This document shows positions 1 through 35,769 of a stretch of 35,769 nt of DNA, in pieces (positions within the stretch are counted from its first letter, which is position 1; each line of letters begins with the position of its first letter). Under the pieces are notes generated by a model. The model ran no database searches. It saw only the letters and a list, made by a program, of their open reading frames with translations, and had not been told where the DNA came from. A program made the translations under genes and the position numbers. The stretch covers positions 1-35,769 of the IMG/VR virus record IMGVR_UViG_3300025896_000084; one strand, given 5' to 3'. The stretch comes from a virus.

Positions 1-1
1 G

Positions 2-361
2 ACGTTCAACACGTCTTGCGCTACCAAACCCGACTCCGCCAGCCTGATCAGCGCGCTCACCCCCGCTACCATCGTCGTTGTCGCCAAGAAGCCGTCCTTG
101 GTCGCCCCTCTCAAAGAGGTGGTCGCCACGGTTCAAAAGGTGACTGCCTCCGGTACCGTCACCCCTGCAGACCTCATCGCCAACTTCACCGGAGTTCAGC
201 GCAAGTATCCTGAGCTTCTCGTGGTGATCGAGCTGGTCGGAGCCGCCTACCAGGTTGCTTACACGCCCGATGCCAACAACCTTGCCACGCTTGCCGCGAT
301 TGCCTCAGCCATCCAGAAGGGCCTGCCGCCTGACCCGGAGCCAGTCATACCGGCTCAGTAA
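2..361 (+). CDS. Unknown protein, 5'-truncated by window edge
   Basis: The reading frame is open from the first bases, so the gene starts outside the window; a TTG at 98 is possible as a start but the frame continues upstream of it without a stop. The visible part is about 119 residues, mostly alanine, valine and proline with two apparent amphipathic or hydrophobic stretches (residues ~20-30 and ~65-90). A cysteine near the visible start (NTSC) loosely resembles a lipobox, but the -3 residue is Asn rather than Leu/Val, so lipoprotein status is weak. The gene ends in TAA and is followed by a good intrinsic terminator, so it closes a transcription unit. No family recognised. Confidence 0.6.
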   Translation, partial: TFNTSCATKPDSASLISALTPATIVVVAKKPSLVAPLKEVVATVQKVTASGTVTPADLIANFTGVQRKYPELLVVIELVGAAYQVAYTPDANNLATLAAIASAIQKGLPPDPEPVIPAQ

Positions 362-387
362 GCGATCGTTCCAGTTTGAAGTCTGTC

Positions 388-416
388 AAGGGGGAGTTTC
401 ACGACTCCCCCTTTTT
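388..416 (+). terminator. Rho-independent terminator
   Basis: An 8-bp perfect stem (GGGGGAGT at 390-397 pairing with ACTCCCCC at 404-411) with a 6-nt loop is followed directly by TTTTT (412-416); two preceding A residues can pair with the first Ts. It lies 27 bases after the stop of the first gene and 36 bases before the terL start, so it insulates terL from upstream transcription. Confidence 0.9.
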
Positions 417-424
417 GTGTCTAT

Positions 425-444
425 GTGATTTCTGAGTGGTTGCC
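425..444 (+). promoter_or_regulatory. GTGATTTCT element upstream of terL
   Basis: GTGATTTCT followed by a G-rich GAGTGGTTGCC lies between the terminator and the terL ATG. Nearly the same sequence precedes the co-chaperonin gene at 16882 (GTGATTTCT then TGGTGGTTCC), and its first part precedes the exonuclease gene at 4084. Because the terminator cuts off read-through, terL needs its own promoter here and no TTGACA-like box is visible, so this is a candidate late promoter. Function is inferred. Confidence 0.35.
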
Positions 445-452
445 ACACCTCC

Positions 453-3400
453 ATGGTTCAACCCCCAGACAAGCATCACGACCTCCGCACTTACCTCCTA
501 GACCAGGGTATCGAGGAAGCCAAGTACTGCTCTCCTGAAGAGCTGGAGCTGCTCGACACGATGCTCCACGAGATGGCTGAGGACGGCAACAGTTCCACCT
601 ACGACAGAATGATCGAGGAGGACTATTCGCGACCTCCTCCAGACATCCAGGAGTTTGTGGAGAGCAACCAGTACCTTGGTGAGGTGTGCCGAGGCACCGA
701 CGAGGCTCCCGGCTTGTTTCCGAAGTGGCGCGAGGTGCTCTACGAGATGTTCGACGGCTCGTCCAAGTATAAGCAGCTGATTCTGGCTGGTGGGATCGGT
801 CTGGGCAAGTCGGAAATAGCTGGAACTCCTATTCCCGTTGACGGTAAGGGCACGGTCCCGATCGAAAAAGTGCAGGTCGGTGATGTGGTACGTGGCTTGT
901 CTGGGCTGCGCAAGGTCACAGCCACCCACGATGAGGGTGAGCTAGAGACCCTCAGGATTAGGACCAGGCTCAACCACCAGATTGAGTGCGGCTACGAGCG
1001 CCACAGGCTCCTAGTAATGGATTGCGCCGCTCTTACCGAAAAGTGGCAGTTTGTAAACTCGTTTGCTGGGGGCGAGGTAGTCTTGCTTTATCCAGGCAAC
1101 ACCTTCGGCCCTAACGAATTATCTGATCTTGACGCTTTCCTCCTCGGTCTTCAAATAGCTGAAGGTGTGCGCCAGAAGAAGGTCCGTAGGTGCTTTTATT
1201 TGTCGGTGCACCGGGATGAAGCTATCTTCTTAACCGAGACCTTCCATTTCATACACAAAGTGCCGTCTCATGCGAGACCGAACAGCAATCTGCTAAGGGT
1301 TGACAGGTACTCAGACCTACACCGTGAGGTATCACACCAACTCTGCATCGACAAAGTAGTGCCTGACTTCATCAAAGGAGCCACTCGGCGCACTATCTGC
1401 CAGTTCCTGCGTGGTTGTTTCAGCGGAGACGGGACGGCCTTTGCGCAGAGTGTCGGATACTCGACCGCGAGCAGGCAGCTTGCGGTCGATATTCAGGAGC
1501 TACTTCTGCGTCTCGGCATGCTGACCCGATTTGAGGAGCGTGACAGCTACAACGCTGCCAGCGGCAGGCAGGGTGCTGGCTCCAATCAGCTCTGGTTACA
1601 CGGCGAAGTTTCCAAGGCGCGCTTTGTCGCAGAAATCGGCTTCTTTTACCCAGAGAAGCAAGCTGCGGCTATCCTCGCGCTTAACGGGGACAGCCGCCAC
1701 AACGAGCACAAGTACGGCTTCAAGATCCCACGTGCCACCGTCGATGTCCTGATCTCGCAGCAGCCTCCCGGAACAACCGGGAAGAAACACCCTGACTACG
1801 AAAAATCGCCGAGGCGTCTGCTCAAGCGGTTGCGTTCCCAGAAGTGTACTACCAGGCTCCTACGGGAGGTCCTGGCAGCTGGTGGTGTGCTCCCGAAGCT
1901 GCTCCAGCAAGTTGCCATGGGCGAGGTCTTTTTCGACCAAATCGAGTCAGTGGAACGAAACCGGGCTCACTGTTACGACTTATCTGTCGAAACGGTCGAA
2001 GACCCGTCGTTCATCTCGGCTGGCTTTATGAGCCACAACAGCTTCATTGGCTCCATCGTGGTCCTCTACAAGCTGTGCTGTGCCTTGTGCCTGCGTCACC
2101 CGCTGTCCTACTACGGGATGTCCAAGGTGACGTCCATCAACTTCAGCTACTTCTCGATCACGCAGGCCCAGGTCAAGGGTGGTACCTTCGCGGACACCAT
2201 CAACATGCTAACGGAGTCCCCGTTCTTCACGGAGAACATCAAGAATCCGAGCAGCTCCCGCAAGTACTCCAGCCGCAGCATCGGGTTTAGCCGAAACCTG
2301 CGCATTGAAGCTGGTTCCCGAATCTACGAAGCCCTCGGTCGTAACACTCTAGTGGCTCTGGTCGATGAAATCAACTTTCGACTGGAGCGCGACGCAGCCG
2401 TGGCGGCAGCCGATTTGTTCAACGCCATTGAAAAGCGCTATAAGTCCCGTTTCCGTCACACCAAGGATGGCATGATCATCCTGATCTCATCCGCGAAGGC
2501 CGAGAACGACTTCTTGTCCTCCCACATCCGCAAGTCCCGCCACGACCCCACGGTCAAGATCTGCGAGTTTCCATGGTGGGAGGTGGTCGGACCGTGCCGC
2601 ATGAAGTACTCAGGCCAAAAATTCTGGGTGGACATCGGGGACAACATCAGCCCAGCCGCGATCCTGCAGCCAGGCCAGGAGAAGAACCTCGCAGCCAGCC
2701 GCCTCATCCACGTGCCAGAAGAGCACCGGGAAGACTTCGAGGGAGCTGGCGGGATCGACCGTGCCATCCGCGACGTCGCCGGTGTAGCTACGGGACGTGT
2801 TGCCAAGCTGTTCCCGAACATGATGCCGCTCATCAACTGCATCCGGGACGGCCTGCACAACCCGTTCAAGGCCGACGTTCTACCATTGTCTCTGACCTCC
2901 CTGCACCAGTTGGCCGACTGCCTCAAAACCGGCGGTCACGGCAACCAGGCAGGGGAGCAGCTGGTGCAGTTCAGGCATGGCAAGCTGCAGCCTCTACGTC
3001 ACCCGACGATGCCACGCTTCCTGCACATCGACATCAGCTCGGGCGCTCAGGACAACTGCGGGATTGCAATGGTCCACCCGTTTGCCACTTCTAAGGTCGA
3101 GCGCACCTCGATGCACAACCAGATGCGCGAAATGCTGGTGCAGCCTCTGATTGAGATCGACTTCGCGATCGGGCTCAAGCGTGAGACTCCGTCGGACCCG
3201 CTCGACTTCGGCAAGATCCGAGCTTTCATCCTGTGGCTGCGCGCCTGCGGCTTCGACATTCGAAGGATCACCTGCGACTTGCGCTCCATGTCTCAGGAAA
3301 TGCGCAACATCCTCACCAAGATGGGGTTCAGGGCCGAGTACCTGTCGTGCGACAAGACCAAGGCACCCTATGAGTCGCTCCGGATCGCGGTCTTGGAAGG

Positions 3401-3734
3401 ACGCCTCCACACCGGAGATCTGCCCTGCTTCTTGATGGAGATGTCCAATCTGGAGGACACTGAGGACAAGGTTGACCATCCCGCCAACTTCACGGTTGAA
3501 TGGAAGCCAGCGATACCGTTCGGGATGGTCCTAGGTGGTCCGGCATCTAAGGACATCGCGGACGCCGTGGCAGGTGCCTGTTACAACTGCGTGACCGACG
3601 TCGAGGGCATGGTCGGTCTCAGCCTCCCGGATTCTCACACCGAGTACATGGAGAAGCTGCTCACAGCCTTCCCCAACCCGCTCAAAGACACCTTCGAGCT
3701 TCCGCATGAGTCAGACATCCAGGTGTTTGACTAG
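453..3734 (+). CDS. terL: Terminase large subunit with intein (gp17-like)
   Basis: This is the DNA-packaging motor ATPase and nuclease. The 1093-residue precursor splices to about 683 residues, a normal TerL size. Residues 111-119 (LAGGIGLGK) give the Walker A loop up to Lys119; the next extein residue is Ser530 after intein removal, restoring GGIGLGKS. Walker B is at ~632-639 (TLVALVDE), and the ATPase coupling motif at ~674-682 (MIILISSAK). The C-terminal RNase H-like nuclease carries acidic residues in FLHIDIS (~860) and ITCDL. The ATG at 453 is the first start after the terminator; no Shine-Dalgarno is visible. Without splicing the ATPase would be inactive, so packaging depends on the intein. 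Confidence 0.95.
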   Translation: MVQPPDKHHDLRTYLLDQGIEEAKYCSPEELELLDTMLHEMAEDGNSSTYDRMIEEDYSRPPPDIQEFVESNQYLGEVCRGTDEAPGLFPKWREVLYEMFDGSSKYKQLILAGGIGLGKSEIAGTPIPVDGKGTVPIEKVQVGDVVRGLSGLRKVTATHDEGELETLRIRTRLNHQIECGYERHRLLVMDCAALTEKWQFVNSFAGGEVVLLYPGNTFGPNELSDLDAFLLGLQIAEGVRQKKVRRCFYLSVHRDEAIFLTETFHFIHKVPSHARPNSNLLRVDRYSDLHREVSHQLCIDKVVPDFIKGATRRTICQFLRGCFSGDGTAFAQSVGYSTASRQLAVDIQELLLRLGMLTRFEERDSYNAASGRQGAGSNQLWLHGEVSKARFVAEIGFFYPEKQAAAILALNGDSRHNEHKYGFKIPRATVDVLISQQPPGTTGKKHPDYEKSPRRLLKRLRSQKCTTRLLREVLAAGGVLPKLLQQVAMGEVFFDQIESVERNRAHCYDLSVETVEDPSFISAGFMSHNSFIGSIVVLYKLCCALCLRHPLSYYGMSKVTSINFSYFSITQAQVKGGTFADTINMLTESPFFTENIKNPSSSRKYSSRSIGFSRNLRIEAGSRIYEALGRNTLVALVDEINFRLERDAAVAAADLFNAIEKRYKSRFRHTKDGMIILISSAKAENDFLSSHIRKSRHDPTVKICEFPWWEVVGPCRMKYSGQKFWVDIGDNISPAAILQPGQEKNLAASRLIHVPEEHREDFEGAGGIDRAIRDVAGVATGRVAKLFPNMMPLINCIRDGLHNPFKADVLPLSLTSLHQLADCLKTGGHGNQAGEQLVQFRHGKLQPLRHPTMPRFLHIDISSGAQDNCGIAMVHPFATSKVERTSMHNQMREMLVQPLIEIDFAIGLKRETPSDPLDFGKIRAFILWLRACGFDIRRITCDLRSMSQEMRNILTKMGFRAEYLSCDKTKAPYESLRIAVLEGRLHTGDLPCFLMEMSNLEDTEDKVDHPANFTVEWKPAIPFGMVLGGPASKDIADAVAGACYNCVTDVEGMVGLSLPDSHTEYMEKLLTAFPNPLKDTFELPHESDIQVFD
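810..2039 (+). mobile_element. Intein with LAGLIDADG homing endonuclease, in terL
   Basis: In-frame insertion of 410 codons (residues 120-529 of the precursor). The N-terminal splice block starts at Ser120 (SEIAGTPIPVDG, matching the C-x3-GT-x-V pattern but with Ser as first nucleophile), followed by IEKVQVGDVV. The block B His is His184, but the usual Thr three residues earlier is Tyr. Two LAGLIDADG helices are visible: FLLGLQIAEG (229-238) and FLRGCFSGDG (318-327), with acidic Glu237 and Asp326, so the endonuclease may be active. The C-terminal block runs FFDQIESV...HCYDLSVE and ends with His528-Asn529, followed by +1 Ser530. The insertion splits the GK and S of Walker A. Confidence 0.93.
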
Positions 3735-3738
3735 GAAG

Positions 3739-3767
3739 TTGACCATCAGCCCGTCCACCAGTAAAGT
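3739..3767 (+). promoter_or_regulatory. Sigma70-like promoter, leaderless type
   Basis: TTGACC (3739-3744), a 17-bp spacer, and TAAAGT (3762-3767). The ATG at 3775 lies 7 nt after the -10 box, so transcription should begin at or beside the start codon. The same geometry is seen upstream of 6068, 31356, 32693 and 35731. Confidence 0.65.
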
Positions 3768-3774
3768 TCCTGAC

Positions 3775-4068
3775 ATGGAGCCAGACCTAGACCACATCGC
3801 TGCGATCACGGAGCCAATCCTAGTAAAGGTCGTGTCGGTCGTAGCCGAGCAGTACCGCCTTGTCCTAAACGACATCCCGAAGCCACGCGTCAGGGAACTA
3901 CAGCGCATGATCAGTCGCGCCGTGGCTGATAAGGACCTACTAGGGGCGGTGAACAACTCCACAACTGCTGCCATGGGCCTGGACGAGAACCTGATCGAGA
4001 TGAAGCTCTACGGCATTGTGACGACCACAATGCGCCGGTTTGTGATGAGGTTCTACATCAGCCAGTGA
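3775..4068 (+). CDS. Small unknown protein, probably leaderless
   Basis: 97 residues, starting MEPDLDHIAAITEP. Sequence suggests a mostly helical soluble protein with no membrane segment or recognisable motif. An upstream ATG at 3706 in the same frame would overlap terL by 29 bases, but the promoter at 3739-3767 points to the ATG at 3775, which also gives a cleaner N-terminus. The stop codon is part of the GTGATTTCTTGG element that precedes the exonuclease gene. Sits between terL and the exonuclease gene on the same strand. Function unknown. Confidence 0.7.
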   Translation: MEPDLDHIAAITEPILVKVVSVVAEQYRLVLNDIPKPRVRELQRMISRAVADKDLLGAVNNSTTAAMGLDENLIEMKLYGIVTTTMRRFVMRFYISQ

Positions 4069-4076
4069 TTTCTTGG
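4065..4076 (+). promoter_or_regulatory. GTGATTTCTTGG element
   Basis: Twelve bases identical to those at 16862-16873. In both places the element begins at the stop codon of the upstream gene and ends 7-8 bases before the next ATG. It might be a late promoter element or an RNA feature used in translation; not distinguishable from sequence. Confidence 0.35.
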
Positions 4077-4083
4077 CTCGACT

Positions 4084-4854
4084 ATGGATATTCTGCTGCT
4101 CGACGGGGACAACGTCTTCAGGCGTTTTTGGCACGCCAACCCACACACTGCGACAAGTAGCTGGCGCGGCCTGCTCGAAGGCTACCAGCGGCGTCTGTCG
4201 GTGCCGAAGTGCCATGTTGTCGTGGTGTTCGACGGAGAGGATACCAGAGACCACGGCGTTGAGGGCTACAAGGCTCAGCGTAAGGAGCCAGACCCGCAGA
4301 TGGTGCAGGACATGCTCGAAGCCGAGCAGATTGCCAGGCCGTTTGCGCGAGTGATCAAGCAGGACGGCACTGAGGGAGACCAGGTTATGGCTGGTGTTGT
4401 CAGCTGGGCTCGCAAGAATGGTCACAAGGTCTGGCTGGTGTCGTCCGACAAGGACATGTTGCAGCTCGTCACCGATAAGGACCCACCTGTGGTGGTGATC
4501 AGGCCGTCGATCGGTGGCTATCAGCACTATGCGGAAGCCACTGTGAACCGCTTCTTTGGGGTTAGGCCGGACCAAATCGCCTCATTCCTCACTTTGGTTG
4601 GCGACTCATCAGACAACCTCAAGGGAGTCAAGGGGATTGGCAGCAAAGGGGCTGAGTACCTGTTGTCCAAGTTCCGCAATCTGGCAGACATCTACTCCAG
4701 GCTTGATCAGGTCGATATCAAGTACCGGCTCCTTCTGGAGGCTGCTCAAGATCTAGTGATCCCCACCTACAGGCTGGTGAAGCTGTCCCACCCCGACATC
4801 CCAATCGACACCCGGATACCGGTCGCTAAGAACCGGCTGTTTCGTCACGGTTGA
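4084..4854 (+). CDS. 5'-3' exonuclease / flap endonuclease
   Basis: 256 residues of the FEN/PolA-N exonuclease family (phage T5 D15, T4 RNase H type), which removes RNA primers and 5' flaps during replication. The metal-binding acidic residues are visible in order: Asp7 (LLLDGDN), Asp50 (VVVVFDGE), Glu97 and Asp99 (GTEGDQ), Asp122 and Asp124 (SSDKDM), Asp174 and Asp177 (GDSSDN). The helix-hairpin-helix DNA-binding segment GVKGIGSKGA (181-190) follows. The basic YKAQRK (62-67) fits the helical arch. No polymerase domain is attached. The 3' end overlaps the convergent spike gene by 10 bases. Confidence 0.93.
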   Translation: MDILLLDGDNVFRRFWHANPHTATSSWRGLLEGYQRRLSVPKCHVVVVFDGEDTRDHGVEGYKAQRKEPDPQMVQDMLEAEQIARPFARVIKQDGTEGDQVMAGVVSWARKNGHKVWLVSSDKDMLQLVTDKDPPVVVIRPSIGGYQHYAEATVNRFFGVRPDQIASFLTLVGDSSDNLKGVKGIGSKGAEYLLSKFRNLADIYSRLDQVDIKYRLLLEAAQDLVIPTYRLVKLSHPDIPIDTRIPVAKNRLFRHG

Positions 4855-6002
4855 TAGAACGGGTAGTCACAGGCGCGCTTGATCTTACGCCGACGCTCCG
4901 GCTTGCTGACTTGTGCAGCTTCTTGGTCGTAGGTGGCCTTATCGCTCTGCACTGTTACGTCGCCCTTTTTCTTGTCAAGGTGCAACAGACGCTTGGGGTT
5001 CAGCACAATATCCTGCTCGCTCTCGATCAGGACGTCCTTTTTGGAGGAGATCTCGATGTTCTCCACCGAGAACAGCTTGAGCTTCTTGTTCTTGCGGTCG
5101 AGCAGCACCGTCTGGTCGCCGTCTTTAGTGAACAGGAACACGCGCTGCTGAGTCTCGTTCACCGACACCCCGTAACCGTCCGGGGTTTGCATAGACACCT
5201 TGCCGGTCGCGTCATCCAAGACGATCCTCTTACCGCCTGGAGTCCAGGCCTCGATGGAACCGGCGTCCACCACTCGAAGGAGGGCTCCCCGTGGCGAGGC
5301 AATCTCACACACGTTCCCGATGTCGTCAACCGTGATTTGCCAGTTACCGAAGGTATAGAGCTGCACTGCCAAATAGTCAGGGTCGGAGCTGAACGTGATG
5401 CCGCGTGCCTTGGCGGTTCCCTTTTTGGTTTGCTCCCCAATGGCAGCCTCCAAGGAGATCACGCCGCGTTCTGTGTTGAGCCAGAAGAAGTTGTCGTGGA
5501 TGTCAGCCAGCACCAGGCGCTCGCGGTCCTTGCGGTCGTCCAGCTCCAGGCGTTTCTGCAGGGGCGACACCAGCACGAAGTTGTCCGGGGCGTCCTCGTC
5601 GCCACCGTCTGAATCGGACTCGCTCTTCAGATCGCCGTCCGACCGCTTCTTACCAAACAGGCTGGTCGGCCAGAACCGGTGCTTGTTGGCTCCCTTGCCG
5701 TCGATCATCGTGTCGGTGCCGGGGGCAGCTCCGAAGTACACCGGATACTCGTGATCACCGTCTTGGAACTCCACCCAGACGTCGGTGCCAACGACAGGCA
5801 CCCACACCATACCGTGCTTCTTGCCGCACTCCTTACGGGGTTGCGCCCACGGCAGCTTTTTGACCGGCGTATCCTGAGAGTGGATGCCATGGACTCTCAC
5901 CCTCACACGGTACAAACGTTTAGGGTCCACCCTGGCTTCGACGCGTGCCCGGTAGAGGCCGTGATAGATGCCAGCCGAGTCTGGCTGTTCGAGAAACTTC
6001 AT
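4845..6002 (-). CDS. Baseplate spike protein, OB-fold (gp5/gpV-like)
   Basis: 385 residues. Residues ~15-110 look like the gp5/VgrG-type OB-fold: RLYRVRVRVHGIHS..., then PWAQP and VPVVGTDVWVEFQDGDHEYPVYFG, the typical glycine and aromatic pattern of baseplate hub/spike proteins. An acidic linker (KSESDSDGGDEDAP, ~150-165) follows. The C-terminal half is a run of short beta strands (ITVDDIGNVCEI, RIVLDDATGKVSMQT, VLLDRKNKKLKLFS, IEISSKKDVLIES) compatible with a triple-stranded beta-helix needle. No lysozyme domain is present, unlike T4 gp5. The C-terminus is basic and aromatic. A TAAGTA box on the minus strand (6011-6016) lies 8 nt before the ATG, but no clear -35 accompanies it. Confidence 0.85.
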   Translation of the reverse strand: MKFLEQPDSAGIYHGLYRARVEARVDPKRLYRVRVRVHGIHSQDTPVKKLPWAQPRKECGKKHGMVWVPVVGTDVWVEFQDGDHEYPVYFGAAPGTDTMIDGKGANKHRFWPTSLFGKKRSDGDLKSESDSDGGDEDAPDNFVLVSPLQKRLELDDRKDRERLVLADIHDNFFWLNTERGVISLEAAIGEQTKKGTAKARGITFSSDPDYLAVQLYTFGNWQITVDDIGNVCEIASPRGALLRVVDAGSIEAWTPGGKRIVLDDATGKVSMQTPDGYGVSVNETQQRVFLFTKDGDQTVLLDRKNKKLKLFSVENIEISSKKDVLIESEQDIVLNPKRLLHLDKKKGDVTVQSDKATYDQEAAQVSKPERRRKIKRACDYPFYQP

Positions 6003-6032
6003 CCGTGCGATACTTAGGGTTGGGAGGTGGGG

Positions 6033-6061
6033 TTGACGACGGCCAAAATCCGTGGAAGGTT
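6033..6061 (+). promoter_or_regulatory. Sigma70-like promoter, leaderless type
   Basis: TTGACG (6033-6038), 17-bp spacer, AAGGTT (6056-6061), then 6 nt to the ATG at 6068. It sits in the 65-bp gap between the divergent spike gene and the gene at 6068. Confidence 0.6.
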
Positions 6062-6067
6062 ACCTGC

Positions 6068-6448
6068 ATGCAAAAAACCCAACTCAAGCAATCTCCTGTT
6101 CTCAAGCCTGCGACTCACCTCTCACACGTGCTGGCTTGGCGCGGCACTCCGGACCGTTTCAACTTCGGCTACGCTCAAGGTGCCACGATCACATGGTCCG
6201 CAGTTAAGGGCGTCTGGGAGTTCAACTCCTACCTCAACGGTGAGAAGGCTCGTGTCTCCTACATCGAAAAGGGCGACTTCGTGTGGGAGGCCAACACGCC
6301 TCCGAACTACTTCAAGGTGGTCAATGCGTCCAACACCATTGGCCATATGAGAAGCCTCTACGCTGAGGACGGCAAGGTCTCGAAGTGGGATGGCGAGAAG
6401 CTGGTCCCGTCCACCCTTGCGGAACTGCTCAAGGGTACTGAGCGTTAG
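6068..6448 (+). CDS. Small unknown protein, probably leaderless
   Basis: 126 residues starting MQKTQLKQSPVLKP. The sequence is rich in aromatic and beta-forming residues (WSAVKGVWEFNSYLNG, FVWEANTPPNYFKVVNA) and ends in ELLKGTER. The frame stays open further upstream, but this would run through the divergent promoter region and into the spike gene, so the ATG at 6068, six bases after a -10 box, is preferred. No cysteine cluster, signal peptide or membrane helix. It precedes ssb on the same strand. Function not recognised. Confidence 0.75.
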   Translation: MQKTQLKQSPVLKPATHLSHVLAWRGTPDRFNFGYAQGATITWSAVKGVWEFNSYLNGEKARVSYIEKGDFVWEANTPPNYFKVVNASNTIGHMRSLYAEDGKVSKWDGEKLVPSTLAELLKGTER

Positions 6449-6477
6449 TCTGTTGCGTTGCGTTCTTGTTCTTCCTA

Positions 6478-6539
6478 GCCAAGTAAAAACCAAGCACAAG
6501 ACCAAGTAAAACGCAAGCAACAAGACAAACACCAAGCCC
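6478..6539 (+). promoter_or_regulatory. A/C-rich leader of ssb without Shine-Dalgarno
   Basis: This untranslated stretch is almost free of T and poor in G, with four CCAAG repeats, two of them within ACCAAGTAAAA-like copies, and the 8-mer CCAAGCAC. The same 8-mer occurs in the leaders of tmk (plus strand, ~20725) and the major capsid gene (minus strand, ~25290). Such unstructured leaders favour ribosome loading without a Shine-Dalgarno. Role inferred. Confidence 0.4.
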
Positions 6540-7667
6540 ATGAGTTCATTCCTTAAGACTGCTATCAAGACCTCGAAGCCGAAATCCAGCGACCGCTACA
6601 AGCTTCCAGACGATAAGAAAGACCACATCGTCCGCATCATCCCCTTCGCCGAAGGGTGCTGGTCGTTCAAAATCATCCAGCACTGGGCTCCCGACCCGAC
6701 CGGCGAAAGCCAGTTCGACAAGAGCTACATCTGCCCCCGCGACCAGCCCAAGGCTTACCTCCTGAAAGAGGGCCAAGACGAGCTTCCAACTTTCAACAAG
6801 GAGTGTCCCTTCGAGCTGCGCATCGACGAGGCCGTCGGCGAAATGGAAGGGCTCGGCGGCAAGTCCGACGAAGCCTCCAAGAAGCGCCTCCGTTTCCTGC
6901 GCTCCCTGGAATGGGCTCTCAAAGGTCAGGAGTCCTACTACATGCAGATCCTGGACCGCGAAGACCCGTCTGGTGTCCGCGACTTCTACGCGCAGCCGAA
7001 GCTGCATGACGCCATCCTCTCCGCCTACACGGACTACGCCATTGAGGCGACCGGCGTGACGGACCGCGATGCTCTGATGGAACTCAGCGACGACGAGATC
7101 CCTGACCTGTTCGATGTCCTTAAGGGACATGATATCCTGTTGCGCAAAACCCCCAAATCCACTGGTCAGGGCCACGTGTTCCACGCGCAGATCGTTGTTG
7201 CTGAGTCTCCTCTCGCCAAGACCCCAGCCGAAGTTCGCCTGCTGCAAAAGCAGCTCAAGGACCCGGTTGCCATGGTCAAGGCGCAGATCGAGGAGCAGTC
7301 CTCCGACATCGACGCAGCTCTGGAAGCAGCCGAACAGCGCGTCAAGCTCAAGCAGAACTCCAGCAAGCCCATCAAGGGCGCTGAGGTCTCCGACGATGCC
7401 CTGTTCGAAGGCCGTGGCAAGCCCGGTGGTGCTGGTCCAGCATCCCGTCCGGCCCCACGCCAGAATCGTCGCAACACCGACGACGATCTCCCGCACCTCG
7501 ACCCGGTTGATAACGGCTCCGACGCCCCTGATTTCAACGCTGGCGATGCCGACGACGACGAAGCACAGTTCACTCAGCAGGCTCCGGTCACGCCGAAGTC
7601 TACCAGTGCCTCACGCCGTCCTGGCTCCAGGATCGCCGACCAGCTCGCCGATCTCGACGCCGAGTAA
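6540..7667 (+). CDS. ssDNA-binding protein (gp32-like)
   Basis: 375 residues, with the order expected of T4 gp32-type SSBs: a basic N-terminus (SFLKTAIKTSKPK), then an OB-fold core opening VRIIPFAEGCWSFKIIQHW, and a charged low-complexity C-terminus for protein partners (NTDDDLPHLDP, DADDDEAQ). Candidate zinc ligands are Cys40, His48, Cys65 and Cys89; the CPxC pair of T4 gp32 is reduced to a single CP at 89-90, so zinc binding is uncertain. The C-terminal tail ends DQLADLDAE. It lies 38 bases before uvsX, its normal functional partner in strand exchange. Translation has no Shine-Dalgarno. Confidence 0.8.
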   Translation: MSSFLKTAIKTSKPKSSDRYKLPDDKKDHIVRIIPFAEGCWSFKIIQHWAPDPTGESQFDKSYICPRDQPKAYLLKEGQDELPTFNKECPFELRIDEAVGEMEGLGGKSDEASKKRLRFLRSLEWALKGQESYYMQILDREDPSGVRDFYAQPKLHDAILSAYTDYAIEATGVTDRDALMELSDDEIPDLFDVLKGHDILLRKTPKSTGQGHVFHAQIVVAESPLAKTPAEVRLLQKQLKDPVAMVKAQIEEQSSDIDAALEAAEQRVKLKQNSSKPIKGAEVSDDALFEGRGKPGGAGPASRPAPRQNRRNTDDDLPHLDPVDNGSDAPDFNAGDADDDEAQFTQQAPVTPKSTSASRRPGSRIADQLADLDAE

Positions 7668-7694
7668 TCCAGGACCTCCAACCCACATACTAAC

Positions 7695-7700
7695 AGGAGA
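7695..7700 (+). promoter_or_regulatory. Shine-Dalgarno of uvsX
   Basis: AGGAGA ends 5 bases before the ATG at 7706. It is the only clear Shine-Dalgarno I see at a gene start in this window, so it is an exception worth recording. Confidence 0.75.
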
Positions 7701-7705
7701 TCCAT

Positions 7706-8944
7706 ATGGGAGACGAAAATGATGGCGCGGTGACAGTTATCCCCCCGAAGGGGCCGCAGCAAAAGCGTGAAATGGTCGTCAAAAAGAAGACGGCACCGGA
7801 CCTTGACCTCGATAGCCTGCTCACCACAGCATGCAAGGGCAAGACCGGCGAGGACGAATCGTTCAGTGCTGTTACGATGATCGACCTGATGGCTACGCCT
7901 GAGGTCTTCGGTACCGGCATCGAACAGCTGGACCGGATGCTCGGTGGCGGTTTTCATTGGGGTCGCATGGCGGAGTTGTTCGGACCCAACAAGTCCGGCA
8001 AGACAGAGCTGGCCCGGTTTATCTCGGCGTCGATTCTGGAAGCCGACCCCGATGTCGAGGTCTGGTATTTCGATCAGGAGTTTGCCCTCAATCCGGCGAT
8101 CCTCCACAAGTATCCGTCATTGAGTCTGCGCAACGCCGCTGGTAAGCTGCGTTTCCGCCCGATCTCAGTGTCGAGTCTTGAGGAGTACTTCAAGCTGATG
8201 TACAAGGCCCTGCGCATGCTCGGCACCATCAACGAGAAGGCCATCAAAGAAGGCACTCCAACCAAGAAGATCGTGTTCGTCCTCGACTCGGTGCCAGCCC
8301 TCAAGGCCAACGCATCGGTTGAGAACGAGGAATTCGAGAAAAGCTCCCTGTTGCCGGAGCCCCGCATCTGGTCGGACCAGACCTCCAAACTGCGGCAGTA
8401 CCTGGCACACGTCGGAGCCTTCGCGATCATGGTCAACCAGATCCGTGACAAGCCAGGCACCCCGTCTTACGTCGATCCGGAGAGCCCAGGCGGTCAGGCC
8501 CTCAAATTCTACGCCGACTACCGCCTTTACCTGCGGACGTCGAGCAAGTTCAGTTTCTCCAAGGGACGCTCAGTCCCGACCGGGAAGCGCAGTTCGGGCT
8601 TCTTCTCCAAAATCACGGTTCGCAAGAACAAGACCGGTCTTCCCGACCGCGAAATGGAGATGGTCATCACGTTCACGGACGCTCTCGGCAAGAAGTCGGG
8701 GATCTCGCCGGAGTGGACCCTGTTCTACTCGCTGCTGGATGCCAAGATCATCAAGTCCGCCGGTGGCAAGTTCAGGATCGCTGGTCTTGAGGAGGGCTTC
8801 ACCCGCCTTGACTGGGTCAACCTCTGCGACGACCTGCTCAAGGTGGATGGCTCGGCGCTCCGGGTCGCCCTCGACACTTGGGTCGAGCGTCAGCTGTCCA
8901 ACGACTCTGGAAGCGCCGGTGGCGGCGAGGAAGAAGACGAGTAA
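7706..8944 (+). CDS. uvsX: RecA/UvsX-like recombinase
   Basis: 412 residues. The RecA-type strand-exchange ATPase pairs homologous DNA in phage recombination and recombination-dependent replication. Evident motifs: the family signature GTGIEQLDRMLGGGFHWG, Walker A GPNKSGKT (93-100), catalytic EVWYFDQE, Walker B KIVFVLDSVP (~189-197), and AFAIMVNQIRDKPGTPSY followed by GGQALKFYAD, the DNA-binding loop region of RecA/UvsX. The C-terminus is acidic (GGGEEEDE). The first 60 residues are a charged extension. A good Shine-Dalgarno precedes the start. It is adjacent to ssb; the next gene begins 8 bases after the stop. Confidence 0.92.
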   Translation: MGDENDGAVTVIPPKGPQQKREMVVKKKTAPDLDLDSLLTTACKGKTGEDESFSAVTMIDLMATPEVFGTGIEQLDRMLGGGFHWGRMAELFGPNKSGKTELARFISASILEADPDVEVWYFDQEFALNPAILHKYPSLSLRNAAGKLRFRPISVSSLEEYFKLMYKALRMLGTINEKAIKEGTPTKKIVFVLDSVPALKANASVENEEFEKSSLLPEPRIWSDQTSKLRQYLAHVGAFAIMVNQIRDKPGTPSYVDPESPGGQALKFYADYRLYLRTSSKFSFSKGRSVPTGKRSSGFFSKITVRKNKTGLPDREMEMVITFTDALGKKSGISPEWTLFYSLLDAKIIKSAGGKFRIAGLEEGFTRLDWVNLCDDLLKVDGSALRVALDTWVERQLSNDSGSAGGGEEEDE

Positions 8945-8952
8945 CTGTTACC

Positions 8953-11900
8953 ATGAGTGATCCTTGGAACTGGTGCAACCCGCCGTCAGTTCCTTCCCTT
9001 GGGGAAGGGTGTCCACCTTGTTCAGGAACGGACGTCCTTCTAACCGCCAAGTATCAGCGTGACAACGCTAGCGGGTGGGGCTCAGGCCCCTCACGTTGCC
9101 TCTACCGGCTGATCTCAGCCCTCTGGCAACGCTACCACGTCCTAGGGCAAGCCAAGCCCGACTTCATCGAGAACGGGATCAGTTTCAAGGCTGGCTCCGA
9201 ACTCTTCTTGAAGACCGTGGCACTTAGAAACGGCTACGGTGAACAGCTGGCTCAGGTTCACCAGCGCATTTTGGAGGTTGGCCTGAGTTTCGCCAACCTC
9301 GATGGCACCCAGGTTACTCGACAGGACATGCTCGGATGGGGCGTCAAGGAGTCGCCCCCAAGCTACCCGGACGACTGCACGGGAGCCCTACGGGCGCTAT
9401 GGAACCTGCGCTACCGCAAGGCAACCGCCTTGCAGGTCTCTGGCGTCTTCAAATACTGCCCGTTTGATCGGAAGGGCATGGTCTCGCTCCAATGGAAGGT
9501 GCCGAGCTACATCAACTGCCGCAGGCTCGTGAATCCGCGACTGGTGTCGGCGTCGGCCACCCAAGGAACCATCACACTGTCCGGAGACGACAACTCGTTT
9601 ATCCAGGTGCTGTACCGGCTCGACCGGCCCGCCAACGCCTTTGTGCGTCAGATCAATGGAATCACACGCGTCACCCAGACCACGGGTCGCTACCTGCGCG
9701 CTTACGCCCCCAACCATTTCGACGAGCGCCTGTATGTGGAGCGCTCTGAGCTGTCTTTCGCTACCGATGAATCAGGCAGTCTGGAGCAACAGCTTCTCAC
9801 AGCCAGGCACTACATCGGGCCACAGGCAGCCGTTACAGGGTGGAACGAGTCTCATTCCTCGGATGAGATCTCCTCCGAGGACCTCGTGCTGGCTGGGACC
9901 GACCCGGCCTTAGGCGTCCACATCTACCCAGGGCTGAACGTCCTGATGGCTCCAGTCGATCAAGCCTATTCTGGGTTTGCGTGGCGGTTGGAGGGGAACG
10001 TAATCAAGAGGCTGGGAGAACCAGCTGACGTTACTCGGAACGTCAAGGAGGTGCCGTGGAACCGGTTGTTGTTCATGACTGACAACTCTGGGAACATGGA
10101 CTTCTCGGATTTCACAAAGCCTGAATACAACGGCAAGCCCTGGAACGATCTGGACCTGATGGAGGCGGTGTTCTCCAGCTCGAACGAGCCCTTCATGACC
10201 ATCGGAGGCCTCACTTACACGAACCGAGGATCGGTGCCGTGGATGGTGCCTGGAGTCGATCAGGTGGACTTCGTGGTAGAGGGTGTGACGGTTGAGATCC
10301 CGTTTGATCAAGACGATGCCATAGGTGACGTCCCGGCGTTCGAAACTGGATTCTGGGCTCAACCGCGTCTGGTCATTATCCAGCGCTCCCCCACGGTGCG
10401 CGGATCGCTTCGAGCATGCTTTACCGCGCCGGTTTACGAGGGCGACTCGCCGGACCCGTTGTCATGGACCGCCCGTGTTATCTGCAAGGACTCTCCGTTC
10501 AACCAGCAGGTGCAGCAAGTTGGCGGTGGAGTGCTGGTCAGCGACCTCACCTGTTTTAGCTTCGCCCTACCAGGGTTCCTGTCGGATGGCTCATTGCGGG
10601 CTGGCACCCTCAAGCTGGAGGTGCTGTTTTCGAACGGGCGCTCGTTGTCCGACTTTGTTCAGGTGTGCTCCCTCATTCCAGGCGGGGCGTTCGACCTGCC
10701 AAGCTCCAGCTCCAGCCATTCCTCGGAGTCATCACAACCGATCCCGCCGTGTCAAGAGGAGTTCGTGCGCCGGATGGTCGGTTACGAGTTTCTGAATTCA
10801 GACGCGATCGGACCTTTTGCCGACGTTCCCCCGCCAGTCCGTGTCGTGAATGGCTCGATTCACGGGGAGGATGGCGGTGCCTTGGAGGCGTATGGGCTCG
10901 TCAACTGCCCCAGCTTCATTTTCAAGCCGCAGCGGTCTAACTGGGACTCGCGTTGGCAGCTCGCCATCTTTCACTCGTTCATCTTCCTTCGGCCAGACTT
11001 TGACGCTAGGACCTTGCCGATCGTAGGGGAGGTCAATGAGCCAGGGCCAGACCCAGGAAACCCATCCCTAGGATTCTCGTCCGTGCATTGGGACATCGAG
11101 TTTTCCAACGAGACAGGCACGTATGGGTTCATTGACTGGGAAAAACGTCGCGGTTTCCCTTATCCAGGCGGGAGAGTGTTCTTCCAAGACTGGGAGGGTG
11201 CCAGTAACCTTTACACGAACTGGAGACTGGGAAGGACACCGGTTGTTTATCACACCACCTATTGGCCTCTTAACCTAGTGACTGAGGCTCAGATAGCTCC
11301 ACTCGCCTTTTACGACGCCATGTGCGTTGACTTGGAGATCACCGATGCTGTGCCAGCCATGCCAGTGTACAACACTGATCCGTTGCTTGTCGGAGAACTG
11401 TACGCAGCCTGGAGAACCTACAACGCAAATCCAGGGCCTTACACTGTGTACAGCCCAGTGATAGTTGACGGTCACACCCGGTCCAGGTATGACGGCCTCA
11501 CTCAGGCCGGTAGAGCAGCGCGCAACTTTATCCGGGACGTGCTGGGCTTCGACATGGGCAACCTGGACTTCGGAGACGGCTTTCCAAATGGAGTCCTTGG
11601 AAACTGGTTTGCATCTGCTGTCATCATGTGCTCTGGTAGGACGCATCCGCGCCTAGTGCAGGTTCTGGGTAACGAGGAGTTTTCGTCTGATGAACGCGAG
11701 TCATCGGGAGGCCCGGACGAGCGTTCATCAAGCTCATCGTCCAGTCAGAGCAACGCCAGTTCCTCCTCCAGCTCTCAGAGTGTCGAGTGTACCAACCAGC
11801 CGTTGGCCCCGAATCTGAGCATCTTCAACTGGATGCTCTATGAGATCACCGATCCAGTGAGAGCAAGCTGGGACCCGCGCTGGAGCCTGCATGTGGTGCA

Positions 11901-13242
11901 CCGTCTCACGCTCAGCTCGACCGACCCGACGTTCAACCCGATCGAGTGGGGCGAGAGGATCGTGGACGAAAAGCCGAACATGCACTACCAGTATGACGGA
12001 CCCGGAAACGGTCTCTATCTGGCGTGGTATGCTTCGTTCCCGCTTGAGGCTGGCACCGTGCAGACTGCCGCCCTGTCGGCGTCCCGGTCTCTATTTGATC
12101 CGCAGGCACCACCGGTCCCACAAGGCAGCCCTGGACCTAATGGCCTATACGAATCGTACATCATTCAGGATGCCAGCGAGGCAGACTTCAAGTCCTTCTT
12201 CCTTGGCCTTGGAGTTGACATCGACAACATCGACCTCAGTGGTGGCGTCGCCTCGTTGATGTGGGAGGCCTACAGCGAGGTCACTCTGGCATGTCCTGGC
12301 TGGTCTCCCTCGCTGCCGTCCGGAAGCGTTGCCCTGCAGACCTCGTCGAGTTCTTCCCTCAGCGTCCCAGAGACATCATCGTACAGCTCGGAAAGCTCTG
12401 CATCATCTGGCAGCTCTCTATCCGAGGCAAGCTCGTCATCATCGTCCAGCTCACAATCCGAGCTTAGCTCAAGCTCTTCGTCCTCCAAAAGCTCCCCCAC
12501 ATCAGACAGCTCGATATCCGAGTTGAGCTCGGCGTCGTCCAGTTCCTCCAGTTCCTCCTCGTCCCACAGCTCCTTGTCGGAAATCAGCTCAGCCAGCTCC
12601 CTGTCCTCCCTAAGCTCGTTGTCTGAGGCAAGCTCATCAAGTTCGTCCTCGAACTCCAGCTCCTCCTCCTCGAACTCCTCTTCGTCAAGCTCCACGGTGT
12701 GCGCCAACCAAACCCTGGCAGCGGTGTCCTCCCCCAACGGACATGCATTCAGGCATGATATCACCAACCCAGCTCTGGTTGACTGGCACCCAAGCTGGAA
12801 GTTGTCGCCGGTGTTCCTGTTTAAGTTCTCTGGGTCCTTCACCAACGCAAGCAGCGTTGTGACCTCCTACAACTGGGCATCGCGCATTCCTGGGTCTCCG
12901 CCGACCGGGTGGTCGTTTGTAGTGGTTGAAGGTGAGTTGTTCGCGACTTGGTCACGCCTGCTGACTCCGGACTTTAGCCAGACCTACCAGACGGCGGCCT
13001 TAGCCACCGTGGACGCCATGTTTGCGGCCTTGATTTCCGGATCTTCTGGATCGGATGGCAACGGCGGCTTCACGAAGTATCAGTGGGCTGCCAGTTCCAC
13101 CGGAGCAAGCCGACTCGACTTCGTCACGAACACTATGGGGTTGAGCATGTCTGGTCTGAGTGGGTCAGCTCCAGGGACTTGGTTCAACGACTACAACTTC
13201 CCGGTGACGTTGTGGACCTCAACCAACCGCTTCACCTGTTAA
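8953..13242 (+). CDS. Large structural protein with poly-serine linkers
   Basis: 1429 residues, probably a tail-associated fibre or appendage protein. Residues 1-580 form a beta-rich N-terminal region of unknown family. Three related C-terminal modules follow, each after a serine-rich linker and each opening with a Cys: ~599-920 (CQEEFV), ~946-1128 (CTNQPLA) and ~1252-1429 (CANQTLA). Modules share W-D/H-x-R/S-W (NWDSRW, SWDPRW, DWHPSW) and a later GLxMxxLx or LGVDIDNIDL segment ending in a Cys-containing strand. The third linker spans about 120 residues, mostly Ser. The start at 8953 is the first ATG after uvsX. Its stop shares TTAA with the convergent gene. Confidence 0.7.
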   Translation: MSDPWNWCNPPSVPSLGEGCPPCSGTDVLLTAKYQRDNASGWGSGPSRCLYRLISALWQRYHVLGQAKPDFIENGISFKAGSELFLKTVALRNGYGEQLAQVHQRILEVGLSFANLDGTQVTRQDMLGWGVKESPPSYPDDCTGALRALWNLRYRKATALQVSGVFKYCPFDRKGMVSLQWKVPSYINCRRLVNPRLVSASATQGTITLSGDDNSFIQVLYRLDRPANAFVRQINGITRVTQTTGRYLRAYAPNHFDERLYVERSELSFATDESGSLEQQLLTARHYIGPQAAVTGWNESHSSDEISSEDLVLAGTDPALGVHIYPGLNVLMAPVDQAYSGFAWRLEGNVIKRLGEPADVTRNVKEVPWNRLLFMTDNSGNMDFSDFTKPEYNGKPWNDLDLMEAVFSSSNEPFMTIGGLTYTNRGSVPWMVPGVDQVDFVVEGVTVEIPFDQDDAIGDVPAFETGFWAQPRLVIIQRSPTVRGSLRACFTAPVYEGDSPDPLSWTARVICKDSPFNQQVQQVGGGVLVSDLTCFSFALPGFLSDGSLRAGTLKLEVLFSNGRSLSDFVQVCSLIPGGAFDLPSSSSSHSSESSQPIPPCQEEFVRRMVGYEFLNSDAIGPFADVPPPVRVVNGSIHGEDGGALEAYGLVNCPSFIFKPQRSNWDSRWQLAIFHSFIFLRPDFDARTLPIVGEVNEPGPDPGNPSLGFSSVHWDIEFSNETGTYGFIDWEKRRGFPYPGGRVFFQDWEGASNLYTNWRLGRTPVVYHTTYWPLNLVTEAQIAPLAFYDAMCVDLEITDAVPAMPVYNTDPLLVGELYAAWRTYNANPGPYTVYSPVIVDGHTRSRYDGLTQAGRAARNFIRDVLGFDMGNLDFGDGFPNGVLGNWFASAVIMCSGRTHPRLVQVLGNEEFSSDERESSGGPDERSSSSSSSQSNASSSSSSQSVECTNQPLAPNLSIFNWMLYEITDPVRASWDPRWSLHVVHRLTLSSTDPTFNPIEWGERIVDEKPNMHYQYDGPGNGLYLAWYASFPLEAGTVQTAALSASRSLFDPQAPPVPQGSPGPNGLYESYIIQDASEADFKSFFLGLGVDIDNIDLSGGVASLMWEAYSEVTLACPGWSPSLPSGSVALQTSSSSSLSVPETSSYSSESSASSGSSLSEASSSSSSSSQSELSSSSSSSKSSPTSDSSISELSSASSSSSSSSSSHSSLSEISSASSLSSLSSLSEASSSSSSSNSSSSSSNSSSSSSTVCANQTLAAVSSPNGHAFRHDITNPALVDWHPSWKLSPVFLFKFSGSFTNASSVVTSYNWASRIPGSPPTGWSFVVVEGELFATWSRLLTPDFSQTYQTAALATVDAMFAALISGSSGSDGNGGFTKYQWAASSTGASRLDFVTNTMGLSMSGLSGSAPGTWFNDYNFPVTLWTSTNRFTC
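12342..12705 (+). repeat. Low-complexity serine-codon tract
   Basis: About 120 codons, dominated by AGC, TCC, TCG and TCA with interspersed Glu, Leu and Asn codons, encode the longest Ser linker of the 8953 protein. Mixed synonymous codons rather than perfect nucleotide repeats suggest an old, selected protein linker instead of a recent microsatellite expansion. Shorter related tracts lie at about 10698-10735 and 11719-11785. Confidence 0.8.
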
Positions 13243-15326
13243 GTGACGACCGGCCCCAGCTGAGAAGCCGACAGGTACTCCGTCATCAGTGAGTTGGTCT
13301 TCTCGATGCCAGAGAGAATGCGCTCAAGCAGAGTTTCCGACCTAAACTGCGAGGTGTTCGGTGAGCTGGCCTGGCTCTTGTCGTCCTGGCCCTTCCCTGG
13401 GTTGATGCCACGCTGCTTGACTTGCTGCTTGATCGCCATGGAGTCCTTCATGACTTGCTTGACTTCCATCTCCAGGCGCTGAGCCTCAGAAAACCGAGTT
13501 TCTGCTTCTCTGAGAGCTGCAGCACTGTCTGAGGCCTGCGAAATCGCACGCTCCAGCAGGATCACCTGACCGACAGGGTTCTTTACGCCCTCCCAAACAC
13601 TGCCGAGCACGCCCCTCCCCTTAGCACCGGCGATCTCCTGATCCTTCTGCTGGCCGGATTGCAGCGCCGTCGAAATGCCACCGATCGTGTACCCAGCGAG
13701 AACGGCCAGAGGGCCAGCGGCCCGCATCATTCCGCCAGCAGCAGCCGCACCACCAGTCGCGGCTGCCCCTCCAGTAGCGCCTCCAAGACCCATCAGGCTA
13801 GGCAACAGACGGCCAAGACCGCCAGCGCCTACCAGCTTAGACAACAACAGGGTGCCGCCAGCTATGGCTGCCCCTCCACCCAGATTACTTCCTATCCCGC
13901 CAACCGTCCTTGCAGTGTCTTGCAGGTCGGACCGCGAGACGTCCATCCCGATACTGTTACCGAGCTTAACCAGACGCTCCGCCATACCATCCCAGAAGGT
14001 GTTGATCTTAGCTCCGTACTGTTCGACGGCCTCACCCATGGTGCGCGTCGAGTCAAAAAACTCACGCATTTTGACCTCGCTCTTTCCGAGGTACGGATCA
14101 ACGATCGACTTCCCGTCGCTGCGATTCTCACTAAGGGCTCCCACGCGGGACGAGGCGTCCTTCATGGAGGCGTACTTTGAGATGTCCATGTCGAGCAGCT
14201 TAAGCCACTGCGAGGCCAGCTCCTGCGACCCGTAGAACCGATCTGACTGGTTCTGATTGTCGAACTGCAACTTGCCTGACTGGTTCTTACGGTACTCCTC
14301 CAGGCTGAATTGTGGGGCTTGCCTCTTCAGCATGTCCTCGACCAGAGTAGCAAGTTGCTCAGAGGCCTTTAGGTCGTTGTTCTTGGAGCGAGCCTGAAGG
14401 TTGTGAGCTGCGACCGGGTCAATGCCGAGGACCGCAGCCGTCATAGCGTTGTCCTGCATTCCGTGGGCTCCCTCACGTGCCATCAGGTTGCCTGCATACT
14501 TCTTGAAATCGAAGCTGGCCCGTTCCATCAGGCCAGCCGTCGTGATGAGACGCTGAGCGTAAGAGAAGCGATCTTTCTTATCTTGCCTGTTGATCTCTTC
14601 GAGGTTGTTGGTCAGAACCGCAAACGCCTTGTCACCATTGAGGCCGAACTCACTGGCTGCTTGGGCTATGGTGTTGAACAGCTTCTCGGTGGTGCCCTCA
14701 TCGAACTGAAGGTCAGACAGAGCTGTCTTGAACATGGCCGCAGTCGAGGAGTCACTCATCCCAGACATGCGCTGCGACACCAAGGCAGCGTGTTCGAGGC
14801 GAGTGGCTTCCTGAGTCAGCCTGTTACGCGTGTTTGAGGCGTCGGCCAGCACATCCTCAAAGAAGCCACGTCCCATCTCGCGCACTCGGTCGCTGTGGTC
14901 CATCATGTTCCTACCGGCGGCCTTGTAGGCCGCGTCCATCCCGGCGATGATCTGAGACGCCCCCGACATCGACGTGCCGGTTAGAGCCTTAATAGCCTTT
15001 GCCTCGTCCTCAAGGGCCACCGCCCTCTGCTTGTACATTGTGAGGTTTTGCGTCGCTGCCGACATCCCACCCCTCAGCTGCTTTTGGATCTCATCATTCC
15101 AGGACACTGAGGTACGGATTATCTTGAGCAAGGAGTCAGTCAGCTTCCCAATGGCAGCTCTGGTCTTGCCGGTCCTCTCTTCGTTATCCTCCAGTTCGTC
15201 GTTCAGCTCCCCCACTCCTCTGGCAGCATCGCGGCCATGACGAGCCAGAGGCGCGATGTTGTTACGAATGACCGGGGCGAGTGCCGCCAATTCGCGTCCT
15301 AGGTCTCCAATTTCAGTTACGAGCAT
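13239..15326 (-). CDS. Tape-measure-like tail protein
   Basis: 695 residues, mainly long alpha-helical, charged segments with a central to C-terminal glycine/alanine-rich hydrophobic stretch (roughly 470-570: GGIGSNLGGGAAIAGG, LLPSLMGLGGATGG, AAGPLAVLAGYTIGG), then a coiled-coil-like region (REAETRFSEAQRLEMEVKQ). This composition is typical of tape measure or internal tail proteins that set tail length and help DNA entry. It is short for a tape measure, so it could instead be a second tail-lumen or baseplate-associated protein. It is convergent with the poly-Ser gene: the two stops overlap in TTAA. The N-terminus (MLVTEIGDLGRELAALAP) lacks a signal peptide. Confidence 0.6.
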   Translation of the reverse strand: MLVTEIGDLGRELAALAPVIRNNIAPLARHGRDAARGVGELNDELEDNEERTGKTRAAIGKLTDSLLKIIRTSVSWNDEIQKQLRGGMSAATQNLTMYKQRAVALEDEAKAIKALTGTSMSGASQIIAGMDAAYKAAGRNMMDHSDRVREMGRGFFEDVLADASNTRNRLTQEATRLEHAALVSQRMSGMSDSSTAAMFKTALSDLQFDEGTTEKLFNTIAQAASEFGLNGDKAFAVLTNNLEEINRQDKKDRFSYAQRLITTAGLMERASFDFKKYAGNLMAREGAHGMQDNAMTAAVLGIDPVAAHNLQARSKNNDLKASEQLATLVEDMLKRQAPQFSLEEYRKNQSGKLQFDNQNQSDRFYGSQELASQWLKLLDMDISKYASMKDASSRVGALSENRSDGKSIVDPYLGKSEVKMREFFDSTRTMGEAVEQYGAKINTFWDGMAERLVKLGNSIGMDVSRSDLQDTARTVGGIGSNLGGGAAIAGGTLLLSKLVGAGGLGRLLPSLMGLGGATGGAAATGGAAAAGGMMRAAGPLAVLAGYTIGGISTALQSGQQKDQEIAGAKGRGVLGSVWEGVKNPVGQVILLERAISQASDSAAALREAETRFSEAQRLEMEVKQVMKDSMAIKQQVKQRGINPGKGQDDKSQASSPNTSQFRSETLLERILSGIEKTNSLMTEYLSASQLGPVVT

Positions 15327-15377
15327 CGTTATAGGTAATGGGTGCTGGATCTCCCCGTGGTGTTTTTATTGGAAGCG

Positions 15378-16865
15378 ATGAGCGATCTTACCAGTTTCAC
15401 CCTCTTCAACACCCTGCAGCAGGGACTCGGCATCACCTTCTATATCGACTGGGAGTTGCACACGTTCATGCTCGGCAGTCTGGAAACTTCAACGTTCCAG
15501 GCCAGCCTGCTCCACCCAGATACTGAAGCCTTGATCGAGAAGGGGTACCTGAGAAACGTCAAACCGATCGCTGACCAGATCGCCCCGCCGCAGCCTAAGC
15601 TGTCTCCGCTGGTGTGGGGAGGCGACTGGAAGCCAGGAGTCTGGAAGCGCGGCACTATGGTGCGTCACAACGGCGTGCTGTGGATTGCCAATCAAGACAA
15701 CAGCACGGTGCCGTCCGTCATGGACCAAACATGGGCACCAAGCGCCGGAGCCGGTGATGCAGCTGCTCACGCGGCAAGAATGGACAACCCACACGCCGTC
15801 ACGGCTGACCAGACCGGCTCCATCCAGACCAAGTCCCGTGGCGTTCCGGGTGGCGTGGCCCCGCTCGATCAGGGCGGGAAGATCGCCGCGTCTTTGCTCC
15901 CCGACCTGCTGCAGATCGCAGCCATCCTGGAGACCTACCAACTCAGGCACCAACACAACACAGACAAGGGGCTCGATCTCGGCGGTGCCTACGAGGTGCT
16001 GGCGTCGGAGATCAAGCAACACCTTAACGACCGGACCACCAACCCGCACGCCGTCACACTATTGCAGCTCGGAGGCGTGGCAAGCACCCTCCTCGGAACT
16101 CCTGGCGGTGTGGCTACCCTCAACGGATCTGGAAAGCTCACCGCGTCGCAGTTCCCAACGATGCGTCTGACCGATGTGTTTCTGGTTGATAGCATCGCCC
16201 AGCGCGACGCCTTGGCCTCCTCGCTCGGAGTGGGTGACACCGTGGTTGTTAAGTCCCCATACGGTGTTTACTTGTGGAACGGGGCGTCCTTCTCGACCAT
16301 GACTGCTGGCATCAACGTGGTGTCGGTTAATGGTCGCACCGGCGTGATGATTGAGCTCACCTCAGACGACATGCCTGAGGGTGGAGCCAACCTTTATTTC
16401 ACGAACGACAGGGTCGCGGCCTCGCCAGTCGTGGCAGCGCTCACCGCCAAAGCTCATGATCGCAACAAGGATTCGTTTCTTGATTATGGAGGCCCTACCC
16501 AAGTGTCGTCGTCCTCCCTGTACGACCACTTGCGTTCCCAAAGCAACCCGCACCACGTCACCGCTGATCAGGCCGGAGCCCTCCCTAAGGTGATCGGATT
16601 TCGCGAGCTGAATGGCGACTATCAGGTAAACAACACTGACCTAGGCATGTGTTTGCGGTTTGTGGCCGGAGCCACGATCACCTTCGCCGCCGATCTGCAG
16701 GTCGGATTCCAGGTTACCGTCGCGTCAGTTAATGGTGCCACGTTGACCCTGCAGGACGCTGGTCTTGTTTCACGTGGAACACGTTTGAACCAGACCATGG
16801 CTGCGGCCTTCGTGTACAAGCCCGAGGCTGGAATACTGGAGGCTGTTGGGGACTTCTCGGCGTGA
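15378..16865 (+). CDS. Tail fibre protein
   Basis: 495 residues. The sequence carries repeats typical of phage fibres: NPHAVTADQTGSI, NPHAVTLLQLGGV and NPHHVTADQAGAL, plus VNGRTGVMIELTSDDMPEG followed by LYFTNDRV, a motif common to T4-type and lambdoid fibre shafts. A carbohydrate-binding-like segment WGGDWKPGVWKRGTMVRHNGVLWIAN (quoted in part; ~75-105) precedes them. The C-terminus (residues ~400-495) is a beta-rich tip likely to contact the host. ATG 15378 is preferred over a GTG at 15342 because the latter would add hydrophobic residues and a weak GGAAG lies just before the ATG. Divergent from the tape-measure-like gene. Confidence 0.85.
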   Translation: MSDLTSFTLFNTLQQGLGITFYIDWELHTFMLGSLETSTFQASLLHPDTEALIEKGYLRNVKPIADQIAPPQPKLSPLVWGGDWKPGVWKRGTMVRHNGVLWIANQDNSTVPSVMDQTWAPSAGAGDAAAHAARMDNPHAVTADQTGSIQTKSRGVPGGVAPLDQGGKIAASLLPDLLQIAAILETYQLRHQHNTDKGLDLGGAYEVLASEIKQHLNDRTTNPHAVTLLQLGGVASTLLGTPGGVATLNGSGKLTASQFPTMRLTDVFLVDSIAQRDALASSLGVGDTVVVKSPYGVYLWNGASFSTMTAGINVVSVNGRTGVMIELTSDDMPEGGANLYFTNDRVAASPVVAALTAKAHDRNKDSFLDYGGPTQVSSSSLYDHLRSQSNPHHVTADQAGALPKVIGFRELNGDYQVNNTDLGMCLRFVAGATITFAADLQVGFQVTVASVNGATLTLQDAGLVSRGTRLNQTMAAAFVYKPEAGILEAVGDFSA

Positions 16866-16873
16866 TTTCTTGG
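16862..16873 (+). promoter_or_regulatory. GTGATTTCTTGG element
   Basis: Identical 12-mer to 4065-4076; it begins within the last codon and stop of the fibre gene and ends 8 bases before the ATG of the first co-chaperonin gene. The extended copy, GTGATTTCT plus TGGTGGTTCC, closely matches the copy at 425-444 before terL. Confidence 0.35.
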
Positions 16874-16881
16874 TGGTTCCT

Positions 16882-17283
16882 ATGGAAATCTCCGCCTCAA
16901 ACCGCCTCATCCAGCCACCCGACATCATCATCCCAGTCGGCAACGGCATCATCGTTAAAGACACTCAGCTGTTCTGCATCGGGAACACCTCAGCTGGTGG
17001 TATCGAAATCCCGGACGCCGCTGGCGACAAGAAATACGGCATCGGCGAAGTCGTCGCGGTCGGTCCTCGTTGCGTCGAAGTCCAGGAAGGTGATTGTGTC
17101 GTGTTCCAGATCGCCTCTGGTGCTGGCATGGACCCAATCCCGAACGGCACCAGCTACCCGACCCGCTTCAAGCTGGTCGAGACCAGCCTCTGCATCGTGT
17201 GCCGCATCCCGAAGACCAAGGTCGATGCTGAAAAGGCCAAGAAGGCCGCTGAAGCCGAAGCAGCTGCAACCGCAGCCAAGTAA
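16882..17283 (+). CDS. GroES/gp31-like co-chaperonin, copy 1
   Basis: 133 residues. Co-chaperonin fold signatures: VGNGIIVKDTQ (start of the GroES barrel), a mobile-loop-like segment ending SAGGIEIPD, then KYGIGEVVAVGPRCVEVQEGDCVVFQ, equivalent to the GroES GKVVAVG...GDRVLF core, and FKLVETSLCIVCRI, matching the closing strand of T4 gp31. In T4, gp31 replaces GroES so GroEL can enclose the large capsid protein. A charged Ala/Lys tail (DAEKAKKAAEAEAAATAAK) extends the C-terminus and is not part of the fold. The ATG at 16882 follows the GATTTCT element. It is followed 27 bases later by a second related gene. Confidence 0.75.
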   Translation: MEISASNRLIQPPDIIIPVGNGIIVKDTQLFCIGNTSAGGIEIPDAAGDKKYGIGEVVAVGPRCVEVQEGDCVVFQIASGAGMDPIPNGTSYPTRFKLVETSLCIVCRIPKTKVDAEKAKKAAEAEAAATAAK

Positions 17284-17310
17284 GGCACGCAACACGACCA
17301 CCTCTCCCAC

Positions 17311-17787
17311 ATGAAGAAAATCCGCCCTCCACGTCGCTACCCAGTCATCACTGAACTTAACGGGGTCGCACCGACTCCCGACACGATTCTGGTGGCCGAC
17401 ACGGACAAGTTTTGCCTTGATCTGGGGGAGGAGGGTATCATGCTGCCAAACGCCCTGCGCACCGACTACGACCGCACCTTTGACATCGGTGTTGTCACTT
17501 CGGTTGGTTCAGGCATCGACGACCTCAAACCGGGCGACGTCATCACATACCGAACATACGCAGCTTACCGGCTCCCCAACGGCCTGTTCCCGCCGTTCAT
17601 GTTCAAGATCGACTACTACGCGGTGATCTGCAAGCTCGGCGAAGATCCTGATTACCTCGCCGAGGCACTCGCTGTCGAAAAACAAGAACTTGAGGCTCCT
17701 CCCGATGCCAAAAAAGAACCAGAGTCCCTCCTCATCCTCCCAGGTCAGGAAGGGTACCACCGCCCCACCGGCAAGATCGTCATCTGA
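17311..17787 (+). CDS. GroES/gp31-like co-chaperonin, copy 2
   Basis: 158 residues, distantly similar in layout to the preceding gene: PTPDTILVADTDKF, a mobile-loop-like stretch ending GIMLPNA, then FDIGVVTSVGSGIDDLKPGDVITY and FMFKIDYYAVICKLGED, the GroES core and closing strand. The insertion YAAYRLPNGLFPPF is longer than in GroES and recalls the extra loop of gp31. The C-terminal 45 residues are acidic and Pro-rich. The leader is A/C-rich (CACGCAACACGACCACC) with no Shine-Dalgarno. The pair may make hetero-oligomers or act on different substrates; this is inference. Confidence 0.6.
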   Translation: MKKIRPPRRYPVITELNGVAPTPDTILVADTDKFCLDLGEEGIMLPNALRTDYDRTFDIGVVTSVGSGIDDLKPGDVITYRTYAAYRLPNGLFPPFMFKIDYYAVICKLGEDPDYLAEALAVEKQELEAPPDAKKEPESLLILPGQEGYHRPTGKIVI

Positions 17788-18085
17788 TCCGGATCTGACC
17801 AAACGCTGGTTGCAGCTTGCTTGGCGCGACGGAGCATTCCTGAGGCTTGAGCTTCAACAGCAGCTTCTCCTGATGCTGGAGATCGACGGCCCGTCACACA
17901 ACGTGACGGTGCGCAATCAAGCCCTGCAGCTCGCGTGGGACAATGGCGTGTTCCTGAAACGTGAGTTCGTTCTTCAACGAGGAGTCCTTGAATACCTCGT
18001 AAGGGCAGAACTTGACAAACGTCAGGAACCTGCTATGTTGGACGCGCCTCAAGAGAACACTAAGCACAGGAAACCAAGTAAATAG
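17705..18085 (+). CDS. Small unknown protein with internal duplication
   Basis: 126 residues from ATG 17705, overlapping the preceding gene by 83 bases in another frame; a TTG at 17690 is possible. After a Ser-rich basic N-terminus, two related helical segments appear: LQLAWRDGAFLRLELQQQ (~40-57) and LQLAWDNGVFLKREFVLQ (~77-94). This duplication, kept despite the frame overlap, argues that the gene is real. The C-terminus is charged. A promoter for the next gene lies inside its last 25 codons. No known family. Confidence 0.6.
   Translation: MPKKNQSPSSSSQVRKGTTAPPARSSSDPDLTKRWLQLAWRDGAFLRLELQQQLLLMLEIDGPSHNVTVRNQALQLAWDNGVFLKREFVLQRGVLEYLVRAELDKRQEPAMLDAPQENTKHRKPSK
18012..18039 (+). promoter_or_regulatory. 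Sigma70-like promoter for the AAA ATPase
   Basis: TTGACA (18012-18017), 16-bp spacer, TATGTT (18034-18039), giving a leader of roughly 55-60 nt before the ATG at 18103. The leader contains CCAAGTAA and no Shine-Dalgarno. The promoter is inside the preceding coding sequence. Confidence 0.6.
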
Positions 18086-18102
18086 CTATTTAGCCACCCC
18101 GA

Positions 18103-19950
18103 ATGAACATCACAATCGACTCCAACCTTCTCAAAGAGCTTGAAAAAGCTGGGATCAAGCACCCGCTGGTGCGGCCAGACACTGACCGTTATTCGAGCGC
18201 CGCCACATTCTCCCTCTACTCTGTGTCCCCCACTTTCCGGGAGAAGCTGCAGAAGCATCTGGCGCGCAACGCGGAAAGCTCTCGTGAGCACAACAAGCTG
18301 CTCCAGAAGATCTCCCAGTTTGAGAAGGTCTGCAAGAGCCCTCGCACCTTCAAGGCCAAGCGCCTGGACGCTCTAGAGGCAGCGCTGACCGGAATCATCA
18401 TGGAATCTGGCAAGAACCGTTTCTTGTGGGACCGTGACAACGGCCTCCCGTGGCTGGTGACCGGAGTCAACTACAAGCCATGCGAACGTGACTGCCCAGC
18501 TACTGTCACCGTCAGCATGGTAGCGACCCGTTGCGGTGAAAACGCCAGCCGGTCCATCGTTTACCACCAGTCCGACATCACGGACGTGCCTGATGCGATC
18601 GTCCCAAACAAGAAGACCGCCTTGGAAATCCTCGATGAGGACGAGGACGAGGAAGGCGACATCACGCTGGTCGGCGTGCCGATCCCACAGAGCGTCCATG
18701 GCATGCTCTACGCCAAGGGTTTCATCATGGAGACGCCGGAGCTGGTGGAGGCCTATGAAGAGCGCATGGCGCGCTGGCGTGTGGTTTACAAGGCCTCCTA
18801 TGAACAGTTCCTGTTCAAGACCGAGGACTTCAGCAGCGACACCCTGGACGTCGATGACGACCGTTGGGACTGGGACTGGAAGAAGAAACAGAAGGGCATC
18901 AGCCAGGGCGTGTTCCGGGTTGTCAACGACGTACCATTCTTCAAGTCCAGGAACAAGGCCATCGTCGAGTATAAGGCCATCCCATCGCTGGCTCGCACGG
19001 TGGATGAAACGTCCACCGAAGAGTTTGATTTGGACGAGGTCGCCAATTTCCGGATTCCAGTCCACCCCTACGTTTACGTGTTCAATCTGGAGACCCACAA
19101 GCACTCGTGGGTGCTGGCCGAGCAGATGTTCGAGTACAAGTACAACAAGCATCTGGTCGAGAAACTGATCTTACCAGAGCGCTTCAAGAAGTTGGTCAAC
19201 ATCCTCGCTACCAACACCGACATTCTGAGCGCTGACATTGTGGCTGGCAAGTCCGCTGGCACGATCATCATGGCGACCGGCGAGCCCGGTCTGGGCAAAT
19301 CTCTGACCGCTGAGGCCACCGCTGAGGCCAAGGGCTCCATCCTTTACAAGGTGCAGTCCGATCAGCTCGGCACTGAGCCAGAGAAGATGGAGGAGCACTT
19401 CAAAGTGATCTTCGCCCGTGCTGAGCGCTGGAAGGCAGTGCTGCTGATCGACGAGTGCGACATCTATGTTCATGAGCGTGGCACCGACATTCAGCAGAAC
19501 GCCATCGTGGGGACCATCCTGCGCACCTTCGAGTATTTCAACGGCCTGATGTTCCTGACGACCAACCGCGACGTCATCATTGACGACGCCGTGATTTCAC
19601 GCTGCGCTGCGGTGATCCGCTACGAGTACCCGACGGACGAGGACGCCCACAAGCTGTTCAGCATCTTTGCCGATCTGTTCGAAATGGCGCTGCCTGACAA
19701 CACTCTGGCAGAGTTCCGCAAGCAGCACCCACGGCTGTCTGGGCGCTCCATCAAAAACGTGCTGCGCCTCACGGCCCGTCGCGGCGTCAAGCTGGCCACC
19801 CTGGAGGATCTGCTGCTGTCCAAGGAGTTCGTGCCATCTGGAGGCCTCGGGCAAACGCAGATCCCGCTGACCAACACGGAACTGCTCGAATTGGTCATGC
19901 AGCGTCCAGGCCTGCTGGACCTCCTGCGCCAGTGCACCAAAACGAAATGA
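18103..19950 (+). CDS. AAA+ ATPase
   Basis: 615 residues. The C-terminal third is a classical AAA module: Walker A GEPGLGKS (~393-400), Walker B VLLIDECD (~446-453), sensor 1 FLTTNRD (~484-490), and an arginine-finger-like ISRCAAVIRYEYP. The N-terminal ~370 residues are an unrecognised domain, acidic near LDEDEDEEGD (~185) and rich in aromatics (RWDWDWKKKQKG ~250). The AAA part resembles FtsH/BCS1/katanin-type remodellers more than helicase loaders, so a role in remodelling protein complexes is likely; substrate unknown. It has its own promoter and is translationally coupled (ATGA) to the phosphoesterase behind it. Confidence 0.88.
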   Translation: MNITIDSNLLKELEKAGIKHPLVRPDTDRYSSAATFSLYSVSPTFREKLQKHLARNAESSREHNKLLQKISQFEKVCKSPRTFKAKRLDALEAALTGIIMESGKNRFLWDRDNGLPWLVTGVNYKPCERDCPATVTVSMVATRCGENASRSIVYHQSDITDVPDAIVPNKKTALEILDEDEDEEGDITLVGVPIPQSVHGMLYAKGFIMETPELVEAYEERMARWRVVYKASYEQFLFKTEDFSSDTLDVDDDRWDWDWKKKQKGISQGVFRVVNDVPFFKSRNKAIVEYKAIPSLARTVDETSTEEFDLDEVANFRIPVHPYVYVFNLETHKHSWVLAEQMFEYKYNKHLVEKLILPERFKKLVNILATNTDILSADIVAGKSAGTIIMATGEPGLGKSLTAEATAEAKGSILYKVQSDQLGTEPEKMEEHFKVIFARAERWKAVLLIDECDIYVHERGTDIQQNAIVGTILRTFEYFNGLMFLTTNRDVIIDDAVISRCAAVIRYEYPTDEDAHKLFSIFADLFEMALPDNTLAEFRKQHPRLSGRSIKNVLRLTARRGVKLATLEDLLLSKEFVPSGGLGQTQIPLTNTELLELVMQRPGLLDLLRQCTKTK

Positions 19951-20720
19951 ACCCACACTTCTGCGCCGATACTCATCTGGGTCACGCCAACGTGATCAAG
20001 CATGATCCGCGCCCATTCGAGAACATCCAGCACCACGACCGCGTGGTGCTGGACTCGTTTCGGGCTCTGCCGACTGGCAATGAGCTGTGGGTGCTCGGTG
20101 ACGTCGCCTTTACAAAGCAGGCTATGGAGGACTTCTTCGCAGCCACGTCGCACCTGCAGGTATTCCTGATCCGTGGCAACCACGACGATGCCCTCGCCTG
20201 GAAGCAACGAGCCAAGTTTCACGCAGCCTACGAGTCCCACTATGTTAAGCGCCAGCTCGGCGAGGAGACGATCAAGTTGTATCTGTCCCATTACTCTCAC
20301 CGTACATGGCGCAACTCCTGCCACGGCTCCTACCACCTGTTTGGGCATTCCCACGGGGCGTTGGAGCCGGTCGGGCGCTCGATGGACGTCGGGATCAACT
20401 GCCTCAACTACGCCCCGATCTCGCTACTCGCGGTGCACGAACGCCTTGCAACGATCGAGCCTGAAAGCCACCACGCCAAGCAGCGCGTCAGCCACCGCTT
20501 CGTCTCCCGGATGGAGAAGGAGCTGCTCGCCAACGAAGAGCGCAAGGGCGACTGGAAGGCCTGGGAACCCAACCCAGGTGAGGCCCTGGGTGAGCTGTCC
20601 GACCACGTCGGCAAGCTCAAGGCGGCGGTCGCCGAGGGCGACAAGGCCCGCGTCTCCGAGTTTACCGCCGACGTTGCCAATCTCTCGATGATGATCGACG
20701 CCCAAAGCGGGCTCCCTTGA
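19947..20720 (+). CDS. Calcineurin-like metallophosphoesterase
   Basis: 257 residues. All metal-binding blocks of the family are visible: ADTHLGH (8-13 region, Asp8 and His10), GDVAF (~51-55), GNHDD (~77-81), SHY (~114-116) and GHSHG (~133-137). The C-terminal ~100 residues are helical and charged, outside the core, possibly an oligomerisation segment. Substrates cannot be told from sequence; small members hydrolyse phosphodiesters or nucleotides. ATG 19947 overlaps the AAA gene stop as ATGA, so it is preferred to the GTG at 19932 and points to co-expression with the ATPase. Confidence 0.88.
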   Translation: MNPHFCADTHLGHANVIKHDPRPFENIQHHDRVVLDSFRALPTGNELWVLGDVAFTKQAMEDFFAATSHLQVFLIRGNHDDALAWKQRAKFHAAYESHYVKRQLGEETIKLYLSHYSHRTWRNSCHGSYHLFGHSHGALEPVGRSMDVGINCLNYAPISLLAVHERLATIEPESHHAKQRVSHRFVSRMEKELLANEERKGDWKAWEPNPGEALGELSDHVGKLKAAVAEGDKARVSEFTADVANLSMMIDAQSGLP

Positions 20721-20742
20721 CACTCCAAGCACCCACACGCCC

Positions 20743-21423
20743 ATGAGCACCACCACGACTCCAACGCCCCACGGGGCAATCATAGCAATCGAAGGCCTGG
20801 AGGGTGTTGGGAAATCCACTCAAGTCGTCTTGCTGGCTGATGCCTTGATGCGCCTCGGCTACGACGTCAAGACGCCACGGGAGCCAGGCGGGACGGGTTT
20901 TGGCGAGGAGGTGCGTCGCATTCTGAAGAATGGGGAGTACAAGCCGGTGCCGAAGGCCGAGCTGCTCATGTTCGAGGCCAGCCGTGCTCAGTTGATCGAG
21001 TCCATGCAGGACCATTTGGAAAAGGGTGGCATCCTGATCATGGACCGGTTCATCTGGTCCACCCTAGCCTACCAAGGAGCTGGCCGTGGCCTCGATTCTG
21101 TGGATATCAGGTTCCTCAATTCCTTCGCGACGTCCGGCGTGCATCCTGACTTGGTGGTGGTGCTCGACCTCACGGTTGCGGAATCGCGTGGCCGGTTGTT
21201 CAAGCGGAACGACATCACGGACAACTTCGAGTCCCTTGCAGATCCGTTCTTCGAGCGTGCCAGAAACTGCTTCATCGAACTGTGCGCCGAGCACTCCGGG
21301 CGCTCCATCTTGCTCGACGCCAGGCAAGAGGTGCCGGTCATCCACACGCGTATTCTGGAAAAGACAGTGTCGATGCTATCGGCCAAAGGAGTCGTCCCGT
21401 CCTCTTCCTCCTGCCAGGCCTGA
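20743..21423 (+). CDS. tmk: Thymidylate kinase
   Basis: 226 residues. dTMP kinase phosphorylates dTMP to dTDP for DNA synthesis. Motifs in order: IAIEGLEGVGKST with the P-loop at 18-26, the dTMP-binding TPREPGGTGFGEEVR (~44-58), and DRFIWSTLAYQGAGRGLD (~101-118), the DR..ST.AYQG.GRG signature of bacterial and phage Tmk. The LID region near RLFKRND is short. The leader CCAAGCACCCACACGCCC has no Shine-Dalgarno. An upstream TTGACA (20718) has no -10 box at the right distance. Ends 0 bases before the stop of the convergent gene. Confidence 0.95.
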   Translation: MSTTTTPTPHGAIIAIEGLEGVGKSTQVVLLADALMRLGYDVKTPREPGGTGFGEEVRRILKNGEYKPVPKAELLMFEASRAQLIESMQDHLEKGGILIMDRFIWSTLAYQGAGRGLDSVDIRFLNSFATSGVHPDLVVVLDLTVAESRGRLFKRNDITDNFESLADPFFERARNCFIELCAEHSGRSILLDARQEVPVIHTRILEKTVSMLSAKGVVPSSSSCQA

Positions 21424-22380
21424 TCACCCGACTGGCGTAACTGCCTGCTTGTTGTAGAGGATCATATGCCTCACACCGCTCTGAAGCGGATCTGTCACGT
21501 AAGCGTCGTAAAACTTCGCCATGTTGGCAACGAACGCGTCTGGACTGCTCTTGTAAAAGTCAGCTGATACGCTCTGGACAGCTTCAGCCATCCCCTGCCT
21601 GAACACCACGTCGATGAACGCTTTTAGGCCGCGCTTGACGTTGCCCTCGCCGTCAGCGTCCCAGTCCCACATCGTCTCTCCGACGTCAGGGGCAGCCATG
21701 ACGAGAGCGCTCGTGATCCGTGCGCTAAATCTGGTCTTGTCGGAAAGAACTCGGGCACCTGGGTTGAGCCTGAACTGGTTGAGCTTGCCGTAGTAAGAGG
21801 CGTCCTCACGGTTGCTCGTCAGATACCACCCAGGACCACGTTGATGATAGGCCTGCGACTGCCCGTCTGTGTCGGTGTTGCCAAACACTCCAGGAACATC
21901 GGTGCCACGGTACCACGGGATGCTGCTTGGGTCGAAGGCCTCAGTCAGCAAGGACTCCGCGAGAATGTCGGCCCGTTTGACCGGCGTGATCTGGACGTCG
22001 TCGGCCTCGAACACCACGCCTGGAATCTTGGTCCAGGAATAGCCGCTGCCGCGTTCGTACACGTGCGGAGGGATGTCAACCTCGAAGGCCTCACGATCGT
22101 CGTAGGCGTACAGGTAAGCGTGGTCGTCTCCGTCCTGCCCTCCCTCGGTGGTGTCGATCCCAGCGTGGGCTAGGATGCTGGCGATTTCAGACGCGATCTC
22201 GTCGCAGGCCCCGCCACCGCCGAACTCCTCGTCCATCCCGTCTTCGTCTTGGTTCCAGGCGTCGTATACCGCTTGGGCCGCCTTCGCCATCGCCGGTGTC
22301 AGTTGTCTGATCCGGTCGTGCAAACTAGACTGCTGGGCTCCTTGGTGGATTTCGAGCAGGGTGCGGCGAATGCTTGTCAT
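21424..22380 (-). CDS. ADP-ribosyltransferase-like phage protein
   Basis: 318 residues from the ATG at 22380; the frame stays open further upstream but would run through the divergent gene. Residues ~57-108 form one conserved-looking unit: GACDEIASEIASIL (Cys59), DDHAYLYAYDD (His87) and EVDIPPHVYE, a possible Cys-His-Asp arrangement. Residues ~155-215 look like an ADP-ribosyltransferase core: WYRGTDVPG, then GPGWYLTSNREDASYYG (182-198) and VLSDKTRFSA. No clear catalytic Glu (ExE) was located, so activity is uncertain. T4 carries ADP-ribosyltransferases (Alt, ModA, ModB) that act on host proteins, so a host takeover role is possible. Alternative: a virion or DNA-ejection protein. Confidence 0.45.
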   Translation of the reverse strand: MTSIRRTLLEIHQGAQQSSLHDRIRQLTPAMAKAAQAVYDAWNQDEDGMDEEFGGGGACDEIASEIASILAHAGIDTTEGGQDGDDHAYLYAYDDREAFEVDIPPHVYERGSGYSWTKIPGVVFEADDVQITPVKRADILAESLLTEAFDPSSIPWYRGTDVPGVFGNTDTDGQSQAYHQRGPGWYLTSNREDASYYGKLNQFRLNPGARVLSDKTRFSARITSALVMAAPDVGETMWDWDADGEGNVKRGLKAFIDVVFRQGMAEAVQSVSADFYKSSPDAFVANMAKFYDAYVTDPLQSGVRHMILYNKQAVTPVG

Positions 22381-22393
22381 AAGGGATTTCTGA

Positions 22394-22422
22394 TATCTAG
22401 CCTTGAAGTGCTCATCCTGCAA
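22394..22422 (-). promoter_or_regulatory. Minus-strand sigma70-like promoter
   Basis: Read on the minus strand: TTGCAG (22417-22422), 17-bp spacer, TAGATA (22394-22399), with the ATG 13 nt further on at 22380. The box lies within the N-terminus of the divergent endonuclease gene. Confidence 0.45.
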
Positions 22423-23719
22423 CTCCCCGTCTAAGTCGCACAAGTCTGGCAAGTGCTCCGACTGTCGCCGTGATGGTTTCAAGGAAAGGTCACTGGCGAT
22501 CTGGGACGACGCGGACGCCAAGGCTGCATGGGCAAAGTCGTGTACCTTCAAGCCGCGCTCAGCGCTGAACCAGCAGGTCGAGACTCTTCTAACCCGGCTC
22601 AATATTCACTACATCACCGAACACGTCATCGGGCCATGGTCATTCGACGTGTTTATCCCGCACTGTGGCCTCCTGATCGAGTGCCAGGGCGAGTATTGGC
22701 ACACGGTGTCCCGCAAGGAGCGCGCCGACCGGGCCAAGGCCACTTACGTGGAGTCGTACACCAAGCTGCGACTCCTGGAGGTGTGGGAGGTCGAGTTTTA
22801 CAAGCAGGGGAGGCTGGAGTACCTGGTCAAGCGCGCCCTCGGACTCCTGGAAGTGCCTCCGCAGAGCAGCGTTGACTTCACGAAGCTCGACTGCCGGGTG
22901 GTTGATCGCCGCGACGCCAGCCAGCTTTACGGATCATCCCATTACCTTGGATCGTGCCGTGGCCGCTGGCACTTTGGTCTTTATCTGGGCGACCTTTTGA
23001 TTGGCGCTTGTTCGTTCGGTCAGTTTCAGCGTAACGAGCAGACCCTCAAATACGAAGGAGCGTCGGAGCTTACCCGGTTCTGCATCGATTCGGCTTATCA
23101 AGTCAAGAACCTGGGGTCGTGGTTCCTATCACGCTCCCTCAAGCTCATCGGGGGTACCGTCGTAACCTATGCGGACCGCACCCAGGGGCATGACGGAGCG
23201 CTGTACAAAGCCACTAACTTCACATTCAGTCACGAGGTACCAAGCGATTACCACTACGTCGATCCGGGTGGTTGGGTGTTGCATAAAAAGACTGTCTGGA
23301 ACCGGTCGGTGTCCATGAAGATGACCGAGGCCGAGTATGCAGCTAAGCATGAGTTGTCGAAGAAATGGGGAGCTGCCAAGCTGTGCTTCATCTTCACGGG
23401 GACGCCTGCCCGGACGCACAAGAACAAACCGCCAGTGCTGCAGCCGCGCAAGGTAGTCAGCGAGGTTGTCGGGAAGGTGGCTCAGCCCGTCCTTGATGTT
23501 GCCTTGATTCAGCAACTCAAGCTCGGCGGGACCTCTGCGGGAGCCCTGGCAACTCAGTTTAGCGTGTCCAGGGCTATGATCTTCCACACTGTGAAGCTTA
23601 GGCTCGTTGACTGTCACGAACACGGTAAGCTCTGGTCCAAGAAGGACTCCTGCCCGAAATGCCGTGCTGTCCAGGGCTCTAAGGCTGGTGGTAAATGGGT
23701 CAAGGACGCGATGTCTTGA
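22403..23719 (+). CDS. Vsr/EDxHD-type nuclease fused to Mom-like domain
   Basis: 438 residues, starting at TTG 22403; an in-frame TGA at 22391 rules out a longer form. Order: zinc knuckle C3-x2-C6 with C18-x2-C21; nuclease ~55-145 with Glu60, Asp82 (SFDVFIP), Glu93/Gln95, His100 (ECQGEYWH) and Asp109, the pattern of EDxHD/DUF559 nucleases used by phage homing endonucleases; then ~160-290 a GNAT-like Mom domain (GRWHFGLYLGDLLIGACSFG, ELTRF, WFLSRSLK, YADRTQGHDGALYKATNF). A helix-turn-helix-like segment (TSAGALATQFSVSRAMIFH, ~380-398) and a Cys/His cluster end the protein. Probably a free-standing homing endonuclease; the Mom-like part may instead modify adenine. Confidence 0.75.
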   Translation: MKCSSCNSPSKSHKSGKCSDCRRDGFKERSLAIWDDADAKAAWAKSCTFKPRSALNQQVETLLTRLNIHYITEHVIGPWSFDVFIPHCGLLIECQGEYWHTVSRKERADRAKATYVESYTKLRLLEVWEVEFYKQGRLEYLVKRALGLLEVPPQSSVDFTKLDCRVVDRRDASQLYGSSHYLGSCRGRWHFGLYLGDLLIGACSFGQFQRNEQTLKYEGASELTRFCIDSAYQVKNLGSWFLSRSLKLIGGTVVTYADRTQGHDGALYKATNFTFSHEVPSDYHYVDPGGWVLHKKTVWNRSVSMKMTEAEYAAKHELSKKWGAAKLCFIFTGTPARTHKNKPPVLQPRKVVSEVVGKVAQPVLDVALIQQLKLGGTSAGALATQFSVSRAMIFHTVKLRLVDCHEHGKLWSKKDSCPKCRAVQGSKAGGKWVKDAMS

Positions 23720-23726
23720 TACAGAT

Positions 23727-23760
23727 GAGCCGGAGGTGCTCCCGAATTCACCTCCGGCTC
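23727..23760. other. 12-bp perfect inverted repeat
   Basis: GAGCCGGAGGTG (23727-23738) pairs with CACCTCCGGCTC (23749-23760) around a 10-nt loop. It lies 8 bases past the endonuclease stop, in the gap to the convergent capsid gene. No T-run follows in either direction, so it may be an mRNA 3' stabiliser or a factor-dependent terminator instead of an intrinsic one. Confidence 0.7.
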
Positions 23761-23776
23761 GCTGCTTATGGCCCTT

Positions 23777-23807
23777 GGGACCGATCCAACCTAGTTAAGT
23801 CGGTCCC
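23777..23807. other. 8-bp inverted repeat after the capsid gene
   Basis: GGGACCGA (23777-23784) pairs with TCGGTCCC (23800-23807) with a 15-nt loop. It is 20 bases beyond the major capsid stop on the minus strand. It lacks a U-tract, so a 3' end-protecting role for abundant capsid mRNA is more likely than simple termination; inference. Confidence 0.55.
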
Positions 23808-23827
23808 ATGGGAATGTGTTTCACGGC

Positions 23828-25255
23828 TTAGCTGCCGAAGCTGGTCGGCATGTTGCTGATGCGGACCGTCGAGTAGTACTTGTTGTTGATCATCGCCTTG
23901 CCGTAGCTGGAGGCGAAACCGCGACGGCTCATGAAGTCGTCCAGCTCGACCGTTGGGGTCGTGAAGAGCAACAGCCAAGGAGCGAAGACGTAGCCCGTGC
24001 GGACGAATTCGTTGCCCTTGTAGCCGACGAGGGTTTCGGTGACGGGGTAACGGGTGTCGCCGTAGAGGTCGAGACGACCCAGCTTGCCCATTTCGTGCGC
24101 ACCTTCGATCTCGGCGTCGTCGTTCTTCGCTTCGAAACCAGCGAGGGTCTCGACGATGTTGGAAGCCTGCTGGCCGAGCAGAGCCCAGTTCGCACGAGCA
24201 CGGTTGGTGCCACGGGCGATGAAGCTGGAAGCACCGACGAGGGCGTCGATGAAGGACAGCTTGTGTTCCTGGAAGCTGATGTAGCTGCCGGTCGGGATGT
24301 TCGCGGACCAGTTGAAGGTACCAGCGCCAGCCTGCTTGCGGACGTCTTCGATCAGCTGACGGTCCACTTCCCAGTGGAGGTGATTGGTCACCGCTGGAGC
24401 CAGCATCGACTCAGCGTTCACCTTGTGGAGAGCGTCGAGAGCCATTGCGGCCTCACGGGTCCAGCGAGCGCGCAGCTTGCGGGTTTCCGCACGGATCGGG
24501 CGGCTCTGGAGCTCAAGGTCCACCTGCTGGGACTCAGGGTTGAGTTCCTGGTGGTAGTTGTAGCTCACTTCGACCGCCGTGCCATCAACTGGCAGGCCGA
24601 CGTCAGAGATCGACACTTCACCGGTCGCGTAATCGACGGAGCCTTTGGCAACCGAAGCCACGTTGTACATGATGCCGTCGCCGCCATCACGATAGACCGC
24701 CGTGTCGGCGACCAGCTGCAGGGTGCCGGGGATCAGAGGGGTGTAGGCCAGGCTGCCGGAGGTGGCAGAGCTGGACACCGCACCGAGCATTTCGGAGGTG
24801 ACGCGGTCGCCGGAGTCCGTGTAACGGTCAGCGTGGCCGGTCAGCGCATCCCAGATCTTGGAGCCGCGAGGGGTGTTGCCCTTGTCCTTGCCGGTCACGA
24901 AGTTCGCGAAGAAGATCAGACCGGTTGGGCCGTCGAGTGGCTGCACCGTGAAGAGCTTCTGGGCGATCAGGTTTTCCGACATGATCGAGATCATCGGCAT
25001 GGCGTACTTGTCCCAAGTGCCAATGTTGGTGCTCGTGGTGTTTTCCACCATGCCGTTGTTGATGGCATTGCGGTAGTTTTCGAGCATGTTGGCAGCGAAA
25101 GCCTTGGTGTAGTCGTCAGGAAGGCCATCGACCATTTCCTTCCAGCCCTTGGCTTCCATGATGTTGCCTTTGGAACCGACGCCCATGGGGGTTTCGGCGA
25201 GTTTGATGCCTCGAACGAGAGTCTCGACGAGTTTGGAGTTGTCAACGTGTGTCAT
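23828..25255 (-). CDS. Major capsid protein (gp23-like)
   Basis: 475 residues, about the size of T4-type major capsid proteins. Recognisable segments: the N-terminal helical propeptide (MTHVDNSKLVETLVRGIKLAE), SENLIAQKLFTVQPLDGPTG (~95-115), the core ELQSRPIRAETRKLRARWT (~250-268) followed by EAAMALDALHKVNAES, and C-terminal FAPWLLLFTTPTVELDDFMSRRGFASSYGKA (quoted in part), a typical end of gp23-like proteins. Assembly uses the adjacent protease-scaffold gene, which would cleave the propeptide. The leader (CCAAGCACTCACCACCC...) is A/C-rich with no Shine-Dalgarno even though this should be the most expressed protein. Two inverted repeats lie downstream. Confidence 0.95.
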   Translation of the reverse strand: MTHVDNSKLVETLVRGIKLAETPMGVGSKGNIMEAKGWKEMVDGLPDDYTKAFAANMLENYRNAINNGMVENTTSTNIGTWDKYAMPMISIMSENLIAQKLFTVQPLDGPTGLIFFANFVTGKDKGNTPRGSKIWDALTGHADRYTDSGDRVTSEMLGAVSSSATSGSLAYTPLIPGTLQLVADTAVYRDGGDGIMYNVASVAKGSVDYATGEVSISDVGLPVDGTAVEVSYNYHQELNPESQQVDLELQSRPIRAETRKLRARWTREAAMALDALHKVNAESMLAPAVTNHLHWEVDRQLIEDVRKQAGAGTFNWSANIPTGSYISFQEHKLSFIDALVGASSFIARGTNRARANWALLGQQASNIVETLAGFEAKNDDAEIEGAHEMGKLGRLDLYGDTRYPVTETLVGYKGNEFVRTGYVFAPWLLLFTTPTVELDDFMSRRGFASSYGKAMINNKYYSTVRISNMPTSFGS

Positions 25256-25300
25256 TGCAGTGGGTAGCGTTTAGCTTGGGTGGGTGGTGAGTGCTTGGGG
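25256..25300 (-). promoter_or_regulatory. A/C-rich leader of the capsid gene
   Basis: On the minus strand the 45 bases before the ATG read almost without runs of G or T and include CCAAGCAC, shared with the ssb and tmk leaders. There is no Shine-Dalgarno and no -35/-10 pair, so the gene is probably transcribed from further upstream in the head operon and loads ribosomes on an unstructured leader. Confidence 0.4.
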
Positions 25301-26305
25301 TTACTTCTTCTTGGGCTGAGCGCGACGAAGGGAACCGAGGAGACTGACCGACTCATTCAAGTCCTCAGCCGGAGGGGCAGGAGGAGCAGGAGGAGCCGGA
25401 GGGGTACCACCGGGTTTCGGGGCGCTCTCATTGAGCTTGGAAGCGGCGGCTTTGACAATGCGGTCCGAAGCTTCTTCAAGCTTGGTGTAGACCTTGATGC
25501 CCTCAAGTTCAGCCTTGTTGGCTTCGTAGAGTTCGGGCTTGATCTGCTTGAACAGCTGACGGCCCATCTCGGTCATGTCCTTGTTGTACTTCGTCGCGAG
25601 CTTCCGAGCGGCCTGTTCGTACAGGTCACCACCTTCACCGCGTTTGCCACGGTTACTTTCCTTGAGAGTCTTGTGTTCCTGGATCAGCGTTTCCGTGGCG
25701 GCGTTGAGGCGCTTGGTGCGGTTTTCGTTGATCTGCAGACGGCGCTGGAGCTTGGCGATGCCACGCTTGGCCTCGGGGAGGGTCGCAGGCTCGGGGATTT
25801 CTTCGAACGGCTCCTCACCGCCAGCTGCGTCATAATCGACGGGATCGGTGGCGACGCCGTCGGCGTTGGCTTCGAGTTCGTCGGCGAGTGCCAGAGCGGC
25901 TTCAGCGTCCACGCCACCTTCAGCGGAGGTGCGGAGCATGTCGGCGGCCTTGATCAGGAGGTCCGCAGTGGCGGAGCCTTCTTCGTTGCCTTCGTCTTCA
26001 CCGCCAGGGGCAGGAGGAGCAGGAGGAGCGCCAGCGCCGGGGGCGGGAGGAGCAGGAGGGGCCGGAGGGGCGTCTTCTTCGTTCTCGTCGAGGCGGGTCG
26101 CGAAAGCGGTGAGGCGAGCGTTGGCGTCTTCGATGATGAGTTTGACATCCGGGTCTTCACGCATCAGGGCAGCAGCCTTGACGCGCATGGTGTCGATGGA
26201 CTCAAGAAGCGCAGCCTTGTCGGAGGTCCTGAGTTTGGTGAAGTCCGTCTGGGCAAGACGGATGGCGTTGGTTTTAAGCTCGCGGGCTTCGATGAGTTTG
26301 CTCAT
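25301..26305 (-). CDS. Possible nested scaffold from internal start
   Basis: An in-frame ATG at 26305 (MSKLIEARELKTNAIRLAQ) would make a 334-residue scaffold-only protein, starting immediately after the Pro/Ala linker of the fusion. The 28 bases before it on the minus strand are A/C-rich (CCAACACCAACGCAAAATACC), like leaders of other genes in this phage. Lambda makes its scaffold Nu3 this way within the protease gene. Whether this start is used is not known. Confidence 0.35.
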   Translation of the reverse strand: MSKLIEARELKTNAIRLAQTDFTKLRTSDKAALLESIDTMRVKAAALMREDPDVKLIIEDANARLTAFATRLDENEEDAPPAPPAPPAPGAGAPPAPPAPGGEDEGNEEGSATADLLIKAADMLRTSAEGGVDAEAALALADELEANADGVATDPVDYDAAGGEEPFEEIPEPATLPEAKRGIAKLQRRLQINENRTKRLNAATETLIQEHKTLKESNRGKRGEGGDLYEQAARKLATKYNKDMTEMGRQLFKQIKPELYEANKAELEGIKVYTKLEEASDRIVKAAASKLNESAPKPGGTPPAPPAPPAPPAEDLNESVSLLGSLRRAQPKKK

Positions 26306-27211
26306 TTCGGTGGTATTTTGCGTTGGTGTTGGGGCGGAGATTGGGGCGGGAACTGGTGCAGGAGGCGTCGGAGCGGTCTCGACGATCTTCTCTTTCGGTT
26401 TGAGAGCTGCGGCAGCTTCAGTGATGCATCCCAGAGCGCTGGAGACTGAATCGAAGGTGCCGAAGTTGAGGGCGTCGTTGCCAGCGAACTTGAGCTTCCC
26501 GTCCTGACCTTCGATCAGAGAGAGTTTGCCGAACGCGCTGGAGACGACCGATACCAGAGTGCGGTTGATCGCGGATTCCTGGATGTCTTCTTCTGGACTT
26601 GGAAGGGTTGGAGCACGACCGGCGGCAACTTCCTGAATGTTCCTTGGGATGGCGCGCTGCACGGATGGCGTGAAGACCACGTCCCACGTTTCGAGCATGA
26701 AGTCCTCGTTGACGTCCAGGAAACCTTCGGCCTGAGTGGTGGTGCCTGAGCCACGGCTGGAGACACCCCAGCGGACACGGGCTTCGATGAGGGACCGCAA
26801 GAGGTTACCCTGCGGCGTCGGCAGGACCTCAAGGGTGCCAAGGATGTCGCCTTCGCGCAGTTCACCCTTCGATTCGGCAATTTCAGACTCGGTGGCAAGC
26901 CAGACCTTGGTTACGACGTGGGAGGCCTCAGCCATCCTGGTCATACCGTCTTCTGGGTGCTCGATCATCCCAAGGACACCGCGCTCGGCGAGCATCTTGG
27001 AGAAGTCACTGCCGGGGGCAAGGTTCTTCTCCCAGAGCTTCTTGCCGTAGCGGCGACCGTTGAGGTTGGTCTCCACATGGTTTTGAAACACGCCAGTCGC
27101 CTGGAAAGTGGTGCGACCGGCTGCTTCGTGCAGCTGAATCGGGCCGTATTGACGGAAGCCGCTCTTTGAGAGGGACTCCTGTACTGTCTGCCATTCACTG
27201 AGTTTAATCAT
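25301..27211 (-). CDS. Prohead protease-scaffold fusion (gp21/gp22-like)
   Basis: 636 residues from ATG 27211 (a TTG extension to 27259 is unlikely). Residues ~40-190 are a herpes/T4-type prohead serine protease: HVETNLNGRRYGKKLWEKN, GMIEHPEDG with His85, EGDILGTLEVL, and RWGVSSRGSG with Ser151/152, then VNEDFMLETWDVVFTPS. A Pro/Ala linker (~275-300) leads to a long helical, acidic C-terminal part (~303-636) with PPAPPAP spacers, resembling the scaffold core; it ends LLGSLRRAQPKKK. In T4 these are separate genes 21 and 22. The protein likely forms the inner core of the prohead and is processed. It is directly upstream of the capsid gene. Confidence 0.8.
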   Translation of the reverse strand: MIKLSEWQTVQESLSKSGFRQYGPIQLHEAAGRTTFQATGVFQNHVETNLNGRRYGKKLWEKNLAPGSDFSKMLAERGVLGMIEHPEDGMTRMAEASHVVTKVWLATESEIAESKGELREGDILGTLEVLPTPQGNLLRSLIEARVRWGVSSRGSGTTTQAEGFLDVNEDFMLETWDVVFTPSVQRAIPRNIQEVAAGRAPTLPSPEEDIQESAINRTLVSVVSSAFGKLSLIEGQDGKLKFAGNDALNFGTFDSVSSALGCITEAAAALKPKEKIVETAPTPPAPVPAPISAPTPTQNTTEMSKLIEARELKTNAIRLAQTDFTKLRTSDKAALLESIDTMRVKAAALMREDPDVKLIIEDANARLTAFATRLDENEEDAPPAPPAPPAPGAGAPPAPPAPGGEDEGNEEGSATADLLIKAADMLRTSAEGGVDAEAALALADELEANADGVATDPVDYDAAGGEEPFEEIPEPATLPEAKRGIAKLQRRLQINENRTKRLNAATETLIQEHKTLKESNRGKRGEGGDLYEQAARKLATKYNKDMTEMGRQLFKQIKPELYEANKAELEGIKVYTKLEEASDRIVKAAASKLNESAPKPGGTPPAPPAPPAPPAEDLNESVSLLGSLRRAQPKKK

Positions 27212-27273
27212 TGCTCGGATACCTATGACGCCCTGACCGGAGACTCGCTCTGAGTGCAACCTGATGCGCTCCG

Positions 27274-27687
27274 TTAAGCCTCGTCTGTACTGACCGGCAA
27301 TGGGCGCATCGGAGACGGCGCAACGCGTCCGGCTAACACGGACTTAGGCATGACAACTGGAGGGGCGTCTGGGAAGCCCGGTTCCAACTTGACGTAGGCC
27401 TGGCTGAAGTTCCAGATGTGTTGAAGCGACTTCTCGGCACGCTCTTTAGTAACACCGAACCTAGCCAGCTTCTGCAGCACCTGAGGGTCGTCCCCCATGA
27501 TCGAGACCGTCTGACCACCATTCCACATCACCCTGAACATGGGCGACATTGGACGGCGTGTCAGTAGCACGTAACCAGGGTTTGGAACCTTCGGCACCCC
27601 GAACGGCACCTTGTAGTACTCCCGCTCTGGCAAGTCCAGAGTGTGACGCATCAGGGCGTCCTGCAGGAGATAATTCTTGAATGGCAT
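27274..27687 (-). CDS. Unknown head-operon protein
   Basis: 137 residues. The first part contains LPEREYYKVPFGVPKVPNPGYVLLTRRP, then IMGDDPQVLQKLARFGVTKERAEKS, a helix-rich segment, and a Pro-rich end. It resembles no family I can name. It is in the minus-strand head operon, 62 bases upstream of the protease-scaffold start and 9 bases downstream of another unknown gene, so a structural or assembly role is plausible. Confidence 0.7.
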   Translation of the reverse strand: MPFKNYLLQDALMRHTLDLPEREYYKVPFGVPKVPNPGYVLLTRRPMSPMFRVMWNGGQTVSIMGDDPQVLQKLARFGVTKERAEKSLQHIWNFSQAYVKLEPGFPDAPPVVMPKSVLAGRVAPSPMRPLPVSTDEA

Positions 27688-27696
27688 AGCCGTAGG

Positions 27697-28320
27697 CTAG
27701 TTGAACATTGACGCCAGCAAGTCCTCAAGAGCTTGCTTGGTCGAGGACTCCGTGACCTGGACTCCCCCAAACAGCCACGTGCCAGCAGCTGCCTTGAAAT
27801 CGTCCATCATAGCCCCGCTGTACACCGACAGCAGCGGAGTCAGGCTGAACGGCCTCTTGCCAGACACGAAGTCGGCGGTTGACGGGTGCTCAGCCAAGGG
27901 GACGCCGTGGGCGTAGCCGCCGGACTTCACGAGAGCGTTGGTAATGTGGATGGCGACCAGACGCGAGACGGCGTCGGAAAACTTCTGATAGACAACTCGG
28001 AGCGGAACACCAGAGTTGATGTGGTGCTCGATTTGTTCGATCGTGCGAGCCCGTGGAGTAACGAGCTTGTGCTGCCAAGTCAGACGGCTGCGCGGAGTCA
28101 TCCGGTCCCAATAGGCCTCAAGGAATGACTGCGTGACCAAATAATGGGAGTCCTCGCCCTTGTCGAGGCACTCCTGAGCGATGTACACGACGTTCTCGAC
28201 CTTGTCGTAGTAGCTGAACCTGCCGTTGATTCCGGGCGAGATCTTGTGCGGCGATGAGAACAGGTCGCTGGCTTTGATGTGGGAACGCAGCATCCCCATA
28301 TAAGTGTTGAGGTCAGACAT
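27697..28320 (-). CDS. Unknown head-operon protein
   Basis: 207 residues from ATG 28320. This start overlaps the upstream gene stop by 8 bases (ATGTCTGA), implying translational coupling; longer starts lie inside that gene. Soluble, mixed alpha/beta, with ITNALVKSGGYAHGVPLAEHP near the middle and a helical C-terminus (ESSTKQALEDLLASMFN). No motif recognised. Context in the head operon suggests a virion or assembly function, such as a neck or head-completion protein, but no specific match is seen. Confidence 0.7.
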   Translation of the reverse strand: MSDLNTYMGMLRSHIKASDLFSSPHKISPGINGRFSYYDKVENVVYIAQECLDKGEDSHYLVTQSFLEAYWDRMTPRSRLTWQHKLVTPRARTIEQIEHHINSGVPLRVVYQKFSDAVSRLVAIHITNALVKSGGYAHGVPLAEHPSTADFVSGKRPFSLTPLLSVYSGAMMDDFKAAAGTWLFGGVQVTESSTKQALEDLLASMFN

Positions 28321-29140
28321 AACGGGGAGGAGTTGGAGGGGACGGTGGCCTTGGTCCGGTCGAGGTGCTGGGTTGAGTTCCAGGCGGTGCTGGCTTGCCG
28401 TCTGGCTGGTCGGACCCGATCTCCTTGGTCGGGACATCTTCGGTCCCCTGATCTGGATGATCGGGGTCAATGACCGTGGTCCTAGTGGCGTCAGACTTCA
28501 CGACCTGTCGCCTTCTAGTGTTGCCGTTCTGGACTGTGATGACCGGCTCCCCCGGCTTCGGCGGTGGGTTGGTTTCGAACAGGGCCGACATCAGCCTTGG
28601 CCCAGCCTGAACGGAGTCCCTCAAGCCCAGCTTCGACGCGAGGCCCTGAACCTCACTAGGAGGCTGCTCTTCTTCCTTGCCTTTGCTTGGGGCTGCATCT
28701 TTCGAGGGGCTGGCTGTGTCTTCATTGTCGTCGCCTTCTGGTGGAGCATCTGGGACTTCTTCTGAGTCGGGAATTTGGACGCGCAGGCGCTGCAGACCCT
28801 CGAGGGTCTGTCGCATGTACTTGGAAAGCTCCGTGTCAGCGCTTCCCAGGATGTCCTGAATCTTGGCGACCAGTCCTGGGATCTGCTGCGAGGGGTCAGT
28901 CTGGGGGTCCGGCTTGAACTGATGCATGGCACCCACCAGAGCTTCGATAAGCAGCTTCTCTTCGCTCTCTGCCGGGAGAGCACTGCTTGACAGGGCGCGT
29001 TCGTTCAGGAACTGGGTGGCGGTAAGCCACACGTCGCTGTACGACTTGTAAGCGTCATTTTCAAGCAGGATGGCGTGCAGCCTGCTCGTGCCGCTGCTTG
29101 CCCCCTTCGTTTCACTCAACAGGCACCTAAGGAGTCTCAT
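28313..29140 (-). CDS. Unknown head-operon protein, Pro-rich tail
   Basis: 275 residues. The N-terminal ~130 residues are helical (ESEEKLLIEALVGAMHQF; ADTELSKYMRQTLEGLQRLRV). The middle is acidic and Pro/Ser-rich (EVPDAPPEGDDNEDTASPSK), and the C-terminal 60 residues are disordered-looking, rich in Pro, Asp and Thr. Such disordered acidic tails are common in phage assembly factors. Neighbour spacing and coupling place it in the head operon. Function unknown. Confidence 0.7.
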   Translation of the reverse strand: MRLLRCLLSETKGASSGTSRLHAILLENDAYKSYSDVWLTATQFLNERALSSSALPAESEEKLLIEALVGAMHQFKPDPQTDPSQQIPGLVAKIQDILGSADTELSKYMRQTLEGLQRLRVQIPDSEEVPDAPPEGDDNEDTASPSKDAAPSKGKEEEQPPSEVQGLASKLGLRDSVQAGPRLMSALFETNPPPKPGEPVITVQNGNTRRRQVVKSDATRTTVIDPDHPDQGTEDVPTKEIGSDQPDGKPAPPGTQPSTSTGPRPPSPPTPPRYV

Positions 29141-29157
29141 TGGTGATAACTAGGGGA

Positions 29158-29616
29158 TCACACTGGTGGGTGGCTTGGATAGTCGAACGGCGGGGTTTCG
29201 TCGTTGATCGTGCCGACCTTCGGATCGGTCGGATGTAGGAACACACTGAATGCAACGGAGGCCGCCCCGCGAACCATCAAAGAGGTGACGCCATCGTTAC
29301 CGGCCACGCCTGCGGCCAGGAACTCGATGTCGGTGAACCAGTCGTCGAAGGAGACCGTGACGGACTGCTGCGGAACGACGGTGTTGATCTGGGAACTGCC
29401 GACCTTGACGCCGTCCTTCATGGAACGCAGAGTGAGTTCCACCGGCTTACGCCCGACGTTGGTCAGGTGAATCTCTGCCTTGATGCGTGGCACAGGCGTT
29501 GCTAGGGTAACACCGTTGCGGGTCAGCCCCTGCAACACGCTGTTGCCGTCTTGGGTCAGTCGAAGGAACACGCCTTCACCGGTCAAAGTCTGTAGCTGAG
29601 GAAGTGGGCTGGTCAT
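29158..29616 (-). CDS. Unknown beta-rich structural-type protein
   Basis: 152 residues, predicted mostly beta: GEGVFLRLTQDGNSVLQGL, AEIHLTNVGRKPVELTLRS, QQSVTVSFDDWFTDIEFLA and ASVAFSVFLHP. This layout fits a small capsid decoration, head fibre or tail-associated domain, but no family is recognised. It is the first gene of the minus-strand head operon; its start is divergent from the promoter at 29656-29683. Confidence 0.65.
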   Translation of the reverse strand: MTSPLPQLQTLTGEGVFLRLTQDGNSVLQGLTRNGVTLATPVPRIKAEIHLTNVGRKPVELTLRSMKDGVKVGSSQINTVVPQQSVTVSFDDWFTDIEFLAAGVAGNDGVTSLMVRGAASVAFSVFLHPTDPKVGTINDETPPFDYPSHPPV

Positions 29617-29655
29617 CCCGAATAGCTACGACGAGGTTGGTTTTGCGGGGGGGAC

Positions 29656-29683
29656 TTGACAGGCGCTCCGGATGTGCTAAGTT
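29656..29683 (+). promoter_or_regulatory. Sigma70-like promoter with GCGCT box
   Basis: TTGACA (29656-29661), 16-bp spacer, TAAGTT (29678-29683). The bases after -35 read GGCGCT, close to the AGCGCT found at the same place in the promoters at 31322 and 35697. The ATG is 36 nt after the -10 box, with no Shine-Dalgarno in the leader. Confidence 0.65.
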
Positions 29684-29718
29684 TCACCCGTCCGCTTAAA
29701 CAGCACTCCCATCACACT

Positions 29719-30426
29719 ATGATCACTGCCATCTCAATCGCCCCGACCTCCACCCCAGCCCCGACCCTCCCACCGGCTGACCTCACCATTGAGCTCTACC
29801 GGGCCGAACTCTCCAGAGACTTGGCCCTCATCGCCGAGTTCAACGGCGAGAGCGACAGCAAGCTGCGTCGCGAAATCGCCTCCAGCAACAGCCGTCGCTC
29901 CCACCTCATCATGGCACGCACCGCGATCCGCAAGTGGACTGAGAACGAGGCCCCGGCGATCCTGAAAGGCGACGTTCACATCAAGATGATCGGCGGCAAG
30001 GAAGTCGTCGATCCCTACGTCAAGCTGTCCAAGGACCTCAACCTGGACTCCCGTTTCTTCCAGATTCCGTCGGCCATCAAGGCACCGAAGGTCAAGGGGG
30101 TGACGGAGGCGCAGACCGCTGCCAGCAACATCCAGGCACGCTTCCGCAAGCTGCGCGAGGTCTCTTGCATGGACTGGCACTTCAAGCTGGAATGGATCAC
30201 CGACATGACCCTGCGCATCCGCATCGCCAAGCTGATCTGGTGGGACATGGCGAATACTCTCAAGAACCAGAACTGCGTTCTTACGGAACTGGTGAACGCT
30301 CCTATCACAACCGCTCAGGTTATGGCCTACACGGAGGAGCAGGTCGCCTTCGAATTGTGGCGTCTGGGCTGGCCTGCAACTATGGCAGCCGACCGCGCCT
30401 TCCACGCCCAAAAACCACAGAAATGA
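29719..30426 (+). CDS. Unknown soluble protein
   Basis: 235 residues starting MITAISIAPTSTPAPTLPP. After the Pro/Thr-rich start the protein is helical and charged (YRAELSRDLALIAEFNGESD; SNIQARFRKLREVSCMDW; LRIRIAKLIWWDMANTL). No catalytic motif, zinc cluster or membrane span. It is expressed from its own promoter, and its stop overlaps the next start as ATGA, so the two products are likely made together. Confidence 0.75.
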   Translation: MITAISIAPTSTPAPTLPPADLTIELYRAELSRDLALIAEFNGESDSKLRREIASSNSRRSHLIMARTAIRKWTENEAPAILKGDVHIKMIGGKEVVDPYVKLSKDLNLDSRFFQIPSAIKAPKVKGVTEAQTAASNIQARFRKLREVSCMDWHFKLEWITDMTLRIRIAKLIWWDMANTLKNQNCVLTELVNAPITTAQVMAYTEEQVAFELWRLGWPATMAADRAFHAQKPQK

Positions 30427-30815
30427 GAGCACCTGAAGACTCCTACCCTCTTGAGCCCGTGCCGGACGCAGAGCTTGACGACATCATCGGGCGCTTCTAT
30501 CTGAAGAGGGAGGAGTTTGCGGCAGCGTTCGAGCTGTCCAAGCTCGCTGTCGCCCTCGGAGTGAACGACCGTTGTCCGTGCGGCTCTGGTCGTAAGGTCA
30601 AGAAGTGTCACGGCGGGCTCCACGCCGAGAAGATCGAGACCCGGTTCCGCCGGTCAGAGGCAGCTCTGCGCACTTCTCCCTACGACTGGCTCAGCGCGGT
30701 TGACCCTCAGAACTACCCACCATCTTGGCAACTCAGTCACAGCGCTACGCGGGGGTTGCTTGCCATGTCAGCCATGGCTGCCTGGAGCATGGGAGGAGGC
30801 CGCGCCCGTTGGTAG
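30423..30815 (+). CDS. SEC-C zinc-motif protein
   Basis: 130 residues from the ATGA-coupled start at 30423. The clear feature is NDRCPCGSGRKVKKCH (~48-63), the SEC-C zinc-binding motif (CxC-x8-C-[CH]) known from the SecA C-terminus and many small bacterial proteins. The N-terminal part is acidic (PDAELDDIIGRFYLKREEF). The C-terminus has a short Ala/Gly/Met-rich stretch. SEC-C units bind zinc and often contact ribosomes or SecB, so an interaction with the host translation or secretion machinery is possible; this is inference. Confidence 0.75.
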   Translation: MRAPEDSYPLEPVPDAELDDIIGRFYLKREEFAAAFELSKLAVALGVNDRCPCGSGRKVKKCHGGLHAEKIETRFRRSEAALRTSPYDWLSAVDPQNYPPSWQLSHSATRGLLAMSAMAAWSMGGGRARW

Positions 30816-31253
30816 TCAGGCCGCCAGTTTGTGAGCTTGACTGCGTTCCCATCTTGGGTTGAACGGCATCCCCTCAGACTCAGCCCTGCGCTCCATGGCG
30901 TCATTGTTCAAGATCCGCTGCAGCATTTCTTGGCGGCAATGTTCCAGAAACACGCTCTTGACCTTTTCCGGGCTCCCCCTCAAACACCTCACCACTGCTT
31001 TGTTGCGCATCCAATGCCAGTCCACCAACACTCCCGGCAAACTGTGACGGGTGGCGATCACTGCCTGCTCAGTTCTCCCCTTGTCAATCGGACTGAGGCA
31101 AACGAACTCACCTTCGCGCATCACCTCTTGATTGCAATGCTGCAGGTCGTCGCCGATCGTCACTGACCAGCCGGTAGTCCGCAAAACCTCAGGGAGTTCT
31201 GCAGCAAATAGTTCTTCAACAGGGTCTTCGTGTGGGGTCGAGTATTCTGACAT
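30816..31253 (-). CDS. Unknown small protein
   Basis: 145 residues. Contains VIATRHSLPGVLVDWHWMRNKAVVRCLRG (quoted in part), followed by a helical charged C-terminus (QRILNNDAMERRAESEGMPFN). Not recognised. It ends immediately beside the convergent SEC-C gene. On the minus strand a TAAGTT box (31260-31265) lies 6 nt before its ATG, as in the leaderless genes, with GATTTCT just upstream, but no TTGACA-like -35 is visible. Confidence 0.65.
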   Translation of the reverse strand: MSEYSTPHEDPVEELFAAELPEVLRTTGWSVTIGDDLQHCNQEVMREGEFVCLSPIDKGRTEQAVIATRHSLPGVLVDWHWMRNKAVVRCLRGSPEKVKSVFLEHCRQEMLQRILNNDAMERRAESEGMPFNPRWERSQAHKLAA

Positions 31254-31321
31254 GATAATAACTTACCCAGAAATCGGGGAGCCCCCTGATCAGTCGGTGA
31301 AACCGCCTTGTCATTCAGCAC

Positions 31322-31350
31322 TTGACAAGCGCTAAAGTCTGTGTTAGATT
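31322..31350 (+). promoter_or_regulatory. Sigma70-like promoter, leaderless type
   Basis: The best promoter in the window: TTGACA (31322-31327), 17-bp spacer, TAGATT (31345-31350), then only TCTGC before the ATG at 31356. AGCGCT follows the -35 directly. Transcription would start at about the A of the ATG. Confidence 0.8.
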
Positions 31351-31355
31351 TCTGC

Positions 31356-32222
31356 ATGTTCAACAAATACAAGACCTCCCGTCAGCTGGAAACCCTCGCC
31401 GGTCAGATCACCGGCTCCACCCTCAAGTATCAACCAGAGAGCTATGAACCCTCCTACAAGGCTTGGTCCGACTTCTATTACACGTTCCCCGGCTGGAACA
31501 CCACCGCCAGCTTCGTGAAGCGCTTCGAGAAGCTGGCGACCTTCTTCCCTCAACTGGAAGAACAACGCCCCGTGCTGGTTCAGGTGCTGGAGCTGGCAAA
31601 GCAGCTGGCCGAATTCGCGGCCTCCGAAAAGACTCGCCTCGCCGCCAAGCGCGCCAAGCTGGCTGAACCCAAGCCAGTGCTGGAGTCCGGCGTCAGGCTC
31701 GAACAGGCCGACCCCGAAGTCGTCAAGACCCTTCTGGAAGGACTCGCCTCCAACCGCGCTGCCTTCATCGAAAGCGCCCGCAACAACAAGGCCGAGCAGA
31801 TCAAGGCCACCCTCGTCAAAGCTCTCGACGGCACCTTCGCCGCCAGCATCAGCGCTCACAGCAGCCTCCGCTCCCAGGTCTTTGCCGAATGGGGCCTTTA
31901 CAATGACGACGCCACCTGCGAGAAGCTCGCCGCCAGACTCAGCAGCCAGAAGGTGGTGGACGGCTACCTCACCAAGGCTCAGAAGGAAGCCGAATTCGAG
32001 TTCGATTCCTACGTGATCAAGCTGGCTGGTAAAGTGACCCGCGAGGGCGCGACCAAGGTCTTGAAGGCTACCATGGTGGGCAACGTCTGGGCCGGAGTCC
32101 TCTCGGTCGAGACCGACACCAACCACCAGACCTGGAACACTCAGTGCATCCTCAACACTTCCCCTCTGGGCAAGTTGTTCCACCAGTGGCCCACCATTCT
32201 GAAAAGCCTGACGGCCAAGTAA
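31356..32222 (+). CDS. Unknown helical protein, leaderless
   Basis: 288 residues, starting MFNKYKTSRQLETLAGQ. The ATG is 5 nt after a strong -10 box; the GTG at 31341 in the same frame falls in the promoter and can be excluded. The sequence is mostly helical with abundant Ala, Lys and Glu (LELAKQLAEFAASEKTRLAA; KRAKLAEPKPVLES), and the C-terminus is more beta-like (MVGNVWAGVLSVETDTNHQTW). No known domain. The strong, early-type promoter suggests an abundantly made early protein. Confidence 0.8.
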   Translation: MFNKYKTSRQLETLAGQITGSTLKYQPESYEPSYKAWSDFYYTFPGWNTTASFVKRFEKLATFFPQLEEQRPVLVQVLELAKQLAEFAASEKTRLAAKRAKLAEPKPVLESGVRLEQADPEVVKTLLEGLASNRAAFIESARNNKAEQIKATLVKALDGTFAASISAHSSLRSQVFAEWGLYNDDATCEKLAARLSSQKVVDGYLTKAQKEAEFEFDSYVIKLAGKVTREGATKVLKATMVGNVWAGVLSVETDTNHQTWNTQCILNTSPLGKLFHQWPTILKSLTAK

Positions 32223-32231
32223 GTATGCGGC

Positions 32232-32657
32232 GTGAAGAACATCGTCGCCGCCGGAATCTGTTATTACTGCCCCTCAACCGGAAAGGTCTTGTTGGGGCAG
32301 CGCGGTGCGGACAGTGATGGGGGCTCCGGCGAGTGGGCAGCCTTCGGCGGTAAGCTCGAAGACGGCGAGACTCTGATACAATGCGCAGTCCGCGAGGTTC
32401 AGGAGGAGACCGGTTATAAGGAGTCCAAGCCGATGGCGCTCCGCCTCAACTACCGCTCGACCTGGACCCACGGCGACGTCCGGGTGGTGTTTTACTGCTT
32501 CATGCAAGCAGTGCCTGCCGAGTTTAAGCTCCCACAGCTCGACCAGACAGAGCACTCCAAAGCGGGCTGGTTCCCGGCGGACAAAATGCCAGCTGGGCTG
32601 CTCAAGCCGTTCGCCAGCAACCTCGACGTGGGAGCCCTCAAGCGCCTGAAGGTCTAG
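32232..32657 (+). CDS. Nudix hydrolase
   Basis: 141 residues. The Nudix box fits the consensus exactly: Gly40-x5-Glu46-x7-Arg54-Glu55-Val-x-Glu58-Glu59-x-Gly61-Tyr62. These enzymes cleave nucleoside diphosphates linked to another group; phage members clean oxidised nucleotides, ADP-ribose or NAD-related compounds, or cap RNA. The order of strands and final helix (HSKAGWFPADKMPAGLLKPF) fits a minimal MutT-like fold. The start is GTG; a nearby ATG is out of frame. It begins 9 bases after the preceding stop and precedes PurB. Confidence 0.93.
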   Translation: MKNIVAAGICYYCPSTGKVLLGQRGADSDGGSGEWAAFGGKLEDGETLIQCAVREVQEETGYKESKPMALRLNYRSTWTHGDVRVVFYCFMQAVPAEFKLPQLDQTEHSKAGWFPADKMPAGLLKPFASNLDVGALKRLKV

Positions 32658-32658
32658 C

Positions 32659-32687
32659 TTGCTGAGGCGGTCGGCCTCGATTACTTT
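32659..32687 (+). promoter_or_regulatory. Possible leaderless promoter for purB
   Basis: TTGCTG (32659-32664), 17-bp spacer, TACTTT (32682-32687), then 5 nt to the ATG at 32693. The boxes are weaker than those at 31322, but the spacing is the same. Confidence 0.45.
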
Positions 32688-32692
32688 GTGGG

Positions 32693-33817
32693 ATGACCTC
32701 CCGTTATCAGGACCCCAAAATCGCCGAGATCTTCTCGGAAGACCGCAAGTATACCCTCTGGCTCCTCATCGAGGAGGCCTTGGTTAAAGCCCTCGCTCCG
32801 GAGGATGTCAGCAGACCGTTCTCGTCCTTCATCCAGGGGCTCCAGGGTGTTAATCTGACCAGCTTCATCAACGCCTGCAAACACGAGGAGCAAGGTACCA
32901 ACCACGACGTCGGGGCGTTCCTGAACGTGCTGGAAGCCAGGGCTGACGGCTGCGTTTCTACCTTCCTGCATCGCGGCTTCACATCGTCCGATGTGGTTGA
33001 CACTGCGACCAGTCTGCAGATTCATGCTGCCCTCAGGCATATCGAGTGGCTCAAACACGACTTCAAGGAGGCCATCACGAACTCTGGAGACGCCGCGTGC
33101 GTCGGCTATACCCACGGGATGCCAGCCGAGGCGATGTGCCTCAGTGCGCGCTGGCAGCGCTGTTTCAACGAGCTGCGCGACCTACCACGGATCAAGCCGC
33201 ATCTGACTGGACCACTCGGAGACGCCAAGCATCTTGACATCGACACCAGGATCGAGCTGGCACGACTTCTCGGTTTCCATAACGATGGTGGAAAAGGCAG
33301 AGCGCCAGCCCAGCCCAACTACATGCAGTGCTCGGAGCGGTCGGACTTTGCCAGACTGGCGTCGTCCATCGCGATCAACGGGAGCGTGCTTGCCAAGATG
33401 GCGCTCGACATGCGCCTGTTAGTGTTCAAGGGCGAAATGGGACGGGAAAAGGGGCACCACGAAATGGGCTCATCCGCGATGCCTCACAAAACCAACCCAG
33501 CTGATCTCGAAAAGGTTTGTGGTCTGGCCCGTGTGTTACGCGGCAACGCCATGGTCGCCATGGAGAACATTGAGCTCTGGTTGGAGCGCGACATCAGCCA
33601 CAGCTCGACCGAGCGCATGTGGCTTCCCGACTCCTTCCACCTTTACTGCCACATGTTGACCATTATGACCAAGGCCGTCGTGAACTACAAGCCGACCCAC
33701 GAAATGGGAGAGGCTCTAGTTGATAATGAGAAGGACCTGCACACCGCAGCCAACGTGGTTCTGCTGCAAAAGCAGGGGATGGGACGCCGTGCCGCTTGGC
33801 TCAAAGTCAAAGGTTAA
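32693..33817 (+). CDS. purB: Adenylosuccinate lyase homologue (PurB)
   Basis: 374 residues, shorter than cellular PurB (about 430-480). Fumarate-lyase superfamily motifs are present: EEQGTNHDVGAFL with the catalytic-region His, GFTSSDVVDTATS, CVGYTHGMPAEAM (general acid/base His region), and the signature GSSAMPHKTNPADLE (~258-272) with the catalytic Ser loop. PurB removes fumarate from adenylosuccinate or SAICAR in purine synthesis. In phages with 2-aminoadenine DNA it also processes the PurZ product, dSMP. It follows a Nudix gene and ends sharing TTAA with the convergent gene behind it. Confidence 0.9.
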   Translation: MTSRYQDPKIAEIFSEDRKYTLWLLIEEALVKALAPEDVSRPFSSFIQGLQGVNLTSFINACKHEEQGTNHDVGAFLNVLEARADGCVSTFLHRGFTSSDVVDTATSLQIHAALRHIEWLKHDFKEAITNSGDAACVGYTHGMPAEAMCLSARWQRCFNELRDLPRIKPHLTGPLGDAKHLDIDTRIELARLLGFHNDGGKGRAPAQPNYMQCSERSDFARLASSIAINGSVLAKMALDMRLLVFKGEMGREKGHHEMGSSAMPHKTNPADLEKVCGLARVLRGNAMVAMENIELWLERDISHSSTERMWLPDSFHLYCHMLTIMTKAVVNYKPTHEMGEALVDNEKDLHTAANVVLLQKQGMGRRAAWLKVKG

Positions 33818-34302
33818 CCGACGTCTCCGGGAGGGCTCGTCGGCACTGGCTCCGGCGATCCAATGAAGTTCTCCCAAGAGGGAAATGGGAGGGAGCCAGC
33901 TGGAACGTTGGCAAGGAACCACGTCCAGCCCTCGTGCAGCCAAATCAACGTGGCCTCAACAGTTTGTTGCCCGTTGGTCTTGAACGGGGACTTGAACAGC
34001 TTCTCCAGGCTCCCTACCTCCAAACGCAGGACCGGGACCGTCTCATACCCGAACTTCTCCTCCAGAGCGATCCGCCAGATGTTGGCGAAGTTGTCGTCCC
34101 CGTAGTACATGCAGCGTCCGGCCTCTTGCAGGGCCGGAAGTCCGGCTATCGCCAGATACTTGAAAAAGGCCAGGACCGTCGGGTAATGGAACCGTTTCCC
34201 GTACTGACCAAGCCACCCGGTGTTGTCATCCTGGACCGGCGAAGCCGTGTACAGCAGGGGCAGCGTGGTGTACGGGTTCGAGACTGGGTCAAACTGGTTC
34301 AC
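33814..34302 (-). CDS. Unknown protein
   Basis: 162 residues with a GTG start; an in-frame TGA lies directly upstream, so this is the longest possible form. Aromatic and mixed: YGKRFHYPTVLAFFKYLAIAGLPALQEAGR, ANIWRIALEEKFGYETVPVLRLE and HEGWTWFLANVPAG (quoted in part). The C-terminus is Pro-rich. It lies 20 bases after the tail tube gene on the same strand, so a tail-related role, such as a tail terminator or connector, is plausible but unproven. Confidence 0.65.
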   Translation of the reverse strand: MNQFDPVSNPYTTLPLLYTASPVQDDNTGWLGQYGKRFHYPTVLAFFKYLAIAGLPALQEAGRCMYYGDDNFANIWRIALEEKFGYETVPVLRLEVGSLEKLFKSPFKTNGQQTVEATLIWLHEGWTWFLANVPAGSLPFPSWENFIGSPEPVPTSPPGDVG

Positions 34303-34322
34303 TCAGTCGGGATTGGGAAGGC

Positions 34323-34886
34323 CTAGACGTCCAGGATCTTAGGATAGCAGATGTCGCAGGACAGCTCGACGTTGATCATCGCCGGAGCGTCGGACTCGTG
34401 GTCGAACTCGTCCGGGGTGAGCTTCTTGATGAACAGGCCACGGCAGACCCACACGCGGTTGCGGTAGGCACCAGAGTCAACGATGCCAGGGGCAGCAGCC
34501 GGGTCCATCCCAGGAGGGAGCAGCATCAGGCTGCCACGTCGCTTGTAGTCGCGAGCGCGACCGATTGCGCCGGTGGCTGGGTTGTACACCTGCCTGAACC
34601 AAGCAGCCAGGCGATCCAGCACGTCGGTGTCAAGGTAGTCGTAGAAGGAGATCGCCATGTTTTCAGCCGACTCCATGGCACCCGCATATTTGACGGGAGT
34701 GTTGAAGGCCTTGATGGCTGGGTTGGTAACGCCGATCCCTGGAGGACGCACGTTCTTAACAGACAGAACCAGCAAATCACCTCCGGTGTCGGGGATGATG
34801 AGCGCGAAGTTGGATTTGCGTTGCGGTTCGAACGCTCCGTTCTGAGCCAACAGCGAGTTCCCAGCGAAAGGTGACATGAGTGCCAT
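34323..34886 (-). CDS. Tail tube protein (gp19-like)
   Basis: 187 residues from ATG 34886; an in-frame extension to 35342 runs through another gene and is rejected. The sequence follows T4 gp19-type tubes: FEPQRKSNFALIIP, VRPPGIGV, KAFNTPVKYAGAMESAENMAISFYDYLDTDVLDRLAAWFRQVYNPATG (quoted in part), an ARDYKRRGSLMLLPPG turn, RVWVCRGLFIKKLTPDEF and a final VELSCDICYPK. Tube hexamers stack to form the inner channel of the contractile tail. On the minus strand, TAACTA lies about 7 nt before the ATG with a weak CTGCAG -35, so it too may be leaderless. Confidence 0.92.
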   Translation of the reverse strand: MALMSPFAGNSLLAQNGAFEPQRKSNFALIIPDTGGDLLVLSVKNVRPPGIGVTNPAIKAFNTPVKYAGAMESAENMAISFYDYLDTDVLDRLAAWFRQVYNPATGAIGRARDYKRRGSLMLLPPGMDPAAAPGIVDSGAYRNRVWVCRGLFIKKLTPDEFDHESDAPAMINVELSCDICYPKILDV

Positions 34887-34925
34887 ACGCTGATAGTTAC
34901 AGACGCTTCTAAATATCTGCAGACT

Positions 34926-35351
34926 ATGCTTCCCCACACCAAGATTCTGGTTGAGATTACTAAGCTGACACGAGCCCTGCAGGCTGACACCAACCTGTAC
35001 CCAGTCACAATCATGATCAGGGCTACCCCGTCGGGAGTCTTGGAGGCTGGAGTGAAGCGCGACAATGATCAGCACGAAATGGCGCAGACGCAGCGAGCCA
35101 TCCAGCACTACGTCAACAAGTTCTCCAAGGCCAGGGCCGCTGCCAATCCAGACCAGACTCTGAGGCGCAGGCGTCCGACCGGTGGTGGCTCGATTGTTCA
35201 GGTTGAGAACCCTCAGGCTGCCCTGCGCGAGCTTGCCAAGCTGATGGGAGGTGCGATGAGCGGACCCGATCGTGGCCAGCTCAGCATGAGCGTCCAAGCC
35301 AAGTCCCAAGAAGACCTGCAGCGAGTCTTCGACTCCCTGCACTCAGTATAG
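34926..35351 (+). CDS. Unknown small protein
   Basis: 141 residues, divergent from the tail tube gene with a 39-bp gap. The N-terminus (MLPHTKILVEITKLTRALQADTNLYPVTIMIRATPSGV, quoted in part) is helix then strand; the middle is basic (PDQTLRRRRPTGGGS). Not recognised. TAAATAT (34910-34916) lies upstream but is not a convincing promoter on its own. Confidence 0.65.
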   Translation: MLPHTKILVEITKLTRALQADTNLYPVTIMIRATPSGVLEAGVKRDNDQHEMAQTQRAIQHYVNKFSKARAAANPDQTLRRRRPTGGGSIVQVENPQAALRELAKLMGGAMSGPDRGQLSMSVQAKSQEDLQRVFDSLHSV

Positions 35352-35389
35352 GGATTGCGGTTGAGACAGGCCGCGTTTTTATTACACGA

Positions 35390-35689
35390 ATGAGACTCAT
35401 TGCAATCCTCACAGAAACCGCGCCCCCGGCTCAGCAACCCTCGGTCGTCGTTGACCTGACCCGCCTCAGCCGCAGACGTGGGGCTTACTCTGGCGTGGCC
35501 GTGATCGGCGACGAGTCCAAGGAGGCTTACGGGACGGACGGCTCTGTGTCCAACATCATGGATGAACTCACCCAGAAACTGGAGAATGACCTGGGCGGTT
35601 ACTTCGACGATGACGTCACTCTCCGCTGTGGCAGGAAGTACAGGGTTAGCAGGCAGGGTGAGGCTCTTGTGAGCCAGGTCATTCCTTAA
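35390..35689 (+). CDS. Unknown small protein
   Basis: 99 residues starting MRLIAILTETAPPAQQPSVVVDL, with an acidic centre (MDELTQKLENDLGGYFDDD) and a beta-like end. No recognised family. A TTGAGA (35361-35366) with a weak TACACG (35383-35388) would place transcription downstream of the ATG, so a promoter here is doubtful. It lies just before the strong promoter at 35697. Confidence 0.6.
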   Translation: MRLIAILTETAPPAQQPSVVVDLTRLSRRRGAYSGVAVIGDESKEAYGTDGSVSNIMDELTQKLENDLGGYFDDDVTLRCGRKYRVSRQGEALVSQVIP

Positions 35690-35696
35690 TGGGGGA

Positions 35697-35725
35697 TTGA
35701 CAAGCGCTAGAGTGCGTGCTAGGTT
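35697..35725 (+). promoter_or_regulatory. Sigma70-like promoter, leaderless type
   Basis: TTGACA (35697-35702), 17-bp spacer beginning AGCGCT, TAGGTT (35720-35725), then CCTGA and ATG 35731. The first 12 bases are identical to those of the promoter at 31322. Confidence 0.78.
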
Positions 35726-35730
35726 CCTGA

Positions 35731-35769
35731 ATGAAGGAACGATTCACAGACAAGGTTTTCAAAGACGAG
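35731..35769 (+). CDS. Start of a leaderless gene, cut by window edge
   Basis: Only 13 codons are visible (MKERFTDKVFKDE). The ATG is 5 nt after the -10 box of a strong promoter with the same layout as that at 31322, which supports a real start. Nothing can be said about function. Confidence 0.55.
   Translation, partial: MKERFTDKVFKDE

What the first reader, a model, noticed from the sequence alone, without database searches (positions are those of the whole stretch)
22403..23719. Homing-type nuclease fused to a Mom-like modification domain
One protein combines a zinc knuckle, an EDxHD/Vsr-type nuclease, a Mom-like GNAT domain and an HTH plus Cys/His end. Mom makes an unusual adenine modification that resists restriction. 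A nuclease-modifier fusion could be a self-protecting homing element, or a restriction-modification-like weapon against competing phages. It lies between a head operon and the ART-like gene, as homing endonucleases often do.
Basis: partly seen in the sequence, partly recalled or inferred. Interest (0 to 1): 0.65.

Follow-up and report, generated by a model that had tools for sequence, protein, structure and literature searches.

The report
Homing nuclease fused to DNA-marking enzyme
This phage gene encodes a selfish DNA-cutting enzyme (a homing endonuclease of the Hef family) joined to a domain of the Mom type that in phage Mu chemically marks DNA; the pairing is published, but I find it is a mobile family that keeps the marking domain intact while swapping the cutting domain, which suggests the element may mark its own DNA to survive its own cut.

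Summary
ORF 22403-23719 (438 aa) is a Vsr/EDxHD-like nuclease (res ~53-133) followed by a Mom-family GNAT domain (164-316; Pfam Mom E=1e-16; best fold match Mu Mom, 8bv8). It belongs to the Hef homing endonuclease family (U5 Hef); nuclease-Mom fusions in jumbo phages were published in 2021 as predicted restriction-modification. The evidence here favours homing. Jumbo phage records carry up to about nine or ten copies. The spot just 3' of the capsid gene gp23, where the window copy sits, holds a Hef-family gene in 9 of 69 gp23 loci; two are empty in close relatives, and other homing nucleases use the same spot. Two new points concern the Mom half. The window's subfamily ("type I") keeps every Mom residue compared, including Mu S124, whereas classical Hefs (U5, Campylobacter) lost two; and Mom stays intact while the nuclease changes from Vsr-like to HNH. 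At the same gp23 spot, related arms occur on a nuclease joined to a methyltransferase-like domain. A 'cut and mark your own copy' homing element is the best reading, but Mom activity is inferred. The C-terminal HTH/Cys end has no detected relatives and is unconfirmed.

The parts
22403..23719 (+). Hef-family homing endonuclease gene with Mom-type GNAT domain (438 aa, TTG start)
22409..22465 (+). N-terminal two-Cys-pair stretch (C3,C6,C18,C21), possible zinc knuckle; not supported by any profile
   Evidence: sequence; AF2 pLDDT mostly under 50
22559..22801 (+). Vsr/EDxHD-like nuclease domain, about res 53-133 (D82, E93-x-Q95, H100, D109, K112)
22892..23350 (+). Mom-family GNAT domain, res 164-316 (H180, Y181, E222, R225, N236, S239 = Mu S124, D258 = Mu D149, Y268)
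23528..23716 (+). C-terminal extension, res 376-438, HTH-like stretch then C404/H405/H407/C417/C420; orphan, low-confidence model
23722..23815 (.). two strong inverted repeats between the convergent hef and gp23 genes (folding -28 and -25 kcal/mol); no T-run, so not called as terminators
23828..25255 (-). major capsid protein gp23, the neighbouring and presumed target gene

Best explanation
It is a free-standing homing endonuclease of the Hef family sitting next to the major capsid gene. Inferred mechanism: DNA-binding arms bring it to a conserved site in or beside gp23; the nuclease cuts copies of that site in a co-infecting phage that lacks the gene; repair from the carrier copies the gene across. 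The type I Mom domain of the same protein is probably still a working enzyme that marks adenine at or near the bound site, so that carrier DNA is spared even though the insertion lies outside gp23 and may not destroy the target. Supported by comparative evidence: family membership, mobility, insertion spot, Mom fold and residues. Inferred: cleavage, the target, Mom activity, protection. I put homing at about 0.85 and an active self-marking Mom domain at about 0.55.
For: Family: tblastn finds 222 phage records, best hits annotated Hef-like homing endonucleases, including U5 Hef between nrdA and nrdB. Mobility: jumbo phage records carry up to nine or ten Mom-bearing copies, e.g. G007 8+1, G005 10. 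Site: 9 of 69 gp23 loci with room downstream carry a Hef-family gene within about 200 b of the gp23 stop, against 6 such genes elsewhere in 0.8 Mb (naive binomial 3e-10, ignores relatedness); on the tree, gp23-flank copies need 8 changes. Empty sites: L136 against L122 (about 1.6 kb against 30 bp, flanks 81-84% identical) and L134 against L116; L112-L114 hold a GIY-YIG gene at the same spot. Caulobacter phage Cr30 has the window's convergent hef-gp23 arrangement, and T4 segD lies antisense between genes 23 and 24 (PMC2988022). Mom: all 48 type I sequences keep H180, Y181, R225, D258, Y268; S239 is S/T in all; 6 of 6 stand-alone Moms agree; S124A is the inactive mutant crystallised in 8bv8. dN/dS of the Mom region 0.06-0.07 in two close pairs. 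Six HNH-Mom proteins nest in the Vsr-type clade with the Mom residues intact. At the gp23 spot L093 joins arms 48% identical (137 aa) to those of L123 Hef-Mom to a methyltransferase-like domain.
Against: No activity is shown for this protein or, as far as I know, for any type I member. The window phage has no near relative in the collections, so its own empty site was not seen. The first E of EDxHD is absent. Type II Hefs keep most Mom residues except Y181 and N236, and U5 Hef (shown to be active, from memory of Sandegren 2005) also has N for D258, so the domain can serve without full Mom chemistry. The methyltransferase-like domain rests on motifs, weak profile hits and a low-confidence model.
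Confidence: 0.55

Rival explanations
1. It is a Hef-type homing endonuclease in which the GNAT domain has lost chemistry and only helps to bind DNA or hold the fold.
For: Classical Hefs have the same domain with Y181 and N236 replaced (G at 236 in 34 of 34), and U5 and phiP4-3 have N for D258.
Against: The window's type I group keeps every Mom residue compared, groups with stand-alone Moms apart from type II (support 100/99), and keeps them even when the nuclease is replaced by HNH.
Confidence: 0.3
2. It is a restriction-modification-like weapon: Mom protects the whole phage genome and the nuclease degrades host or rival DNA (reading of Iyer et al. 2021, PMC7824862).
For: Published prediction for jumbo phage Mom-REase fusions; the two activities in one chain fit such a design.
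Against: Up to nine or ten copies per genome with different arms; gene-adjacent insertion with empty sites; PADLOC match only to homing endonuclease; close relatives in cellular genomes only in three contigs of one MAG.
Confidence: 0.12
3. It is a stable phage gene for DNA modification, with a relic nuclease.
For: G+C (57.6%) and GC3 (0.727) lie within the range of the neighbours, so it is not a compositional newcomer.
Against: Nuclease residues are kept; most gp23 relatives lack any Hef-family gene at this place.
Confidence: 0.03

Closest known systems
Hef of phage U5 (Sandegren et al. 2005; AY262133) and Hef-like genes of Campylobacter phages
   Same: Same order: arms, Vsr-like nuclease, GNAT domain; free-standing; next to essential genes; many copies in Campylobacter phages
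   Different: Those are type II: Y181 to L/I, N236 to G (D258 to N in U5). The window is type I with the Mom signature intact; 23-26% identity in alignment
Mom of phage Mu (PF25680; structure 8bv8)
   Same: GNAT fold, the equivalents of H58, Y59, E108, R111, N121, S124, D149, Y159, N163
   Different: Mom is a stand-alone modifier without a nuclease; identity about 22%
I-Bth0305I and the EDxHD homing endonucleases (3r3p)
   Same: Nuclease domain alignable over res 57-127 (E=0.0017)
   Different: First E absent in the window; a Mom domain is added
Jumbo phage Mom-REase fusions of Iyer et al. 2021
   Same: Evidently the same fusion
   Different: Read there as restriction-modification; here linked to Hef homing genes, with site, copy-number and nuclease-swap evidence
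T4 segD
   Same: Homing-type gene antisense to gp23, directly downstream of it (PMC2988022)
   Different: GIY-YIG nuclease, not described there as carrying a modification domain

Membership tests
Hef-type phage homing endonucleases | nuclease plus GNAT domain in one chain, homologous along both | tested here: met
Hef-type phage homing endonucleases | mobile: presence/absence at the same site in relatives, many copies | tested here: met
   met for the family; not seen for the window copy itself, whose phage has no near relative
Hef-type phage homing endonucleases | site-specific double-strand cut near its own gene and transfer in mixed infection | not testable with these tools
   needs bench work
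EDxHD homing nucleases | catalytic E, D, H, D residues | tested here: not met
   D82, H100, D109 present but the first E is N56; called 'Vsr/EDxHD-like' only
Mom family (PF25680) | profile score above curated cut-off | tested here: met
   61.5 against 27.1 bits
Mom family (PF25680) | residue equivalent to Mu S124 and the conserved H, Y, R, N, D, Y | tested here: met
   S239 etc.
Mom family (PF25680) | transfers an acyl-derived group to adenine N6 in DNA | not testable with these tools
   no assay
Restriction-modification system | modification and cleavage of the same site, protecting the carrier genome | not testable with these tools
   both domains present; specificity unknown
Restriction-modification system | recognised by a defence-system model | tested here: not met
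   PADLOC gives only 'homing endonuclease', E=2e-6

The most novel reading that the evidence does not exclude
Type I Hef genes are 'cut-and-mark' homing elements: one set of DNA-binding arms directs both a nuclease and an acyl-type adenine modifier to the same target, so the element cuts naive genomes and immunises its own. The cutter is exchangeable (Vsr-like, HNH) and the marker exists in two unrelated chemistries (Mom or a methyltransferase), a selfish-gene counterpart of fused restriction-modification enzymes.
Probability: 0.4. Interest if true: 0.8.

Novelty: new variant of a known kind. Interest (0 to 1): 0.58.

Why it matters
As I recall Sandegren et al. 2005 (paper not held), free-standing phage homing endonucleases such as Hef cut genomes that already carry them, which leaves open how the carrier is spared. 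A modification domain fused to the cutter would be a direct answer and can be tested with two point mutants. It would also reinterpret the published jumbo phage 'Mom-REase' fusions as homing elements and give a family in which one modification domain is combined with different cutters.

Tried and rejected
Near relatives of the window phage by gp23, by the neighbouring gene and by the ATPase gene: none useful (the one relative of the neighbouring gene, L033, carries no Hef). Homologues of the C-terminal arm: none. Composition as a sign of recent insertion: not informative. Intrinsic terminators and sigma-70 promoters around the gene: no promoter-like site, few terminator-like sites (3 against 1.3 expected, none at the gene end), and the two hairpins lack a T-run. 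Papers naming a Mom-homing link: none found. The Sandegren 2005 paper and a Mom paper requested by DOI are not held, so statements on U5 Hef activity rest on memory and on PMC2988022. The class label 'HNHorOther' of the tree was settled by reading the sequences.

Full report
WHAT IS THERE. The window is a 35,769-base virus record with a T4-type head module on the minus strand: head protease 25301-27259 and major capsid protein gp23 23828-25255. The ORF 22403-23719 runs towards gp23 on the plus strand and ends 109 bases before the gp23 stop. Residues 164-316 match Pfam Mom (E=1e-16). The AF2 model has a confident GNAT region whose best PDB match is Mu Mom, 8bv8. Residues 57-127 match a mobile intron protein, 3r3p, and D82, E93, H100, D109, K112 are conserved in 20 relatives. 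The first E of EDxHD is N56 here, so I write 'Vsr/EDxHD-like'. The ends of the protein are poorly modelled, and no relative of the C-terminal end was found.

WHICH FAMILY. tblastn in phage records finds 222 records; the best are annotated Hef-like homing endonucleases, including U5 Hef itself between nrdA and nrdB. Hef-like genes in named phages lie beside gp23 (Cr30, Los1), uvsX (phiP4-3), tail fibre (Vi II-E1) and tail sheath (Campylobacter phages). Iyer et al. [quoted passage not shown] I found no paper that joins this to Hef.

MOBILITY. In 22 of 23 related phage records an alignment profile finds copies, often many (the records were chosen because they hold at least one, except one): G007 (341 kb) has nine Mom-bearing copies and G005 ten, with some fragments and a copy with an in-frame TAG. 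N-terminal arms differ: zinc-type ends with short W-containing repeats, or HTH arrays.

THE gp23 SPOT. I fetched 80 gp23 loci without regard to Hef and added four from named phages. Of 69 with at least 1.5 kb downstream, nine carry a Hef-family gene starting within about 200 bases after gp23; six other Hef-family hits occur in the same 0.8 Mb. The naive binomial value is 3e-10; relatedness makes this an overstatement, but the tree needs 8 changes of the label 'at gp23'. Two empty sites: L136 against L122 (gp23 76% identical, next gene 92%; about 1.6 kb against 30 bp) and L134 against L116 (next gene 75%). Closest gp23 relatives of L134 (L112-L114) have a GIY-YIG gene there, and L077 an HNH gene. 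T4 segD sits antisense at the same place (PMC2988022). The window and Cr30 share that antisense arrangement. The window's own empty site was not seen, because no near relative was found.

TWO SUBFAMILIES. Over 82 fused Mom-like domains, a type I group (48, with the window) keeps H180, Y181, R225, D258 and Y268 in all, N236 in 47, and S/T at 239, the position of Mu S124; six stand-alone Moms agree. A type II group (34, with U5, Campylobacter, PBS1, Cr30) has G at 236 in all and mostly I/L at 181 (Y in 10), while keeping R225 and Y268. The split is supported in the tree (100/99), with the stand-alone Moms on the type I side. This grouping was partly defined on the residues it is used to describe, but the tree was built from the whole domain. 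dN/dS of the Mom region is 0.06-0.07 in the two close pairs where it could be estimated well.

SWAPPED CUTTERS AND MARKERS. Six type I proteins have two HNH-like units in place of the Vsr-like nuclease and nest within the Vsr-type clade (Pfam HNH hits in two of them, the rest by reading). In L082 and L086 a type II domain is followed by a TnsA-like nuclease. At the gp23 spot L087/L089, L088, L093, L096, L097 and (second gene) L126 join a nuclease-type N-terminus to a domain with DPxxGxGGR-like and (T/S)SPP(Y/F) motifs; its profile meets N4-cytosine and RNA methyltransferases weakly, and a low-confidence model meets SAM methyltransferases. L093 shares HTH arms with L123, a Hef-Mom at the same spot (48% over 137 aa). 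The common logic of these fusions is a cutter, a modifier and one set of arms.

READING. Homing is well supported by comparison. That Mom is active and protects the carrier is the best explanation of its strict conservation and of the parallel methyltransferase-like fusions, but it is an inference; a binding-only role remains possible, as type II may show. A restriction system proper is less likely given copy number and distribution. Statements on U5 Hef cutting its own genome come from memory of Sandegren et al. 2005.

Noticed in passing
window 453-3734: Terminase large subunit ORF (1093 aa) carries a LAGLIDADG intein-like insert that appears to interrupt the Walker A motif (GIGLGKS): a second selfish element in the window.
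   Followed up: partly
L093:7627-9468, L097:2445-4634, L089:2150-3736, L088:7502-9091, L096:7537-9060, L126:9414-11459: Nuclease-type proteins fused to a methyltransferase-like domain directly downstream of gp23 (second gene in L126).
   Followed up: partly
L186:1340-2803, L182:2208-3860, L179:1040-2743, L185:2187-3743, L189:2245-3825, L190:4715-6346: HNH-type nuclease plus intact Mom domain in jumbo phages.
   Followed up: partly
L133:2822-4312: HAD phosphatase-like domain fused to a Mom domain upstream of gp23; no nuclease seen.
   Followed up: no
L070:3890-6407: Bacillus phage SP-15 gp23 is annotated as split around an endonuclease I-type ORF, another invasion of the capsid gene.
   Followed up: no
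L216, L217, L218: The only close type I relatives in the cellular genome collection are three contigs of one Lokiarchaeota MAG, perhaps binned virus contigs.
   Followed up: no
L161:2540-3394 (G004, also G010): A Hef copy with an in-frame TAG and altered nuclease residues but intact Mom residues: a decaying copy or recoded stop.
   Followed up: no
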